The notes below the pieces were generated by a model that was not told where the DNA came from, made no database searches, and was given only the letters and a program-made list of their open reading frames with translations. From Sulfitobacter litoralis (GTDB taxonomy: Bacteria > Pseudomonadota > Alphaproteobacteria > Rhodobacterales > Rhodobacteraceae): DNA of 64,000 bases. The stretch is from positions 62,001-126,000 of the forward strand of contig NZ_FNJD01000007.1 in assembly GCF_900103185.1 (NCBI RefSeq), in the 5' to 3' direction. Below, one piece after another: positions 1 to 64,000 of the stretch. A program made the position numbers and the translations under genes. Every line of letters begins with the position of its first letter. Within the stretch, counting starts at the first letter, position 1.

Positions 1-1398
1 GAAATCTTCGAGCGTTTTGACGTCGTCCTTGGCAAGTGCCTCAATCATTTGGGGCGTCAGGCCGTCGAATTCAATAAGCGTGTCGTCCACGCCCAAGGCA
101 CGGGCCGCATCAATCGCCGCTTTGTTCTGCGCTTCGATCACATCACGGGCACGGGCCTGCAGTTCGCTGGCCGTGTCTTCGTCAACGCCGTCGATGACCA
201 ACAGCTCGTCTACTTCGACATAAGCAACTTCTTCGAGGTTGCTGAACCCTTCGGAAACCAGAAGCTGGGCAAAGAATTCATCCAGATCCAGATTGTCCAT
301 GAACAGCTTGGTGCGCAGTTCGAACTCGGCCTGACGGCGCTGGCTCTCTTGCTCTTCTGTCATGATGTCGATGGCCAGACCGGTCAGCTGCGATGCCAGA
401 CGTACGTTCTGACCACGACGGCCAATCGCCAGCGACAGTTGCTCTTCGGGCACGACGACTTCGATTTTGCCGGCTTCTTCGTCCAGAACAACCTTGGAGA
501 CTTCAGCAGGCTGAAGCGCGTTGACCAAGAATGTTGGCTGGTCTTCGTTCCATGGAATAATGTCGATCTTCTCGCCCTGAAGCTCGTTCACGACGGCCTG
601 AACACGGCTGCCGCGCATACCAACGCAGGCACCAACCGGATCGATCGAGTTATCATAGCTGATCACGGCAATCTTGGCACGCGAACCGGGGTCACGGGCA
701 ACGGCCTTAATCTCGATGATGCCGTCATAGATTTCGGGCACTTCCATTTTGAACAGTTCGGCCATGAATTCAGGCGCGGTACGGCTCAGGAAGATTTGCG
801 GGCCACGCTGTTCGCGGCGCACGTCTTTGATGTACACGCGGATACGGTCGTTCGGACGGTAGCTTTCGCGGCCGATCTTTTCGTTACGACGCAGGATCGC
901 TTCGCCAGCACCCACATCGACGATGACGTTGCCGTATTCCTCGCGCTTGACCAGACCATTGATGATTGTACCGGCGCGGTCTTTGAATTCTTCGTACTGG
1001 CGGTCACGCTCAGCTTCGCGGACCTTTTGCAAGATCACCTGTTTGGCGGATTGCGCCGCGATGCGACCCATCTCAACCGGTGGGACTTCTTCGCTGAATT
1101 CCTGACCGACTTCGGGGTTGGCCATATACTGCTTGGCCTGCTCAACCGTGAATTCTGCCTGATAGTTTTCAAACTCGTCGTCGGACACAACCGTACGGAC
1201 ACGGGTAAAGGTCGCGCGACCGGTCTTGCGGTCGATCGCGACGCGAATGTCCATTTCAGCGCCGTAGCGCGACTTGGCCGCCCGAGCGAGCGATTCTTCC
1301 ATCGCTTCAACCACCAGATTGGGGTCGATCATCTTTTCGCGGGCCACAGCCTCGGCGGTTTGCAGCAGTTCCAGCTGGTTGGCAGATGTAATGGCCAT
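1..1398 (-). CDS. nusA: Transcription termination/antitermination factor NusA (3' end cut by window edge)
   Basis: RNA-polymerase-binding elongation factor that modulates pausing, intrinsic termination and antitermination in the cytoplasm. The minus-strand frame is open for 466 codons from ATG at 1398 to the window edge. The order is an N-terminal polymerase-binding domain (about residues 1-125), an S1 domain, two KH domains with a GACVGMRGSRVQ loop and an AIGRRGQNVRLASQ loop, then acidic helix-hairpin repeats (ELLVIDGVDEDTASELQ) typical of proteobacterial NusA. The C-terminus is outside the window. The start directly abuts the rimP stop codon, so the two are co-transcribed as the usual rimP-nusA(-infB) operon. 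Function is assigned by motif recognition; the family call is very secure. Confidence 0.97.
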   Translation of the reverse strand, partial: MAITSANQLELLQTAEAVAREKMIDPNLVVEAMEESLARAAKSRYGAEMDIRVAIDRKTGRATFTRVRTVVSDDEFENYQAEFTVEQAKQYMANPEVGQEFSEEVPPVEMGRIAAQSAKQVILQKVREAERDRQYEEFKDRAGTIINGLVKREEYGNVIVDVGAGEAILRRNEKIGRESYRPNDRIRVYIKDVRREQRGPQIFLSRTAPEFMAELFKMEVPEIYDGIIEIKAVARDPGSRAKIAVISYDNSIDPVGACVGMRGSRVQAVVNELQGEKIDIIPWNEDQPTFLVNALQPAEVSKVVLDEEAGKIEVVVPEEQLSLAIGRRGQNVRLASQLTGLAIDIMTEEQESQRRQAEFELRTKLFMDNLDLDEFFAQLLVSEGFSNLEEVAYVEVDELLVIDGVDEDTASELQARARDVIEAQNKAAIDAARALGVDDTLIEFDGLTPQMIEALAKDDVKTLEDF

Positions 1399-1977
1399 TT
1401 AGTCGTCTCCCTCGGTGGACCCTTCGGTCTCGATGTCATCGAATTTGGTTTCGTCAATCGCACCAGACGCTTTACGCTGGCGCAGCATTTCTTTGATCAG
1501 GTCGTCGGTCAGAACCAGTTTCGCGTCGGTCAGCCAGTCGAACTTGAGCCCGATGGTGCCTTCTTCAACGTTGATGAGCACCTCGTCGCCCTCAACGCCC
1601 GCCAGTTCGCCCTTAAAGCGACGACGCCCATCGATCAGGTCTGCGGTTTCGATCTTGGCCTCATAGCCCTCGAACATCTCGAAGTCCTTGAGGCGCGTCA
1701 GCGGGCGGTCGATGCCGGGGCTGGAAACCTCAAGAGTATACTCTTCGATGATCGGGTCCTCGACGTCGAGAACGGCGCTGACAGACTGGCTGATCAAGGC
1801 CAGCTCGTCCACTTCGATGCCGCCGTCAGGACGGTCCGCCATAAGCTGTAAGGTGGTCGTTTTGCCTGACATCAGGCGCACGCGCACAAGTTCAAACCCC
1901 AGATCCTCGATCACCGGTGTGATGATCTCGGCCATGCGGCGATCAATGGCTGCTTTTGCAATCAGGTCGTTGTTCAT
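1399..1977 (-). CDS. rimP: Ribosome maturation factor RimP
   Basis: RimP helps assemble the 30S ribosomal subunit in the cytoplasm. The 192-residue product has the N-terminal RimP domain (about 10-90, including [19 protein letters not shown] and the SSPGIDRPL signature near 88-96) and the C-terminal SH3-like domain (about 100-165), followed by a short acidic tail. Its stop codon abuts the nusA start, the standard operon. Its own promoter-like sequence and a terminator-like hairpin lie in the 163 bp upstream, suggesting control by attenuation. Length is slightly above the usual 150-180 because of the acidic tail. Confidence 0.95.
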
Positions 1978-2018
1978 ATTCTCACTATCATCCTGCAGTT
2001 TTGAGCAGGCACAAAAAA

Positions 2019-2035
2019 ACGGGCGCGCGGCCCGT
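2019..2035 (-). terminator. Intrinsic terminator-like hairpin in the rimP-nusA leader
   Basis: A perfect 6-bp inverted repeat, ACGGGC / GCCCGT, with a 5-nt loop. On the minus strand it is followed by a run of seven T (plus-strand A 2013-2019), the form of an intrinsic terminator. It lies between the putative rimP promoter (2091-2119) and the rimP start (1977), so it would act on the rimP-nusA transcript as an attenuator as well as on read-through from the upstream peptidase operon. Confidence 0.7.
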
Positions 2036-2090
2036 GTTCAAGATCGGTGGAGCCTCAGGTGTGGACCCCGGTGCGCCGCTGTTATGACGT

Positions 2091-2119
2091 CATATACGCC
2101 TGTATATGTGAAACTGCAA
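2091..2119 (-). promoter_or_regulatory. Putative sigma70 promoter of rimP-nusA
   Basis: On the minus strand TTGCAG (2119-2114), 17-nt spacer, TATATG (2096-2091). Transcription would begin near 2084, giving a leader of about 107 nt that contains the hairpin at 2019-2035. It sits immediately downstream of the stop codon of the solute-binding-protein gene. Confidence 0.5.
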
Positions 2120-2140
2120 GCCCCCGTCTGCCTGCCCCGC

Positions 2141-2989
2141 CTAGGCCAGCCACCATCGCTCGGCCGCACGCAGGTTATCCAGCGGTCGGTGTTGGCCGGT
2201 ACGCAGGGGCATGGCGATGCTGCGCGACACCGCGTGCGTCACCCCCCGGGCATGGGGCAACAGGGCAATATCATCATAGGATTGAAGGGCTTCGCCATCG
2301 TTCAGGTCGGCAGCCTCGACCAGATATTCGGCCATCGCCTGAGCACGGACCTGCTGCGCGGGGATGGAAACCAGTTCCACCGTATCGAACCATCCGGCGC
2401 TGCGCCCTTTGTAATGATCTGCCACACGTTCGGCCAAAACCTGCTGACCCGGCGTAAATCTTCGCAGACGGTACAGGCCGGTGCCGATGCCGTCGTCCAT
2501 CGCATGGGCCGCGCGAATAACATGGCGCGGGTCCGCCAGCGTAAAGGGCAAATCCATCGCAGGCATAGTCATCGTGATGCGCACCTGATGCGTTCCGGTC
2601 GCCTCCACCACACCGTCCAATGCCAAGGACGCGACAATATCGCGCGCAGTCATGGGACGTTGATCGTGAAACAGCACATCCTTGCGCAGATCAACCAGCC
2701 AGACGCGCCCGTTGTCGCTGCCCTGCCACGCGGTTGCCAGCTCTCCGCGCAATGTCCCGTCTGCAGCGATTTCGGTCAACGTGTCAAAGATCAGCCCCTG
2801 CCGCGCCACCTGCATGAACAGGCCATCGCCCTGCCCCCATGTATCGCTGCGCGCCGCCCCCGAGAGCGCCATCCGCAACCGTCCGCCCGCTTTGGGCATC
2901 GACGCCGCCGACACACCCGTCGCAGCCAACAAGGCAGCAGCGGCACCCGAGGCAAATAAAGCACGACGGTCCATCAAAGAGCGGGTCAT
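2141..2989 (-). CDS. Truncated family-5 (peptide-type) solute-binding protein with Tat-like signal
   Basis: The 282-residue product begins with a twin-arginine signal (DRRALFASG followed by an Ala/Leu-rich stretch ending ATGVSA), then the N-terminal lobe of SBP_bac_5 proteins: GGRLRMALSG, the ATAWQGSDNGRVWLVDLRKD region and DVLFHDQRPMTARDIVASL. Family members are usually about 500 residues; this one stops soon after the PLDNLRAAERWW region, so most of the second lobe is missing. It overlaps the upstream prolyl aminopeptidase by 4 nt (ATGA), implying translational coupling and a peptide-related role. It may be a degenerate gene or a shortened clade-specific form; no transporter permease or ATPase genes are adjacent. 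Function therefore remains open. Confidence 0.75.
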   Translation of the reverse strand: MTRSLMDRRALFASGAAAALLAATGVSAASMPKAGGRLRMALSGAARSDTWGQGDGLFMQVARQGLIFDTLTEIAADGTLRGELATAWQGSDNGRVWLVDLRKDVLFHDQRPMTARDIVASLALDGVVEATGTHQVRITMTMPAMDLPFTLADPRHVIRAAHAMDDGIGTGLYRLRRFTPGQQVLAERVADHYKGRSAGWFDTVELVSIPAQQVRAQAMAEYLVEAADLNDGEALQSYDDIALLPHARGVTHAVSRSIAMPLRTGQHRPLDNLRAAERWWLA

Positions 2990-3957
2990 TGCGCTGCAAT
3001 CCGGTCCATCGTGCGCACCAGTTCGGCGCTGATCCCGGGTTCGGACAGCGCATGGCCCGCATTACGCACCATCTTGAGCTCGGCATTAGGCCAAGCCTGC
3101 GCCAGCTCATACGCGCTTGAAGGGGGGCAAATCATATCGTAGCGGCCTTGCACAATCACGCCAGGAATATGGGCAATGCGATCCACATGCGCAAGGATCT
3201 GGCCGTCAAACTCAAGAAAACCCGCGTTGGTGAAATAGTGATTCTCAAGCCGGGCAAAGGTGCGCGAATACTCTCCGGGTCCCTCATACGACCCGCCCGA
3301 TGAATGGATCGACGCCAGCCCGTTTTCCCACGCGGCCCAGGCCTTGCCGTATTTCACTTCGGTCATGCGGTCGCCACAGAACAAGCGCCGGTGATAGGCC
3401 GCGATCAGATCGCCGTGCTCTGCCTCGGGGATCAGGCCGGTGAACCGCGCCCAAAGGTCAGGCCAGAACTTGCCCGCGCCACCGCCATAGAACCAGTCAA
3501 GCTCGGCCTGCGTCATCATAAAGACGCCGCGCAGGATGATGTTGCGGACCCGATCAGGGTGCGCTTCGGCATAGATCAACGCCAGCGTCGCCCCCCAGCT
3601 GCCGCCAAAGGCGATCCATTTCTCGATGCCAAGCGCTTCGCGGATATGTTCGATATCCGATACCAGATCCCACGTCGTGTTGTTGATGACCGACGCAAAA
3701 GGTTTGGACCGCCCGCACCCGCGTTGGTCAAACAGGATCACATGATACTTTGCCGGGTCGAAATAGCGCCGCATCGACGGGCTGCACCCGCCGCCGGGGC
3801 CACCATGCAGGACCACCACGGGGATGCCATCAGGGTTGCCGCATTGCTCGACATAGATCGAATGACCATCGCCTACGTCCATCATCCGCTGATCGAACGG
3901 ATCGATCGGTGGGTGAAGATATTGCACTGCGCGCTTTTGGTCCGGGATTTTGTCCAT
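2986..3957 (-). CDS. pip: Prolyl aminopeptidase (proline iminopeptidase)
   Basis: Cytoplasmic alpha/beta-hydrolase of peptidase family S33 that removes N-terminal proline from peptides. The 323-residue length is normal. Visible motifs are the oxyanion segment HGGPGGG (51-57), DQRGCGRS (77-84) and the nucleophile elbow GGSWG with Ser120; Asp in GRYDMICP and His in RNAGHALSEPG complete the triad near the C-terminus. It is followed by, and overlaps by 4 nt, the truncated solute-binding protein. It is divergent from ubiG with only 48 bp between starts. No clear Shine-Dalgarno precedes the ATG. Confidence 0.95.
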   Translation of the reverse strand: MDKIPDQKRAVQYLHPPIDPFDQRMMDVGDGHSIYVEQCGNPDGIPVVVLHGGPGGGCSPSMRRYFDPAKYHVILFDQRGCGRSKPFASVINNTTWDLVSDIEHIREALGIEKWIAFGGSWGATLALIYAEAHPDRVRNIILRGVFMMTQAELDWFYGGGAGKFWPDLWARFTGLIPEAEHGDLIAAYHRRLFCGDRMTEVKYGKAWAAWENGLASIHSSGGSYEGPGEYSRTFARLENHYFTNAGFLEFDGQILAHVDRIAHIPGVIVQGRYDMICPPSSAYELAQAWPNAELKMVRNAGHALSEPGISAELVRTMDRIAAQ

Positions 3958-4005
3958 TACAGCCCTATATAGTCATTGGACCCAAAAGAGCACAGAGAGA
4001 TCAGA

Positions 4006-4752
4006 ATGCAAGCGCCTCAAAGCACAGTTGACCCCGCCGAGATCGAAAAGTTTCAGGCCATGGCCGCTGAATGGTGGGACGAGAACGGCAAGTTCAAGCC
4101 GCTGCATATGCTCAACCCATGCCGATTGGATTACATCACCACCCAGATCGCCGGAGAGTTCGACCGCGATCTGAAATCGCCCGAACCGTTTCGTGGGCTG
4201 CGGATTCTGGACATCGGCTGCGGCGGCGGGCTGCTGTCTGAACCGATGGCGCGTTTGGGCGCGACTGTGATCGGTGCCGATGCCGCCGCGGGCAACATTC
4301 CGGTGGCGCAAGTCCATGCCCAGCAATCGGGGCTCGAGATCGACTATCGCCACACCACAGCCGAGGCACTGGCTGAAGCGGGTGAACAGTTCGACGTGGT
4401 GCTGAACATGGAGGTGGTCGAGCACGTCGCCTCGCCCATCGACTATCTGATCGCCTGCCGCACGCTGCTGAAACCCGGCGGGCTGCACCTTTGTTCGACA
4501 CTGAACCGCAACCCAAAGTCGTTCATGATGGCGATTGTCGGCGCAGAGCATGTCATGCGCTGGCTGCCCAAAGGCACACATGACTGGTCAAAGTTCATCA
4601 CACCTGACGAACTCTTTGACCTGCTGCATAAGGCAGGGCTAACGGCGGTAGATCGCAAGGGGTTCGTGTTTAACCCGATCGCATGGTCTTGGCGTCTGTC
4701 CGATCGTGACCTGAGCGTGAATTACGTCACCGCCAGCCTTAAGCCAGAGTGA
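4006..4752 (+). CDS. ubiG: Ubiquinone O-methyltransferase UbiG
   Basis: SAM-dependent methyltransferase performing both O-methylations of ubiquinone biosynthesis. The 248-residue protein has the UbiG N-terminus [19 protein letters not shown], the SAM motif DIGCGGG (69-75), the NMEVVEHV segment and the [10 protein letters not shown] signature. I chose ATG 4006, preceded by AGAGAGAT, rather than a TTG ten codons upstream, because UbiG proteins start close to the EIEKF motif. Divergent from pip and convergent with the marR-type gene. Confidence 0.95.
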
Positions 4753-4764
4753 CCCAACCCGGCG

Positions 4765-5202
4765 TCAGCCTTCCAGCTGGCGCCGCAGAGCGCGTAGGGT
4801 TTCGAGCGTGGCACGCACCTGCGCCTCGCCCAGATCATCGGCCACGTCATTGATCAACGGCGAGATTTGCCGGATCGCATGGTCCCGCGCATTCCGGCCC
4901 GCAGGGCTGATCGCCACCATCTTGCGCCGTGCATCGTCCCAATCCGGGCGGATATGCACATAGCCCGCCCAAACCAGTTTGTTCAGCGTATTCGTCATCG
5001 CGCCGCGGGTCACGTTGAACGTTTCGGCCAGTTGCGCGGGGGTCTTTTCGCCGTCATGCCATGCCAGATTGTTCAGCACCGAAAAATGCGAAATCTCCAT
5101 CCCTTTAGGCAGCGCCCGGGTCAGCCGGGTGCGCATCCGTTGATCAGCCGACAGCAATTCGCTGATCAAGGTGATCGCAAGTGAGTTTCGATTTTCCGTC
5201 AT
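4765..5202 (-). CDS. MarR-family transcriptional regulator
   Basis: The 145-residue winged-helix regulator has the MarR pattern: dimerisation helix at the N-terminus, recognition-helix region TPAQLAETFNVTRGAMTNTL (about 54-73), wing DWDDARRKMVAISPAGR and a C-terminal helix. It is the last gene of a minus-strand run (comF, grxC, nitrilase-type amidase), 9 nt behind the amidase. Such regulators respond to small ligands or redox stress; with glutaredoxin and a glutathione-related amidase next door, a redox link is possible but only inferred. Confidence 0.9.
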   Translation of the reverse strand: MTENRNSLAITLISELLSADQRMRTRLTRALPKGMEISHFSVLNNLAWHDGEKTPAQLAETFNVTRGAMTNTLNKLVWAGYVHIRPDWDDARRKMVAISPAGRNARDHAIRQISPLINDVADDLGEAQVRATLETLRALRRQLEG

Positions 5203-5211
5203 AGTCGTCTT

Positions 5212-6042
5212 CTAAGGTGCCCCAAATTCCCGCCGGTTGGCAAGACTGGGTACGCGGGTACGTGCCTCATGTACACGCGCCATGTCCAGCGTGAACGGGT
5301 AAATGCCCGGCGCGGTGCCGGCATCCAAAAGCACCTCTCCCCACGGGGCGACGACCAGCGAATGGCCAAAGGTGTCGCGGGTCTTGTGACGATCGCTGGG
5401 ATGGGTGCCGGTTTGCGCGGGGGCCAACACGAAACACCCTGTCTCGATCGCGCGGGCGCGCAGCAGCGTATGCCAATGGGCCGCACCGGTCACGGGCGAG
5501 AACGCGGCAGGCATGGTCAGGATCGTGGCCCCTGCATCCGCCAGCGCCTGATAAAGCTTGGGAAAGCGCATATCGTAACAGATGCTCATCCCGATTTTGG
5601 CAAAAGGGGTCTGCGCCACAACGGCTTGATCGCCGGGACGGTAGCCAGCCGATTCGCGGTAGCTTTCGCCTTCGTCGATATCCACGTCGAACATGTGGAT
5701 CTTGTCATAGCGGGCTTTGATCTGGCCCTGCGGATCAATCACAAACGACCGGTTGGCAAAGCGCCCGTCCGCATCCCCCGTCTTGAACCCCAGCGATCCG
5801 ATCAACAACCAGATGCCAGCCTCTCGCGCCGCGTCGCGCAGCGCGGCTAGAGTGATGTCGTCTTCCTCGTACTGCAAGACGCTGCGCTGATGATCGCGGC
5901 TGGTGGACACGCAGTTCGTCACCTCGGGCGTAAGAATAAACTCCGCCCCCTGCGCTGCGGCATCCCGCACCATCTTTACCGTGCCCGCCAGATTGCGCGC
6001 CGGTGTGTCGCTGACATTCAGCTGGATCAGGGCCGCCTGCAT
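5212..6042 (-). CDS. Carbon-nitrogen hydrolase, Nit1-like (probable deaminated glutathione amidase)
   Basis: Nitrilase-superfamily amidase of 276 residues with the catalytic triad Glu40 (ILTPEVTN), Lys114 (RYDKIHMFDV) and Cys155 (SICYDMRFP). The Lys and Cys motif contexts match the Nit1/NitA branch, known to hydrolyse deaminated glutathione as metabolite repair; this substrate is inferred from family resemblance. Its ATG overlaps the stop of grxC by one base (TGATG), so it is coupled to glutaredoxin, supporting a glutathione-related role. Confidence 0.88.
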   Translation of the reverse strand: MQAALIQLNVSDTPARNLAGTVKMVRDAAAQGAEFILTPEVTNCVSTSRDHQRSVLQYEEDDITLAALRDAAREAGIWLLIGSLGFKTGDADGRFANRSFVIDPQGQIKARYDKIHMFDVDIDEGESYRESAGYRPGDQAVVAQTPFAKIGMSICYDMRFPKLYQALADAGATILTMPAAFSPVTGAAHWHTLLRARAIETGCFVLAPAQTGTHPSDRHKTRDTFGHSLVVAPWGEVLLDAGTAPGIYPFTLDMARVHEARTRVPSLANRREFGAP

Positions 6043-6299
6043 CAGGCTGCCAACAACGCGTCCAGCTTGCCCGCACGTTCCAGTGCATACAGATCGTCAC
6101 AGCCGCCGACATGGGTATCCCCGATAAAGATTTGCGGCACCGTGCGTCCGCCATTGGCACGCGTGATCATCTCGGACTTGCGCTCTGGCTGGGCCAACAC
6201 GTCGACTTCGGCAAAGCTGATGCCTTTTTCATTCAGCAGACGTTTGGCAGCATGGCAAAAACCGCAAAGCGGCGATGTATAAATCTCGACAGGTTGCAT
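6042..6299 (-). CDS. grxC: Glutaredoxin 3
   Basis: The 85-residue dithiol glutaredoxin reduces protein disulfides and mixed glutathione disulfides in the cytoplasm. Redox motif C12-G-F-C15, the cis-proline loop TVPQIFIG and the GGCDDL glutathione-binding motif are all present. An AAAGGA ribosome site lies about 10 nt before the ATG. It is coupled by a one-base overlap to the Nit1-like amidase downstream and lies 37 nt behind comF. Confidence 0.95.
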   Translation of the reverse strand: MQPVEIYTSPLCGFCHAAKRLLNEKGISFAEVDVLAQPERKSEMITRANGGRTVPQIFIGDTHVGGCDDLYALERAGKLDALLAA

Positions 6300-6336
6300 G
6301 TTGCATGTCCTTTCAACAATTGGGTTGGATCAAGAC

Positions 6337-7065
6337 TTAAGTATCTTTTGCCACTCTTGCCAGTGTCACAATGCAGATTGGACCTGCCCCGACCGCCAGA
6401 CAGGCAGACGCTGCCGCCTGCAACGTCGCACCAGAGGTCATCACGTCATCCACCAACAGCACAGGTCGCCCCGCCATTACGTGGGCGCGGCGCGGGTGGG
6501 CCGTGATCGCACCGTCCAGATGGGCAAAGCGTTCGCCCCGCCCTTTGCCGTCCAGCGATTGCGTACGCCTGACCCTGCGCAGCGCATCGGGGCACCACCC
6601 GAGCCCCCGCTCGCGGGCAATCGCCTTGGCGAGCAGGGCCGACTGGTTGAACCGCCGTTTCCACAGCCGCGACCAATGTAGCGGTACCGGTATGACCAGC
6701 GTCGTGGGGGTGACGAACGGCACAATCACGCGTGCCATCCAGCGCCCTGCGGGTTTGGCGATGTCCTGACGGTCGCCATGCTTGAGCGCCAGAACCAGAC
6801 GGCGGCCCGTCTCGCGGTATAGCAGCGCCGCCCGCCCATGATCCCACAAAGGCGGATGGGCCAGACAGGCATCGCATAAAGCATCCCCGTCGGCACCGTC
6901 GCCCAGCAATGGCACACCGCAGGTTTCACAAACAACGCCGTCAATAAACGCCGTATCCCGCCAGCACGGCCCGCATAGCCCGCCATCCCCGTCCACAGGT
7001 GCGCCGCACGCCAGACAGGACGGCGGGTAAATCAACGCAACAGCGGTTTGTAACTGGCCTCGCAT
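6337..7065 (-). CDS. comF: ComF-family phosphoribosyltransferase-like protein
   Basis: A 242-residue protein with an N-terminal zinc-ribbon region made of CxxC pairs (CLAC, CGPC, CETC, CDAC between about 17 and 67) and a type I phosphoribosyltransferase domain with the PRPP loop LLVDDVMTSGATL near 205-217. ComF homologues take part in DNA uptake and transformation; in alphaproteobacteria the role is little tested. Divergent from the methyltransferase gene with only 17 bp between starts, so each promoter must lie within the other gene. An AAGGTC site precedes the ATG. Confidence 0.9.
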   Translation of the reverse strand: MRGQLQTAVALIYPPSCLACGAPVDGDGGLCGPCWRDTAFIDGVVCETCGVPLLGDGADGDALCDACLAHPPLWDHGRAALLYRETGRRLVLALKHGDRQDIAKPAGRWMARVIVPFVTPTTLVIPVPLHWSRLWKRRFNQSALLAKAIARERGLGWCPDALRRVRRTQSLDGKGRGERFAHLDGAITAHPRRAHVMAGRPVLLVDDVMTSGATLQAAASACLAVGAGPICIVTLARVAKDT

Positions 7066-7082
7066 GACCTTAGTATCCTCTC

Positions 7083-7901
7083 ATGAACGCTTCACACACC
7101 CTGACAGATCGCGCGGCCCTGACCCGCAACCGCAGCCGCGCCACAGATGACGCCCTGTTTCTGCACCATGCCGCCTTTGAAGAAGTCGATGATCGGCTGG
7201 CTCTGGTTAACAGAGTCTTTAAATCTGCGGCGATTGTCACAGGTTTTCCGCAGGTCTGGGGCGCATTGCACCCGAATGCGACGCTGGTCAGCGATACGGA
7301 CACGCTGGCGCTGACCCAAGGCGCGCATGATCTGGTGGTACATGCCATGGGGATGCATTGGGCGAATGATCCGGTGGGGCAGATCATCCAGTCGCGCCGT
7401 GCATTGCAACCTGACGGGCTGTTCCTCAGCGTCGGGTTCGGGGGGCAAACCCTGCATGAACTGCGCGCCTGTCTGGGGCAAGCCGAAGCCGCAATCACCG
7501 GCGGCCTGTCGCCGCGCATCGCCCCTATGGCCGAGTTGCGTGATATCGGCGGGCTGCTGCAACGCGCGGGACTTGCCCTGCCGGTGGCGGATTCCGTGAC
7601 GCTAACCGTTGAATATACCGACATCTGGCACCTGATGCGCGATCTGCGCGCCATGGGCGAGGCCAACGCGATGGACAGCCGGTTGCGCCGCCCCAGTGGC
7701 CGCGCGATTTTTGACGCCGCGAGGCAGCTTTACCGTGACCACTACGCGACCCCAGAGGGGCGCATCAAAGCGACGTTTGAGCTGGTGTTTCTGGCGGGAT
7801 GGGCACCGGCCGACAGCCAGCCGAAACCCTTGCGCCCCGGCTCTGCGCAGCAGCGGTTAGCGGATGCGCTGGCTACCGCAGAAACGCCGCTGCGCGATTG
7901 A
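7083..7901 (+). CDS. NDUFAF5-like SAM-dependent methyltransferase family protein
   Basis: The 272-residue product matches the alphaproteobacterial relatives of the complex I assembly factor NDUFAF5: an RNRSRA start region, VVHAMGMHWANDPVGQII, the RRALQPDGLFL segment, and FGGQTLHELR. Mitochondrial NDUFAF5 hydroxylates an arginine of a complex I subunit. In this copy the usual glycine-rich SAM motif I is not recognisable (the region reads SAAIVTGFPQVWGALHP), so cofactor binding is uncertain. No Shine-Dalgarno is visible before the ATG. Followed on the same strand by hemH after 52 nt. Confidence 0.82.
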   Translation: MNASHTLTDRAALTRNRSRATDDALFLHHAAFEEVDDRLALVNRVFKSAAIVTGFPQVWGALHPNATLVSDTDTLALTQGAHDLVVHAMGMHWANDPVGQIIQSRRALQPDGLFLSVGFGGQTLHELRACLGQAEAAITGGLSPRIAPMAELRDIGGLLQRAGLALPVADSVTLTVEYTDIWHLMRDLRAMGEANAMDSRLRRPSGRAIFDAARQLYRDHYATPEGRIKATFELVFLAGWAPADSQPKPLRPGSAQQRLADALATAETPLRD

Positions 7902-7953
7902 CGCCCGACCCAAACCGTTTATCTCAGCGATAAATGCTGAAAAGGAATGCCAG

Positions 7954-9000
7954 ATGACGCCGCAGCGCCCAGCCCATGCACAACCTGACCACCCCACCGT
8001 GCCCGCCCCCAAAGTGGGTATCCTGCTGGCGAACCTCGGCACGCCGGACAACTATGATTATTGGTCAATGCGCCGTTATCTATCGGAATTTCTCTCTGAT
8101 CGCCGCGTGATCGACTATAGCCCGTGGAAATGGCAACCGCTGCTTCAACTGGTGATTTTGTCGAAACGCCCGTTCACCAGCGGAGCCGCCTACAAGTCGA
8201 TCTGGAACCATGACGCGGGGGAAAGTCCGCTGATGACCATCACCAAACAGCAAACCGCGAAGGTAAAAGACGCGATGCAGGCGCGGTATGGTGACGCAGT
8301 CATGGTCGATTACTGCATGCGCTATGGCAACCCGTCGACCCAATCCAAGGTGGCGGCGATGACCGCTGCGGGCTGTCAGAAGATCCTGTTCTTCCCGCTG
8401 TATCCGCACTACGCCGGTGCCACATCTGCGACGGCAAACGATGCGTTTTTTGCGGCGTTGGGAAAAGAGAAATGGCAGCCCGCTGCCCGCACGGTTGAAC
8501 CCTATTTCGACCGCCCCGATTATATCGAAGCGCTCGCCACCTCGATCGAGAAGGCCTACGCCAAGATGGAGACGAAGCCCGACAAGTTGCTGTGCTCCTA
8601 CCACGGTGTCCCGCTGCGCTATCTGATGGAGGGCGACCCCTATCACTGCCAGTGTCAGAAAACGACGCGCTTGTTGAAAGAACGGCTGGGCTGGGACGAC
8701 ACGCAGATCATGACCACCTTCCAGTCGAAGTTCGGCCCCGAAGAATGGCTACAGCCCTATACCGTGGAAGAGGTCGCGCGGCAGGCGGAAGCCGGCAACA
8801 AAAAGATCGCGGTCTGCGCGCCGGCCTTTTCAGCCGATTGCATCGAAACGTTGGAAGAGATCAACGAAGAGATCAAGGAAAGCTTTGAACACGCGGGCGG
8901 GGAGGAGTTTCACTATATCCCCTGCCTCAATGACGACGCCCTGCACATCAAGGCCCTGTCGAATGTGATCGAGGAAAACCTACAGGGCTGGATCGACTGA
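7954..9000 (+). CDS. hemH: Ferrochelatase
   Basis: Last enzyme of protoheme synthesis, inserting Fe2+ into protoporphyrin IX. The 348-residue protein shows the family start KVGILLANLGTPD, the RRYLSEFLSD segment, FPLYPHYAGATSAT, the SYHGVPLRY motif containing the metal-binding His, and PAFSADCIETLEEI with the catalytic Glu. ATG 7954 is preceded by AAAGGA; an upstream in-frame extension would overlap the preceding gene. A strong hairpin with a T tract follows the stop. A second heme gene, hemJ, lies at 45 kb. Confidence 0.97.
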   Translation: MTPQRPAHAQPDHPTVPAPKVGILLANLGTPDNYDYWSMRRYLSEFLSDRRVIDYSPWKWQPLLQLVILSKRPFTSGAAYKSIWNHDAGESPLMTITKQQTAKVKDAMQARYGDAVMVDYCMRYGNPSTQSKVAAMTAAGCQKILFFPLYPHYAGATSATANDAFFAALGKEKWQPAARTVEPYFDRPDYIEALATSIEKAYAKMETKPDKLLCSYHGVPLRYLMEGDPYHCQCQKTTRLLKERLGWDDTQIMTTFQSKFGPEEWLQPYTVEEVARQAEAGNKKIAVCAPAFSADCIETLEEINEEIKESFEHAGGEEFHYIPCLNDDALHIKALSNVIEENLQGWID

Positions 9001-9041
9001 TCCACCCTGCCCCGTCAAGCCCGGGTCTGGGAAACAAAGAA

Positions 9042-9070
9042 AGCGCCTGTTGCTACAGGCGCTTTTCTTT
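9042..9070 (+). terminator. Intrinsic terminator of hemH
   Basis: AGCGCCTGT - TGCT - ACAGGCGCT forms a perfect 9-bp stem with a 4-nt loop, followed by TTTCTTTT. An A-rich stretch on the other side means it could also terminate minus-strand transcription. Confidence 0.9.
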
Positions 9071-9110
9071 TGTCCGTATGACATCTGGCGCCGGCCATCA
9101 GGCATAAAAA

Positions 9111-9133
9111 AAGGCGGTGTAAAACACCGCCTT
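9111..9133 (-). terminator. Intrinsic terminator of the small exported-protein gene
   Basis: AAGGCGGTGT - AAA - ACACCGCCTT, a perfect 10-bp stem. On the minus strand it is followed by a run of seven T (plus-strand A 9106-9112). It starts 24 bp past the stop of the gene at 9157-9339 and lies back-to-back with the hemH terminator. Confidence 0.88.
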
Positions 9134-9156
9134 TTCTAACTGAAACTTCGACTAAA

Positions 9157-9339
9157 TTAGTCGGAAGAAACTGCAGCAGCTACAACGGCCAGCAGCAGCA
9201 GAGGGATCAGGATGCCCGAGGAAGAAGAGGTGGACTCTTCAACGATTACGGGTGCTTCGATGATTGGCTCTGCGAGCGAACCAGCGAATGCTGTCGATGC
9301 GGCAGCTGTCAAAGCAGCGGCGAGAACAAGTTTCTTCAT
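9157..9339 (-). CDS. Small exported membrane protein of unknown function (60 aa)
   Basis: The start is the ATG at 9339, preceded by the strong site GGAGG. The product has a classic Sec signal peptide (MKKLVLAAALTAAASTAFAG, cleavage expected after AFA), a short acidic Glu/Pro/Val-rich segment, a serine run (STSSSSG) and a C-terminal hydrophobic helix (ILIPLLLLAVVAAAV) ending SSD. It would be a tiny envelope protein with a single membrane segment. No function is known to me. It has its own promoter-like sequence and a strong terminator, so it is probably an abundant separate transcript. Confidence 0.8.
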   Translation of the reverse strand: MKKLVLAAALTAAASTAFAGSLAEPIIEAPVIVEESTSSSSGILIPLLLLAVVAAAVSSD

Positions 9340-9409
9340 AACATAACCTCCAGAAAAGGCGTACTTCACAGGGTGATAGCACGCGCCCAAGACTTACCTC
9401 GTAAAAGTT

Positions 9410-9437
9410 TCTAAACAGCATCAGCGGGGAATTGCAA
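9410..9437 (-). promoter_or_regulatory. Putative promoter of the 60-aa exported protein
   Basis: Minus strand TTGCAA (9437-9432), 16-nt spacer, TTTAGA (9415-9410). Start of transcription near 9403 would leave a leader of about 64 nt ending in the GGAGG site. Confidence 0.35.
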
Positions 9438-9479
9438 ACACGGATTCAGCATTTCAGCACCACAATCGCTAAAAAGTTG

Positions 9480-10085
9480 TCAAATAAGCAACACTTGGGT
9501 GCCTACGTTTGCCATGCCGAAAAGTTCAGCGATATGTTCATTGTACAGGCCGACACAGCCATTCGACGAACGACGGCCGATCTTGCGCGTGTCATGCGTC
9601 CCATGGATACGATAATACGTCCAGCTGAGGTACAGCGCATGGGTGCCCAAGGGGTTGTCAGGGCCCGGCCCGATGACCGCAGGCCATTCCGGGTTGCGTT
9701 CCAGCATCGACGGTGTGGGGCGCCATGTAGGGCCGACAACCTTTTGGATAACGCTGGTACGACCACGGCGGGTCAGCTCTTCGGTCAGCGGCACGCTAGA
9801 GGGGTACAGCTTGTAGATCGACTGGTCTTCGGACCAGTAATGCACGGCGCGGCTGTCGATATCGACCAGAATGGCACCGTTTTTGGTATTGGTGAAATAG
9901 GGCTGCCAATCCAGCGTGCGGAAGCTAGAGGTGTTGCGGCGCACGCTTTCGGTCAGGTCACGCTCCGTCTCGGTCGTCGCGTCGCCGTTCACACTGCTTT
10001 GGGCCAAGGCAGGTGTTGCGAGCATCGCGGCGCTTCCTGCAAGGAAGGCACGGCGTGACGAAAGGGTAAATTTCTTATCAGACAT
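9480..10085 (-). CDS. L,D-transpeptidase (YkuD family), exported
   Basis: Periplasmic cross-linking enzyme acting on peptidoglycan stem peptides. The 201-residue protein has a Tat-like signal (SSRRAFLAGSAAMLATPALA, cleavage near 28-29) and a YkuD catalytic domain with YYRIHGT (His161) and SSNGCVGLYNEH (Cys177). The usual Arg after GC(I/V) is Gly here, a substitution I associate with one alphaproteobacterial subfamily. ATG 10085 with an AGGAG site was preferred over the TTG one codon earlier. Divergent from the CAP-domain lipoprotein. Confidence 0.92.
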   Translation of the reverse strand: MSDKKFTLSSRRAFLAGSAAMLATPALAQSSVNGDATTETERDLTESVRRNTSSFRTLDWQPYFTNTKNGAILVDIDSRAVHYWSEDQSIYKLYPSSVPLTEELTRRGRTSVIQKVVGPTWRPTPSMLERNPEWPAVIGPGPDNPLGTHALYLSWTYYRIHGTHDTRKIGRRSSNGCVGLYNEHIAELFGMANVGTQVLLI

Positions 10086-10114
10086 CAAATGTCTCCTGAA
10101 GGTAGTTACAACCT

Positions 10115-10142
10115 AGTATAATATTGTCGTATATGGCTTGAA
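10115..10142 (-). promoter_or_regulatory. Putative sigma70 promoter of the L,D-transpeptidase gene
   Basis: Minus strand TTCAAG (10142-10137), 16-nt spacer, TATACT (10120-10115), in an AT-rich patch. Transcription would start near 10108, about 23 nt before the ATG. Confidence 0.45.
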
Positions 10143-10197
10143 AGTCGCAGTTTCAAATCAAACAAGCGTTAACAGGCGCGCTCACGCTCATGTGCGT

Positions 10198-10226
10198 TTG
10201 ATCTGCAACGCATCACGCTGTATGGC
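10198..10226 (+). promoter_or_regulatory. Putative promoter of the CAP-domain lipoprotein gene
   Basis: TTGATC (10198-10203), 17-nt spacer, TATGGC (10221-10226), about 30 nt upstream of the ATG at 10257. The -35 is good, the -10 only moderate. Confidence 0.35.
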
Positions 10227-10256
10227 ACAACAAAACCAATCGCGTGGAGTTGCGCC

Positions 10257-10766
10257 ATGATCCGTCTGTTTTCAATCCTTATTTCCCTGACCGTGGCGCT
10301 GGCGGCTTGTACCCCTGCGCCGCAAACCATGGCATCTGACGGCCGCGCGGCCCCATCCGTGTACAAGATCGGCAGCAATGACACCGGCAAATTGCAGTTC
10401 CGCATGCTGGATTCCGTAAACGCACTGCGCGGTGCTTCGGGCCTTTCCCAAGTGCAACTGAACGCACAGCTTAACGCCGCCGCGGCAACCCATGCGCGTG
10501 ATATGGCCGTACAGAACCGCCCTTGGCACTTTGGGTCGGACGGGTCGTCGCCCGTCGATCGTATTCAGCGCGTGGGCTATACCGGTGCGTTGGTCGGCGA
10601 AGTCATCTCGGAGACCTACGAGACAGAGCTGGAAACCCTCGCCGCCTGGATGGAACAACCAGATACCCGCCGCATCGTCATGTCAAAAGACGCTTTGAAC
10701 ATGGGCTTTTCCTGGCACCAGGAAGAAAACGGCAAGATCTGGTGGACGATGGTGATGGGAAAGTGA
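10257..10766 (+). CDS. CAP-domain (SCP/PR1-like) lipoprotein
   Basis: A 169-residue lipoprotein: signal peptide with lipobox LAAC (Cys18), then a CAP domain (about 45-165) with AAATHARDMA, PWHFGSDGSSP and a GEVISETY segment; the conserved His residues of the CAP cleft are present. Bacterial CAP proteins (YkwD type) are secreted or surface-attached and their biochemical role is poorly defined. It lies between two L,D-transpeptidase genes, suggesting a cell-wall function, which is inference. A GGAG site precedes the ATG. Confidence 0.88.
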   Translation: MIRLFSILISLTVALAACTPAPQTMASDGRAAPSVYKIGSNDTGKLQFRMLDSVNALRGASGLSQVQLNAQLNAAAATHARDMAVQNRPWHFGSDGSSPVDRIQRVGYTGALVGEVISETYETELETLAAWMEQPDTRRIVMSKDALNMGFSWHQEENGKIWWTMVMGK

Positions 10767-10783
10767 CCATCACGGTCACTTTC
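10759..10783. terminator. Hairpin between convergent CAP and YafK-type genes
   Basis: GAAAGTGACC - ATCAC - GGTCACTTTC, a perfect 10-bp inverted repeat overlapping the stop codon of the CAP gene. It is followed by TTTCTAAAGTT, a poor T tract, so it may act as a weak bidirectional terminator or an RNA-stabilising 3' stem. Confidence 0.6.
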
Positions 10784-10798
10784 TAAAGTTCTGACTAC

Positions 10799-11296
10799 TC
10801 AGGGGTTCAGCGCGATGGGTGTATTATTGCCGACCATCGCGTAGATATCCTCCATCTCGTCATTCGTGACTGAGATACATCCCCACGTCCAATCCGTGCG
10901 ATTCTTGTCCTTGGCAGTCTTTTGACCATGGATAAAGATATCGCCACCGGGGCTTTTACCCATCTCATTGGCGCGCGCGCGGTCCATCTCGTTGGGGTAA
11001 TCGATCCCGATCGACAGGTGGAACCGACTGTTCGGATTGCGCCGGTCGATCCGATAGATTCCTTCGGGCGTACGGCCGTCCCCCTCATAGACCTTATGGC
11101 CTACGGGTGCGAATCCCAGTTTGATATCATATGATTCCAGCACCTTATCGTGGTGCATCAGGTACATCCGTCGGTCGCCTTTATTGACGATCACATAAGT
11201 GACCTGTGGCCCGTTGTACCGTTTGAATTTACTGCTGCTGCAAGCCCCAAGCGCCACAAGCGCGGTGCCACCCAGAATCAGATTTCTGCGTTTCAT
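10799..11296 (-). CDS. L,D-transpeptidase family lipoprotein, YafK/ErfK type
   Basis: A 165-residue lipoprotein with lipobox ALGAC (Cys19) and a compact YkuD-fold domain. Catalytic residues are His123 (IFIHGQ) and Cys140 (WTWGCISVTNDEM), the form seen in YafK/DpaA-type enzymes, which cut or exchange peptidoglycan-linked lipoprotein rather than forming 3-3 crosslinks; which activity applies here is unknown. ATG 11296 is chosen; a GTG two codons earlier (11302) is also possible, since GAGG lies 10 nt from the ATG and 4 nt from the GTG. Confidence 0.9.
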   Translation of the reverse strand: MKRRNLILGGTALVALGACSSSKFKRYNGPQVTYVIVNKGDRRMYLMHHDKVLESYDIKLGFAPVGHKVYEGDGRTPEGIYRIDRRNPNSRFHLSIGIDYPNEMDRARANEMGKSPGGDIFIHGQKTAKDKNRTDWTWGCISVTNDEMEDIYAMVGNNTPIALNP

Positions 11297-11382
11297 GTTC
11301 ACAATGCCTCGTTCCCGCGGCCTTTTCGGCCCTTATGTGGATGCCCTACCATGTAGCAAATATCGATGCGGTCAAAAAGCCG

Positions 11383-12156
11383 TTACTGGCGGGTGGTCTC
11401 TGCCAGCCTCTTTTCGATCGCTTCCAGCTTCTCCATCACCTCAAGCCGGTAGGCATCGGTGCGCACGGTTTCTTCTTCGTTATGCGCATCCTGCATCGAG
11501 TTCACGATCAGACCGACCAGCAAGTTCACGACGGCAAAGGTCGTGACCAGAATAAACGGCACGAAAAACACCCACGCATAAGGGTACACTTCCATCACGG
11601 GCCGCACGATGCCCATCGACCAGCTTTCCAACGTCATGATCTGGAACAGGCTATAGGCGCTGGCGGGTAGCGATCCGAACCATTCGGGGAACTGGTCGCT
11701 GAACAGTTTGGTCGCGATCACCGAACCGATATAAAAGATGATTGTCATCAGTAAGAACACCGACCCCATACCGGGCAACGCGGTGATAAACCCTTCGACA
11801 ACGCGGCGCAGACGGGGGGCGACAGATAGCACGCGCAACACCCGCAAAATACGCAATGCGCGCAGTACCGACAGGCCTTGCACGGCAGGCACCAGCGCGA
11901 TGGCAACGACGGTAAAGTCGAAGACATTCCAACCGTTGCGAAAGAACCCGATCCCGCGCGCAAAGATCTTGAGCGTGATTTCAGCGATGAAAATGAACAG
12001 ACATACGCGGTCGAGAAACAGGATTACCACGCCATATTTCTCCATCAAGGACGGCGCGGTTTCCATGCCCAGCAGGGCAGCGTTGAACACAATGACACCG
12101 ATGATGAAATTGCTGACGGCCCGTCCTTCGACCCATCTTCCCAGACGTTCCCGCAT
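11383..12156 (-). CDS. Bacterial voltage-gated sodium channel (NaChBac/NavAb/NavSp1 family)
   Basis: One-domain, six-helix channel subunit of 257 residues expected to assemble as a tetramer in the inner membrane. The S4 sensor has four arginines at three-residue spacing (R99, R102, R105, R108). The pore carries the sodium filter TLESWSM (175-181), identical to that of NavAb, followed by GIVRPVMEVYPYAWVFF and S6 (about 195-222). The tail from about 225 is charged and heptad-like, fitting the C-terminal coiled-coil of the family. ATG 12156 is chosen, with AAGG 12 nt upstream; GTG 12171 is possible. Known relatives serve pH homeostasis and motility in marine bacteria. Confidence 0.95.
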   Translation of the reverse strand: MRERLGRWVEGRAVSNFIIGVIVFNAALLGMETAPSLMEKYGVVILFLDRVCLFIFIAEITLKIFARGIGFFRNGWNVFDFTVVAIALVPAVQGLSVLRALRILRVLRVLSVAPRLRRVVEGFITALPGMGSVFLLMTIIFYIGSVIATKLFSDQFPEWFGSLPASAYSLFQIMTLESWSMGIVRPVMEVYPYAWVFFVPFILVTTFAVVNLLVGLIVNSMQDAHNEEETVRTDAYRLEVMEKLEAIEKRLAETTRQ

Positions 12157-12183
12157 GTTTGTCGTGCCCACCTTAGCTGTGCG

Positions 12184-13422
12184 TTATTTGCGCTTGCGTT
12201 GTACTTCCGGCGCAGTGAACTGCGCTGCCAGCTCCACATGGGATGACCAGCGGAATTGATCAACGACTTGCACCCAATTCAACGTATAACCGGCGGCAAT
12301 CAGCACGGCGGCATCTCGCGCAAAGGTGACCGGGTTGCACGAAACATAAGCTAGAACGGGCGGCATCGCTTTGACGATCTCGGCAATCTGCGCCTCTGCG
12401 CCGGCACGTGGCGGGTCGATTACGACCGCGTTGGTCTTGGCCAGTTCATCGGGCAGCAAGGGACGGCGGAACAGGTCGCGCGCTTCCGTCGTGACGGGCT
12501 TTAGGCCGGTCGACATGCGCCACCCGTGGTCCAGCGCCGCGGTCATAGCGGCGTCACCCTCGACAGCATGTACCTCTGCACGATCAGCCAAGGGCAGACT
12601 GAACGTGCCAGATCCCGCAAACAGATCAATCACGTGGCGCGCTTCGCCAACAGCCTCGCGCACAGCAGTGATCAATGCAGCCTCGCCATGGGGGGTGGCT
12701 TGCAGGAACGCGCCGGGCGGGGGCGCCACCATGGCCGCGCCGAACCGCTGTACCGGCGGCGTGCGCATGGCGATCACTTCGCCATCCCACGTCAGACGCG
12801 CCAGTCCCAGACTGTCACACAAATGCGCCAGCTCTTGCCGCAGCGGGCCATCAAGCTCCTTGCCGTTCTGGACCGAAATATCGAGCCCGCCGCGTGAAGC
12901 GGTCACCGTCACGGCAAGTGGTGCCTTGCGGCTGGTCCCGATCACGGCCAGCTTTTCGGCAATTGGCAATGCGCCCAGTACGGCAGGGTCCAACAACTGA
13001 CACCCTGGAATTTCGATCACGACATCGGACCCGCGCCCGTGAAACCCCGCCATAGCGCCCTTTTTGGTGCGTTTTGCCGCAAAGGTCGCACGACGGCGCG
13101 ATTGCGCTGGCGAGGTTTGCAGCGGCTTGAAAATAGTCTCTATTCCATGGGCATCCAGCGACGCTTTGACCACGCCCAGCTTGAATTCCGCAACGAAATC
13201 GTCTGACGCATGCTGCAACTGACATCCGCCACAGGCTTTGAAGTGACGGCACGGGGGTGCGACCCGGTTTTCAGACGGTCTGACGATACGAATATCGGTC
13301 AGGGTCTGGCCGTCAGGCGTGCCTGTGACCACCTCGCCCGGCAGGGTCATCGGTGCAAATAAAGGGCCGGACGCAATGCCGTCGCCCAGGTGGCCAAGTC
13401 GCTGGATTGGATATTCTGTCAT
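12184..13422 (-). CDS. Class I SAM-dependent RNA methyltransferase (RlmC/RlmD/TrmA family, iron-sulfur type)
   Basis: RNA 5-methyluridine methyltransferase of 412 residues. The cysteine cluster C58/C64/C67 (CRHFKACGGC) with a fourth Cys in EIPGCQLLD would bind a 4Fe-4S cluster. SAM motif VIDLFAGSGTFSLPLA, then VVIDPPRAGA and catalytic YVSCNPVTFARD follow. Together these define the TrmA/RumA family; whether the target is 23S rRNA U1939-type or another site cannot be told. Lacks an obvious N-terminal TRAM domain of full length, as in many alphaproteobacterial forms. Separated by 27 bp from the channel gene downstream, likely co-transcribed. Confidence 0.92.
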   Translation of the reverse strand: MTEYPIQRLGHLGDGIASGPLFAPMTLPGEVVTGTPDGQTLTDIRIVRPSENRVAPPCRHFKACGGCQLQHASDDFVAEFKLGVVKASLDAHGIETIFKPLQTSPAQSRRRATFAAKRTKKGAMAGFHGRGSDVVIEIPGCQLLDPAVLGALPIAEKLAVIGTSRKAPLAVTVTASRGGLDISVQNGKELDGPLRQELAHLCDSLGLARLTWDGEVIAMRTPPVQRFGAAMVAPPPGAFLQATPHGEAALITAVREAVGEARHVIDLFAGSGTFSLPLADRAEVHAVEGDAAMTAALDHGWRMSTGLKPVTTEARDLFRRPLLPDELAKTNAVVIDPPRAGAEAQIAEIVKAMPPVLAYVSCNPVTFARDAAVLIAAGYTLNWVQVVDQFRWSSHVELAAQFTAPEVQRKRK

Positions 13423-13460
13423 GCGCAGGGCTTACCGCGAAGCACTGCGCAGCAAAAGCC

Positions 13461-15287
13461 TTATTCTGCGGCCTTCATATCCAAAAACCCACCTGACTGC
13501 CGCTGCCAGTACCGCGCATAAAGCCCGTCTTTGGCCAGCAAGGCCTCGTGGGTGCCTATCTCTACGATGCGGCCAGCGTCCATCACAGCGATCCGGTCCA
13601 TTTCGGTCAAGGTCGACAGACGATGCGCGATGGCTATCACGGTCTTGCCCTCCATTACGCGGGTCAAAGCGCTTTGGATGGATGCTTCAACCTCGCTATC
13701 AAGCGCGCTGGTTGCCTCGTCCAATATCAGGATTGGCGCGTCTTTCAGGATCGCCCGTGCCAGCGCGATGCGTTGACGTTGCCCGCCCGACAGCTTCACA
13801 CCACGTTCGCCCAAATGCGCGTCATAGCCGCTGCGGCCCGTGTGGTCCTGCATACTTTCGATGAACGCATGCGCTTCGGCTTTGCGGGCGGCGGCGATCA
13901 CCTCGGCTTGGGTCGCATCGGGCTCGCCGTAGCGTATGTTGTCGAACGCCGACCGGTTGAACATAGCGGTTTCCTGCGTGACCATCCCGATCTGACGCCG
14001 CAGGCTTTGCTTGGTGACTTGGCTCACATCCTGCCCGTCGATCAAAATGTGACCCTGCTCCGCAGGATAGAGCCGCAACAGCAATGAAACCAAGGTCGAT
14101 TTACCCGCGCCAGAGGCACCTACAATCCCGAGTTTTTCGCCCGGCTTGATCGACAGATTCAGTTCTTCGATGCCGCCTGTGTCGCGGCCATAGGTAAAGC
14201 GCAGCCCCTCAAACTGGATCGCCCCTTCGTGCACATTCAAATCCGCGGCACCATCCGCATCACGCAGCTGCTGCGGGGCCGCGAGGGTGCGCATCCCGTC
14301 CTCGACCTCGCCCATATTCGCATAAAGCGCCATGAGCGTGAAACTGACCCAGCCAGTCATTTGCGCCAGCCGTAACGACACCGCCCCCGTTGCCGCGATA
14401 TCGCCCGCCGTCACCAACCCAAGTGACCAATACCAGAGCGCGCCACCCACCAGCAGCACCGGCAGAACCCCCGCAATCGCCATCAACCAGAACCGGAAAG
14501 AGACACTAACCCGCCCAAAATCGAGGCTCGTATCCAGAAATTTGCGCATCGCACCTAAGGCGGCGCGGTCTTCGTGGTCGGCATGGGCGAACAGTTTCAC
14601 GGTCTTGATGTTGGTGATCGTATCGACCACCTGCCCCGTCACCATCGCGCGCGCGCCTGCCCGCGCCTTTGAAAATTTGCGCACCCGAGGCATGAAATGG
14701 CGGATCAAAAAGACATACCCCACCATCCACAACACCAAACCAGCAGCGATACGCCAGTCCACCGTCCCGAGCAGCATCACCGCCCCGATAAAGGACGCCG
14801 CCGCGAACAGCACCGTGTGCAGCACCTCGGTCACAACATCAGTCAGCGCACGGCTGGTCTGCATTTCTTTTTGGGAGATTCGGCCGGCGAAATCATTGTC
14901 GAAAAACGTGACCGCTTGCCCCAGCGTGTAGCGATGCAGCCGCGACAGCACGAGGTTGAAGACATTGGGTGCCACGACGATCGACTGCATATACGAACTG
15001 ACGCCAAACAGCGCCGGACGCAGCAGCAAAAAGAACGCCAGTCCCGCCAACAGCAGCCCCGTATGGTCCGCAAAAACGGCCCCCGCTTCTGCCGCAAGTG
15101 CTGCGTCAACAACCCAGCCAAGGACCAATGCGGCCATGACTTCGATCACGCCAGCGCAGATAGAAAGCACCCCCGCCACACAAAGCGCGGCACCGCTGCC
15201 CTTTAAAGCCCAGCGAAAGAAAGCCGCCAGACGGCGCGGCGGCGCGGTATCGGCGGGGGAAAACGGGTCGATCCATTTGAACGGCAT
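13461..15287 (-). CDS. ABC exporter, fused permease-ATPase (second of a pair)
   Basis: Type IV (MsbA-like) half-transporter of 608 residues: six membrane segments in about 25-330 and a nucleotide-binding domain with Walker A VGASGAGKST (389-398), Q-loop VTQETAMF, signature LSGGQRQR and Walker B ILILDEATSALDSE retaining the catalytic Glu, plus IAHRLSTL with the switch His. The ATG overlaps the upstream exporter's stop by one base (TAATG), so the two are coupled and likely form a heterodimer. Substrate unknown; drugs, lipids or peptides are all possible. Confidence 0.93.
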   Translation of the reverse strand: MPFKWIDPFSPADTAPPRRLAAFFRWALKGSGAALCVAGVLSICAGVIEVMAALVLGWVVDAALAAEAGAVFADHTGLLLAGLAFFLLLRPALFGVSSYMQSIVVAPNVFNLVLSRLHRYTLGQAVTFFDNDFAGRISQKEMQTSRALTDVVTEVLHTVLFAAASFIGAVMLLGTVDWRIAAGLVLWMVGYVFLIRHFMPRVRKFSKARAGARAMVTGQVVDTITNIKTVKLFAHADHEDRAALGAMRKFLDTSLDFGRVSVSFRFWLMAIAGVLPVLLVGGALWYWSLGLVTAGDIAATGAVSLRLAQMTGWVSFTLMALYANMGEVEDGMRTLAAPQQLRDADGAADLNVHEGAIQFEGLRFTYGRDTGGIEELNLSIKPGEKLGIVGASGAGKSTLVSLLLRLYPAEQGHILIDGQDVSQVTKQSLRRQIGMVTQETAMFNRSAFDNIRYGEPDATQAEVIAAARKAEAHAFIESMQDHTGRSGYDAHLGERGVKLSGGQRQRIALARAILKDAPILILDEATSALDSEVEASIQSALTRVMEGKTVIAIAHRLSTLTEMDRIAVMDAGRIVEIGTHEALLAKDGLYARYWQRQSGGFLDMKAAE

Positions 15288-17128
15288 TACGATGTCGGCT
15301 CTTCTGTGCGTAGGAACCCGCCGGATTGCCGGTTCCAGAGATCTGAATATAGCCCGCCCTTGGACAAAAGCACCTCGTGGGTGCCTTCTTCGACAATACG
15401 CCCCCCGTCCATCACCAAAATGCGGTCCATCTCGGCGATGGTGGACAGGCGATGCGCGATGGCGATCACGGTCTTGCCCTCCATCATGCCATAAAGCGTC
15501 TTCTGGATTTTGGCCTCTACCTCGCTGTCCAGCGCGCTTGTGGCTTCGTCCAGCAAAAGGATCGGCGCGTTCTTCAAGATAACACGCGCCAAGGCGATAC
15601 GTTGCCGCTGTCCGCCAGACAGTTTCACGCCCCGTTCCCCGACCTGTGCATCATATCCAGACCGGCCCCCTTGATCGTTCAAATCCTGAATGAAATCATG
15701 GGCCTGGGCCTGTTTTGCGGCCGCGATCACCTCTGCTTCGGTGGCGGAGGGGCGCCCATAAAGGATGTTCTCGCGGATCGACCGGTGCAACAAAGCATTG
15801 TCCTGCTGCACCATTCCGATTGCTTGCCGCAGACTGTCCTGACGAACGGTCGTGATATCCTGCCCATCAATCAGAATACGGCCGCCTTCAGGATCGTAAA
15901 AGCGCAACAGCAGCTTCACCAAGGTCGATTTACCCGCGCCCGACCGCCCAATCAGGCCAATTTTTTCGCCCGGGCGCACTGTGATATCGATGTAATCCAA
16001 CCCGCCTGACCTGCGCCCATAGTGATGGGTCAGGCCTCGCATTTCCACGCAGCCGTCGGTCAACACCAACGGCTGCGCGTCGCGTTCGTCCACAAGTGTG
16101 ATCGGCTGCGCAATCGTCTCAAGCCCCTCAGCAACCACGCCAAGCTGCTGAAAGAATGTCGAAAGTGCCCACATGATCCACGCGGTCATAGAATTCAGCC
16201 GAAGTGTCAGCGCCGTCGCCGCCGTCACCACACCCACGGTGGCATTGCCCGTGGACCACAGGTAGAACGCCCACCCTACGACTCCAACGATTAACAAACC
16301 GTTCAAGCTGACCAGACAGATATCCATGATGGTGAATATCCGCATTTCCTTTTGGAACGTGACGCGCGCATTCTCTATCGCGCCCTTGGCATATTCAATT
16401 TCGCGGTCATGATGGGCGAACATCTTGACCGAATGGATGTTGCTATAGCTGTCGACCACACGGCCCGTCACCTCGGACCGCGCATCCGACGCCGCTTGCG
16501 AGGCGACCGCAACACGTTTGATAGTCCATCGGGTGAGCAGCGCATAAAGCGCAAACCACGCCACCAACGGGATCAACAGCTGCCAGTCCGAGGTGGTTAA
16601 CAGGATCGCCGCGCCTATAAGATAAGCAAGCGCATAGGAAATCGCGTCGAACACCTGAAAAACGACCTCTCCCGCGGCGGGAGGCGTTTGCATGGTCCGG
16701 TTGGCAATGCGTCCGGCGAAGTCGTCTTCAAACCAGCCTACCGATTGACGCAACACTTGCCGATGCCCGCGCCAGCGGAACAGTGTGCCGTAGTTCGGCA
16801 ATACGGCGTTGTTCAACAGCAACACATGCGCGGCTTGGACAGCTGGGCGCGCGATTAGGATCAGCAACGCCACGACGATAAACTCCGCCCCATAGCTACG
16901 CCACACCTCGGCGGGGCTGCTCTCCATCAGATCGACGAGGCGACCCATGTAGTAAATTAGACCGATCTCGATCGCGGCGACCACAATCGACAATACGCCT
17001 GTCACCCAGAATACCGTTTTGAACGGCCCACTGTAGCTTCGGAAAAAGGGCCACAGCCGCGTGGGTGGCGTGTCTTGTTCGGCGTAATCTGCGTAGGGAT
17101 CGACAAGATTTTCGAAAAATCGAAACAT
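15287..17128 (-). CDS. ABC exporter, fused permease-ATPase (first of a pair)
   Basis: Half-transporter of 613 residues with an N-terminal membrane domain (about 30-330) and ATPase domain: Walker A GRSGAGKST (394-402), Q-loop MVQQDNALL, signature LSGGQRQR (503-510), Walker B ILLLDEATSALDSE (523-536) and IAHRLSTIAEMD. Both this and its partner keep the Walker B glutamate, so neither ATP site looks degenerate. An AGGTGA site precedes the ATG. The pair is about 600 residues each and clearly paralogous. Substrate not inferable from sequence. Confidence 0.93.
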   Translation of the reverse strand: MFRFFENLVDPYADYAEQDTPPTRLWPFFRSYSGPFKTVFWVTGVLSIVVAAIEIGLIYYMGRLVDLMESSPAEVWRSYGAEFIVVALLILIARPAVQAAHVLLLNNAVLPNYGTLFRWRGHRQVLRQSVGWFEDDFAGRIANRTMQTPPAAGEVVFQVFDAISYALAYLIGAAILLTTSDWQLLIPLVAWFALYALLTRWTIKRVAVASQAASDARSEVTGRVVDSYSNIHSVKMFAHHDREIEYAKGAIENARVTFQKEMRIFTIMDICLVSLNGLLIVGVVGWAFYLWSTGNATVGVVTAATALTLRLNSMTAWIMWALSTFFQQLGVVAEGLETIAQPITLVDERDAQPLVLTDGCVEMRGLTHHYGRRSGGLDYIDITVRPGEKIGLIGRSGAGKSTLVKLLLRFYDPEGGRILIDGQDITTVRQDSLRQAIGMVQQDNALLHRSIRENILYGRPSATEAEVIAAAKQAQAHDFIQDLNDQGGRSGYDAQVGERGVKLSGGQRQRIALARVILKNAPILLLDEATSALDSEVEAKIQKTLYGMMEGKTVIAIAHRLSTIAEMDRILVMDGGRIVEEGTHEVLLSKGGLYSDLWNRQSGGFLRTEEPTS

Positions 17129-17197
17129 ATTTCACCTGTAGGCCGTGTGTTCGCCGCCACTATAGGAAGAGCCGCGTCTGAATGGCCACAGGGTGCG

Positions 17198-18382
17198 TTA
17201 GCTTTTCGGCGTGTCCAACAGGCTATCCCGTGTTGCAGCGAACCCCGAAGCAATCCAAAGCGCTTTTAACGCGGCCAACCGTTTGCCCAATTCAGGGCCC
17301 CGATATCGCGGCATCAAATCAGCGGCTTTCACTGGAAACACAGCATTTTCCGCTTGAAGAATATCCTCAAGAACGGCGGGATCGGGCGGCGCTTCAGAAA
17401 GACAGGCCCGCAGGATAACAACCGCGCGCGCAATATCCCCGCCATCCAGATAGGCAATTGCGGCTACGGTCTCGGCTCCGAAGGCGGCCTCCCTTAGCCG
17501 ATGAAGGTATTTCGCGTCTGCCTTGCTCAGCCGTAACCGTTGGTCCACGTCTTCGCCGCCAACCGCTGCCAAACGCGTGCGCCAATCTGGGGCCAGCTGC
17601 AAAAGATGTTCAAAATGTACGACCATTGCGAGCCAGCGATCGTCGCTGCCGGGCAGGATGACCCCCAACACACCGGTTTGGCGCATCGCTGCCACCGCTG
17701 GCGCAGGGTCCGGCGCGGCCAATAGTTTCGCAAGTTCCGCCCCGATACGTTCGGCCGACAGGCTTTCCAAGCCATCCGTATGCGCCGCAATCGCGGCCAA
17801 AGCATCTGGATTAAACCCCTCTGCCGGGTCGGCATACCACGCGCAAAACCGGAAATATCGCAATGTGCGCAGGTAATCCTCACGGATACGTTGCGCCGCA
17901 TCCTCGATAAATCGTACCCGCCGCGCCCGCAGATCAGGCAGACCTTCAAGCGGATCAATCACCCGACCCTGCGCGTCCGCATAAAGAGCATTCATGGTGA
18001 AATCGCGGCGCAACGCGTCGTCAATGATATTGTCAGAGAACGCTACCACAGCGCGCCGGCCATCCGTTTCTACATCGCGCCGGAAGGTCGTTACCTCGAA
18101 CCCTTTGCCGCCACTGACCACAGTGACCGTTCCATGTTCCACCCCCGTCGGCACGGCTTTGAGCCCAGCGCGCGCTGCGAGCGCCATCACCCTTTCCGGC
18201 AATGCATTCGTCGACATATCGACATCGCTGTCGGCCACGCCCAGCAGCGCATTGCGTACACAACCGCCGACGAAGTAGATCACATGCCCCCCATCTGTCA
18301 CCGCATTGCACACAGCTTGGGCGTCAGGGTCAGCAAGCCAGCGGGTACTCGCGGGAAGGGTCACATCATACGTTCGGTCCAT
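17198..18382 (-). CDS. cca: CCA-adding enzyme / poly(A) polymerase-type tRNA nucleotidyltransferase
   Basis: Adds or repairs the CCA end of tRNAs. The 394-residue protein has the class II nucleotidyltransferase head: YFVGGCVRNALLG, the metal-binding DSDVDMST, TTFRRDVETDGR and RRDFTMNALY, followed by the RNA-binding domain with DYLRTLRYFRF. I start it at ATG 18382 (MDRTYDVTLP), overlapping the upstream Nudix gene by 22 nt; a longer frame exists but lies wholly inside that gene. Class II members include CCA-adding enzymes and poly(A) polymerases; the former is more likely for a single alphaproteobacterial copy. Confidence 0.9.
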   Translation of the reverse strand: MDRTYDVTLPASTRWLADPDAQAVCNAVTDGGHVIYFVGGCVRNALLGVADSDVDMSTNALPERVMALAARAGLKAVPTGVEHGTVTVVSGGKGFEVTTFRRDVETDGRRAVVAFSDNIIDDALRRDFTMNALYADAQGRVIDPLEGLPDLRARRVRFIEDAAQRIREDYLRTLRYFRFCAWYADPAEGFNPDALAAIAAHTDGLESLSAERIGAELAKLLAAPDPAPAVAAMRQTGVLGVILPGSDDRWLAMVVHFEHLLQLAPDWRTRLAAVGGEDVDQRLRLSKADAKYLHRLREAAFGAETVAAIAYLDGGDIARAVVILRACLSEAPPDPAVLEDILQAENAVFPVKAADLMPRYRGPELGKRLAALKALWIASGFAATRDSLLDTPKS

Positions 18383-18957
18383 GCCCGCAACATACGCGCG
18401 GTTGCCCCCCAAATGTAATAGGGACCGTAAGGAACCGTGTAATAATACCGCCGTTGCCCCTGCCATCGTCGTGACTGAACCACATAATTGGCAGCGTCCA
18501 GGACATGATCCAACGGAACGGTAAAGACTTCCTCAACTTCGCCCGGTTCAGCGACGATTTTGAACTTTTCTTTCACAAAGGCGATCACCGGGGTCACTAG
18601 AAAGTTGGTCACGGTTTCATGTGCGGGCAACGTGCCCAACACCTCAACCAGATGCGACGGCAAACCGATCTCTTCTCGTGCCTCACGCAACGCTGCCGCC
18701 ACCACGTCAGCATCGTCACCATCTTGTTTGCCGCCAGGAAAGGAAATTTGTCCTGGATGGTGCTTTAGAGCCGAGGACCGCTTGGTCAAGATAAGCTCAA
18801 AACGGCCGTTATGCTCGATAATCGGGGCCAGCACGCCGGCAGGACGCAGGGTGCGATTGGCCGGCAGCACCGTCTCTTTGTTCAGGTCAAAATCAGACGA
18901 CGTGACACCAGTTTGCGCCAACGCCGTCCGAAAATGGGCAAGTTGATCAGCTGCCAC
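18361..18957 (-). CDS. CoA pyrophosphatase, Nudix family (NudL-like)
   Basis: Nudix hydrolase of about 198 residues with the CoA-pyrophosphatase signature ILTKRSSALKHHPGQISF preceding the Nudix box, whose catalytic core REAREEIGL is intact. Such enzymes split CoA and its derivatives to 3',5'-ADP and phosphopantetheine. The start is placed at GTG 18957, overlapping the hslO end by 11 nt; upstream codons would lie deeper in hslO. No good ribosome site is visible, so coupling to hslO translation is likely. It overlaps cca downstream by 22 nt. Confidence 0.85.
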   Translation of the reverse strand: MAADQLAHFRTALAQTGVTSSDFDLNKETVLPANRTLRPAGVLAPIIEHNGRFELILTKRSSALKHHPGQISFPGGKQDGDDADVVAAALREAREEIGLPSHLVEVLGTLPAHETVTNFLVTPVIAFVKEKFKIVAEPGEVEEVFTVPLDHVLDAANYVVQSRRWQGQRRYYYTVPYGPYYIWGATARMLRAWTERMM

Positions 18958-19933
18958 TGTTATCTTCAGCCTCGAACCCGACAGTTTTCGGGTCCAGATC
19001 GTAATGCGCGCCACAGAACTGACAATCTGCGGTGACCCGACCGTCGTCAGTTGTCATCGTTTTAATATCGCCCGCTGAATAGATAGACAGGCTTTGCCGC
19101 ACCCGATCTTCCGAGCAGGTGCAGCCAAATCGAACAGCCTGCGCGTCGAATACCCGCGGCACTTCCTCGTGAAACAGGCGTTTCAGCAAGTCGGTCGGTG
19201 GCAGACTTGGCCCGATCAGTTCAAGCTCGTCTACTGTATCCAGCAGCACATTCACACGGCGCCAGTTATCGCCCTCTTCGCCGTCCACGAGGTCGGAGGC
19301 AAGAAGCACGTCACCGCTGCCTTCGCCCTGCGCGGCAAAGGGCGACGCTTTGGGCATATGTTGCAGCATAACACCGCCAGCACGCCAATGTTCATCCTGA
19401 CCAGGCGTTGTGGATTTGCCAAAGCTCAACTCGAACCGGGTTGGTAGCTGCTCGGACTGCGCGAAATACGCCTCTGCACATTCGGAAAGGGATTTTCCAG
19501 TAAGCGGCGTAATCCCCTGATAGGGTGTCATACCGTTCCCCTGATCGATCATAATGGCGAAATATCCTTCGCCGACCTGATCAAAAGCTGGCCCATCGGT
19601 GATCCGGTCAGCATCATAACTGGCGTAGGCACGGATACGCGCAGGTTCGCCATCGTCCGTCGGACCATAATAGTCCGTTGCAATCATCCGTACGGGCCCT
19701 TTTGACTGGACCTGCAGTTGCAGCTTCCAACGCAGTTTGATCGTCTGGCCGATCAACGCTGTAAGCAAGGCCATTTCCGCGACCAGTGCTTCGACCTTTT
19801 CGGGATAATCATGCTGACGCAAGATCCCTTCCAGCACGCCATCCAGACGGGCGACGCGCCCCCGGATATCAGAGGCATCGAGTTGAAAGGGTAGAACGGT
19901 ATCGTCCCACGCGATTTTGTTTCCTTGGGTCAT
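18947..19933 (-). CDS. hslO: Redox-regulated chaperone Hsp33
   Basis: Cytoplasmic holdase activated by oxidation and heat. The 328-residue protein has the Hsp33 fold and ends with the redox zinc centre FGCTCSED ... CQFCGAHYD (CxC plus CxxC), all four cysteines intact. ATG 19933 is preceded by AAGGAAAG; a longer frame upstream lacks support. It begins a minus-strand run hslO-CoA pyrophosphatase-cca with overlapping ends. Divergent from a second Nudix gene. Confidence 0.94.
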   Translation of the reverse strand: MTQGNKIAWDDTVLPFQLDASDIRGRVARLDGVLEGILRQHDYPEKVEALVAEMALLTALIGQTIKLRWKLQLQVQSKGPVRMIATDYYGPTDDGEPARIRAYASYDADRITDGPAFDQVGEGYFAIMIDQGNGMTPYQGITPLTGKSLSECAEAYFAQSEQLPTRFELSFGKSTTPGQDEHWRAGGVMLQHMPKASPFAAQGEGSGDVLLASDLVDGEEGDNWRRVNVLLDTVDELELIGPSLPPTDLLKRLFHEEVPRVFDAQAVRFGCTCSEDRVRQSLSIYSAGDIKTMTTDDGRVTADCQFCGAHYDLDPKTVGFEAEDNSGS

Positions 19934-19970
19934 TTGACTTTCCTTACCGGCAGACGGTTGGCATACCGCG

Positions 19971-19998
19971 TCTATATAAGCGCAACAACCCGTGCGAA
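19971..19998 (-). promoter_or_regulatory. Putative promoter of hslO
   Basis: Minus strand TTCGCA (19998-19993), 16-nt spacer, TATAGA (19976-19971). The wider -10 reads CTTATATAG, which resembles alphaproteobacterial sigma32 -10 elements, so either sigma70 or heat-shock control is possible. Confidence 0.4.
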
Positions 19999-20011
19999 AA
20001 GGGGGTATCAA

Positions 20012-20458
20012 ATGATGCGACGTGTAGGGAAGCCGCCCGTGCCCGGCAAAACATATCGATCACGCCCCGGTGTCTATGCGATCCTGCCCCTTAAGGGGCG
20101 GTTTTTGTTGACTGCCCAGTTGCGCCCCGAGGTCGATGTTCAACTCCCTGGCGGTGGCGTTGACCTTGGTGAATCGCCGCTTCAAACGCTCCACCGCGAG
20201 GTAATGGAGGAAATCGGGTGGACCATCGCCCGCCCCCGGCGTTTGGGGGCGTTCCGGCGGTTCGCCTATATGCCCGAATATGACATGTGGGCCGAGAAAA
20301 TCTGCCAGGTATATGTTGCCCATCCAGTCCATCAGGTTGCCCCGCCGATCGAGCCGGACCACGCCACGGTTGTTATGTCGGGGGAAGAAGCCATTTCTGT
20401 GCTAGGGAACGACGGAGACAGGTTTTTCCTTGATCGATTTTTGGCGATGCGACCCTGA
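20012..20458 (+). CDS. Nudix hydrolase of unknown substrate
   Basis: A 148-residue Nudix protein; the box GGGVDLGESPLQTLHREV continuing MEEIGW fits GX5EX7REUXEEXGU exactly. A Gly-rich GGGGGT site lies just before ATG 20012. No subfamily signature for CoA, ADP-ribose or RppH is evident to me. Its last 127 bases overlap, tail to tail, the 3' end of the REC-PP2C gene on the other strand. Divergent from hslO. Confidence 0.85.
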   Translation: MMRRVGKPPVPGKTYRSRPGVYAILPLKGRFLLTAQLRPEVDVQLPGGGVDLGESPLQTLHREVMEEIGWTIARPRRLGAFRRFAYMPEYDMWAEKICQVYVAHPVHQVAPPIEPDHATVVMSGEEAISVLGNDGDRFFLDRFLAMRP

Positions 20459-21717
20459 TAATCGAAGCAAATTCCCGACACATCATCCGGGAAATCTACA
20501 CCGCCTGCATAGTCCTCCAGATGGGTGGAAAGCGCGTCGAAAAACTGCGCACCTCGAGCGGAATATAGGTCATGCAGAACGCGAGCCACCCCATCGTCGT
20601 CTAGCATTTGCCCCGATGCGTCGGGACATTCCGTTACACCATCGGATAAAATGATAAATCGATCGCCTGGTTCAAGCTGTGTGACAATCGTCTCATACTG
20701 CGCACCTGCTATCAGACCGACAGGCAGCCCCCCCCGCCCTAACTGTACCAAATCGCCATTTTTCCTTTGTATATATGGGTGAGGATGGCCGGCCTGCGTT
20801 GCTTGAATATGACCGGTATCAAGGTCAATTTTAGCTAAAAAGATCGTGAAATATTGCTCCGTCTCTATATCAGAAAGGACCAAGCTGTTCAGGTCCGCCA
20901 CCACTTGATCGGGCGAGCGCATCCTGTACGCCCCGTTCGGTTGGCGCACCAAAGCAATGTTATGATCCGGCGCGACAGCAGATAAGGTTCCGGCAAGACG
21001 CGCCGCCATCAGGGCGGAGCTGACACCATGTCCAGAAACGTCCAACCCATAGACGCCCAGGTGCCGGCCGGCTGCGAAATATCCCACCAAGTCGCCACCC
21101 ACGTGACCACTTGATCGCAGCATCAGGGAAATTGTTCCTTCGTTAAAGTCGTGCAGCGGATCCTGCAGCAAAGATTCCTGAAATTTTCGCGCCTCATCGA
21201 GATCACGATCAAGCGCGCTATGTACCGCCTGAAGTGCAGACAGTGCTTCACTGATAACGCGATTTTTCGATGACAGTTCGCGTTGCATGGTCAGGATTCT
21301 TTCACCCGCCATGATGCGAGCGCGAAGTTCGTCCACGTTAACCGGCTTGCTCACGAAATCATCCGCGCCGCTATCGAGCCCCCTGACCACCTCTGATTTA
21401 TCGGTTTTTGCATTCAGTAGAATGAAATATCCGTAGCGCCCCTTAGAGAGTTCGCGGAACGCCCGACAGAATTGTAACCCCGACATGCCGGGCATAATCC
21501 AGTCGCTGATGATCAAATCTGGTAGATGATTTCGGCACATTTTTAGCGCGTCCTTTGCCGAAGACGCCTCCTGAATGGTAAACCCCCATCGGGTCAAGGT
21601 TGCCGTTAATATGCGCCGTTGTAGCGCGCTGTCGTCCACAACCATGACCGTTTTTATCGCACGAAACCGCGACGATTCAGGTGGTATCTGTGTTATTCCA
21701 GTTGTCTGCGACAGCAT
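20332..21717 (-). CDS. Response regulator with SpoIIE-type PP2C serine phosphatase output
   Basis: A 461-residue regulator. The receiver domain (about 22-140) has the acid pocket VVDDS, phospho-acceptor Asp72 (LIISDWIMPGMSG) and Lys124 (VSKPV), but Asn102 occupies the usual Thr/Ser switch position (ILLNAKTD). A coiled linker (about 140-180) leads to a SpoIIE/RsbU PP2C domain with metal motifs GGDLVGYF, LDVSGHGVSS, LSDGVTE and DDVSGICF. Such proteins dephosphorylate anti-sigma-antagonist proteins. About 40 residues after FDYQ are encoded antisense to the Nudix gene. Divergent from an Hpt protein, probably its phosphorelay partner. Confidence 0.9.
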   Translation of the reverse strand: MLSQTTGITQIPPESSRFRAIKTVMVVDDSALQRRILTATLTRWGFTIQEASSAKDALKMCRNHLPDLIISDWIMPGMSGLQFCRAFRELSKGRYGYFILLNAKTDKSEVVRGLDSGADDFVSKPVNVDELRARIMAGERILTMQRELSSKNRVISEALSALQAVHSALDRDLDEARKFQESLLQDPLHDFNEGTISLMLRSSGHVGGDLVGYFAAGRHLGVYGLDVSGHGVSSALMAARLAGTLSAVAPDHNIALVRQPNGAYRMRSPDQVVADLNSLVLSDIETEQYFTIFLAKIDLDTGHIQATQAGHPHPYIQRKNGDLVQLGRGGLPVGLIAGAQYETIVTQLEPGDRFIILSDGVTECPDASGQMLDDDGVARVLHDLYSARGAQFFDALSTHLEDYAGGVDFPDDVSGICFDYQGRIAKNRSRKNLSPSFPSTEMASSPDITTVAWSGSIGGAT

Positions 21718-21807
21718 TTTAAAAGCTTTCGATATCTCTTATCGGAAACCTAGGCGATGTCAGATTAAGATACGGTGAATCCTGTGAAATATTTCGGAGC
21801 AAAGCCG

Positions 21808-21879
21808 TTAATGGGCTTCGCGCAAACGGACGATTGTCCCTGCGGTGGGATCTTCCTCGTCTCCAAGGCCATCATTCAT
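21808..21879 (-). other. Possible very short ORF or gene remnant (23 codons, open 46)
   Basis: On the minus strand, in the gap between the REC-PP2C and Hpt genes, a frame open from about 21948 to TAA 21808 encodes a protein-like segment: a hydrophobic/aromatic part (YLFVAIFWRRPLGL) followed by an acidic part and end (MNDGLGDEEDPTAGTIVRL). The only normal start codon is ATG 21879, giving 23 residues; an in-frame TAA lies upstream. It reads like the C-terminus of a lost gene, but I recognise no family. Confidence 0.25.
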
Positions 21880-21984
21880 CAGACCCAGCGGCCGGCGCCA
21901 AAAGATCGCAACGAACAGATAAGCAGACGGAACTATTTGTTAAGGTTTTCGCGTCAGGGTGAACGCAGAAAAGGAGGCGAATCG

Positions 21985-22350
21985 TTGATCGACTGGGAGC
22001 AAATCACTTTGCTGAACGATGCTGTTGGACCCAACGCATTCGAAGAAATTATTGTGGTGTTTTTTTTGGAGGTAGAAGAAGCGAAATACAAACTTCGGGA
22101 TAGCAGGCCTACTAAAACCACTCGAGACACTCTTCATTTCGTTAAAGGAAGTGCCCTGAGCCTAGGTTTTATCGCGTTTTCGGAATATTGCCTGCGCGCT
22201 GAAAAAGAACTCGCATTAGGCAATCCTATGCAACCCGTCCTGGAGGACCTTTTCATGATATACGAAGAATCCAAGCTGCAGTTTTCAACCAGGTATGGGT
22301 GGAAATCCCGCACTATAGCACAAATTGCGCCAGCGTTTCATCATTCGTGA
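21985..22350 (+). CDS. Hpt (histidine phosphotransfer) domain protein
   Basis: A 121-residue single-domain Hpt protein with phospho-acceptor His51 in HFVKGSALSLGF (HxxKG signature). The start is TTG 21985, fixed by a perfect AAGGAGG site (21971-21977) with 7-nt spacing; a longer in-frame extension upstream has no such support. It lies divergent from the REC-PP2C gene with 267 bp between starts, so it is a likely phosphodonor or acceptor for that regulator. The cognate sensor kinase is not in the window. Its last 38 bases overlap the ilvA end on the other strand. Confidence 0.85.
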   Translation: MIDWEQITLLNDAVGPNAFEEIIVVFFLEVEEAKYKLRDSRPTKTTRDTLHFVKGSALSLGFIAFSEYCLRAEKELALGNPMQPVLEDLFMIYEESKLQFSTRYGWKSRTIAQIAPAFHHS

Positions 22351-23545
22351 TGTCGGTATAGGTAAACCCAGCTGCGTTTAGCTGTGACAAGAAAGGAGCG
22401 AAACTATCGGAACTGCGTGTTTCGATCCCGATAAGTACTGACCCAAAGTTACGTGCTGATTTTTTCAAATATTCGAAACGACAGATGTCATCGTCAGGCC
22501 CTAGAATGCCCAAAAACTCCTTCAGCGCACCGGGCCGCTGCGGCATCCGCAGGATGAAGTATTTCTTGACCCCAGAATATCGCTGAGCCCGCTCTTTAAC
22601 CTCAGGGAGACGTTCAAAATCGAAGTTCCCGCCTGATGCGACACAGACGACGGTCTTGCCCTTTATCAGTTCAGAAACCTCACCCAAGGCTTCGATTGAA
22701 AGAGCGCCGGCAGGCTCAAGAACGATGCCTTCGACGTTCAACAATTCAGCGATCGTCACGCAGATACGATCTTCGGCCAAGTGGATCACGCTCTCAACGG
22801 GCACAGTACGCAAACGCTTAAAATTACGCCCACCAATTTTTGCAACGGCGGCACCGTCAACAAAACTATTGATAGGAGAAACATCAACAGGAGCGCCAGC
22901 CACCAATGCCCGAGCTAGACTAGGCGCACCTTTAGGTTCAACGAAGCTATATCGACATGTATCTTGGAAATAACTGTAGATCCCCGACGACAATCCGCCG
23001 CCACCGACGGGCAGCATGATGTGGTCGGGAACACGGCCCAACTGCTCTTCTATTTCAACCGCAACAGAGGCTTGTCCCTCAATGACATCTTCATCATCGA
23101 AAGGAGACAGAAAATGTGCACCCTTTTCCGTGCAATATTGCTGCGCGGCTTGTAGGGTTTTATCGAAATAGTCCCCAACCAGACGCACCTCCACTTGAGG
23201 CCCGCCAAAGATCTTCGTTTTCTGGATCTTCTGCTGAGGGGTCGTTACGGGCATAAATATAACGCCCTTCACACCAAAATGACTGCACATAAATGCAACA
23301 CCTTGGGCATGATTTCCTGCGCTTGCACACACAAAAACCGCCTGTTCGGGGATCACCTTGCGCATCGCGTTGAACGCGCCGCGCAGTTTGTATGATCTGA
23401 CCGGGCTAAGGTCTTCCCGCTTCAACCAAATATCTGCGTTATATTTTTCGGACAAATGTTCGTTGCGCATCAATGGGGTGGCAGGAAACACCTCGCGCAT
23501 CGAGAGCGTCGCGCTGCGTGCCGCATTTTTGAACAGATCCGTCAT
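22313..23545 (-). CDS. ilvA: Threonine ammonia-lyase (threonine dehydratase)
   Basis: PLP enzyme converting threonine to 2-oxobutanoate, the first step toward isoleucine. The 410-residue protein has PLP Lys53 in SPVRSYKLRGAF, the CASAGNHAQGVA and PVGGGGLSSG phosphate-binding loops, and a C-terminal ACT-like regulatory region (FILRMPQRPGALKEFLGIL). That single regulatory repeat fits the short biosynthetic IlvA form. Start ATG 23545 has an AAGGTCA site and follows a good sigma70-like promoter. Divergent from argG. Confidence 0.95.
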   Translation of the reverse strand: MTDLFKNAARSATLSMREVFPATPLMRNEHLSEKYNADIWLKREDLSPVRSYKLRGAFNAMRKVIPEQAVFVCASAGNHAQGVAFMCSHFGVKGVIFMPVTTPQQKIQKTKIFGGPQVEVRLVGDYFDKTLQAAQQYCTEKGAHFLSPFDDEDVIEGQASVAVEIEEQLGRVPDHIMLPVGGGGLSSGIYSYFQDTCRYSFVEPKGAPSLARALVAGAPVDVSPINSFVDGAAVAKIGGRNFKRLRTVPVESVIHLAEDRICVTIAELLNVEGIVLEPAGALSIEALGEVSELIKGKTVVCVASGGNFDFERLPEVKERAQRYSGVKKYFILRMPQRPGALKEFLGILGPDDDICRFEYLKKSARNFGSVLIGIETRSSDSFAPFLSQLNAAGFTYTDITNDETLAQFVL

Positions 23546-23572
23546 TTCATTGACCTTTGCGTTGGATACCTT

Positions 23573-23601
23573 TCGATACGATCCCGCGCCGGTGCGGTCA
23601 A
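23573..23601 (-). promoter_or_regulatory. Putative sigma70 promoter of ilvA
   Basis: Minus strand TTGACC (23601-23596), 17-nt spacer, TATCGA (23578-23573). Transcription from about 23566 leaves a leader of about 20 nt, too short for a peptide attenuator. Confidence 0.55.
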
Positions 23602-23670
23602 CGCAGCCTTCAATCTTGCTCATACCATGGAAAACAGGTACTTCGCGTTGCAAACCGAAAAGGAAACATC

Positions 23671-24891
23671 ATGTCCGCGCCCAAAAAAGTTGTGCTCGCC
23701 TATTCTGGTGGGCTTGATACCTCGATTATCCTAAAATGGCTGCAAACCGAATACGGCTGCGAAGTGGTCACCTTTACCGCTGATCTTGGCCAAGGCGAAG
23801 AACTTGAGCCTGCCCGCGCCAAAGCCGAAATGATGGGCGCGTCGGAAATCTATGTCGAAGATGTGCGCGAAGAATTCGTGCGCGATTTCGTCTTTCCGAT
23901 GTTTCGCGCCAATGCCGTCTACGAAGGGCTATACCTGTTGGGCACATCGATCGCTCGGCCGTTGATTTCTAAACGCTTGGTTGAAATTGCCGCCGAAACT
24001 GGTGCCGATGCGGTTGCGCATGGTGCAACCGGTAAGGGCAACGATCAGGTCCGTTTCGAATTGGCGGCCTATGCTTTGAACCCTGACATCAAAGTAATCG
24101 CGCCTTGGCGTGAGTGGGATCTGACCAGCCGGACGAAACTGATCGAATTTGCTGAAAAACACCAGATCCCCGTGGCAAAAGACAAACGTGGCGAAGCACC
24201 CTTTAGCGTGGACGCAAATCTGCTTCACACCTCTTCCGAAGGAAAAGTGCTAGAAGATCCGGCCGTCGATGCACCCGAATATGTTTATCAACGTACGGTT
24301 TCGCCAGAGCAGGCACCTGACACCCCCGAATATGTCGAAGTCGGATTTGAATGTGGTGATGCGGTCAGCATCAATGGCGAAAACATGTCGCCAGCGACAC
24401 TTTTGGCTAAATTGAACGAACTTGGCGGCAAGCACGGCTGCGGCCGCCTTGATCTTGTTGAGGGGCGCTTTGTCGGTATGAAGTCTCGTGGGATCTATGA
24501 GACCCCCGGCGGGACATTGTTGCTCGAAGCACACCGCGGCATCGAATCGATCACCCTCGACCGCGGCGCGATGCACCTAAAAGACGAGCTGATGCCGCGT
24601 TATGCAGAGCTGATCTATAATGGTTTTTGGTACAGCCCCGAACGCACCATGCTGCAAGCCGCGATTGATGCCTCTCAGACACATGTAACCGGTACAGTTA
24701 GATTGAAATTGTACAAAGGCCATGTCCGCACTGTTGGCCGCTGGTCGGAGCATTCGCTTTATTCCGAAGCGCATGTCACCTTCGAAGATGACGCTGGTGC
24801 CTATGATCAAAAAGACGCTGCGGGCTTCATTCAATTGAACGCGCTTCGCCTAAAGCTTTTGGCGGCACGTGACAAACGTCTCAAAGGTTAA
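23671..24891 (+). CDS. argG: Argininosuccinate synthase
   Basis: Cytoplasmic ATP-dependent ligase joining citrulline and aspartate in arginine synthesis. The 406-residue protein has the pyrophosphatase P-loop [10 protein letters not shown] (10-19), [13 protein letters not shown], and the YIDGRF-equivalent [20 protein letters not shown] region. ATG 23671 follows AAAAGGAAAC. Followed by a hairpin with a T tract. No other arginine gene is adjacent. Confidence 0.97.
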
Positions 24892-24897
24892 GGTAAA

Positions 24898-24937
24898 AAG
24901 GCCCGGACAGAGCATAATCTCTCCGAGCCTTTTCTTT
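24898..24937 (+). terminator. Intrinsic terminator of argG
   Basis: An interrupted inverted repeat AAGGC-C-CGGA / TCCG-A-GCCTT with an inner AGAG/CTCT pair, followed by TTTTCTTTAATTT. The A run on its other side could serve the convergent gene at 24951. Confidence 0.7.
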
Positions 24938-24950
24938 AATTTAAAACGGT

Positions 24951-25364
24951 TTATTCGGCAGTGATGACCGTCATCACCAACTTACCATCCGGCTTGATAG
25001 GACCGTCTTCCTTGGCGCCCAAAGTGTATTCAAAGCCCCCGGTTTTCATGCCGCCCTCTTCGGAGTGGACCATAAGCATCAGCATATCGCCGGATTTAAC
25101 GTCTTCTTGCAGAATGGCGCTGACGTCGATGTTTTCACCGGCACGCAACGGGGCGTAGCCGACGACCGGGCCCGGCTTCATCTCTGCATCAGTGCGGTGC
25201 ACGACCATCCAGCCATTTTCCGATGCCATCACCTTATCGGCGCTGACGACGCCGTTGGATACATCTTGATCCATCGCTTCTACCATAGCGTTGCTGTGCG
25301 CTGCGGCGAAAGCCGTGCCCGCGACGAGCGTGAGGGACAGTGCGGTTGCTGCAAACATCTTCAT
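24951..25364 (-). CDS. Exported protein of unknown function (DUF7282-like)
   Basis: A 137-residue protein with a clear Sec signal peptide (MKMFAATALSLTLVAGTAFA, cleavage after AFA). The mature part resembles DUF7282-type beta domains: SADKVMASENGWMVVHRTD, GPVVGYAPLRAGENIDV and a DMLMLMVHSEEGG segment, ending KLVMTVITAE. These domains occur in secreted or surface proteins; no activity is known to me. ATG 25364 has an AGGAG site. Convergent with argG; transcribed away from the sulfotransferase-like gene's end. Confidence 0.7.
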   Translation of the reverse strand: MKMFAATALSLTLVAGTAFAAAHSNAMVEAMDQDVSNGVVSADKVMASENGWMVVHRTDAEMKPGPVVGYAPLRAGENIDVSAILQEDVKSGDMLMLMVHSEEGGMKTGGFEYTLGAKEDGPIKPDGKLVMTVITAE

Positions 25365-25455
25365 GTTAAATCTCCTGGTTGTGTTGAACTTGTCTGATAG
25401 ACACGCCAACCACCGAGATTTAGTTTCGATGCTCCGGTTTTTTTCTAGCCATCAC

Positions 25456-26148
25456 TCACCTAAGCCGTTGATCATAAAGCTTTTGGTAATGGGGCATTGC
25501 CTGCGCGCACAGCGTTTCCGCCTTACCGGTGAGCGTGGGCAGAGGCTCTTCGGCCCCGGCGAACCCGGTGCTTTTATGAACGGCACCGTACCAATGCGCT
25601 GCCCAAATCCCGTCTTCAGCGCGGGGACCGGCGGCCCAAGACAGCATAGCGGGATCGAAACGCAGGTCGATTGCGCAGCAAAGTTTGCGCAGCATCTGTT
25701 CCGGATTCGCCCTGATATCTGCTGAATCAATCACCATTCCGCCAATTTGATCGAAAAGCGCGGTTTGTTGACCATAGCCGATATCGTTAAAATTCGGTGC
25801 TTCTCGCTTTGCAGTATAGCTGGCAATTACGTGCGCAGGATGGCGTATCAGATGGACATGGACACAGCCTTTGGCCCAATCCATCGGAAAGCCGTCAATC
25901 ATGTGATGCGGCATATGCTTCATATAGCGGTGTGGGGTGCCGGCGAGCGCGCACTGCGCCGCGACTTTGGCAGGGTCACATTCATGGTGCGCGATGATTT
26001 CTTCGTGCATCGGATGGTTAATGCCGGTTTGTTTGAGATAGGGGGCATAGAACGGTTCATCCATCGCCGAAAAATCAGCGCGATTGCCGAAACTATACAT
26101 CATTGCCGTGCTTAAATTGCGCGGGCCGGACCACATGGCGATACGCAT
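25456..26148 (-). CDS. Sulfotransferase-like P-loop protein coupled to aminotransferase
   Basis: A 230-residue protein starting MRIAMWSGPRNLSTAMMYSF, which fits the 5'-phosphosulfate-binding loop of sulfotransferases, with a later LIRHPAHVIASYTAK segment matching the 3'-phosphate-binding region. The ATG overlaps the aminotransferase stop by one base (TGATG). Substrate and even sulfotransferase activity are unproven. From memory, some plant and bacterial proteins fuse a similar domain to a branched-chain-aminotransferase-like domain, so the pair may act on one substrate. Confidence 0.75.
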   Translation of the reverse strand: MRIAMWSGPRNLSTAMMYSFGNRADFSAMDEPFYAPYLKQTGINHPMHEEIIAHHECDPAKVAAQCALAGTPHRYMKHMPHHMIDGFPMDWAKGCVHVHLIRHPAHVIASYTAKREAPNFNDIGYGQQTALFDQIGGMVIDSADIRANPEQMLRKLCCAIDLRFDPAMLSWAAGPRAEDGIWAAHWYGAVHKSTGFAGAEEPLPTLTGKAETLCAQAMPHYQKLYDQRLR

Positions 26149-27056
26149 CAGGCACATTCCTTTGCGATGAGATCCTTGTACAAGCCGCGCAGCTTTTCGG
26201 TCACCGGCCCCATTTCTCCCGTGCCAATCTGCCGGCCATCAATCGTCGCGACGGGGGTTTGCGCCCCAAATGTGCCGGTCAAGAACGCCTCATCGGCACC
26301 ATAGGTATCGACCAGTGAATAATTCCTTTCGAAACACGGGATATCATTGGTGTGGCACAGGTCGATTACCTTCTGGCGGGTGATCCCATTCATGCAGTAG
26401 TCGCCGGTGCTGGTCCAAACCTCCCCCTTGCGGACGATGAAAAAGTTACAGGCGTTTGTTGTATTCACGAACCCGTTAATATCCAGCATCAAACCTTCGT
26501 CGGCGCCGGCTTTTTCCGCGGCAATACACGCGAGAATACAGTTTAATTTGGAATGACTATTCAGCTTCGGGTCCTGCGTCATCGGCAGCCCCCGCAAATG
26601 CGGCACGGTAGCCAGCCGGATAGGACGCGGCATATTCGGGCGGGAATGTTCCATAATGATCGCGATTGTGGGCCCGGATTGCGACAGAGACGGGTGCTGG
26701 AACGGACGCGTTTTAGGGCCACGGGTGATCATCAATCGCGCGTGGGCGTCGGTGGTCATTCCATTGGCTTTTTGCGTCTCTAACAAGCCGGAGATCAATG
26801 CTTCACGTGTCATCCCGATGTCCAGATCGATCGCTTTTGCGGCTTCGAACAGGCGGTCGAAATGATCGCTTAGGAAGGCCCATGTACCGTCATACAGCCG
26901 CAGCCCCTCCCAGATACCGTCCCCCAACATGAAACCGCTGTCGTAGACGCTGACGACCGCCTGTGCCTTGGGGACAATCCGGCCATTTAAATAGATCAAA
27001 ATGTCTTCGTTACGGGAATCTTCTTGGGCTTGGTGTGTGGTGACGTGATCTTGCAT
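26148..27056 (-). CDS. Class IV PLP aminotransferase (branched-chain / D-amino-acid transaminase-like)
   Basis: Fold-type IV aminotransferase of 302 residues: YLNGRIVPKAQAVVSVYDSG start region, GDGIWEGLRLYDG, the catalytic Lys in LNSHSKLNCILA, Glu/Asn region DEGLMLDINGFVNTTNACN and the phosphate-binding GITRQKVIDL. Sequence alone does not separate branched-chain, D-alanine or aminodeoxychorismate-lyase specificity; the length fits BCAT-like enzymes. ATG 27056 has a GGAG site. It is coupled to the sulfotransferase-like gene downstream, an unusual partner that argues for a specialised substrate. Confidence 0.88.
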   Translation of the reverse strand: MQDHVTTHQAQEDSRNEDILIYLNGRIVPKAQAVVSVYDSGFMLGDGIWEGLRLYDGTWAFLSDHFDRLFEAAKAIDLDIGMTREALISGLLETQKANGMTTDAHARLMITRGPKTRPFQHPSLSQSGPTIAIIMEHSRPNMPRPIRLATVPHLRGLPMTQDPKLNSHSKLNCILACIAAEKAGADEGLMLDINGFVNTTNACNFFIVRKGEVWTSTGDYCMNGITRQKVIDLCHTNDIPCFERNYSLVDTYGADEAFLTGTFGAQTPVATIDGRQIGTGEMGPVTEKLRGLYKDLIAKECA

Positions 27057-27207
27057 CAAATTGCTCCTTCTTTGCGGCTGACGCTAAGAACTTCAGGTCA
27101 CGGGGCCAAGGGTGAAACCTACATCACTAGGGCGTGACATCACGGGCACCTGAGTTGCCTCGCGGCGTTATTGGCGTCACGGTTTGAAAAAATGATGGAG
27201 AGTATTC

Positions 27208-27873
27208 ATGAGTATTGCCACAAATATGCGCCTGATCGTGCTGAGCGCCGCCATCGGTCTGGGCCTCGCGGCACAGGCGACAACCGCAAAAGCCGCCGGA
27301 ACAGAGACGCTTTTGGTTGCTGGAGGCTGCTTTTGGTGCGTCGAATCCGATTTCGAAGCCGTGAAGGGCGTCAAAGAAGTTGTATCCGGTTTCGCGGGCG
27401 GAAATGTGAAGAACCCGACGTACAAGCAGGTCGTCGCGGGCGGAACGGGCCATTATGAAGCGGCGCAGATCCAGTATGATCCTGCAGTTGTTTCTGCCGA
27501 CCAATTGCTGGCGATGTTCTTCCGCTCGGTCGATCCGACCGATGCCGGTGGGCAGTTCTGCGACCGCGGCGACAGTTATCGCACTGCGATCTTTGCAGAT
27601 GGTGCCGGCCAGAAAGCCGCTGCAGAGAACGCAAAATCACAGGCTCAGGCCGCTTTAGGGAAAACCGTGGTCACCCCGATCTTGGGGAAAACTGCGTTCT
27701 ATCCCGCCGATGCCTATCATCAGGACTATTACAAAAGCGATGAACGCCTTGCCTTTACCAGCGTCGGGTTGGGTGTGAAAAAATCCGTCGCATATAAACG
27801 CTATCGTAACGGCTGCGGGCGCGACCAGCGCGTGAAACAGCTTTGGGGTAGTGCTGCTCCGTTCGCAAATTAA
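27208..27873 (+). CDS. msrA: Peptide methionine sulfoxide reductase A, exported
   Basis: Repairs methionine-S-sulfoxide in proteins. The 221-residue protein has a signal peptide (about 1-30, ending TTAKAA) and the catalytic motif GGCFWCVE with Cys41, plus GTGHYEAAQ, FYPADAYHQDYY and a C-terminal resolving cysteine in RNGCGRD. The signal indicates action in the periplasm rather than the cytoplasm. GGAGAG precedes the ATG. Divergent from the aminotransferase gene. Confidence 0.93.
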   Translation: MSIATNMRLIVLSAAIGLGLAAQATTAKAAGTETLLVAGGCFWCVESDFEAVKGVKEVVSGFAGGNVKNPTYKQVVAGGTGHYEAAQIQYDPAVVSADQLLAMFFRSVDPTDAGGQFCDRGDSYRTAIFADGAGQKAAAENAKSQAQAALGKTVVTPILGKTAFYPADAYHQDYYKSDERLAFTSVGLGVKKSVAYKRYRNGCGRDQRVKQLWGSAAPFAN

Positions 27874-27900
27874 GTATTAACCCAGCGTTAATTGCTGGGT

Positions 27901-28779
27901 TCAATCACCGTCGAAACCGTGGTCCTGGATGTCTTTAAGGTCCGGGATCACGTCGGCTGTTCCCTGACGCGTCACCATCAAGGCGCCCGCCTGCATCGCC
28001 AGTATAATCGCATCCTGCATTGAAAGTTTGCGATCCAATGCGGCTATCAAATAACCGGTAAACGTGTCTCCGGCGCCTGTCGTATCGACGACATTCACCG
28101 GATAGGCTGGGAAATTCATCACCGATTTTGCCTGTTTAGAGACCCATTTGCACCCCTCAGCGCCCAAGGTCACGATAATATCGTCGATCGGCAGCGCGTC
28201 TATGCGGGTGCCTGTGGTTTTTTCAAGCGCCTCTGCCTCGACCTCGTTCAACACCAGCAGATCGATGTCGGGCAGAACCTGCGCCACGATTTCAGCATCA
28301 AAGGGCGCGGCGGCATAAGCGACGCGCAGGCCCAGAGTATGCGCGGTCTGCGCGGCAAAGCGTTGGCCCAGGGTTTCGTTTTGCATCAGTAGAAAATCAC
28401 CGGGCGATGCTTCTGCCAAGGCGGCTCCGATCATCTGGGTGGTGATCTGGTGATTGGCTCCTGAAAACAACACGATAGAGTTTTCGCCATCGTCCGCCAC
28501 ACAGATATTCGCGTGACCGGTGGCCGTGTCGATCCTGCTGATATGCTGCGTTTCGACGCCGTATTCCAGCAAGCGGTCCACGGCCCATTTACCATCCGGC
28601 CCCACGGCACCGATATGCATGACGCGCGTTCCGGCGCGGGCGGCGGCGACCGACATATTGGCCCCCTTCCCGCCCAACCCTTGCCGGAAATCATGCGCGG
28701 CAATCGTTTCCCCCGGCGCCGGCAGATGCCGCAGATAGTAGAAATTATCCGCGTTGATAGAGCCGAGGTTCCAGATCAT
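27901..28779 (-). CDS. PfkB-family sugar kinase, ribokinase-like
   Basis: A 292-residue PfkB kinase with the substrate-binding GGKGANMSVAAARAG near 36-50 and the ATP/anion-hole signature DTTGAGDTFTGY with the catalytic Asp. Best fit is ribokinase, but the exact sugar is uncertain. Its ATG overlaps the maeB stop by 4 nt (ATGA), so it is coupled to malic enzyme; no ribose transporter or regulator is adjacent. Confidence 0.88.
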   Translation of the reverse strand: MIWNLGSINADNFYYLRHLPAPGETIAAHDFRQGLGGKGANMSVAAARAGTRVMHIGAVGPDGKWAVDRLLEYGVETQHISRIDTATGHANICVADDGENSIVLFSGANHQITTQMIGAALAEASPGDFLLMQNETLGQRFAAQTAHTLGLRVAYAAAPFDAEIVAQVLPDIDLLVLNEVEAEALEKTTGTRIDALPIDDIIVTLGAEGCKWVSKQAKSVMNFPAYPVNVVDTTGAGDTFTGYLIAALDRKLSMQDAIILAMQAGALMVTRQGTADVIPDLKDIQDHGFDGD

Positions 28780-31052
28780 TCGCCGACCTTGCAGGCCGCC
28801 AGAATAGCCATGTTTAGAATGTCATTCGCGGTGGATGTGGTCGAACAGATCTGGATCGACTTGTCCAAACCGGTCAAAATCGGCCCGATCACTGTGGCGC
28901 CCGCCATTTCCTGCATCAGCTTGACCGAGATACTGGCCGAATGGCGCGCCGGCACGACGAGGATATTCGCAGGCCCTGTCAACCGCGAGAACGGATAGTT
29001 CTTTTGGCTTTCGGTATTCAGCGCCACATCGACGGTCATTTCGCCTTCGTATTCGAAATCGACGCCGCGTGCGTCCAGCACATCGGGGGCACGCTGCATC
29101 TTTTCTGCCCGCTCGGACACGGGGTAGCCGAATGTCGAAAAGCTAACGAAGGCAACCCGTGGTTCAAGCCCCATGTGGCGTGCGACCTTGGCCCCTTTTT
29201 CAGCAATATTCGCAAGGTCTTCCTCGTTCGGCCATTCATGCACCAGCGTATCGCCGATGAACACAATCCGCCCCTTGTGCAGCAGCGCCGTGATCCCGAC
29301 GGCACCGTGTCGTGCATTGGCATCGAACACGTGGTTCAGCCGTTCAAGCACATGGGCGGATTTGCGGGTTGCACCGGTCACCAGACCATCGCCATGCCCA
29401 TGCGCCAACATCAGCGCAGCAAAGACGTGCCGGTCACGGGCGGCCAGACGGTGGATATCCTTACTGTCCGACCCTTTTCGCTGCAAACGGTTGTAAAGGA
29501 AGGACTTATACGTATCCAAATGCTGGGTATTGGCCGCGTTCACGACCGCAAGCTCGCGGTAGGCATCCTCCATCCCCGCCGCCGTCAGCTTGGCCTTTAC
29601 GTCATCGGCACGCCCGACCACCAGCGCCTTGCCCAGACCGGAGCGTTGATACATCACCGCAGCACGCAGAACCTTGGGGTCATCCCCTTCGGCAAAGATC
29701 ATCCGCGCCTGATTGGCCCGCGCACGGGCGTTGATCCCGCGCAGGATATTCGCCGTCGGGTCCATCCGCGACTTCAGGCTCAGCTCGTAGGCATCCATAT
29801 CAATGATCGGGCGCCGCGCGGCGCCGGTGTCCATGCCTGCACGCGCAACAGCAGGCGGAATACGATGGATCAGACGCGGATCGAACGGCGTCGGGATGAT
29901 GTAATCACGCCCAAAGCTCAGGTTCTTGCCATAGGCCAGCGCCACTTCGTCCGGCACATCCTCGCGCGCAAGATTAGCCAAAGCGTGAGCGCAGGCGATC
30001 TTCATCTCGTCGTTGATGGCGCGGGCGTGGATATCCAATGCGCCGCGGAACAGGTAAGGGAAGCCCAAAACGTTGTTCACCTGATTGGGGTAATCGCTGC
30101 GGCCCGTGGCGACAATCGCATCGGGGCGCACCTCGTGCGCTTCTTCCGGCGTGATTTCAGGATCGGGGTTCGCCATCGCGAAGATCACCGGATTATCCGC
30201 CATGCTGGCGACCATCGCGGGCGTCACTGCCCCCTTGACCGACACACCCAGGAATACATCCGCGTTCTTCATCGCCTCTTCCAGCGTGCGCAGTTCTGTC
30301 TGCGCGGCATGGGCCGACTTCCACTGATTCATACCCTCGGTACGGCCCTGATAGATCACACCTTTCGTATCGCACATGATACAGTTGTTATGCTTGGCAC
30401 CCATCGCCTTGAGCAGTTCAAGACAGGCGATCCCTGCCGCCCCCGCACCGTTCAACACGATCTGCACATCTTCGATCTTCTTGCCCGAAATGCGCAACGC
30501 GTTCAGCAGACCGGCGGCACAGATCACCGCGGTGCCGTGCTGGTCATCGTGAAAAACGGGAATATCCATCTCTTCTTTCAGACGCTGCTCGATGATGAAA
30601 CATTCCGGCGCCTTGATATCCTCAAGGTTGATCCCGCCGAACGTCGGCCCCATCAGCTTGACCGCATTGATGAACGCTTCGGGGTCTTCGGTGTCCAATT
30701 CAATATCGATCGAATTCACGTCAGCGAAGCGTTTGAACAGGACCGACTTGCCCTCCATCACCGGTTTCGACGCCAGCGCCCCAAGGTTGCCCAAGCCCAA
30801 AACGGCTGTCCCGTTGGAGATTACCGCGACCATATTGCCCTTGTTGGTATAGTCATATGCCAGCTCGGGATTATCAGCGATCGCTTCACACGGGACGGCA
30901 ACACCGGGGGAATAGGCGAGGCTCAGGTCCCGCTGGGTCGTCATCGGGACGGTTGCGGTGATTTCGAACTTGCCCGGCGTGGGTTCAAGGTGAAAGGCGA
31001 GCGCCTCTTCGGACGTGATGCGGTTTTTGGTCACTAGAACGGCTTTCCTCAT
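28776..31052 (-). CDS. maeB: NADP-dependent malic enzyme with phosphotransacetylase-like domain
   Basis: Oxidative decarboxylation of malate to pyruvate. The 758-residue protein is the MaeB architecture: malic enzyme N-terminal and NAD(P)-binding domains (about 20-420; SLAYSPGVAVPC, VFHDDQHGTAVI, LNGAGAAGIACLELL, ATGRSDYPNQVNNVLGFPY) followed by a phosphate-acetyltransferase-like domain (about 430-758), usually regulatory, responding to acetyl-CoA. ATG 31052 gives MRKAVLVTKN; ribosome site is weak. Overlaps the ribokinase-like gene by 4 nt. Divergent from mutS. Confidence 0.96.
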   Translation of the reverse strand: MRKAVLVTKNRITSEEALAFHLEPTPGKFEITATVPMTTQRDLSLAYSPGVAVPCEAIADNPELAYDYTNKGNMVAVISNGTAVLGLGNLGALASKPVMEGKSVLFKRFADVNSIDIELDTEDPEAFINAVKLMGPTFGGINLEDIKAPECFIIEQRLKEEMDIPVFHDDQHGTAVICAAGLLNALRISGKKIEDVQIVLNGAGAAGIACLELLKAMGAKHNNCIMCDTKGVIYQGRTEGMNQWKSAHAAQTELRTLEEAMKNADVFLGVSVKGAVTPAMVASMADNPVIFAMANPDPEITPEEAHEVRPDAIVATGRSDYPNQVNNVLGFPYLFRGALDIHARAINDEMKIACAHALANLAREDVPDEVALAYGKNLSFGRDYIIPTPFDPRLIHRIPPAVARAGMDTGAARRPIIDMDAYELSLKSRMDPTANILRGINARARANQARMIFAEGDDPKVLRAAVMYQRSGLGKALVVGRADDVKAKLTAAGMEDAYRELAVVNAANTQHLDTYKSFLYNRLQRKGSDSKDIHRLAARDRHVFAALMLAHGHGDGLVTGATRKSAHVLERLNHVFDANARHGAVGITALLHKGRIVFIGDTLVHEWPNEEDLANIAEKGAKVARHMGLEPRVAFVSFSTFGYPVSERAEKMQRAPDVLDARGVDFEYEGEMTVDVALNTESQKNYPFSRLTGPANILVVPARHSASISVKLMQEMAGATVIGPILTGLDKSIQICSTTSTANDILNMAILAACKVGE

Positions 31053-31211
31053 GGTTTCCCGCTTGATATCGCCGATCGGCCCCTCACACAATCATGATGG
31101 CGCTCACGGTTTGCGCGACGTCGCGGCGATGCCTCGCGTGCAAAGCCGGTCCGCCCTTTCGTCCGGAGGCGCGGTTTTGTACACAACGTTAACTCGAACC
31201 GGGGGCGCAGG

Positions 31212-33857
31212 GTGACCGAAGAAAAAATCACGCCAATGATGGCGCAATATCTAGAGCTTAAATCCCAGTACGCCGAAGCGCTGCTATTCTACCGCATGGG
31301 CGATTTCTACGAGATGTTCTTTGACGATGCCGTCAATGCGGCTGAAGCGTTGGATATCGCGCTGACCAAACGCGGCAAACACGGGGGCGAAGACATCCCC
31401 ATGTGCGGCGTTCCGGTGCATGCCGCCGAAGGGTATTTGCTGACGCTGATCCGCAAAGGTTTCCGCGTGGCGGTCTGCGAACAGATGGAAAGCCCGGCGG
31501 AGGCGAAGAAACGCGGCTATAAATCCGTGGTCAAACGCGATGTCGTGCGGCTGGTCACGCCCGGCACATTGACCGAGGAATCCCTGCTCGAAGCGCGGCG
31601 CCACAACTATCTGGCCGCCTTCGCTGAGGTCCGCGATGGCCATGCGTTGGCGTGGGTTGATATCTCTACCGGTGCGTTTCACGTGATGCCCCTGACCCTG
31701 TCGCGTCTCGGCCCCGAACTGGCACGTCTGGCCCCGTCAGAGCTGATCGTGTCAGAGGCCAAAGAGGCCGATTTGCGTGATTTAGTATCTGATTTTGATA
31801 TCTCACTTACCCCAATCGCCCGTTCCGCCTTTGATAGCAGCGGGGCAGAAAAACGGGTCTGCGATCTGTTCGGTATCGGATCTCTGGATGCGTTCGGCAG
31901 TTTTGAGCGCGCCGATATCTCTGCCATGGGCGCGATCATTGACTACCTTGAGATCACACAAAAAGGCAAACTCCCCCTCCTGCGCCCGCCGCAGAAAGAG
32001 GCCGAGGCCCGCAGCGTGCAAATCGACGCCGCCACACGTCGCAATCTTGAACTGACACATGCGCTGACTGGTGGTCGTTCGGGCACGCTGCTGTCGGTGA
32101 TGGACAAGTCTGTAACCGCAGGTGGTGCGCGTCTGCTGGAACGGCGCATTTCGTCGCCTTCGCGTGTGTTAGAGACGATTCAATCCCGTCTGGACGCGAT
32201 CAGCTTTGCCTATGACACACCGTCGATCCGCAATGACATCCGCCAGCATTTGCGCAACGTGCCTGATCTGGACCGCGCCCTGTCGCGCCTGTCGCTGGAC
32301 CGCGGCGGCCCCCGTGACCTTGCCGCCATCCGCAACGGCCTGACCGAAGCCGGCCATCTGGCCGACAAGATGCAAGCCGCCGCCCTGCCCGATCTGCTGG
32401 CCCAGGCCGCCAAAGGGCTTACCGGCCATGACAGCCTGATTGATCTGCTCGACGATGCGCTAATCGCCGAACCACCCCTGCTGGCCCGCGACGGCGGCTT
32501 TATCGCGCCCGGTTACAACAGCGAGCTCGACGAAGTGCGCACCCTACGCGACGAAGGCCGCAGCGTCATCGCGCAGATGCAACAGGATTTCATCTCGCTC
32601 ACTGGGATCTCGACGCTCAAGATCAAACACAACAACGTGCTTGGCTATTTCGCCGAGGTCACAGCGACCCATGCCGAAAAGATGCTGTCGGCACCGCTGT
32701 CCGATACCTTTATCCACCGTCAGACCACCGCCAATCAGGTCCGTTTCACAACCGTGGAACTGTCAGAGATGGAGACAAAGATCCTCAACGCGGGCAACCA
32801 TGCGTTAGAGATTGAAAAGCGGCTCTATGAAACACTGAAATGTTCAATTTTGGACCACTCCGGCCCCATCGGCGTCGCCTCGGCCGGACTGGCAGAAATT
32901 GATTTGGCCACCGGTCTGGCCGAGCTTGCGCAGTCTGAGAACTGGGTGAAACCCCGCGTCGATAATTCACGTGCTTTCGACATTCAGGGGGGTCGTCATC
33001 CGGTCGTGGAACGCGCCTTAGCCCAGCAATCGGGCAGCCCGTTTATTGCCAACGATTGTACCCTGTCGGCCGATGGCGACAACGCGAACATCTGGCTGCT
33101 GACCGGTCCCAACATGGCAGGTAAGTCGACCTTCCTGCGGCAGAATGCGATCATCGCCCTGATGGCGCAAATGGGCAGCTACGTGCCTGCCGCCACCGCG
33201 CACATCGGCCTGATCAGCCAGATTTTCAGCCGTGTCGGCGCCTCTGACGATCTGGCACGAGGCCGTTCCACGTTTATGGTCGAAATGGTCGAAACCGCCG
33301 CGATCCTCAATCAGGCAGACGACCGCGCGCTGGTGATCCTGGATGAAATCGGGCGCGGCACCGCGACCTATGACGGCTTGTCCATCGCGTGGGCCACGCT
33401 GGAACATCTGCACGACATCAACCGTTCGCGTGCGCTCTTTGCCACGCACTACCACGAAATGACCGCGCTTTCGAACAAATTGGGCGGGGTCGATAATGCC
33501 ACTGTCGCAGTTAAGGAGTGGGACGGAGAGGTGATTTTCCTGCACGAAGTCAAGAAAGGCGCGGCCGATCGGTCTTATGGCGTGCAGGTTGCGCAGCTTG
33601 CCGGATTGCCGGCCTCCGTCATTGCCCGCGCTCGTGTCGTGCTTGAAGCGTTGGAAAAAGGCGAACGCGAAGGCGGCGCGACGCAGAAAACACTGATCGA
33701 CGACCTCCCCTTGTTTGCCGTGGCGCCGGCACCTGCGCCTCAACCCAAACAGAGCTCCAAGCTCGAAGAAACGCTGGCCGAGATTATCCCCGACGAGCTC
33801 TCTCCACGTGAAGCGCTCGACCTGCTCTACAAACTAAAAGAGGCGGCCAAAACCTGA
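31212..33857 (+). CDS. mutS: DNA mismatch repair protein MutS
   Basis: Mismatch-recognition ATPase of 881 residues. Mismatch-reading Phe32-x-Glu34 lies in MGDFYEMF, followed by connector, lever and clamp domains; the ATPase has Walker [16 protein letters not shown] near 630-645, [11 protein letters not shown] and Walker [17 protein letters not shown], with ATHYHEM. The C-terminal tail [14 protein letters not shown] matches the tetramerisation region. The start codon is GTG 31212. A hairpin overlaps the stop codon. Confidence 0.97.
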
Positions 33858-33868
33858 CCGCCTCTCTC
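33840..33868 (+). terminator. Probable terminator of mutS
   Basis: GAGGCGG / CCGCCTC, a 7-bp stem with an 11-nt loop that contains the mutS stop codon, followed by TCTCATTT. The T tract is poor, so termination strength is uncertain. Confidence 0.5.
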
Positions 33869-33918
33869 ATTTCCAAATGGATAAAATCCTCCCCGAAGGG
33901 CCGCTCTATCCCGGGCGT

Positions 33919-34482
33919 TTACCCTGCGGGGGTAGAGGATACGCCGACCTGCGCCGGACGCAGCAGACGGTCGTGCAACATGAAGCCTTCGGCGGCAACC
34001 TGAATGATATCGCCTGCTTTGGTGTCTGGCACCGGGGCCTCGAACATCGCTTGGTGGTGCTGCGGATCAAATTTTTCGCCCACTTCCGGGGCAATCACTT
34101 CGATACCGTGTTTCTTGAACACGCTCAGCAACTCGCGCATCGTCAGCTCGATACCTTCCAGCAACGGGCCGGAAATTGTGCGCTGCTCTTCCGTCGCGGC
34201 CTCCAATGCGCGTTTCATATTGTCGTAAACTGGCAACATGTCTCGGGCCAGCTTTGACCCGCCATAGTTCTCTGCCTCGCGACGGTCTTTGTCAGACCGT
34301 TTGCGCGCGTTCTCTGCGTCGGCCAAGGCGCGCATAAAGCGGTCTTTCAGCTGATCGCGTTCGGCACGCAATTCGTCCAGTTCCAGCGCTTCGTCGTCAA
34401 TCTCGGACATCTCGTCCGCATATGCCTCGGCCTCTGCGTCATCGATATCATCCAGAAATTCGTTCTCTTTCGGCTCTGCCAT
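33919..34482 (-). CDS. grpE: Nucleotide exchange factor GrpE
   Basis: DnaK co-chaperone of 187 residues. An acidic N-terminus (DDIDDAEAEAYADEMSEIDD) leads to the long dimer coiled-coil (about 30-95), followed by VYDNMKRALEAA, the VFKKHGIEVIAP motif, FDPQHHQAM and the terminal GFMLHDRLLRPAQVGVS. Lies 9 nt behind hrcA on the same strand, the standard hrcA-grpE heat-shock operon. dnaKJ is not in the window. Confidence 0.96.
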   Translation of the reverse strand: MAEPKENEFLDDIDDAEAEAYADEMSEIDDEALELDELRAERDQLKDRFMRALADAENARKRSDKDRREAENYGGSKLARDMLPVYDNMKRALEAATEEQRTISGPLLEGIELTMRELLSVFKKHGIEVIAPEVGEKFDPQHHQAMFEAPVPDTKAGDIIQVAAEGFMLHDRLLRPAQVGVSSTPAG

Positions 34483-34491
34483 AATTCACCT

Positions 34492-35556
34492 CTAGCTGCG
34501 GTTCGAAATCAGCTTTCCAACCAGCTGCGCCGTGTAATTCACAATCGGCACGATACGTCCATAATTCAGGCGCGTGGGGCCGATCACACCGACCGCCCCG
34601 ATCACCTTACGATCAGCGTTCATATAAGGGGAAACCACCAGAGAGGAACCCGAAAGTGAAAAAAGTTTATTCTCAGAACCAATAAAAATGCGCACACCGT
34701 CGCCCGCATCGGCCAATTCGAGGAATTCGGCGATGTCCCGCTTGCGTTCAAGGTCGTCAAACAGCTGGCGGATCAATTCAATGTTCTCTGCCTCGCCTTC
34801 GGCGTTGATCAGATTCGACCGCCCGCGCACGATCAATCGCTCGGGTGTCTCGCCCTCACCCTGCCATAAGGCCAGCCCGCTTTCGACGAGTTGCTGCGCC
34901 AGAATGTCGATCTGCTGGCGTCGCTGGCTGATCTCATGCGCGATGGTGCGCTGCAATTCCGAGATGGTTTTCCCCTCGACCAGCGCGTTCAGGAAATTCG
35001 CAGCCTCGCGCATGCTGCTGGGGGTCTGGCCCGGCGGGGGCGCAAACAAGCGGTTTTCCACGTGACCGTCTGAGAATACCAGAACCACCAGCGCCCTGTC
35101 GTGAGACAGTGAAACAAATTCGATATGCTTGATCGGCGCTTCGTGCTTTGGCGTCAGCACCAGTGAGGCGCCTTGTGTCACGCCAGACAGCGCCGACCCT
35201 ACGCGATCTAGGATACCACTGACATCCGCGTTGTTGCTGCCAACCGTCGCGTCGATCTTTTCGCGGTCCGTTTCTGTCGGATCGCCGATCTCGATCATGC
35301 CGTCGACGAACATCCGCAGGCCCATCTGCGTCGGGATACGGCCCGCGCTGACATGGGGGCTGCCAAGCAGGCCCATATATTCAAGATCCTGCATCACATT
35401 GCGAATGGTGGCCGCGCTGACCTTTTCGCTGAAATCCCGGGTCAGCGTGCGCGACCCTACAGGGTCCCCATTGGCCAGATAGCCTTCGACCACGCGGCGG
35501 AACACCTCGCGCGAGCGGTCGTTCATTTCATCTAAAACTGTTGGTACTTTGTCCAT
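34492..35556 (-). CDS. hrcA: Heat-inducible transcription repressor HrcA
   Basis: Repressor of class I heat-shock genes that binds CIRCE elements. The 354-residue protein has an N-terminal winged helix (MNDRSREVFRRVVEGYL, GDPVGSRTL, SAATIRNVMQDLE) and the effector domain ending GVIGPTRLNYGRIVPIVNY. ATG 35556 is chosen because alphaproteobacterial HrcA has a few residues before the N-[DE]-RSR motif; ATG 35526 is the alternative. The putative promoter would start the RNA at about 35559, giving a nearly leaderless mRNA, which fits the missing ribosome site. No CIRCE element is visible upstream. Confidence 0.94.
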   Translation of the reverse strand: MDKVPTVLDEMNDRSREVFRRVVEGYLANGDPVGSRTLTRDFSEKVSAATIRNVMQDLEYMGLLGSPHVSAGRIPTQMGLRMFVDGMIEIGDPTETDREKIDATVGSNNADVSGILDRVGSALSGVTQGASLVLTPKHEAPIKHIEFVSLSHDRALVVLVFSDGHVENRLFAPPPGQTPSSMREAANFLNALVEGKTISELQRTIAHEISQRRQQIDILAQQLVESGLALWQGEGETPERLIVRGRSNLINAEGEAENIELIRQLFDDLERKRDIAEFLELADAGDGVRIFIGSENKLFSLSGSSLVVSPYMNADRKVIGAVGVIGPTRLNYGRIVPIVNYTAQLVGKLISNRS

Positions 35557-35565
35557 GTAGGCAGA

Positions 35566-35593
35566 AGTATGTGCGTCGGGGGGCAAACGTCAA
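35566..35593 (-). promoter_or_regulatory. Putative promoter of hrcA-grpE
   Basis: Minus strand TTGACG (35593-35588), 16-nt spacer, CATACT (35571-35566). The expected start near 35559 is only a few bases ahead of the ATG at 35556. Confidence 0.45.
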
Positions 35594-35656
35594 TCGGGGT
35601 TGCATCGCGCCGCAACGCAGAGTTATCCCCAAAGACAAATGGAAAAGGAACACCCT

Positions 35657-36370
35657 ATGCGCCCCTCTGGTCGGAAACTTGATGAACTGCGTGCCGTGTC
35701 GATTGAAACCGGCTTTACCAAACACGCCGAAGGATCGGCCCTGATCAAGATGGGTGACACCCACGTGCTGTGTACAGCAACGATCGAAGACCGCGTGCCG
35801 CCGTTTATCAAAGGCTCCAGTTTGGGATGGGTTACCGCCGAATACGGTATGCTGCCGCGCGCCACCAACACCCGCATGCGCCGCGAGGCCGCGATGGGCA
35901 AACAAGGCGGACGCACCGTCGAAATTCAGCGCCTCATCGGTCGCGCCCTGCGTGCCGGCGTGGATCGCAGCGCTTTGGGCGAACGTCAAATCACTATCGA
36001 CTGCGACGTGCTGCAGGCAGACGGTGGCACACGTTGCGCGTCTATAACGGGCGGTTGGGTCGCATTGAAGCTCGCCGTAAATAAGCTCATGAAGGCCGGC
36101 GATGTCATCAGCGACCCGCTGGTTGATCCGGTCGCCGCGATTAGCTGCGGCATCTATGCGGGCCAGCCGGTGCTGGACCTTGATTACCCCGAGGATTCCG
36201 AAGCGGGCGTTGACGGTAACTTTATCATGACCGGCAGCGGCAAATTGATAGAGATCCAGATGAGCGCCGAAGGCTCCACCTATTCGCGCGACCAGATGAA
36301 CCAGCTGATGGACCTCGCCGAAAAGGGCGTGGCAGAGCTGGTCGAGAAGCAAAAGGCAGCCACCGCATGA
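35657..36370 (+). CDS. rph: Ribonuclease PH
   Basis: Phosphorolytic 3'-5' exoribonuclease trimming tRNA precursors. The 237-residue protein has [28 protein letters not shown], the [19 protein letters not shown] phosphate-binding arginines and the [18 protein letters not shown] catalytic region. ATG 35657 follows AAAGGAACACC. Overlaps rdgB by 4 nt (ATGA). Divergent from hrcA. Confidence 0.97.
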
Positions 36371-36978
36371 CCCGTAAACTCACCGGCGACCAGATCCTGG
36401 TCGCCACCCACAACGCTGGCAAGTTGCAGGAAATGGCAGAGCTTTTCGCCCCCTTCGGCGTCACCGTCAAAGGCGCCGCTGAGATGAACCTGGCAGAGCC
36501 GGAAGAAACTGAAAGCACCTTCGTCGGCAATGCCCGCATCAAAGCACTGGCAGCGGTCGAGGCAACAGGCCTTCCCGCGCTAGCAGATGATTCCGGGATC
36601 GAAGTCGAAGCGCTGGACAATGCACCCGGCGTCTATACCGCCGATTGGTCCGAAACGCCCAACGGCCGCGATTTCGTCATGGCGATGACCAAGACCCACA
36701 ATCTGTTGGAAGAGGCGAACGCCCCCCACCCGCGCCGCGCGCGGTTCTGCGCGACATTGGTTTTGGTCTGGCCTGACGGCCACGAAGAGATTTTCGAAGG
36801 CCGCGTGAATGGCACTCTCGTCTGGCCCATCCGAGGCGACATCGGTCATGGCTATGACCCGATGTTCCAACCCGACGGGCATGACCAGACCTTTGGCGAA
36901 ATGTCTGCCGATGCCAAGAACGCAATCAGCCACCGTGCGGATGCTTTCGCCAAAATGATCTCTGCCTGCTTTGACTGA
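36367..36978 (+). CDS. rdgB: dITP/XTP pyrophosphatase (non-canonical purine NTPase)
   Basis: House-cleaning enzyme that removes dITP and XTP from the nucleotide pool. The 203-residue protein has the family start [14 protein letters not shown], the [17 protein letters not shown] segment, catalytic [11 protein letters not shown] and the closing [10 protein letters not shown]. Overlaps rph by 4 nt upstream and hemW by 8 nt downstream, forming a tight rph-rdgB-hemW operon. Confidence 0.97.
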
Positions 36979-38128
36979 GGATTGGCGTCAGGGCGGCTTT
37001 GGCCTTTATATTCATTGGCCTTTCTGCGAGGCTAAATGCCCCTATTGTGACTTTAACAGCCATGTTAGTCGCTCAATTGACCAACGCGCTTGGCGTGACG
37101 CCTATCTGTCAGAGCTGGAACGCGGCGCGGCCGAAACCCAAGGGCGTGTGTTGAACGCTGTCTTTTTCGGCGGCGGCACCCCAAGCCTGATGGACCCTGA
37201 CGTCGTCGCGGACGTCATCGCCGCAATCCGGCGCCTTTGGCCAACAGCTAATGACTTGGAAATTACACTTGAAGCGAACCCAGGCTCGGTTGAGGCCGAT
37301 CGCTTCGCCGCCTTCCGACAGGCCGGCGTTAACCGTATTTCTATGGGGATACAGGCGCTGAACGACGCTGACCTGAAACGGCTTGGGCGTATTCATACTA
37401 TAGCAGAGGGGCTGGCAGCGTTCGATATTGCCCGCACGACATTTGACCGCGTCAGCTTTGATTTGATCTATGGACGCCAGAATCAGACTTTAGCTGACTG
37501 GCAGACCGAGCTAAAGCAGGCCCTATCCCTCGCGATAGACCATATGTCTTTGTACCAATTGACGATCGAACAAGGCACCGCCTTTGGGGATCGCTATGCG
37601 GTCGGAAAACTTCGCGGGCTTCCGACCGATGACCTTGGCGCCGATATGTATGCTGCAACCCAGGACATTTGCGGAGAGATGGGTATGCCATCTTACGAGG
37701 TGTCTAACCATGCGCGCGACGGTGCCCAATCGCGGCATAACCTCATCTACTGGCGGTACGGCGATTACCTAGGCATTGGTCCCGGGGCGCATGGGCGTTT
37801 AACCCAGAATGGTAATCGGTTTGCGACCGAATGCTTCAGCAATCCTAAACGCTGGCTTGATGCAAGCGTAAGTGGAGCCACAGAAAAACCCCGCGAGCTG
37901 CTTACCACCGAGGATCAAGGCAGCGAGTTTTTGATGATGGGTCTGCGCTTGAAAGAAGGTGTCGACCTTCGACGTTACGAGGCCCTCGCGGGTGCCCCCC
38001 TATCAACAAAGAAAATCACCCAGATGCAGGACATCGGGATGATTTCTAGCGTTCAAGATCAGCTTTTCGTCACGGATCAGGGCTTTATGGTGCTGAACGC
38101 TATCCTGGCCGAGCTATTGTCTGACTAA
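36971..38128 (+). CDS. hemW: Radical SAM heme chaperone HemW
   Basis: HemN-like radical SAM protein of 385 residues that binds and delivers heme rather than oxidising coproporphyrinogen. The cluster cysteines are C19, C23, C26 (CEAKCPYCDF), typical of HemW in carrying no extra N-terminal extension of HemN; FFGGGTPSLM, TLEANPGSVE and GIGPGAHGRL follow. The start is TTG 36971 inside the rdgB end (8-nt overlap) with no visible ribosome site. Ends tail to tail with parB, overlapping 4 nt. Confidence 0.94.
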   Translation: MTEDWRQGGFGLYIHWPFCEAKCPYCDFNSHVSRSIDQRAWRDAYLSELERGAAETQGRVLNAVFFGGGTPSLMDPDVVADVIAAIRRLWPTANDLEITLEANPGSVEADRFAAFRQAGVNRISMGIQALNDADLKRLGRIHTIAEGLAAFDIARTTFDRVSFDLIYGRQNQTLADWQTELKQALSLAIDHMSLYQLTIEQGTAFGDRYAVGKLRGLPTDDLGADMYAATQDICGEMGMPSYEVSNHARDGAQSRHNLIYWRYGDYLGIGPGAHGRLTQNGNRFATECFSNPKRWLDASVSGATEKPRELLTTEDQGSEFLMMGLRLKEGVDLRRYEALAGAPLSTKKITQMQDIGMISSVQDQLFVTDQGFMVLNAILAELLSD

Positions 38129-39012
38129 GAAGCCGACAAACGTTGGCAGAGCTCGTCCAGCTCATCCATCGTTGTGTAATGCAATACCATCTGGCCGGCT
38201 TCCTGCCCGGGTTTATGGTTAAGCGTTACCTTTAGGCCCAGATTAGCCGACAGATCCCCCTCAAGTGCGCGGGTGTCTGCATCTTTCTCACCTGTCGGAC
38301 GCGCAGTGCGCTTTTCGGAGCCTCCGTTTTCGGCCTGATGCTCTTTCTTGATCAAAGCCTCGGCAGCCCGTACTGACAAGCCACCTGCAATAATCTGCTT
38401 CGCCAACTTTTCAGGGTTCTTTGACGGCACCAAGGTCCGTGCGTGTCCGGCCGTCAGATCACCCTGCCGTACCAGTTCCAGCACATCTTCGGGCAGGTTC
38501 AAAAGCCGCAGCAAGTTCGCAATATGGCTTCGACTTTTACCCAAGGCTTCAGCCATTTTTTCCTGCGTGTGCCCGAAACGATCCATCAGCTGCCGATACC
38601 CTGCAGCTTCTTCAATCGAGTTGAGGTCCGCGCGCTGAATGTTTTCGATAATCGCGACTTCAAGAACTTCAACGTCGGTAAATTCGCGAACAATGATCGG
38701 CAGCTCGTGCAGCTGCGCCATCTGTGACGCACGCCAGCGCCGTTCACCGGCAACAATCTCGAAGGTTCCGTCGTCGCGGCGGCGCACGATCAGCGGCTGG
38801 ATAACGCCCTTTTCGCGGATCGAATTTGCGAGGTCATCCAGATCCTGCGGATCAAACCGCTTGCGTGGCTGCTCCGGGTTAGGAGAAATTTTTTCAATCG
38901 GAACATATTGTTCCGCTGCGCCTTCTGATGCCACCGTTTGTGTCTCCGCTACATCTGCCATCAACGCCGACAATCCGCGGCCCAAACCGCGTCGTTTGTC
39001 TCTATCTGCCAT
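38125..39012 (-). CDS. parB: Chromosome partitioning protein ParB
   Basis: CTP-dependent DNA clamp that loads at parS and spreads, organising the origin region. The 295-residue protein has the alphaproteobacterial N-terminus RRGLGRGLSALMAD (ParA-stimulating), ISPNPEQPRKRF, the CTP-binding GERRWRAS (89-96), IIENIQRADLNSIEEA, a helix-turn-helix (THEQ-type region GHTQEKMAEALGKSRSHIAN) and a C-terminal dimer domain. Lies 15 nt behind parA. Two parS sites for it occur at 40391 and 42281. Confidence 0.97.
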   Translation of the reverse strand: MADRDKRRGLGRGLSALMADVAETQTVASEGAAEQYVPIEKISPNPEQPRKRFDPQDLDDLANSIREKGVIQPLIVRRRDDGTFEIVAGERRWRASQMAQLHELPIIVREFTDVEVLEVAIIENIQRADLNSIEEAAGYRQLMDRFGHTQEKMAEALGKSRSHIANLLRLLNLPEDVLELVRQGDLTAGHARTLVPSKNPEKLAKQIIAGGLSVRAAEALIKKEHQAENGGSEKRTARPTGEKDADTRALEGDLSANLGLKVTLNHKPGQEAGQMVLHYTTMDELDELCQRLSAS

Positions 39013-39027
39013 TGTCTGACCCCTTAT

Positions 39028-39828
39028 TTATATAACACTATTTGCCAGTACTTCTTGCGCAAGATCGCGATATGCTTTCGCTCCCTTCGATCCACTGTCA
39101 TAGCTCAAAACCGGCATCGCATAGCTCGGTGCCTCGCTAACACGGACATTCCGCGGAATCACAGTTTTATATACCAGCTCACCCAAATTGCTCCGGGCGT
39201 CCTGTTCAACCTGCTGAGACAGATTATTCCGCCGATCATACATCGTCAGAAGAACTCCCTCGATACGCAGGTCTTTATTTCCGTTCTGCCGCACCTCTCG
39301 AATTGTAAGCATCAGCTGCGAGAGACCTTCCAAAGCAAAAAATTCGCTTTGTAGTGGCACCAGAACTGAATGCGCCGCAATCATCGCGTTCACTGTCAGC
39401 AAGTTCAGCGATGGGGGGCAGTCGATCAATATATAGTCAAATGCGTAGCTGTCCATTTGGGTCTGACGCAAAGCATCATGCAAAAGAAAGCTGCGCTTCT
39501 CATTGGAGATAAGCTCCATATCTGCCGAGCTCAGGTCAACCGTCGCAGCAACGATATGCAAACCCTTCGTCTCGGTCGACATGATAACCTGGTCTAGATC
39601 AATATCTTCGAGCAATAATTCGTAAGTTGTGAATTCTCTATCATCAAGCTCGATGCCCAAACCCGTCGATGCATTCCCCTGCGGGTCTAAGTCTATCACA
39701 AGAACACGTTGCTTTTGCTCGACCAATGCGGCAGCCAAATTAATCGTCGTTGTGGTTTTGCCCACCCCACCCTTCTGGTTCGCAATTGCGATAATCTTTG
39801 GTCCTGATGGCCGAGACAGGTCAGACAT
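39028..39828 (-). CDS. parA: Chromosome partitioning ATPase ParA
   Basis: Walker-type ATPase of 266 residues that forms the nucleoid gradient moving ParB-parS complexes. The deviant Walker A is KGGVGKTTT (19-27) with the signature lysine; Walker A' LVIDLDPQGNAST and Walker B LIDCPPSLNLLT follow. It overlaps the rsmG end by 8 nt and precedes parB, the normal alphaproteobacterial order near the origin. Confidence 0.97.
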   Translation of the reverse strand: MSDLSRPSGPKIIAIANQKGGVGKTTTTINLAAALVEQKQRVLVIDLDPQGNASTGLGIELDDREFTTYELLLEDIDLDQVIMSTETKGLHIVAATVDLSSADMELISNEKRSFLLHDALRQTQMDSYAFDYILIDCPPSLNLLTVNAMIAAHSVLVPLQSEFFALEGLSQLMLTIREVRQNGNKDLRIEGVLLTMYDRRNNLSQQVEQDARSNLGELVYKTVIPRNVRVSEAPSYAMPVLSYDSGSKGAKAYRDLAQEVLANSVI

Positions 39829-40426
39829 GTTTGATTTCCTTGATCTTAAGGATTGCGGCAGCGCTGTTCGTCTTACTCGGGATCGCCTCGCAGGTATAGG
39901 CCCACTTCAATTTTGCCACGCTATGCTCTTCACGCCAATTTCCGCCCTTCGGAAAGAGTGCAGTTCCAGATGGGCTCATATGAAGGCTCGCAAATCCCAT
40001 GAGGGTAGATAGATCGGCGAGTGCCCGTGCGCTAAGCACATCTGCAGACAATGGCTCGATGGACTCAATCCGATGATTTACCACCAGCGCGCTGAGATTA
40101 AGTTCGCGAATGGCCGTGCGCAGAAATACACACTTTCTCTGATCGCTCTCGACTAGGGTGAATCTGGTATCTCTTCCCTCTTGCTCTGCCATTAGGGCAA
40201 GTATTATTGCAGGGAAGCCGCCCCCACTGCCTAAATCGACCCAATGGTCCGCCTTTGGTGCGTGGGCATAAAGCTGCATAGAATCCCGAATATGCCGATC
40301 CCACAGTTCGGAGACGCTAGACTTGGAAACGAGATTAATCTTCGCCGTCCATTTTTCTACGAGATCTGAAAAAAGCTCGAGCTTTTTTAATGTTTCACGT
40401 GAAACATCGCCCTCTGGTACCGTCAT
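39821..40426 (-). CDS. rsmG: 16S rRNA (guanine527-N7)-methyltransferase RsmG
   Basis: SAM-dependent methyltransferase (GidB) of 201 residues acting on 16S rRNA. SAM motif VDLGSGGGFPAIILA, catalytic region VESDQRKCVFLRTA and SARALADLSTL are visible. Codons for Val8-Ser-Arg-Glu-Thr are contributed by a perfect parS site (40391-40406), so the VSRET sequence is fixed by partition function. The ATG overlaps the mnmG stop by one base (TAATG); its own stop overlaps parA by 8 nt. Confidence 0.96.
   Translation of the reverse strand: MTVPEGDVSRETLKKLELFSDLVEKWTAKINLVSKSSVSELWDRHIRDSMQLYAHAPKADHWVDLGSGGGFPAIILALMAEQEGRDTRFTLVESDQRKCVFLRTAIRELNLSALVVNHRIESIEPLSADVLSARALADLSTLMGFASLHMSPSGTALFPKGGNWREEHSVAKLKWAYTCEAIPSKTNSAAAILKIKEIKHV
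40391..40406. promoter_or_regulatory. parS centromere site 1 (inside rsmG)
   Basis: The perfect 16-bp palindrome TGTTTCACGTGAAACA, identical to the consensus chromosomal parS bound by ParB. It lies in the 5' coding part of rsmG, 5.3 kb from the predicted origin core and 1.4 kb upstream of the parB start. Confidence 0.95.
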
Positions 40427-42297
40427 TATGCTGACTTCTTTCGGCTGTCACGTTTGAGATGTGACAGTAGCAGCGTCAGAGCAGATGGAGTCATGCCATC
40501 AATTCGGGCTGCTTGGGACAGATTTCCTGGCCGAGAAATCGATAGTTTCGATTTGAGTTCGTTCGACAGGCCATCAATTGAATTATAGTCGAACTCAGTT
40601 GGAATAATATGTGCTTCGTCCTTCCGTAAAAGGTCTATATCCCTTTTTTGGCGCACAATATAATGTGCGTACAGTGCGTCCCGCTCGACCTGACGCCGAA
40701 TTTCCGGCTCGATGATCTCAAGCTCCGGGTTGATATTAATGAGATGTTCGAACGTCACATCTGGAAAAGCTAAAAGTTCGAATCCTGTTCGCTTTGACCC
40801 ATCCTGGCTTACCTTAATCCCAGCAGCCTCTATAGCCTTTGAGGCATAAGCATCTTTGGTAAGTATCGCCATAGCGTCATCGATTTTAGACATCTTGGCC
40901 TGAAAGCGCTCAATCCGCTTCGTACCAGCCACACCCAGTGCGATGGCAATCGGCGTCAACCTTTGGTCGGCATTATCTGCGCGAAGCGAAAGACGGAACT
41001 CAGCGCGCGATGTAAACATCCGATAAGGTTCGGTTACGCCCCGCGTTGTAAGATCATCGATCATTACGCCGATGTAGCTTTCTGACCGGCTAAAAGTAAT
41101 TGATTCCTTACCTTGTGCCAGCAGTCCCGCATTCAATCCTGCGACCAAACCTTGAGCTGCAGCCTCTTCGTACCCCGTCGTGCCGTTAATCTGGCCCGCC
41201 AAAAAAAGTCCCGGTACGCTTCGCACGGAAAGCGTGAGATCGAGGGCCCGGGGGTCTACGTAGTCGTATTCAATCGCATAACCAGGCTGAATGATCTCAA
41301 CCCGCTCTAATCCAACCATAGAACGCACATATTCAAGCTGCACTTCCTCGGGTAAAGATGTAGAAATACCGTTCGGATAAATGGTGTGATCGTCGGCGCC
41401 CTCGGGCTCTAGAAAAACCTGGTGCGAGGTTTTATCCGCAAACCTTACCACCTTATCTTCAATTGAGGGGCAATAGCGCGGTCCAACACCGTCAATATGA
41501 CCGCCATACATCGCAGAACGCGTCAGATTGTTGCGAATAATGTCGTGCGTTTTCTCATTAGTATGCGTGATACCGCAGGAAATTTGACTTGCCGATGTCG
41601 CTTCAGACAAAAACGAAAAAAGTACTGGCTCTGCATCCCCCGGCTGCGATTCAAGTTTCTCCCAGTCAATGGTTCGCCCATCTAGCCGTGGTGGCGTTCC
41701 GGTCTTCAATCGTCCAAGAGGTAAGTCAAATGAATCGATCCGGTTTGCAAGGTCGACTGAAGCTCTGTCGCCCATACGACCCCCAGATCGTGCTCTATCA
41801 CCGATATGAATAACGCCGCGAAGGAACGTGCCTGTTGTCAAAACAACCGCCGCTGCGGAGATTTCCATCCCATCGGACAGTATAGCACCGGCTACGCTGC
41901 CTTTTTTAACGATAAAGTCGGTGACTTCGCCCTCAATTATCTCGAGATTGGCTCGCTGTTCGGTCTCTGAAAGCATTTCGCGACGATATATAGCACGGTC
42001 TGCCTGGGCGCGCGGCCCTTGTACGGCTGGGCCCTTGCGGCGATTTAGAAGGCGAAATTGAATGCCGGCCTTATCTGCGACACGGCCCATTACGCCATCC
42101 ATCGCATCAATTTCACGCACAAGATGACCTTTACCCAATCCGCCTATTGCGGGATTGCAGGACATCACCCCGATTCCATCGCGCGACATTGTTATCAAAG
42201 CGGTACTTGCACCTAATCGAGCTGACGCATGCGCAGCCTCGGCCCCGGCATGTCCCCCACCGATAACAATGACATCAAAATGTTTCACGTGAAACAC
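40426..42297 (-). CDS. mnmG: tRNA uridine 5-carboxymethylaminomethyl modification enzyme MnmG
   Basis: FAD-dependent partner of MnmE modifying the wobble uridine of tRNAs (GidA). The 623-residue protein has the FAD fold [17 protein letters not shown] (13-29), [36 protein letters not shown] and GYEEAAAQG signatures. GTG 42297 is the first base triplet adjoining a parS palindrome and gives the usual MFHVKH start; a second GTG at 42288 has a better-spaced GGAG site. It begins 5 nt after mnmE and overlaps rsmG by one base. Confidence 0.96.
42281..42296. promoter_or_regulatory. parS centromere site 2 (at the mnmG start)
   Basis: A second perfect TGTTTCACGTGAAACA palindrome. It spans the 5' end of mnmG, including two bases of the GTG 42297 start codon, and encodes its FHVKH residues. 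About 3.4 kb from the predicted origin core. Confidence 0.95.
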
Positions 42298-42302
42298 TCC
42301 AT

Positions 42303-43589
42303 CTATTTACCCAAGCAAAAGCTTGAAAAGATTACATCTAGCAAGTTCTCAACGTCAATCCGACCAACCAATGCCTCAAGCGCGCGAATCGAATGGCGCA
42401 ACTCTTCTGACGCTATATCATATTGATCAGGTCCATGATCCAGAACCAACATCGCAGTTGCCAAACCTTCGGCTGATCTTTGCAACGCAACACGATGACG
42501 TTCATGTGTTGCCAAACCAGCATTTAAGCTACGAATACTTAGAACTTCTTGAATTCTATTAATAAGTTGCTTTACGCCCTGCCCAGTAACACCTGAAATT
42601 GCGCCCTCTGGATTCTCCAACAGATCCGCTTTTGGTCGCAGAATGATATCATCGGGCATAACGGAGACCGGAAGCTCTTCGTATTTATCAACTAAAAAGA
42701 CCCGAAGGTCGGCCTGTTCAGCGCGGATCTTAGCACGGTCAATTCCGATTGCTTCGACTTCGTCGGCGCCCTCTCGTAGGCCGGCAGTATCAAGGAGTGT
42801 GACGGGCAATCCGCCTAGATCCATTCGGACCTCAATGATATCACGCGTTGTGCCAGCTACAGCCGAGGTGATCGCTGCGTCGCGGCCCGCCAGAGAATTT
42901 AATAAAGTCGATTTGCCAGCATTCGGCCGGCCGATAATAGCGACTTCGAACCCCGTTCTGATCCGTTCGGCACTGTGAGTACCTGCGATTTCTTCTAAAA
43001 TATCGGAATTTACCGCAGTAAGAAGCGTATTCACTTCAGGCGAAACGTCCACAGGGACATCCTCGTCAGCGAAATCGATGGTGACTTCAAGCAGAGCAGC
43101 AGCGCGTACTAGTTTTTCGCGCCAGCTGTCAACTTTGTGGCCCAAGTGACCGGACAAGACGCGCAAAGCTTGTTTGCGCTGCGCCTCAGTCTCAGCCTCG
43201 ATCAAATCCCCCAAGCCTTCGACCTGAGTAAGATCAAGTTTACCGTTCTCCATCGCTCGACGCGTAAATTCTCCAGGTTCCGCGAGGCGAGCATTATCGA
43301 AACCGGAGAGTAATCGTAGCACAGCCCGCACGACCGCAATACTGCCGTGGAGGTGCAACTCTACCGTGTCTTCGCCAGTAAAACTGTTAGGCCCCTCAAA
43401 CGAGAGCACTAATGCACGATCGAGGATTTGCCCTTCGGCGTCGCGAACTGCGCGAACCGCAGCCAACCGCACTGCCGGCAACGGCGATGCGATCGTATTT
43501 GCGATTAAAAAAGCCTGCGGGCCCGAGATACGAATGACGCAAACACCGGCCCGCCCCTGCGCTGTGGCTTGGGCGAATATCGTATCCAT
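42303..43589 (-). CDS. mnmE: tRNA modification GTPase MnmE
   Basis: Potassium-activated GTPase working with MnmG on wobble uridines. The 428-residue protein has the folate-binding N-terminal domain ([36 protein letters not shown]), a G domain with G1 [13 protein letters not shown]2 AVAGTTRD and G3 DTAGLRE, and a C-terminal helical domain ending FCLGK, which keeps the conserved Cys of the C-[ILV]-GK motif. The G4 motif reads RPKADL rather than the usual NKxD, a relaxed form. Lies 30 nt behind rho and 5 nt before mnmG. Confidence 0.95.
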
Positions 43590-43619
43590 ATCATATAACC
43601 CACTGAATTAAGTGAATAT

Positions 43620-44891
43620 TTAGCTGTTCATCGAGTCGAAGAAATCGGAATTTGACTTCGTTTGCTTCAATTTTCCGATCAGGAATTCGATTGCATCCGT
43701 GGTACCCATCGGGTTCAGGATACGACGCAAGACAAAGGTCTTTTGGAGATCAGTTTTATCAACCAACAGATCTTCTTTTCGTGTGCCGGACTTGAGGATA
43801 TCCATCGCAGGGAAGACGCGTTTGTCTGCGATCTTGCGATCGAGGACGATTTCGGAGTTACCGGTCCCTTTGAATTCCTCAAAGATGACTTCGTCCATGC
43901 GGCTGCCGGTGTCGATCAGGGCGGTCGCGATAATGGTCAGCGACCCACCCTCTTCGATATTACGCGCGGCGCCAAAGAATCGTTTAGGACGTTGTAGCGC
44001 ATTCGCATCAACCCCACCGGTCAGGACTTTACCCGATGATGGTACAACAGTGTTAAAGGCGCGGCCCAAACGGGTGATCGAGTCTAGCAAGATTACGACG
44101 TCGCGCTTGTGTTCAACGAGACGTTTTGCCTTTTCAATGACCATTTCGGACACGGCAACGTGACGGGTTGCAGGCTCGTCGAAAGTCGAGGAGACGACCT
44201 CCCCTTTGACACTACGCTGCATATCAGTGACTTCTTCGGGACGTTCATCGATCAGCAAAACGATCAAATAGCACTCTGGGTGGTTCTTTTCGATCGAATT
44301 GGCGATATTTTGCAGCAGAACGGTTTTACCAGTCCGTGGCGGCGCCACGATCAAACAACGTTGGCCTTTACCAATGGGCGACACCAGATCGATGATACGT
44401 GCCGAGCGGTCCTTGATCGTCGGATCATCCACCTCCATCGTGAGACGTTCGTCGGGATAGAGCGGCGTAAGGTTTTCAAATGCAACCTTGTGCCGTGCTT
44501 TTTCGGGCGCCTCAAAGTTGATTTTGGTCACTTCAGTCAGTGCAAAGTAACGTTCGGTATCATCCGGCGCCTTGATCAAACCTTCGATCGTGTCCCCCGT
44601 GCGCAGCGAATGCTGGCGGATCATCTCGGGCGAAACATAAATATCATCGGGGCCTGGCAGGTAGTTTGCCTCGGGCGAGCGCAGGAACCCGAAGCCGTCC
44701 TGCAATACTTCCAGCACACCATCGCCAGAGATTTCCCACCCTTCATCCGCGCGTTCGCGCAGGATCTGGAACATCATCTCGCCTTTACGCATCGTAGATG
44801 CGTTTTCGATCTCAAGCTCTTCGGCCATCGCCAAAAGATTCTTAGGCGTCTGCGCCTTTAGATCGGCAAGGTTAAGTGTTTCAGTTGTCAT
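43620..44891 (-). CDS. rho: Transcription termination factor Rho
   Basis: Hexameric RNA helicase ending unprotected transcripts. The 423-residue protein has the N-terminal helical and cold-shock-like RNA-binding domain ([20 protein letters not shown]), the ATPase with [14 protein letters not shown] Walker [14 protein letters not shown] and the Q/R-loop [23 protein letters not shown] 44891 has an AGGATAT site. A good promoter and a small GC hairpin lie in its leader, in line with known Rho autoregulation in other bacteria. Transcription may run on through mnmE-mnmG-rsmG-parAB. Confidence 0.97.
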
Positions 44892-44980
44892 GGAAATATC
44901 CTGTTCCGGTCCCGGAATACGGGCGGGTCGTGTCATAAAAATGGGCAGATTAATACAAACCCCGGACGGGGTGCAGCAAA

Positions 44981-45009
44981 CACATACTCAGATTTGCCGG
45001 TTTCGTCAA
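44981..45009 (-). promoter_or_regulatory. Putative sigma70 promoter of rho
   Basis: Minus strand TTGACG (45009-45004), 17-nt spacer, TATGTG (44986-44981), beginning just inside the 3' edge of the hemJ gap. The leader of about 85 nt includes a small hairpin ACCCC-GTCC-GGGGT followed by a U-rich stretch. Confidence 0.5.
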
Positions 45010-45014
45010 TCAGC

Positions 45015-45464
45015 TTAGAATTTCACGACGACCGAGAACACTATGATGATCATCAGCAGCGTCGGTACTTCGTTCATGATCCGGTAACGTTTACCGCTTA
45101 GGCTGTTCTCACCGGCTGCAAAGGCCCGCACACGCCCGACAAGCCACCCGTGAAAGCCCGTCATCGCAAACACGCTGGCGCCCTTCGTCCACGGCCAGAC
45201 AGCGGCCCAATCAACGATGCCGGGCGTCAGAACCAGCGCCAGCCCAAAGATCCACGTGCCGATCATCGCAGGACGCATGATGACTGTGGCCAGCTTGTAC
45301 TCCATCATTTTGAAAAGATCATGGGTTTGGCCAGTTTGGCCTACCTGCTCTGTATGATGCACGAGAAGGCGCGGCAGATAAAATAGCGCTGCCATCCACG
45401 AAATGACCGAAATGATATGAAGCGATTTTACCCAAGGATAGGCGATGGCAAGCAGGTCGGTCAT
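45015..45464 (-). CDS. hemJ: Protoporphyrinogen oxidase HemJ
   Basis: Heme-dependent membrane enzyme oxidising protoporphyrinogen IX, the step before ferrochelatase. The 149-residue protein has four membrane segments with conserved His in VKSLHIISVISWMAALFYL, the KMMEYKLATVIMRPAM segment and MTGFHGWLVGRVRAFA, plus RIMNEVPTLLMI, all typical of HemJ (formerly a hypothetical CopD-like protein). GGAGTC precedes the ATG. Its start faces the predicted oriC, so its promoter lies at the edge of the origin. Confidence 0.93.
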   Translation of the reverse strand: MTDLLAIAYPWVKSLHIISVISWMAALFYLPRLLVHHTEQVGQTGQTHDLFKMMEYKLATVIMRPAMIGTWIFGLALVLTPGIVDWAAVWPWTKGASVFAMTGFHGWLVGRVRAFAAGENSLSGKRYRIMNEVPTLLMIIIVFSVVVKF

Positions 45465-45545
45465 GTCAGACTCCGGTTTGGGCCTTCTTACTAATATAAA
45501 TAAGAAAAGAAGAAAGATGATGATGTAAGTAGGGAGACCATTTTC

Positions 45546-45554
45546 TGTGGATTA
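45546..45554 (-). promoter_or_regulatory. DnaA-box-like site
   Basis: TGTGGATTA on the plus strand, i.e. TAATCCACA, one mismatch to TTATCCACA. Confidence 0.55.
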
Positions 45555-45571
45555 CTGTTTTGTACCTCGAT

Positions 45572-45580
45572 TTATCCACC
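45572..45580 (+). promoter_or_regulatory. DnaA-box-like site
   Basis: TTATCCACC, one mismatch (last base) to TTATCCACA; opposite orientation to the site 18 bp to its left. Confidence 0.6.
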
Positions 45581-45689
45581 TGTGTACTTCGTAAATCCTC
45601 TGACAGTGATAAGTCACAGGATGCCAAATTAAAATTATTATTTTCAGTGGGTTATTCGAAAAAAAATCGGGGGATAAACTGTGTAGGTC

Positions 45690-45698
45690 TGTGGATAA
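45690..45698 (-). promoter_or_regulatory. Perfect DnaA box
   Basis: TGTGGATAA on the plus strand is the exact reverse complement of the consensus TTATCCACA. It lies just right of the AT-rich block. Confidence 0.8.
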
Positions 45699-45860
45699 GC
45701 TTGGGATTAACTCCGTTCAGGGGAATTCGGATTTATCCTTATGCCTGCCCGTATAAAACGGGAAATTCCGGCTGGAGGGCATGGGTTTTCCCGACGGTTT
45801 TGCGGACCCTCGCCATTCGGGGGAAAAATCCCTAAGAACTTCCTAGCGTCGCACACAGGT

Positions 45861-45869
45861 TTATCCCCA
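45861..45869 (+). promoter_or_regulatory. DnaA-box-like site at the maf start
   Basis: TTATCCCCA, one mismatch to consensus; its last base is the A of the maf start codon. Confidence 0.45.
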
Positions 45870-46468
45870 TGCCCCAACGTCTCATTCTCGCCTCCGGCTC
45901 GTCGATCCGGTCACAGTTGCTGCAACAGGCTTGCGTCCCTCACGAGGTGAGCGTCGCCCAAATTGATGAACAAATGATTAAGATGGCCCTGCTGTCAGAG
46001 CAGGCGCCCCCACGCGACATCGCCGATACACTGGCAGAGATGAAAGCCCGCAAGGTCAGCGACAAGACCCCCGGCGCGCTGGTACTAGGCTGCGATCAAG
46101 TGCTCGACCATCGCGGCACGCTGCTGTCGAAACCCGCCACGCCCGACGAAGCGATCGCGCAGCTGAAATCCCTGCGGGGTGATCGCCATAGTTTGTTGTC
46201 CGCTGCGGTTATCGTCGAAGACGGCAAACCGATCTGGCGCCACGTGGGTCAGGTACGGTTGCGGATGCGCGATGCTTCGGATGACTATATACAAGACTAC
46301 GTCGCGCGAAACTGGGACAGTATTAGCCACGCGGTTGGAGCCTATAAGCTGGAGGAAGAAGGCGTCAGGCTGTTCAGCGGCATTGAAGGGGATTACTTTA
46401 ATGTCCTAGGGTTACCCCTGCTTGAATTGTTGAATTATCTGACGCTACGGGGGGATTTATCCGCATGA
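45869..46468 (+). CDS. maf: Maf-family nucleotide pyrophosphatase
   Basis: Nucleoside triphosphate pyrophosphatase of 199 residues acting on non-canonical or modified nucleotides. N-terminal loop LILASGSSIRSQLL, catalytic-base region LVLGCDQVLDHRG, the LSKPATPDEAIAQLKSLRG segment and the closing FSGIEGDYFNVLGLPLLELL are typical. Within Maf, this resembles the YceF-like alphaproteobacterial branch; exact nucleotide preference is uncertain. First gene right of the predicted oriC; overlaps aroE by 4 nt. Confidence 0.93.
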   Translation: MPQRLILASGSSIRSQLLQQACVPHEVSVAQIDEQMIKMALLSEQAPPRDIADTLAEMKARKVSDKTPGALVLGCDQVLDHRGTLLSKPATPDEAIAQLKSLRGDRHSLLSAAVIVEDGKPIWRHVGQVRLRMRDASDDYIQDYVARNWDSISHAVGAYKLEEEGVRLFSGIEGDYFNVLGLPLLELLNYLTLRGDLSA

Positions 46469-47298
46469 GCTTGGCAAAAATACCGCTAGCAGGTGTGATC
46501 GGGTCGCCGATTGCCCATTCAAAATCCCCGCAGATCCATGGCCATTGGCTGAAAACGCATGGCCTGCAGGGGGCCTATATCCCGCTACACGTCGAACCCG
46601 ACGATTTGCGCCAAACGCTTGAGGTGATGCCGAAAATGGGGTTCGTTGGGGCCAATGTCACGATCCCTCATAAGGAAGCTGTGATCGAGATCGCGGACAT
46701 CATAACGGATCGTGCTGCGATGATTGGTGCGGTGAACACGATTACCTTTCGCGCCGATGGAAAAATCCAGGGCGATAATACGGACGGCTACGGGTTTATT
46801 GAAAACCTGAAAGCCGGTGCACCGGATTGGGTGCCATCGGCTGGGCCCGCATGCGTGTTTGGCGCCGGTGGCGCTGCGCGGGCCGTGATCTGGTCGTTGC
46901 TGGATGCGGGCGTGCCTGAAATTCTGCTTTCTAACCGCACCCGAGAGCGGGCCGAGCGCTTACGCTCGGTGTTTGGAAACCGGGTGACCGTCTATGATTG
47001 GTCGCAGGCTGGCACGATGGTGGGCCATGCCGCTTTGGTGGTGAACACCACGTCGCTTGGGATGATCGGCAAGTCAGAGCTGCGCGTGCCGCTGAGCGGG
47101 CTGCGCGCAGACACGGTCGTTACGGATCTCGTCTATGCGCCGCTAAAGACAAGCCTATTGGCGGCGGCCGAAGCGGCGGGATGCGTCACTGTTGATGGTT
47201 TAGGCATGCTTTTGCATCAGGCGGTGCCGGGGTTCGAACGGTGGTTTGGCGCGCGTCCTATCGTGGATCACGAAACACGCTTGGCGGCGTTGCGCTGA
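46465..47298 (+). CDS. aroE: Shikimate dehydrogenase
   Basis: NADPH-dependent reduction of 3-dehydroshikimate in aromatic amino acid synthesis. The 277-residue protein has the shikimate-binding IGSPIAHSKSPQIHG (12-26), catalytic Lys70 in NVTIPHKEAV, DNTDGYGF, the Rossmann loop FGAGGAARAVIW, the NADP-phosphate-binding SNRTRERA and GLGMLLHQAVPGFE. Overlaps maf by 4 nt and coaE by one base. Confidence 0.97.
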   Translation: MSLAKIPLAGVIGSPIAHSKSPQIHGHWLKTHGLQGAYIPLHVEPDDLRQTLEVMPKMGFVGANVTIPHKEAVIEIADIITDRAAMIGAVNTITFRADGKIQGDNTDGYGFIENLKAGAPDWVPSAGPACVFGAGGAARAVIWSLLDAGVPEILLSNRTRERAERLRSVFGNRVTVYDWSQAGTMVGHAALVVNTTSLGMIGKSELRVPLSGLRADTVVTDLVYAPLKTSLLAAAEAAGCVTVDGLGMLLHQAVPGFERWFGARPIVDHETRLAALR

Positions 47299-47888
47299 TG
47301 TTTCTACTGGGTCTGACCGGGTCGATCGGCATGGGGAAATCGACCACCGCAAAAATGTTCGCTGAACTGGGCTGTGCCGTTTGGGACGCCGATGCCGCTG
47401 TGCATCGTCTTTATGCCAAAGAGGGCGCCGCAGTTGCTGCCTTTCAAAAGGAGTTGCCCGTTGCCGTCGTCGCGGGCGAAGTATCACGACCCGCGCTGAA
47501 AAACTTGATTGATGCGGACTCGACCGTATTGAAAAAGATCGAAGCCATTGTGCACCCGCTGGTTGGCGAAGATCGCGCGGCTTTTCTGGCCGATACCAAG
47601 GCAGAGATTGTTGTGCTTGATATCCCGTTGATTTTTGAAACCGGCGGCAACAAACGCATGGATGCGGTTGCCTGCGTTACCGTTTCGGGGGAAATCCAGC
47701 AAAGGCGGGTGATGGAACGCGGCACAATGACGCTTGAACAGTTCGAAAACATGCGCGCCAAACAGATGCCAAACGATGAAAAATGCGCTTTGGCCGACTA
47801 TGTGATTGAAACAGACACCCTGCCCCATGCCCGCGCGCAGGTGCAGGCCGTTATCGACGATATCAAAGGAAAGCTGTCCCATGCGTGA
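47298..47888 (+). CDS. coaE: Dephospho-CoA kinase
   Basis: Last step of coenzyme A synthesis. The 196-residue kinase has P-loop GSIGMGKST (8-16), the WDADAAVHRLY motif, VLDIPLIFETGG and the lid-region MERGTMTLEQFENMRAKQMP. I start it at ATG 47298, whose A is the last base of the aroE stop (TGATG); a longer frame reaches into aroE. Overlaps dnaQ by 8 nt. Confidence 0.96.
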   Translation: MFLLGLTGSIGMGKSTTAKMFAELGCAVWDADAAVHRLYAKEGAAVAAFQKELPVAVVAGEVSRPALKNLIDADSTVLKKIEAIVHPLVGEDRAAFLADTKAEIVVLDIPLIFETGGNKRMDAVACVTVSGEIQQRRVMERGTMTLEQFENMRAKQMPNDEKCALADYVIETDTLPHARAQVQAVIDDIKGKLSHA

Positions 47889-48567
47889 GATTGTGCTGGA
47901 TACGGAAACCACCGGATTCGACCCTCAAAGCGGCGATAGGATCGTAGAAATCGGCGCGGTTGAACTGATCGGGCATGTGGCGACGGGCAATACCTATCAC
48001 CAGTATATCAATCCCGAGCGCAGCATGCCCGCCGAGGCATTCGAGGTGCACGGGCTAGGCGACGAGTTCCTGCGCGATAAACCCAAGTTTGCGCAGATCG
48101 GGCAGGAATTTCTGGATTTCATCGGCGATTCAAAGCTGGTGATCCACAATGCGGCCTTTGACATCAAATTCCTGAATGCTGAACTCAAGTGGATGGGCCT
48201 GCCCCAGATCCCATGGGAACAGGCGCTGGATACGCTTGCCATCGCACGCAAACGCTTTCCTGGGTCGCCGGCGTCGCTGGATGCGCTCTGCCGTCGTTTC
48301 GGCATCGACAACGCATCGCGCACGCTGCACGGGGCTTTGCTTGATAGTGAAATTCTCGCGGAGGTGTATCTTGAACTGATTGGCGGGCGGCAGCCTGATT
48401 TCGGTCTGTCGACCAAGCCAGAGCGCAAAGAAGGTGATACCACCCCTGACTGGACACCCAAACCGCGCCCGACGCCCCTGCCCTCGCGGATTACCCCGCA
48501 AGAGACTGCCGCCCATACCGAATTTGTCGATAAACTGGGCGACAGCGCTGTGTGGAAGACGCTTTAG
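47881..48567 (+). CDS. dnaQ: DNA polymerase III epsilon subunit (proofreading exonuclease)
   Basis: 3'-5' exonuclease of the replicative polymerase. The 228-residue protein has DEDDh motifs: ExoI VLDTETTGFDP with Asp7 and Glu9, ExoII VIHNAAFDIKFLNAEL, and ExoIII with His/Asp in RTLHGALLDSEILAEVY. The C-terminal tail, which binds the alpha subunit, is Pro-rich and ends with a short helical region. ATG 47881 follows AAAGGAAAGC inside coaE. Convergent with secB (4-nt overlap). Confidence 0.96.
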   Translation: MREIVLDTETTGFDPQSGDRIVEIGAVELIGHVATGNTYHQYINPERSMPAEAFEVHGLGDEFLRDKPKFAQIGQEFLDFIGDSKLVIHNAAFDIKFLNAELKWMGLPQIPWEQALDTLAIARKRFPGSPASLDALCRRFGIDNASRTLHGALLDSEILAEVYLELIGGRQPDFGLSTKPERKEGDTTPDWTPKPRPTPLPSRITPQETAAHTEFVDKLGDSAVWKTL

Positions 48568-49055
48568 GCGTCTGCTTTTTGTGTATTCTCGGTCTGACGG
48601 CGCGCGATTTCGTTGCGATACAGCGCGACAAAGTCGATGTTTTCGAGGTTCAGCGGCGGGAAGCCACCGTCGCGGGTCACATCGCTTACAACACGGCGCA
48701 GGAACGGGAAAATCATCCGTGGGCATTCGATCAGCAAGAACGGGTGCATCTGATCTTCTGGCACGTTTTCGACGTGGAAAATCCCGACATAGTCGATTTC
48801 AAGCAAGAACAGCGTCGCGTCGCCGCCTTTGGCCTTTGATGTCACCTTGAGCTTGATCGCGGATTCATACTGGTTGTCAGCAGACCGCTTTTTCGCATCC
48901 AGATTGACCTGAACCTGCACGTCTGGCTGCACATCCGTTGGCGCGCCTTTTTGTGCCATGATGTTTTCAAACGACATATCGCGGATGAATTGACCCAGAA
49001 TGCGCATCTGCGGCTGTGCGGCTTGGGTCGGTTGTGTTGCTTCTTCTTCAGCCAT
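48564..49055 (-). CDS. secB: Protein-export chaperone SecB
   Basis: Tetrameric cytoplasmic chaperone that delivers precursors to SecA. The 163-residue protein has an ALA/Glu/Gln-rich N-terminus, the core start LGQFIRDMSFENI, VQVQVNLDAKKR, EIDYVGIFHVENVPEDQ and IECPRMIFPFLRRVVSDVTRDGGF as PRMIFPFLRRVVSDVTRD. A conserved neighbour of dnaQ near alphaproteobacterial origins. Ends tail to tail with dnaQ. Confidence 0.97.
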   Translation of the reverse strand: MAEEEATQPTQAAQPQMRILGQFIRDMSFENIMAQKGAPTDVQPDVQVQVNLDAKKRSADNQYESAIKLKVTSKAKGGDATLFLLEIDYVGIFHVENVPEDQMHPFLLIECPRMIFPFLRRVVSDVTRDGGFPPLNLENIDFVALYRNEIARRQTENTQKADA

Positions 49056-49129
49056 TCAAAGGCTCCTTAAGACAATAAACTCATTTCGTAAGGGTTATCA
49101 GATCGCTTGGTCGCGCTCAATGGCCCGCC

Positions 49130-49624
49130 TTAATGGTCCGTCCAACCCGACGGGCGCTTGGGCCCGCGGTCCTGCTCTGACAGCTCGTGATATTCTCCGT
49201 CAATCACATCGCCCTGCATCGGACGATGGGGCTGCGGGCGCCGTGGCCCTGTGGTGCCGCCCATTTGAACGCCAGAAACCTTAACCTTGCTCCGGACCGC
49301 TTTGAAGGCTGCTGTGCGCACGCCTGGGACCAAAAGGGCAAAGCCGATAGCATCAGTGAAAAAACCCGGTGTCAGCAGCAGGGCGCCAGCAAACAGGATC
49401 ATCGCGCCATGCACCAGCGGTTCGGTCGGGTCGCGGACTTCGGACAGGGAGGATTTAATCTGTCCAAGCGCCAGGGCCCCCTGTGCACGCATCAAATACG
49501 TCCCGATGATTGCAGTCGTCACAACAATCGCCAAGGTCCAGCCGAGGCCAATCGCCCCACCCACTTGAATGAACAACGTTATTTCTATCAGCGGTACGGC
49601 AATAAAAGCTAAAAACAGCCACAT
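49130..49624 (-). CDS. fxsA: FxsA-family membrane protein
   Basis: Inner-membrane protein of 164 residues with hydrophobic segments at about 1-18, 23-43 and 72-100, and family motifs PLIEITLFIQVGGAIGLG, YLMRAQGALAL and GALLLTPGFFTDAIGFALL. In E. coli FxsA affects exclusion of phage T7 by F plasmid; its physiological role is unknown. The C-terminus is a polar cytoplasmic tail. Lies 74 nt ahead of secB on the same strand. Confidence 0.9.
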   Translation of the reverse strand: MWLFLAFIAVPLIEITLFIQVGGAIGLGWTLAIVVTTAIIGTYLMRAQGALALGQIKSSLSEVRDPTEPLVHGAMILFAGALLLTPGFFTDAIGFALLVPGVRTAAFKAVRSKVKVSGVQMGGTTGPRRPQPHRPMQGDVIDGEYHELSEQDRGPKRPSGWTDH

Positions 49625-49726
49625 GGCAGGCGTCCTTTCCTATGGGCCAGAGTGGACTTGGCCCTGTTCACACCCTACATAGGGGCACTAGACCGACGTT
49701 TCCATGTTTCTTAGCACGAGGTACCT

Positions 49727-50386
49727 ATGAATTCGCCCATGATACAGCTTCTGGTACTGGCCGCTATTGCCGTGTTCCTGATCCTGCGGCTCAAGAATGT
49801 GCTTGGCACACGCACCGGTTTTGAAAAGCCGGCCGAGGTCAGCGAGAAACCCGAACGCCCCAGCGGCCCCGCGTTCGAAGTCATCGAAGGTGGCCCTGAT
49901 CTGGATATTACCGATCACGCGCCCGAAGGGTCCGACACCGCGCTCGCACTGGCAGAGATGAAACGCGTCGAGCCGTCCTTTGGCGTCAGCGATTTTCTGG
50001 GCGGCGCCCGCGGCGCCTATGAGATGATCGTGATGGGCTACGAGCATGGCAACCTCGACGACATCAAACCCTTCCTGTCGGAAGAGATCTACGAAAGCTT
50101 TGTCGAAGGCGTCGCTGCACGCGAAGATCAAGGCCTGACCGTGGAAAGCCACTTTATCGGCATCCGCGAGATGGAGCTTGAGAGCGCCACGATGGACAAA
50201 ACCACCAACGAGGCGGAGCTGACGATCCGTTTCGTGGCCGAGCTGACGTCGGTCGTGAAAGACAGAGACGGTGAAGTCGTCGAAGGCAGCACGACAGAGG
50301 TCAATCGTCAAAAAGACACTTGGGTGTTTGCCCGTGTCATGGGCTCGGATGATCCAAATTGGCTGCTTGTTTCTACAGACGGTTAA
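49727..50386 (+). CDS. Tim44/TimA-family membrane-associated protein
   Basis: A 219-residue protein with one N-terminal membrane helix (MIQLLVLAAIAVFLILRLKN), a Pro/Glu-rich linker, and the Tim44-like domain (about 80-215) with FLGGARGAYEMIVMGYEHG and LKPFLSEEIYESF-type FLSEEIYESFVEGVAARE. In Caulobacter, TimA-like proteins bind outer-membrane-targeted precursors; the mitochondrial homologue is part of the import motor. Placement beside secB and fxsA is common in this order. Its end overlaps the mltA start by 28 nt. Confidence 0.9.
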   Translation: MNSPMIQLLVLAAIAVFLILRLKNVLGTRTGFEKPAEVSEKPERPSGPAFEVIEGGPDLDITDHAPEGSDTALALAEMKRVEPSFGVSDFLGGARGAYEMIVMGYEHGNLDDIKPFLSEEIYESFVEGVAAREDQGLTVESHFIGIREMELESATMDKTTNEAELTIRFVAELTSVVKDRDGEVVEGSTTEVNRQKDTWVFARVMGSDDPNWLLVSTDG

Positions 50387-51420
50387 AAAGTGCCTGTGCG
50401 GGTGCATTTCTGTGGGCGGGCCTGATGGCACCGCCCGCTTCTGCGACCGATGTGTCCTATAGCATCCTGTCGTTTGACCAGCTTGACGGCTGGCAAACCG
50501 ACGACCATGCCGCAGCGTTGCGCACCTTTGTAAACACCTGCGGCGATATGAAGAGCGTGGATTGGCGCAACATCTGTGCCTATGCCAAGTCCGATCCCGA
50601 CCCGCGCCAGTTCTTTGAACTGCTGTTCCGGCCCGTGTTGATCGAAGACGGTGCCGAGGCGATGTTCACCGGCTATTTCGAACCCGAACTTGATGGTGAT
50701 CTCTACCCGTCTGACCGCTATCGCTATCCGGTATATGCCATGCCGCCAGAGGCAAAAGAGAATAACCCATGGCTGCCGCGCCGCGATATTCTGGACACCG
50801 ATGTGATGAAGGGGCGCGGCCTTGAAATCGCCTATGTCGACGACCCGGTCGAACTTTTCTTTCTTCAAATTCAAGGGTCTGGCCGGATCAAATTGCCCGA
50901 CGGCAGCTATCGGCGTGTGGGCTATCGTGGTGCGAACGGCCACCCGTACCGGTCGATCGGCGTCGAACTGGTACGCCGTGGTGTCTATGATCCGCATCAG
51001 GTCAGCGCCGAGGTGATCAAGAATTGGGTCCGCCGGAACCCCGAAGACGGGCGCGAACTGCTGTACCACAATCCGTCCTATGTGTTTTTCCGCGAGGTCA
51101 GTCAGGTACCTGCCGACCAAGGGCCGCTTGGCGCGATGAACCGGTCCGTGACAACCCTGCGCACCATCGCCGTTGACCCCAAATTTGTACCTCTCGGGGC
51201 GCCTGTCTGGATCGAAAAACAGGGGAAGGAACCCATGCACCGCTTGATGATCGCGCAAGATACCGGGTCGGCGATCAAGGGCGCGCAGCGGGCGGATGTG
51301 TTCTTTGGCACTGGTGACGAGGCAGGCCGTGCGGCCGGAAAGCTGCGCGACCCTGGCCGGATGATGGTCCTGATGCCGATCCAGCGGGCTTACGCCCTTC
51401 TGCCGGAGCCGCTGCTATGA
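50359..51420 (+). CDS. mltA: Membrane-bound lytic murein transglycosylase A
   Basis: Cleaves peptidoglycan glycan strands with 1,6-anhydro formation. The 353-residue protein has MltA motifs MFTGYFEPELDGD, LFFLQIQGSGRIKL and the 3D domain DTGSAIKGAQRADVFFG with the catalytic Asp. I use TTG 50359 because it adds a signal peptide (ending APPASA); the next in-frame ATG would remove it. No lipobox is evident despite the family name, so it may be periplasmic or loosely attached. Overlaps smr by 4 nt. Confidence 0.92.
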   Translation: MAACFYRRLKSACAGAFLWAGLMAPPASATDVSYSILSFDQLDGWQTDDHAAALRTFVNTCGDMKSVDWRNICAYAKSDPDPRQFFELLFRPVLIEDGAEAMFTGYFEPELDGDLYPSDRYRYPVYAMPPEAKENNPWLPRRDILDTDVMKGRGLEIAYVDDPVELFFLQIQGSGRIKLPDGSYRRVGYRGANGHPYRSIGVELVRRGVYDPHQVSAEVIKNWVRRNPEDGRELLYHNPSYVFFREVSQVPADQGPLGAMNRSVTTLRTIAVDPKFVPLGAPVWIEKQGKEPMHRLMIAQDTGSAIKGAQRADVFFGTGDEAGRAAGKLRDPGRMMVLMPIQRAYALLPEPLL

Positions 51421-52016
51421 CCCGAAAACGCTTGAACAAGGATGATCTTTCCCTTTGGAAAAAGGTGGCAGAGCGGACAGAGAAGCTCGACGTTGACAAG
51501 CTATTCCGCGCCGAAATCGACGGCGCCGCTGCTCTCAAGGGCCCTGCCCCGACGCCGCCGCAGATCCGCAAGACGACCTCTGTCCTGCTGGGCAAGCCCA
51601 ATCCCAAACCACGGCGCAACACCCATGATCTGGTGCCTTCGTTGCCTGAACAAATGCGCCAGTCGCCGGTTCAGATGGATTCAAAAGCCTTCGGCAAGCT
51701 CAAGCGCGGCAAGATGCGCCCCGAAGGGCGGATCGACCTGCACGGCATGACGCTGGACCGCGCCCATCCTGCCCTGACCAAATTCATCCTCGGGTCTCAC
51801 GCTAAGGGGCGGCGCCTTGTGTTGGTGATCACCGGCAAGGGCAAGATGCGCGACGAAGGCGGCCCGATCCCCGTGCGCCACGGCGTGCTGCGCCATCAGG
51901 TGCCGCAATGGCTGTCGATGCCGCCGCTCTCGTCTGCGGTGTTGCAGGTCAGCCAGGCGCACATTAGCCACGGCGGCGGCGGCGCCTACTACGTTTACCT
52001 GCGTCGCCACCGGTAA
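51417..52016 (+). CDS. Smr-domain protein
   Basis: A 199-residue protein with a basic, Pro-rich N-terminal half and a C-terminal Smr domain (about 105-195): IDLHGMTLDRAH, VITGKGKMRDEGGPIP and a closing GGGGAYYVYLRR. Smr domains act as nicking or RNA-cleaving endonucleases (SmrA, SmrB, MutS2 tail). Whether this one rescues stalled ribosomes or acts on DNA is unknown. Overlaps mltA by 4 nt; convergent with the MFS gene, 6 nt between stops. Confidence 0.92.
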   Translation: MTRKRLNKDDLSLWKKVAERTEKLDVDKLFRAEIDGAAALKGPAPTPPQIRKTTSVLLGKPNPKPRRNTHDLVPSLPEQMRQSPVQMDSKAFGKLKRGKMRPEGRIDLHGMTLDRAHPALTKFILGSHAKGRRLVLVITGKGKMRDEGGPIPVRHGVLRHQVPQWLSMPPLSSAVLQVSQAHISHGGGGAYYVYLRRHR

Positions 52017-52022
52017 CGATCC

Positions 52023-53243
52023 CTAGGGGGTTACCAACCGCTTGCGATACAGCAGTACGCCGGCGGTCGCCATGATCGCTGCGATGACATAATAAATTGC
52101 GATCGGGATCATCTGCTGTGGAAAATCAACGCCCAGATCAATGAAAAGCCCCGTCACGCCCGGCCCAATGGCCGATCCAAAGACCATCAGCGCGGCCCCC
52201 ACGGCCTTGATCGACCCGATATAGCGTGTGCCATAAAATTCGGCCCAGAACACAGAGGTCGCAGTCGCCTGCATGCCCTGCCCCACGCCAAAGATCATCA
52301 ACCCCACACCCGCCATTGCGATGGTATCGGCAAAGGCCAGAACCGCGAATGACACGGCAAAAGGCAGCATCTGCACAGGTGTCACCCGCGTCACGCCGAA
52401 CCGGTCAATGGCCCAGCCCGACACAAAGGTGGCGATCACTGATGTCACTGTATAAAGCGGCATCAGCGCGACAAAGCTGACCAGTGTCCAGCCTTTCACC
52501 TCTGTCAGGTGGACTTGCTGAAAGAACAGCGCCGTGCCCCACGCGGCAGGCCCGATGACTAAGGGGATCATCAGCCAGAACAGCCCGTGCTGGAACATCT
52601 GCATCCGTGTCCAGTGTTGGCCGTCCATCCCCGCCGATTGCGTGCTTTGCGCCATGGATTGCGGTGTGCGTTCTTGCTGCAGCAATAGCAGCATGACAGG
52701 CATGGTGATCACCACCAGTACAGCTGCCAGCACCCAGAGGCTGCGCCAGTGGAAACTGGCAAAAAGGGCGACGAACACAACGGGCAAGATCGCCTGACCC
52801 GCTGCAAACCCCATTGACGACAGGGACAAGGCCTTGCCGCGTGCGGCCTCGAACCAGCGGACCATGGCAACGGCACTCAGCTGGGACATCATCCCCTGAC
52901 CCGACAACCGCAGCGCATAGATGACAAAGATCAGCGCGATCCAGTTCGGCACGGCAGCCATCGCCAGACAGGCCCCCGCCAACGCGACCATCACCCAGAA
53001 CGACAAACGGCGTACCCGAAACCTGTCAGTAAGCACACCGGCCCAGACCATCGTGATCTCCGAGAGCGTCGTGCCGATGGTATAGATCCCGCCCCATTGA
53101 CCGTCAGACAGGCCAAAGCTGCCCTTAATCTCGCCTGCGAAAAGCGAGATGAAATAGGTTTGCCCATAGGCCGACGTGAATGTCAGTAGGAAACCCGCCA
53201 ACAAGAACACCCAATTGGCGCGGATAAATCTGAAGTATGCCAT
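52023..53243 (-). CDS. Major facilitator superfamily transporter
   Basis: A 406-residue, 12-helix transporter. N-terminal helix FLLAGFLLTFTSAYGQTYFI, the MFS loop-2 motif GVLTDRFRVRRLSFW and a related loop-8 motif GWAIDRFGVTRVTP are present, with a long central loop near residue 195-215. No substrate signature is evident. Its ATG lies within the 3' arm of a perfect 13-bp inverted repeat whose loop carries the AGAAGGA ribosome site. It follows hslU by 38 nt and might receive read-through from the hslVU heat-shock operon. Confidence 0.88.
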   Translation of the reverse strand: MAYFRFIRANWVFLLAGFLLTFTSAYGQTYFISLFAGEIKGSFGLSDGQWGGIYTIGTTLSEITMVWAGVLTDRFRVRRLSFWVMVALAGACLAMAAVPNWIALIFVIYALRLSGQGMMSQLSAVAMVRWFEAARGKALSLSSMGFAAGQAILPVVFVALFASFHWRSLWVLAAVLVVITMPVMLLLLQQERTPQSMAQSTQSAGMDGQHWTRMQMFQHGLFWLMIPLVIGPAAWGTALFFQQVHLTEVKGWTLVSFVALMPLYTVTSVIATFVSGWAIDRFGVTRVTPVQMLPFAVSFAVLAFADTIAMAGVGLMIFGVGQGMQATATSVFWAEFYGTRYIGSIKAVGAALMVFGSAIGPGVTGLFIDLGVDFPQQMIPIAIYYVIAAIMATAGVLLYRKRLVTP

Positions 53244-53271
53244 GCGCCATCCTTCTCAGGCGCATGGCATA
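53236..53271 (-). promoter_or_regulatory. Inverted repeat sequestering the MFS ribosome site and start codon
   Basis: On the minus strand TATGCCATGCGCC (53271-53259), 10-nt loop TGAGAAGGAT, then GGCGCATGGCATA (53248-53236). The arms are perfectly complementary over 13 bp. The loop holds the Shine-Dalgarno AAGGA, 6 nt from the ATG (53243-53241), which is paired in the 3' arm. No T tract follows, so it is not a standard terminator. Candidate RNA switch, RNA thermometer or operator. Confidence 0.75.
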
Positions 53272-53281
53272 TTGAAAAGCC

Positions 53282-54589
53282 CTAAAGAACGTAGCGCGAC
53301 AGATCGGTGGATCGCGTCAGCTCGCCCAGATTCTTTTCGACGAAGTCGCCGTCGACGGTGATCTTTTCGCCGGTGCGATCCGGTGCGCTGAACGACAGCT
53401 CTTCAAAGACGCGCTCCATCACGGTGTACAGGCGCCGTGCCCCGATGTTTTCGATGGACTGGTTCACATCGGCCGCAATCTTGGCCAGTGCCTTGATGCC
53501 TTCGTCGGTGAACGTGACCTCGACTTCTTCGGTGCCCATCAGCGCGGTATATTGCAGCGTCAGCGCGTTATCGGTTTCGGTCAGGATGCGAACGAAATCA
53601 TCTTCCGTCAGCGCACGCAGTTCAACTCGGATCGGCAAACGACCCTGTAGTTCGGGCAACAGATCCGACGGTTTGGCAATGTGGAAGGCACCCGAGGCGA
53701 TAAACAGGATATGATCCGTTTTCACCGGCCCGTGTTTGGTCGATACGGTAGTGCCTTCGATCAGGGGCAGCAGGTCGCGCTGCACGCCTTCACGGCTGAC
53801 ATCGCCGCCACGCGCATCAGAGCGGGCGCACACCTTGTCGATCTCGTCCAGAAACACGATGCCGTTCTGCTCCACAGACTCGATTGCCGCGCGGTTGACG
53901 GTTTCGTCATCCAGCAGCTTGTCGGCCTCTTCGCTGATCAGCACCTCGTAACTTTCGGACACCGAAAGACGCTTCTTGACCGTCCGACCGCCCATGGCTT
54001 TGCCAAACAGGTCGCCAATGTTCATCATCCCCATGCCACCGCCGGGTTGCCCGGGGATATCCATGGTGGGAAACGGGCTAGAGGTGTCGGCGACTTCAAG
54101 TTCGATCATCGTGTCGTCCAGCTCGCCCGCTTTCAGCTTTTTGCGGAACATGTCACGGGTGCCTTCGCGGGCATCTTTGCCAGCAATCGCGTCCACCACG
54201 CGTTCTTCGGCGGCCTTATGGGCGCTGACCTTTACGTCTTCGCGCATGTGTTCGCGGGTCATCACAATGGCACTATCGATCAGATCGCGAATGATCTGTT
54301 CGACATCGCGCCCGACATAGCCGACTTCGGTGAACTTTGTAGCTTCCACCTTGAGGAACGGCGCGCGCGCCAGTTTTGCCAAGCGGCGGCTGATTTCGGT
54401 TTTACCGACGCCGGTAGGCCCGATCATCAGGATGTTTTTGGGGTATACTTCGTCGCGCAGATCATCGCCCAACTGCTTGCGGCGCCAGCGGTTGCGCAGG
54501 GCCACGGCCACGGCGCGTTTGGCGTCGTTCTGGCCGATGATAAAACGATCAAGTTCGGATACGATTTCGCGGGGGGTAAGATCGGTCAT
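53282..54589 (-). CDS. hslU: ATP-dependent protease ATPase subunit HslU
   Basis: AAA+ unfoldase of the HslVU heat-shock protease. The 435-residue protein has [20 protein letters not shown], Walker A GPTGVGKT (57-64), the pore loop [17 protein letters not shown], an inserted I domain (about 110-240) with a [11 protein letters not shown] segment, Walker [12 protein letters not shown] and sensor-2 [17 protein letters not shown]. The C-terminus LSRYVL matches the tail that docks into HslV. Overlaps hslV by 4 nt. Confidence 0.97.
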
Positions 54590-55143
54590 TGTGAGATTTT
54601 CTCCACCGTGAGGTTGCCATTGGTATAAACACAGATGTCAGACGCGATCTTCATCGCGTCGCGTGCGACGGTTTCGGCGTCGCGGTCGCTGTCCATCATG
54701 CCGCGCGCGGCGGCCAGTGCATAATTCCCGCCCGATCCGATGGCCGCGACAGAATGTTCAGGCTCCAGCACGTCACCCGCGCCAGTGATCACCAGCAGTT
54801 CACGCCCGTCTGACACGATCAGCATCGCTTCGAGCTTTTGCAAGTATTTGTCGGTGCGCCAGTCCTTGGCAAGCTCGACACTGGCCAGGGCCAACTGCCC
54901 CGGCGTGGCTTCCAGCTTGGCTTCAAGCCGTTCCAGCAGCGTGAAAGCATCAGCGGTCGATCCGGCAAAGCCCGCCACAACGTCAAACCCGCCGGGGCTG
55001 AGACGGCGCACCTTGCGCGCGGTTCCTTTGATCACGGTCTGGCCAAGGCTAACCTGACCGTCGCCCGCGATCACGACTTCGCCGTCTTTCTTCACACCGA
55101 TGATGGTGGTCCCGTGCCAGCCGGGGAATTCTTGCTTTGACAT
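54586..55143 (-). CDS. hslV: ATP-dependent protease peptidase subunit HslV
   Basis: Proteasome-like threonine peptidase. The 185-residue precursor carries an 11-residue propeptide before catalytic Thr12 ([20 protein letters not shown]), with [18 protein letters not shown] and the [14 protein letters not shown] region. GGAGG precedes ATG 55143; a longer in-frame extension upstream is unlikely. A sigma32-like promoter lies just upstream. Divergent from the phosphotransferase gene. Confidence 0.97.
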
Positions 55144-55162
55144 GTAGCCTCCATAGTTCAAA

Positions 55163-55194
55163 CCTATATGAAAACCCCGCCGCTGTTTCGCAAG
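55163..55194 (-). promoter_or_regulatory. Putative heat-shock (sigma32-type) promoter of hslVU
   Basis: Minus strand CTTG (55194-55191) with CTTGCGAA context, then CATATAGG (55170-55163). The CTTG element and the CATAT-type -10 fit alphaproteobacterial RpoH promoters. Predicted start lies about 14 nt before the ATG. Confidence 0.45.
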
Positions 55195-55217
55195 GCTATT
55201 GTCCGGAAAGGATTTGA

Positions 55218-56183
55218 ATGCCACCGGTAGACGACCTTAAAGTCGAGGCTTTTCAAATGTTTGGCAGATTGGCCGCAAAGGCAGGTCTTGCGGCAGAAAC
55301 CTATGTTTGTGGCGCGGAGTGGATCAAGCACGATCAGAACCAACGCCAGATCGTGCAGCGGTATGACGGGCGCGATAGTGCTGCAGTTGTATTAAAATAC
55401 GTGGCACGCCCTGCGGATACCGACGGGTTCACCGCGATGCTGGGGGCGCATCAGGCGGCCTGTGACGCGCTGGACGCGATACCCGCCTATACGGTGCCGC
55501 AGATATTAGCGGCGGATAGCGAGGCGCAGGCCTATCTGATGCGTTTTGCCAAGGGCGACACGTTTCTGGACCTGTGTCGCCAGACAGACGATCACGCGCC
55601 CTTGCTGCGCCGTGCGGGTGGCTGGCTGGCGGCGTTTCACGGGGCCACGGTGCAGGGCACACGCCCGTTCCAGCCGCACTTTATGGTCAATCACCTGCAG
55701 CGGTTGGTGGCGCGTGTCGAAAGTGGCCAGCGTCGCATCAATGGCAAGCAGCGCTTTGCAGCTTATGTGGACCGTATTGCCGATTATGCACCGCAAGCCC
55801 AAGGGCACGCGGGCAGCATCGCGGCCAAACATGGTGATCTTAACGGGCTTAATCTGGTGATGTCAGTGGATGAAACTGCTGCGTTCGACTTTTCAGCGAC
55901 CACACCATCGCCTGTGGGATATGACATCGCGCGATTGCTGCAAAGCTATACCCAGATGGCAGGTGACCTTGACGCATTGCCCAAGGGATACGCCGTACCC
56001 CCCGCCGCATGGGAGGCATTTTTCCAAGGATACACCCTTGTGCCGCCCGATGATCCCACGGTGCAATTTCTAACGCGGGTGCAAATTTTAACCGACTGGA
56101 ACCGCATTCAGGAACATGCCTCGCTCGCCAATGTGATGCGGTTCGAGCGGATCAAAAAAATAGCGCGCCAAGCTTTTGCCTGA
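55218..56183 (+). CDS. APH-family phosphotransferase of unknown substrate
   Basis: A 321-residue protein-kinase-like phosphotransferase. The catalytic loop [11 protein letters not shown] matches the HxDxxxxN motif of aminoglycoside/choline kinases, followed by AFDFSA where the metal-binding DxD lies; the N-terminal lobe has VLKY as likely ATP-contact lysine. Antibiotic kinase activity is unlikely from context; small-metabolite or protein kinase roles are equally possible. AAAGGA precedes the ATG. Divergent from hslV, convergent with trxA. Confidence 0.75.
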
Positions 56184-56219
56184 CGCGCCAAATAATGTGC
56201 TTGCTGCAGGTGTGGCAGC

Positions 56220-56540
56220 TTAGATCGACTCTTCGATCCAGCCTTGCAGTGCCGCCTTGGGGCGGGCGCCGGCCAGGTTTGATACGACTTCGCCGTTCTT
56301 GAAAATGAACAGGGCAGGGATACCGCGCACACCCATTTGGGCGGGGCTGTTGGGGTTTTCGTCAACGTTGACTTTGACGATCTTTACCTTGCCATCCATC
56401 TCGGCGGAGAGTTCCTCCAGCGCGGGGCCGATTTGCTTACAGGGGCCGCACCATTCAGCCCAGAAATCCACCACGACGGGGATATCGGAATTCTTAACTT
56501 CTGCGTCGAATGTTGCGTCTGTGACTGCGACGGTTGCCAT
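56220..56540 (-). CDS. trxA: Thioredoxin
   Basis: Cytoplasmic dithiol reductant of 106 residues. Active site [10 protein letters not shown] with Cys31 and Cys34, Asp25 in VVVDFWAEW, and the cis-Pro loop [13 protein letters not shown]. Lies 38 nt after addA on the same strand, a common order in this group, and is probably co-transcribed with it as well as having its own promoter. Confidence 0.97.
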
Positions 56541-56578
56541 TTTGCTGCTCCTGCACGGGGGTTGGTTAGAGTGGGAAC

Positions 56579-59500
56579 CTATGTAGCCCCATGCGTCCCG
56601 TCAAGATCACGCACCCGCGATAGGGCGTTTGTGATCAGTGCATCGGGCAGTTCCATCAGTGCAGCAGTACGCGTCCATAAAATAGCAGTGCGAATACGGT
56701 GGTCGGGAAACACCTGCGCCAGTGCTGCGGCATAGGCCCCCATCTGGCGCAAAATCCCTTCGGGACAGCGATCCGGCGTGTCTGGCACCACGCGGTTGGT
56801 TTTGTAATCCACCAGCAACACATCCGTATCGGATACGAGCAGCCGGTCGATTGTGCCATGCAGGCGCGCGCTGCCCAACGGCGCGGTAATCGGCACCTCG
56901 GCTAATGCATCCTTGCCAAAGACATGCGCAATGGCGGGCGTATCCAAGACGGCAATCGCCTCTTTCAAGGCAGCCTGAGCTGTCACATCATCATACCCTT
57001 GCGCCAAGGTTTGCAGCACGCCGTTCCACCGGTCGCTTTGCATCATCGGCAGTGTTTCCAGCATCTTATGGACCAGATTGCCGTATGACTTCGCCTCTGC
57101 CTCTGACTGGCCATCGTCACCGGGAAGGGCTTTGGCACCACCCAGGTCTGAAGGGGCCAGCGTCTTGGCGCGTTCGGGGATATTGGTGAGGGGCGTCCTG
57201 AAAATAGGCTCTAATACAGGATTAATGTCGGTTTTTGATGCAGTATCAACCACCGGCAGCGCATCCCAGTCGCCATGTTCAAAGCGCATTCCGCCCGAGC
57301 TGCCTACCGGTTTTGCACCGGCCTGACCCATGGCAGCGCCGACCATCTGATACCAGCTATTGCCATCTTTGGGCAGATCACCTGCTGCGGCGACGATCAG
57401 CCATTTTTCGGCGCGCGTCATCGCCACGTAAAGCAGCCGCAGCCGTTCCGCCATTTCGCGCGCTTTGCGGTCGTCCAGCGCACCGCGCATCGCGGCCGGC
57501 ATGTCACCTTCGGACAGTTTCCACACAGGCGTGTCGTCGATTTTGATGATCTCGTCGCGGATCACCAAAGGGCGCTTGCCCGTGTCCGGCAGGATTACAA
57601 TCGGCGCCTCAAGCCCCTTGGCCCCGTGCACGGTCATCACGCGCACCTGATCTGACGCGTTATCAATCTGGCGCTTGATCTCGAGGTCGTCGGTCTGCAT
57701 CCACACCAGAAAACCCGTGAGGCTCGGGATCGCGCCGCGTTCATACGACAGCGCCTGCGAGAGCATGGCGTTGATCCCGTCTTCCGCCTCTGATCCCAGC
57801 CGCGCCAGCAGCTTGCGGCGCCCGTCGTGGCGGGTGAGGATGCGTTCAATCAGGTCATAGGGCCGCAGGAAATCGACCTGCGCCCGCAAATCCCGCAAGA
57901 TCGCGACGGTTTCAGGATATGCGTCGCTGCTGCGCAACGCCTGCCACAGGTGATCTTCCTTGCGGTAGTGGGACAGGGTGAACAACATCTGCTCTGTCCA
58001 GCCAAACAGAGGCGATTTCAGCGCCGTCGCCAGCGACAGGCTATCTTCGGGCGTGGCAAGAAACGACAGCAGCGCCGCCAGATCCTTGACCGCCAGTTCG
58101 GCCCCGACCTTCAACCGGTCAGCGCCCGCAATAGGGACACCGGCGGTCTTGCAGGCGCGAATGATTTCTGAAAACAGATCGCTGCGCCGCTGCACAAGGA
58201 TCAGGAAATCGCCCGCACGGATGCGTCGTCGGACAAAGACACCGGGGGTGTCGGTATCGACGGGAAGGTAATGTTCGCCCTCGGTCAGTTCCTTAATCTG
58301 CGACGCGACCTGATCGGCCAGAACGACCGTATGGTGATGCGCAGACTTTTGATCCACTGGATCAGACCATTCACGGTCATCGGGCTCGTCGGTTTTCTCG
58401 ACCACGGGCCAAAGATCAACACGGCCGGGCAGGGCGGATTTGAACGCCTTATGCGCCGCATCGGCCTGAAACCCTGCATCCGTATGGGGGGCCAGCGTCG
58501 TATCCACCAGTTGCAGGATCGCCGAGGACGATCGGAACGAATACTCAAGGCTGCGCCGCTGGAAAGTCTGGCCGGCTTGAGTGATTTTTTGCTCGAACAG
58601 GTCCTGTTTGTGGTCGAATTCACGCGGGTCGGCGCCCTGAAAGGAATAGATCGACTGCTTTTTATCACCGACGACAAACAGCGTGCGGTCTTCTTCTTCG
58701 CGGGCACCATCGCCGCTATAGAACTCATCGGCCAGCCGTTCGATTACATCCCATTGGCGCGGGCTGGTGTCCTGCGCTTCATCTACCAGAATATGATCAA
58801 TGCCACCGTCGATCCGGTAAAGCACCCATGCCGCAACCGCCGGATTGGTCAGCAACGCCCGTGCCTTGAGGATCAGATCATCAAAATCCAGCCAGCCGCG
58901 TTTTTGTTTCTCGCGGGCATAAATCTCGAGGAACCGCTGCGCAAATTGGTGCAGCACATGGGTCTTCTGCGCAGCCCGCAGTGCCAGCCGCGCGTCCCGG
59001 GCATCTTCGACCCGTCGCATCAGATCATCGACCTGCGGCATCAGATCAAACAGCAGCTTTTGGGTCGGTTTGGTGGGCAGGGTGCCGACCTTGGCGGTAA
59101 AGGGTTCCTTGGCACCCGCACCGGTCAGCATCACGTCTTCCAGAACGGGCAGGGCGGTGATGTCCATCGTCTGAATCGTGGCCAGCTTTTCCGCAGCCTT
59201 TCCATCCAGCCCCCGCTTAGCCCGCATCGGCGGGATCATCTGTTCAAGGATCATCGCCTCTGACCCTAGGAACACCGAGCCCGTGATCTTGTCTTCAGTC
59301 AGATCGGCGGGTTGGTCGAACAGCGCCAGCACCTCTTCCCACGACAATACGTCGGTAAACCCTTCGCGTTGGCCGACGATACTGCGGGTGAGCTTGCTGA
59401 AATCCTCGCCCGTGTACATTCGTGCCAGCGTGGTAATCAGGGCGGCATCGTGGCCCTCGGCCATGGTATCCACAATCTCAGCCCGCAACAGATCGGCGGC

Positions 59501-59956
59501 GCGGTCTTCGATCTCGGTGAACTGGGGGCTCACCCCTGCCTCTAGCGGAAAGCGCCGTAATAGAGACGCACAAAAAGAGTGGATGGTCTGAATTTTCAGT
59601 CCGCCGGGGGTTTCGATCGCGCGGGCAAACAGCGTGCGGGCCATGCGCAGCTTTTCAGGGCTAAAACCGTCTTCGACGCCCAGTTCAGACAGCGAATGGC
59701 GCAGGTCAGCGTCGGTCAGCATTGCCCAGGCACCGAGCCGTTTGAATAGCCGGTTCTGCATCTCGGAGGCGGCGGCCTTGGTATAGGTCAGACACAGGAT
59801 ATGCTGCGGCTCAACCCCGTTCAGCAACAGCCGTGCCACGCGGTCGGTCAGCACGCGGGTCTTGCCCGACCCCGCATTCGCCCCCAACCACGTAGAGGCA
59901 TCGGGCCGCGCCGCGTCGATCTGGGCGCGGGTGGCGTCGTCAAAGGGGGCGGTCAT
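56579..59956 (-). CDS. addA: Double-strand break repair helicase-nuclease AddA (alphaproteobacterial type)
   Basis: Helicase-nuclease subunit of AddAB, the RecBCD-like double-strand-break resection enzyme. The 1125-residue protein has UvrD-type Walker [20 protein letters not shown] (25-43), [52 protein letters not shown] and [15 protein letters not shown], then a C-terminal RecB-family nuclease with [11 protein letters not shown]. Start at ATG 59956 overlaps the addB stop by 4 nt. Confidence 0.96.
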
Positions 59957-62916
59957 GTCAGATCCTCCGGCGTGGGTTCGGTCGTGGCATCCCATTCACC
60001 AAATCGCGCCAACTGATCATAATCGCCTTCAAAGTCTGTGGTTTTAACCATCCGGCGCGCGGTAAAACCCTGTTCATCCGACAGATAGCTAGTGATCAGC
60101 GCGTGCAGCTTGGCCAGAACCTCTGCCGGTGGTTCGTCTTCCAGAGGCGCAGGACGTTCCACCGGTTTGCTCCCCAACCCGATATAGGCGGCTTGGGCGA
60201 CGGGGGCAGGGCCGATCTCCTTGAAGCCGCCTTCTTCGACCATCGCGGCCTCTAGCAGCAATTGCTTATCAAAGGCCTTCTGTTCGGCCACACTGGGCGG
60301 CGTGCCGGTCTTGTAATCATAGATCAGAATGTCGCCATCTTCCGTCCGGTCGATCCGGTCGGCAAAGCCCGTAAGGGTAAAGCCCAGATCGGGGAAATCG
60401 TGACTGCCCTTCGCGGCTTTTTCAAACGCGGCAGGGGTGGAATAGCTTTGTCGCTGCGTCTCGTTTTCGATGAACCAATCGGCGATGCGTTCGATCTTGG
60501 TCAGCCACATGACACGGGCGGCGGGCCAGGGGGCTTCGGTCTCTAACACGGTTTTGGCAGTCTCTAACAGATGGCTTTTCGTCAAAAGCGCCGGGTCCGC
60601 TGTCACCGACTTAATGAACCGTTCCATGATCTCGTGCACAATGATGCCGCGCACAGGCGCATCGGGCGACTGCACCAGCGGGTTCAATGCACGCAGTTTC
60701 AGGCAGTGTTTGGCGTAGATCGCATAGGGGTCGCGGATCAGGCGTTTGATCTCTGTCACCGACAGCGCATGGGGGCGCGCGGCACGGGGCGGGCGCGGGG
60801 ACGGGCGCGGCGCGGGGGCCACACGGGTCACGGTTTCCAGCGCGCGCGCCTGATCCAGCCAGTGATTGCCGCGTTTGATCATCGCTTTCCACGCCGCATC
60901 ACCGCCCTGTGCGGGCAAGCCGTTCAGCAGGTTGCCCAATCGGTTGAGCCAACGCGAAGGCACGGTTTCCGCCTCGTCCGACCGGATCGCGCGGGTCAAA
61001 CAGACCTCGGGCGCGGCGATGGATTGTTGATAGTCATGCGCAGACAGGCCGATCCGCCGTTCTGGCAGCAGCAATCCGGCTTTCAGGCGCATCTGGCGGT
61101 TCAGCCAAGGGTCCGGCGGCGGCGCTTCGGGCCAGACGCTGTCGTTGAGCCCGCCAAGGATCACCAGATCGGCGCCCTGCACGCGGGCCTCTAGTGTGCC
61201 CCAGATCATGACGTTTGGATGCGGCGCGTCGCGGTCGCGGATTTCGCCTTGTTGCAGAAGCGCACCGACCAGATCAGTGTAGTCCGACGCCGACATTTCG
61301 CCGCCATAGGGCGCATTTTCGGCAAGGTCGTTCATCACCTTTGCTGCCTCTTCGCCGGCGTGGTGCTGCCACAACCCGTTGGGCTGGCTTGGCGCGGCAC
61401 CGTCGGCGATGGCATCGGCCAGCGCCATATGCAGGGCGACCCAATCTTCCAGCGGCCGGTCGCCAGTCAGTTCGCAATCGGTCAGATGGGTGCCGACCCA
61501 ATCGGCCCAGACATCCATCTGCGCGGGGTCTTTCGACCGCGACACCGTCTTGCGTGCCAGTTTCAACACGCCTTCCGCATCCGGATAGGGCAGCCCGTCG
61601 CGGCGCAGTTGCAGTTCAAGCCGCTGGGTGTTGAGCTGGTGAATATTGCGATCCCCGCCACTATGGGTCAGCGGGTGCTTCAGCAGGGTTAACAACGCCT
61701 CTGAATCGAGCTTACGCAGGAACAGATCGCCCACGTGACGCAAGAAACGACCCGGAGGCGACAGGTGCAGCGGCAGGCCCGCGCTGTCGTCGGGCAGGAT
61801 ATTCCAGCGGTCCAACGCCGATGTCACCTGCCGCGACAGCATCCGGTCGGGGGTGATCAGCGCGGCGGTTTTACCGTCCTCGACCGCTTGTCGCAGACGC
61901 AGGGCAATGGCAAGCGCTTCGGCGCGCGGGGTGGGGGCTTGTATCAGGGTTAACCCTGCGGTGGCCTGATGCAAATCGGGCAGCTTCGGCCCTTCGGTCA
62001 GCCAGACGTGGGTCACTGGGGCAGGGCGCAACGACAGCGACACCAAAGCGTTCCGCGCGGCAGAGGGCGGCGGCGTGTCGGTCCAGGCCTCGATCTTGCT
62101 GCGCGACATTTCAAGCTGGCGCAGCAGGTCGCGGAAGCGGTATTGTGGATGATCCTGCGCGATCTTTTCCTGATCCTCGCCCAGATCGGTCCAGACCGCT
62201 TGCGGCATGTCGAAACAGAAACCCGGCAGCACAAGCGCGCCTTGCGGCAGCTTTGCCACCGCCTCCATTAACAGGGCCGAGGTCCCCCGTGATCCGGTCG
62301 AGCCGGCGACAATTACCGGATGCTGGGGCGGGTTTTCTTGCCAGTCCGCAATCAGTCTTAACGCGACTTGCCTTTGGCGTGCGCGCGGATCAGGACGGGT
62401 AACGCTTTCGCCCAGATAGTGGTGCGCGATGGCGAGAAATTGTTTCGCGCGTTCCCAATGACCAGACTGGTCGCTGACATCCAACTCGGTCACGGCCTCG
62501 ACCGGCACGCCTTCGCCCTGCATTTCATCGATCAACTGCGCCAAACTGTCCGAGAGGTCATAAAGCGACGCTCGCGGGGCCAGCTCGGGTGCTTGATCCA
62601 GTAGTTTCGACACCAGCGTAATCAGCTCTAACCTGCGGCGGAGAGCCGGACCGGGGCGCGGCAGGTCAACGCCGCTGCCAAGGGTATCAAGGTTATCGAT
62701 CAGATGGATGCGCGGCAGCAGGCTGGGCGGGCCCGCGTCAAAAATGTCGCGCAGGCGGCGTTGCATCCGGCGGGTGTTCACCACCAGATCGATCCGCCCG
62801 ATGGCATGGGCCGGCTGCCCTTCCAGCCGGGAAAGCAAACCACGCACCAGTTCCTTGGGAAAGTCGACGCCGGGGGCCAGCCCGAAAACACGCGGTTCGT
62901 CCTGCGGTTCAAACAT
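59953..62916 (-). CDS. addB: Double-strand break repair protein AddB (alphaproteobacterial type)
   Basis: Partner of AddA, 987 residues, of the alphaproteobacterial AddB form. It has an inactivated-helicase-like body with DLVILGGLNDSVWPEAP and LSVTEIKRLIRDPYAIYAK, and a C-terminal RecB nuclease with RGIIVHEIMERF, FADRIDRTEDGDILIYDYKTG. A canonical Walker A is not evident, as in other members. Start ATG 62916 ([20 protein letters not shown]) overlaps the murU-like stop by 8 nt; a longer frame inside that gene is unsupported. Confidence 0.94.
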   Translation of the reverse strand: MFEPQDEPRVFGLAPGVDFPKELVRGLLSRLEGQPAHAIGRIDLVVNTRRMQRRLRDIFDAGPPSLLPRIHLIDNLDTLGSGVDLPRPGPALRRRLELITLVSKLLDQAPELAPRASLYDLSDSLAQLIDEMQGEGVPVEAVTELDVSDQSGHWERAKQFLAIAHHYLGESVTRPDPRARQRQVALRLIADWQENPPQHPVIVAGSTGSRGTSALLMEAVAKLPQGALVLPGFCFDMPQAVWTDLGEDQEKIAQDHPQYRFRDLLRQLEMSRSKIEAWTDTPPPSAARNALVSLSLRPAPVTHVWLTEGPKLPDLHQATAGLTLIQAPTPRAEALAIALRLRQAVEDGKTAALITPDRMLSRQVTSALDRWNILPDDSAGLPLHLSPPGRFLRHVGDLFLRKLDSEALLTLLKHPLTHSGGDRNIHQLNTQRLELQLRRDGLPYPDAEGVLKLARKTVSRSKDPAQMDVWADWVGTHLTDCELTGDRPLEDWVALHMALADAIADGAAPSQPNGLWQHHAGEEAAKVMNDLAENAPYGGEMSASDYTDLVGALLQQGEIRDRDAPHPNVMIWGTLEARVQGADLVILGGLNDSVWPEAPPPDPWLNRQMRLKAGLLLPERRIGLSAHDYQQSIAAPEVCLTRAIRSDEAETVPSRWLNRLGNLLNGLPAQGGDAAWKAMIKRGNHWLDQARALETVTRVAPAPRPSPRPPRAARPHALSVTEIKRLIRDPYAIYAKHCLKLRALNPLVQSPDAPVRGIIVHEIMERFIKSVTADPALLTKSHLLETAKTVLETEAPWPAARVMWLTKIERIADWFIENETQRQSYSTPAAFEKAAKGSHDFPDLGFTLTGFADRIDRTEDGDILIYDYKTGTPPSVAEQKAFDKQLLLEAAMVEEGGFKEIGPAPVAQAAYIGLGSKPVERPAPLEDEPPAEVLAKLHALITSYLSDEQGFTARRMVKTTDFEGDYDQLARFGEWDATTEPTPEDLT

Positions 62917-63601
62917 CGGCGGCATCCAACATGTCTTCGGCAAGGGTAATCCCGCCGGGATGGCCAACATCGCACCAGCGCCCGGGGTATGCCAACCCGT
63001 ACATCCGCCCACAGTCTAGCATCACGTCCCACAAGAGGTTAAGCGAGAAGGCACGCTCTGAAATCGTCTCTATCAGGTCGGTTTTGATGATCTGCACTCC
63101 GCCATAGACGACACCCGGCCCGCGTTTCAGCTGACCGTCGGCATCCATCGTAAAGTCGCCGTTACCGGCGTGACCCACAGCTTGCGCCACGGGCACACCC
63201 ATCAGAAGTGCGTCCATCTTCGCAGGGTCCCATGCATCCGCCAGCAGGGACAGTGGGTTGGGGCCGGCCCAGATCGCATCGGTGTTCATGGTAAAGACGG
63301 GCCCGTTGCCCAGCAGTGGCAGCGCATTGCGCAGCCCGCCGCCGGTTTCCAGAATATCGGGCTGTTCCACAATCGTCTGCACGTCGCGCCCTGCCAGATG
63401 ATCCAGCAATGCCTGAGGCTTATAATGCAGGTTTACGATAATGCGTTCCGGCGCGATACCGCGCGCCAGATCTAACGCATGGTCGATCAGGGGGCGCCCC
63501 GCGACGGGGATCATCGGCTTGGGCTGGTCTTTGGTCAGATGCTGCATCCGCGTACCAAATCCGGCGGCAAACATCATTACGGCTTTGGGGGCGTTGCGCA
63601 T
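62909..63601 (-). CDS. murU: Nucleotidyltransferase, N-acetylmuramate-1-phosphate uridylyltransferase (MurU-like)
   Basis: Sugar-phosphate nucleotidyltransferase of 230 residues with [20 protein letters not shown] (11-30), [28 protein letters not shown] and FTMNTDAIW. With the preceding AmgK-like kinase it matches the cell-wall recycling route AmgK-MurU, which makes UDP-MurNAc directly from MurNAc and bypasses de novo synthesis, giving fosfomycin tolerance in Pseudomonas. Overlaps the kinase by 25 nt and addB by 8 nt. Confidence 0.88.
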
Positions 63602-64000
63602 CTGGCTTTTAAATCCTCTAGAAAATCGGGGGACGGCACGGGAAGCGCGGCATGCAGCACCTCGGCCAGCGGTTCAAGCGCCGGATTATCAAGGTTGCGC
63701 TGCACATAACCCCAAACACGAGGGATAAAGTCGACATAATGCGCCTTGCCATCGCGCAGGCATAGCCGTGCAAATATTCCCAGAATCCGCAGGTTTCGTT
63801 GCAGCCCGAGCAGCGCATAGGCGCTGCGGAAGGCGGCGTCGTTTTGCCCGCTGTACTGGATATAATGCGCGATCATTGCCGCTTCGATCTGCGGGGCCAC
63901 ATCGCGCCGCGCGTCTTGCAGGATCGACACCAGATCATAGGCGGGATGGCCTTGCAGTGCGTCTTGAAAATCCAGCAGCCCGACGCGGGCAGAACCGGAA
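63577..64000 (-). CDS. amgK: N-acetylmuramate/N-acetylglucosamine kinase, AmgK-like (5' part outside window)
   Basis: C-terminal part of an aminoglycoside-phosphotransferase-family protein; the frame is open to the window edge. The metal-binding region [18 protein letters not shown] is visible, followed by [13 protein letters not shown] and [13 protein letters not shown], all seen in AmgK-type kinases, often annotated as aminoglycoside phosphotransferase. The 25-nt overlap with murU supports an anomeric MurNAc kinase role. The N-terminal catalytic loop lies beyond the window, so catalytic residues upstream cannot be checked. Confidence 0.85.

Follow-up and report, generated by a model that had tools for sequence, protein, structure and literature searches.

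Two described systems are closest to the locus examined here. The first is Cori of Caulobacter crescentus, which is described as flanked by hemE and COG1806 (PMC1914354). The second is the basal unwinding system, which is defined by one or more DnaA boxes, a spacer no longer than 16 bp (13 bp being the commonest length), and at least three A-centered trios (PMC8287927). In the DnaA protein of Bacillus subtilis, Asn187 is reported to contact the central adenine, while Arg202 and Glu228 contact guanine (PMC10721633). For the Rhodobacteraceae, Kopejtka et al. (2019) describe origins for 101 members that were assigned with Ori-Finder; the criteria given are DnaA boxes, the GC-disparity minimum, a local GC minimum, and proximity to parAB (PMC6699656). 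Origin positions from web tools have also been used for D. shibae, R. capsulatus, and other alphaproteobacteria (PMC6473078, PMC8116508).

Here, we characterize a gap between hemJ and maf in a 64,000-nucleotide stretch of Sulfitobacter litoralis DNA, referred to below as the window. The closest named hits to its hemJ come from Silicimonas, Rhodobacter, Falsirhodobacter, Planktomarina, Paracoccus, and Palleronia, in keeping with the Rhodobacteraceae. Our reading is that this gap is very probably the chromosomal oriC and the positional orthologue of Cori, after both of the flanking genes of Cori were lost from its borders. A preliminary description of the window had already proposed the replication origin at this place, and the polarity flip, the parS sites, the orthology with Cori, and the conserved box pattern reported below all support that proposal.

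The hemJ/maf gap and its DnaA boxes

The open reading frame layout of the window leaves 404 bp without coding sequence between hemJ on the minus strand and maf on the plus strand, which agrees with the preliminary description of a noncoding stretch where gene direction switches from minus to plus. The named genes to the left, parB, parA, rsmG, mnmG, mnmE, rho, and hemJ, are read leftward, and those to the right, maf, aroE, coaE, and dnaQ, are read rightward. The G+C content is 43.6% in the gap versus 57.4% across the window. An AT-rich block had been noted in the gap, and there are in fact two, the least stable stretch near hemJ (Table 1) and a second at about 45624 to 45668. Rfam and tRNA scans of the window returned nothing.

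TABLE 1 Features of the predicted origin and its surroundings, with positions counted from the first letter of the window
Feature	Position	Strand	Remarks
parB	38125-39012	-	
parA	39028-39828	-	ParA/MinD superfamily; curated cut-off reached by none among 25 of the 31 families listed
parS	40391-40406		Inside rsmG coding sequence near its start; 5.1 kb from gap
parS	42281-42296		Inside first codons of mnmG; 3.2 kb from gap
rho	43620-44936	-	
hemJ	45015-45464	-	Left border of predicted origin; Pfam PF03653 above cut-off; TIGR00701 at 126.7 bits, under its cut-off of 138
Predicted chromosomal oriC	45465-45868		Gap between hemJ and maf; DnaA boxes, polarity flip, parS, conservation
Probable DNA unwinding element	45487-45531	+	Least stable 45-bp stretch; A/G-rich on plus strand
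Conserved unwinding-side motif	45516-45532	+	GATGATGATGTAAGTAG; family form GATGATG-n5/6-GTAG
Slot of proximal DnaA box (GTAG+4)	45537-45545	-	Decayed in window (1/9 bases); filled in 16/67 gaps
DnaA box 1	45546-45554	-	TAATCCACA, one mismatch; 13 bp past GTAG
DnaA box 2	45572-45580	+	TTATCCACC, one mismatch
IHF-like site	45642-45654	+	One mismatch to WATCARNNNNTTR; at conserved mid-gap place
DnaA box 3	45690-45698	-	TTATCCACA, perfect
Slot of DnaA box 4	45733-45741	+	TTATCCTTA, two mismatches, weak in window; within conserved TTATCC block
Decayed CtrA-like site	45832-45846		Three mismatches to TTAA-N7-TTAA; place where some congeners carry an exact site
DnaA box 5	45861-45869	+	TTATCCCCA, one mismatch; final base is the A of the maf ATG
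maf	45869-46468	+	Right border of predicted origin

The perfect DnaA box and the three one-mismatch boxes that had been claimed for the gap were recovered as box 3 and as boxes 1, 2, and 5, respectively, and box 4 represents the weaker TTATCC-type sites that had also been mentioned. The window as a whole contains 14 sites with at most one mismatch, versus 8.5 expected, and 4 of 100 shuffles reach this number; four of the 14 lie within 324 bp inside the gap. The gap is the best 404-bp cluster of such boxes in the window (four, with two in the next best). Among 1,194,868 bases sampled from two relatives, the sole cluster of more than three was the orthologous gap of one of them, G014 (six boxes); the gap of the other, G012, was split by a stretch boundary in that scan. 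That the densest cluster in the window and, as an orthologue, in the sampled relatives is found at this gap argues for its identity as oriC. A looser consensus, TTWTNCACA with one mismatch allowed, was not specific and was set aside (position 48525 likewise scores 4).

We then aligned orthologous gaps. From 83 entries, 10 failed (3 without maf, 2 without hemJ, and 5 with more than 2 kb between the two genes), and removal of 2 duplicates and 4 long gaps from the 73 that were kept left 67 gaps of 346 to 456 bp, 16 from the genus and 51 from elsewhere. These contain 179 boxes with at most one mismatch, versus 8.0 in shuffles, and 23 perfect boxes, versus 0.4. Box positions and strands are common to the aligned gaps, for which the count by position and strand gives 213 boxes with at most one mismatch. 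Counted from hemJ, boxes on the minus strand cluster at 80 to 100 nt, with a lesser group at 120 to 160 nt and a further one at 200 to 240 nt; boxes on the plus strand are found at 100 to 120 nt, at 240 to 280 nt, and again at the maf end. The conservation of this pattern over the family is a further argument that the gap is oriC. In 33 of the 67 gaps, the box at the maf end covers the A of the maf ATG at a fixed offset, and in 19 it is perfect. Because the box takes in a base of the start codon in this way, the pattern suggests that DnaA at the predicted origin could also control maf.

Sites for other candidate regulators are less uniform. Exact copies of the IHF-like sequence WATCARNNNNTTR are present in 12 of the 67 gaps, versus 2.4 in shuffles, and the enrichment is seen at spacing 4 only; WATCAN5WTR is present in 18, versus 8.2, and in 52 when one mismatch is allowed, versus 35.6. 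The window gap itself has no match to WATCAN5WTR, and we count this, along with its one-mismatch IHF-like copy, against the oriC explanation. A clear TTAA-N7-TTAA site for CtrA had been reported as absent from the gap, and indeed none is present there with at most one mismatch. Exact TTAA-N7-TTAA occurs in 12 of the 67 gaps (other spacings, 0 to 4). Within the genus, 7 of 16 gaps carry the exact sequence, ending 21 to 22 nt before maf, and 2 more differ from it at one base; in the window and the two relatives closest to it, this place is three mismatches away from the consensus. Since some congeners keep the site where it is decayed in the window, its state in the window looks like a loss. The sole exact TTAA-N7-TTAA of the window is at 27877 to 27891, far from the gap, and sites with at most one mismatch number 9, versus 7 expected. 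As a separate observation, GANTC is about 4 times rarer than expected in the window (64 versus 268 in shuffles), a depletion also seen in genomes that have a CcrM-type methylase; the origin gaps of relatives do not show it (112 versus 121).

The hemJ-side module and the DnaA residue at the trio-reading position

The best-conserved block of the 67 gaps is on the hemJ side and consists of an A/G-rich unstable tract, GATGATG, 5 to 6 bases, GTAG, and a DnaA box. In 41 gaps, the start of the least stable 45-mer is no more than 40 nt from hemJ, and in the other 26 this 45-mer is mid-gap. GTAG and GATGATG were placed without use of the box, and boxes with at most two mismatches were then counted at each distance. 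A box follows GTAG at 13 bp in 38 of the 67 gaps and at 4 bp in 16, which we take as another reason to regard the gap as oriC; elsewhere between 0 and 46 bp, the count is 6 at 14 bp and 0 to 2 at the rest, and a further group of 9 is found at 48 bp. Both boxes, with at most two mismatches each, are present in four gaps outside the genus. The distances of 13 and 4 bp differ by the length of one box, which is what a tandem pair would give, and most lineages appear to keep one box of the two. When 20 held-out gaps were scored, 10 exceeded all 40 shuffles for the motif, and in 12 a box stood 13 or 14 bp away from the best match to the motif; the 8 with no box at GTAG+13/14 count against the oriC explanation.

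The strict spelling GATGATG-N5-GTAGGG was also searched in 114 genomes of the class, with a backward control alongside, and matched in 23 genomes versus 7 for the control. We rejected it as a class-wide origin marker, since none of the 13 places read, out of 28 listed, has a box cluster (with one mismatch allowed, 12 lack any box within 650 bp, and 1 has a single box). The motif of the window has a spacing of 6 and so does not match this spelling; the match in its own genome is on another contig.

The distance from the box to TAG in the window is 13 bp, within the box spacing of the basal unwinding system and equal to its commonest spacer, and the window has two consecutive A-centered trios at this conserved box, short of the three in the trio criterion. 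Applied over whole gaps, the trio rule holds in 48 of 67, for the most part beside boxes other than the conserved one; the window is among those that pass, by three trios beside a weak box outside the conserved module. The rule was accordingly tested again at the conserved box in 59 gaps, with the 8 of 67 that have no box near GTAG left out. Only 12 of the 59 have three or more NAN trios no farther than 16 nt from the box, versus 52% for shuffled upstream sequence, so that the rule fails in 47. We count this failure against the oriC explanation. Runs of at least five trios do appear when the spacer is widened to 26 nt (28 of 59 gaps, versus 14% in shuffles), and these start 17 to 25 nt from the box.

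We also examined the residues of DnaA that would read the trios. Alignment of the DnaA of this genome with PDB 8btg places Tyr219, Lys234, and Glu260 at the positions of B. subtilis Asn187, Arg202, and Glu228, and an Arg replaces B. subtilis Asn196. In the solved DnaA structures 2z4r and 2hcb, the residues at the Asn187 place, as read off the alignment, are Asn and Gln. The 59 DnaA sequences read are the best-matching loci from a search of 61 family genomes and 57 genomes from the rest of the class. The residue at the Asn187 place is Tyr in 31 of 31 family proteins and in 26 of 28 proteins from elsewhere in the class, where the other two have Phe.

As a tentative explanation for these observations, alphaproteobacterial DnaA may read a different single-strand code, in which GATGATG-n5/6-GTAG leading into an A-rich strand replaces the canonical 3'-GAT-5' trio run in this family while the box geometry (4 or 13 bp) stays. 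The altered reader residue and the altered code may belong together; their co-occurrence is no proof, because Tyr is found class-wide and the motif was seen only in the family (one strict spelling was searched outside it). An alternative is that the module on the left is an ordinary basal unwinding system that has canonical DnaA-trios, next to which GATGATG is incidental. The trio beside the box is a canonical TAG and the 13-bp spacer is the commonest one in the published description (PMC8287927), as this alternative predicts. We consider it rather unlikely, given that trio runs at the conserved box are scarcer than in shuffled sequence and that the adenine-contacting residue is Tyr (57) or Phe (2) in all 59 alphaproteobacterial DnaA proteins.

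Chromosome-scale polarity, parS sites, and the place of Cori

Since the assembly of this genome is in 63 contigs (3.68 Mb), skew was sampled in relatives. Among 40 relatives searched, G012 is the nearest. Its gap is 98% identical to that of the window, and 20 stretches, one every 155 kb, were sampled over its 3.10-Mb contig. GC skew on the maf side is positive in all but 1 of 10 stretches, the exception adjoining the pole opposite the gap, and on the other side it is negative in 10 of 10. Counts of the KOPS-like oligomer GGGNAGGG are 41:6 on the maf side and 3:45 on the other. Both measures flip at the gap and opposite it. G014 has a weaker form of the same pattern (skew positive in 7 of 10 stretches versus negative in 10 of 10; GGGNAGGG at 30:5 versus 1:23). 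This change of sign between the stretches on either side argues for the gap as oriC. The parS sites argue for it as well, because the only two in the assembly stand beside the gap: exactly two GTTTCACGTGAAAC sites are present assembly-wide, each a full 16-bp palindrome, and both lie in the window and adjoin parAB.

The place of the gap was then followed through the family. Among 150 sampled genomes, 121 have a strong match to hemJ, 141 to maf, and 115 to both, with weak matches left out. In 103 of the 115, hemJ and maf are divergent with the gap alone between them (about 316 to 486 bp); in 11, there are 0.6 to 2.3 kb between the two genes; and in the remaining one (G114), they are on separate contigs. 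The DNA left of maf in G114 shows neither a Rho-sized gene nor the motif, which we count against the gap being oriC. A further 26 of the 150 have a strong maf match and no strong match to the hemJ of the window; 19 of these were fetched, and all 19 have an open frame of 423 to 439 amino acids left of the gap, which is Rho by Pfam in the one tested. Four long gaps of the family were examined with Pfam, and three contain a Kinase-PPPase gene (COG1806) and one contains hemE. One Erythrobacter and one Hyphomicrobiales metagenome-assembled genome, which belong to other groups of the class, have both hemE and COG1806 at the locus. In the genome of the window, hemE is on a different contig, and no match to COG1806 was found in the assembly. 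Because relatives with intermediate gene orders carry hemE and/or COG1806 inside the hemJ/maf gap, the gap occupies the place of Cori, with both Cori flanks lost from its borders.

At a finer scale, the agreement is looser. In cumulative skew, the minimum falls +32 kb from the gap in G012 (about 1% of the chromosome), +33 kb from it in the contig of the window, which ends 49 kb right of the gap, and -22 kb from it in G014, of which a part was fetched. Within about 100 kb of the gap, GGGNAGGG counts to the left and right are 1:13 and 12:9 in G012, 3:10 and 10:6 in the contig of the window, and 7:11 and 1:2 in G014. We count the offset of 22 to 33 kb and the mixed polarity near the gap against the gap being oriC. 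Skew backs the region and not the base pair, with a resolution no better than about 35 kb. The preliminary description had named a skew minimum elsewhere as grounds for abandoning the origin; this check comes out in favor of the gap at the resolution of skew only, the minimum being 22 to 33 kb off.

The offsets in G012 and in the contig of the window leave room for a true origin elsewhere within about 35 kb, for example in another gap to the right, in which case the hemJ/maf gap would be a DnaA-regulated double promoter of hemJ and maf, with a box placed over the maf start codon in the manner of a repressor site. We judge this to be very improbable: every other 404-bp stretch of the window holds at most two boxes with at most one mismatch, the box layout is kept where a Rho-sized gene rather than hemJ borders the gap, and the flank genes of Cori sit exactly at the gap in relatives. 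An origin at dnaA, as in many bacteria, with the gap as a DnaA titration site is scarcely credible even though several few-contig relatives are numbered from dnaA and the distance between dnaA and the gap is about 121 kb in G014, since the dnaA of this genome is on another contig in a 3.5-kb locus with two scattered one-mismatch boxes and no cluster, and polarity flips at the gap in G012 (G014 separates the gap and dnaA poorly). In the few-contig relatives numbered from dnaA (G014, G042, G068, G079, and G083), hemJ/maf is tens to hundreds of kilobases away. Position 1 of the dnaA-numbered genomes of this group would not be the origin.

With the gap read as oriC, the location, boxes, spacing, and conservation seen in the sequence lead us to infer a course of events that includes DnaA and IHF binding, opening in a given direction, loading, and segregation. 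DnaA would bind boxes 1 to 5, with box 4 weak in the window. From box 1, at the left, a DnaA filament would be directed to the left, across GTAG and GATGATG and onto the A-rich strand of the unstable tract (Table 1), which would open there. IHF could bend the middle of the gap and thereby bring in the right-hand boxes, DnaB would be loaded, and ParAB, acting at the two parS sites 3 to 5 kb away, would move the new origin.

Comparison with described origins

Collectively, the sequence data strongly support an origin where one was expected, with a family-specific, probable opening module that shares the box spacing of the basal unwinding system and lacks one of its defining features. An oriC at this gap is no surprise, and the useful part is a blueprint, drawn across the family, of an origin from alphaproteobacteria other than Caulobacter, with a probable opening site and the positions and directions of the boxes. 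It also leads to a sharp prediction: the code for opening should not be the published trio and should be tied to one DnaA residue. In addition, the presence or decay of the CtrA-like site among sister species makes CtrA control of replication comparable within one genus.

By the criteria described by Kopejtka et al., the window gap likewise qualifies as an origin, with the disparity minimum within about 33 kb; the main text of that paper does not contain the words maf, hemJ, or hemE, and we noted no motif architecture in it (PMC6699656). Among titles and abstract openings, which cover few subscription papers and leave supplements aside, we recognized no description of the GATGATG-GTAG module or of Tyr at the trio-reading position. 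The gap resembles the basal unwinding system of B. subtilis oriC, as described, in having one or more boxes beside an unstable tract; in the aligned gaps, the distance from box to proximal TAG is mostly 13 or 4 bp, which matches the distal and the proximal member, respectively, of a tandem box pair (PMC8287927, PMC10721633). It differs in that the run of A-centered triplets mostly does not begin within 16 nt of the box and in that the gaps of the family have a fixed GATGATG-n5/6-GTAG instead. Five CtrA sites are described for Cori, but with one mismatch allowed the window gap still has no such site, and its literal flanks are hemJ and maf rather than hemE and COG1806. In its chromosomal place, its DnaA boxes, its AT-rich gap of about 400 bp, and perhaps its one-mismatch IHF-like site, the window gap is like the Cori that has been described for C. 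crescentus (PMC1914354).
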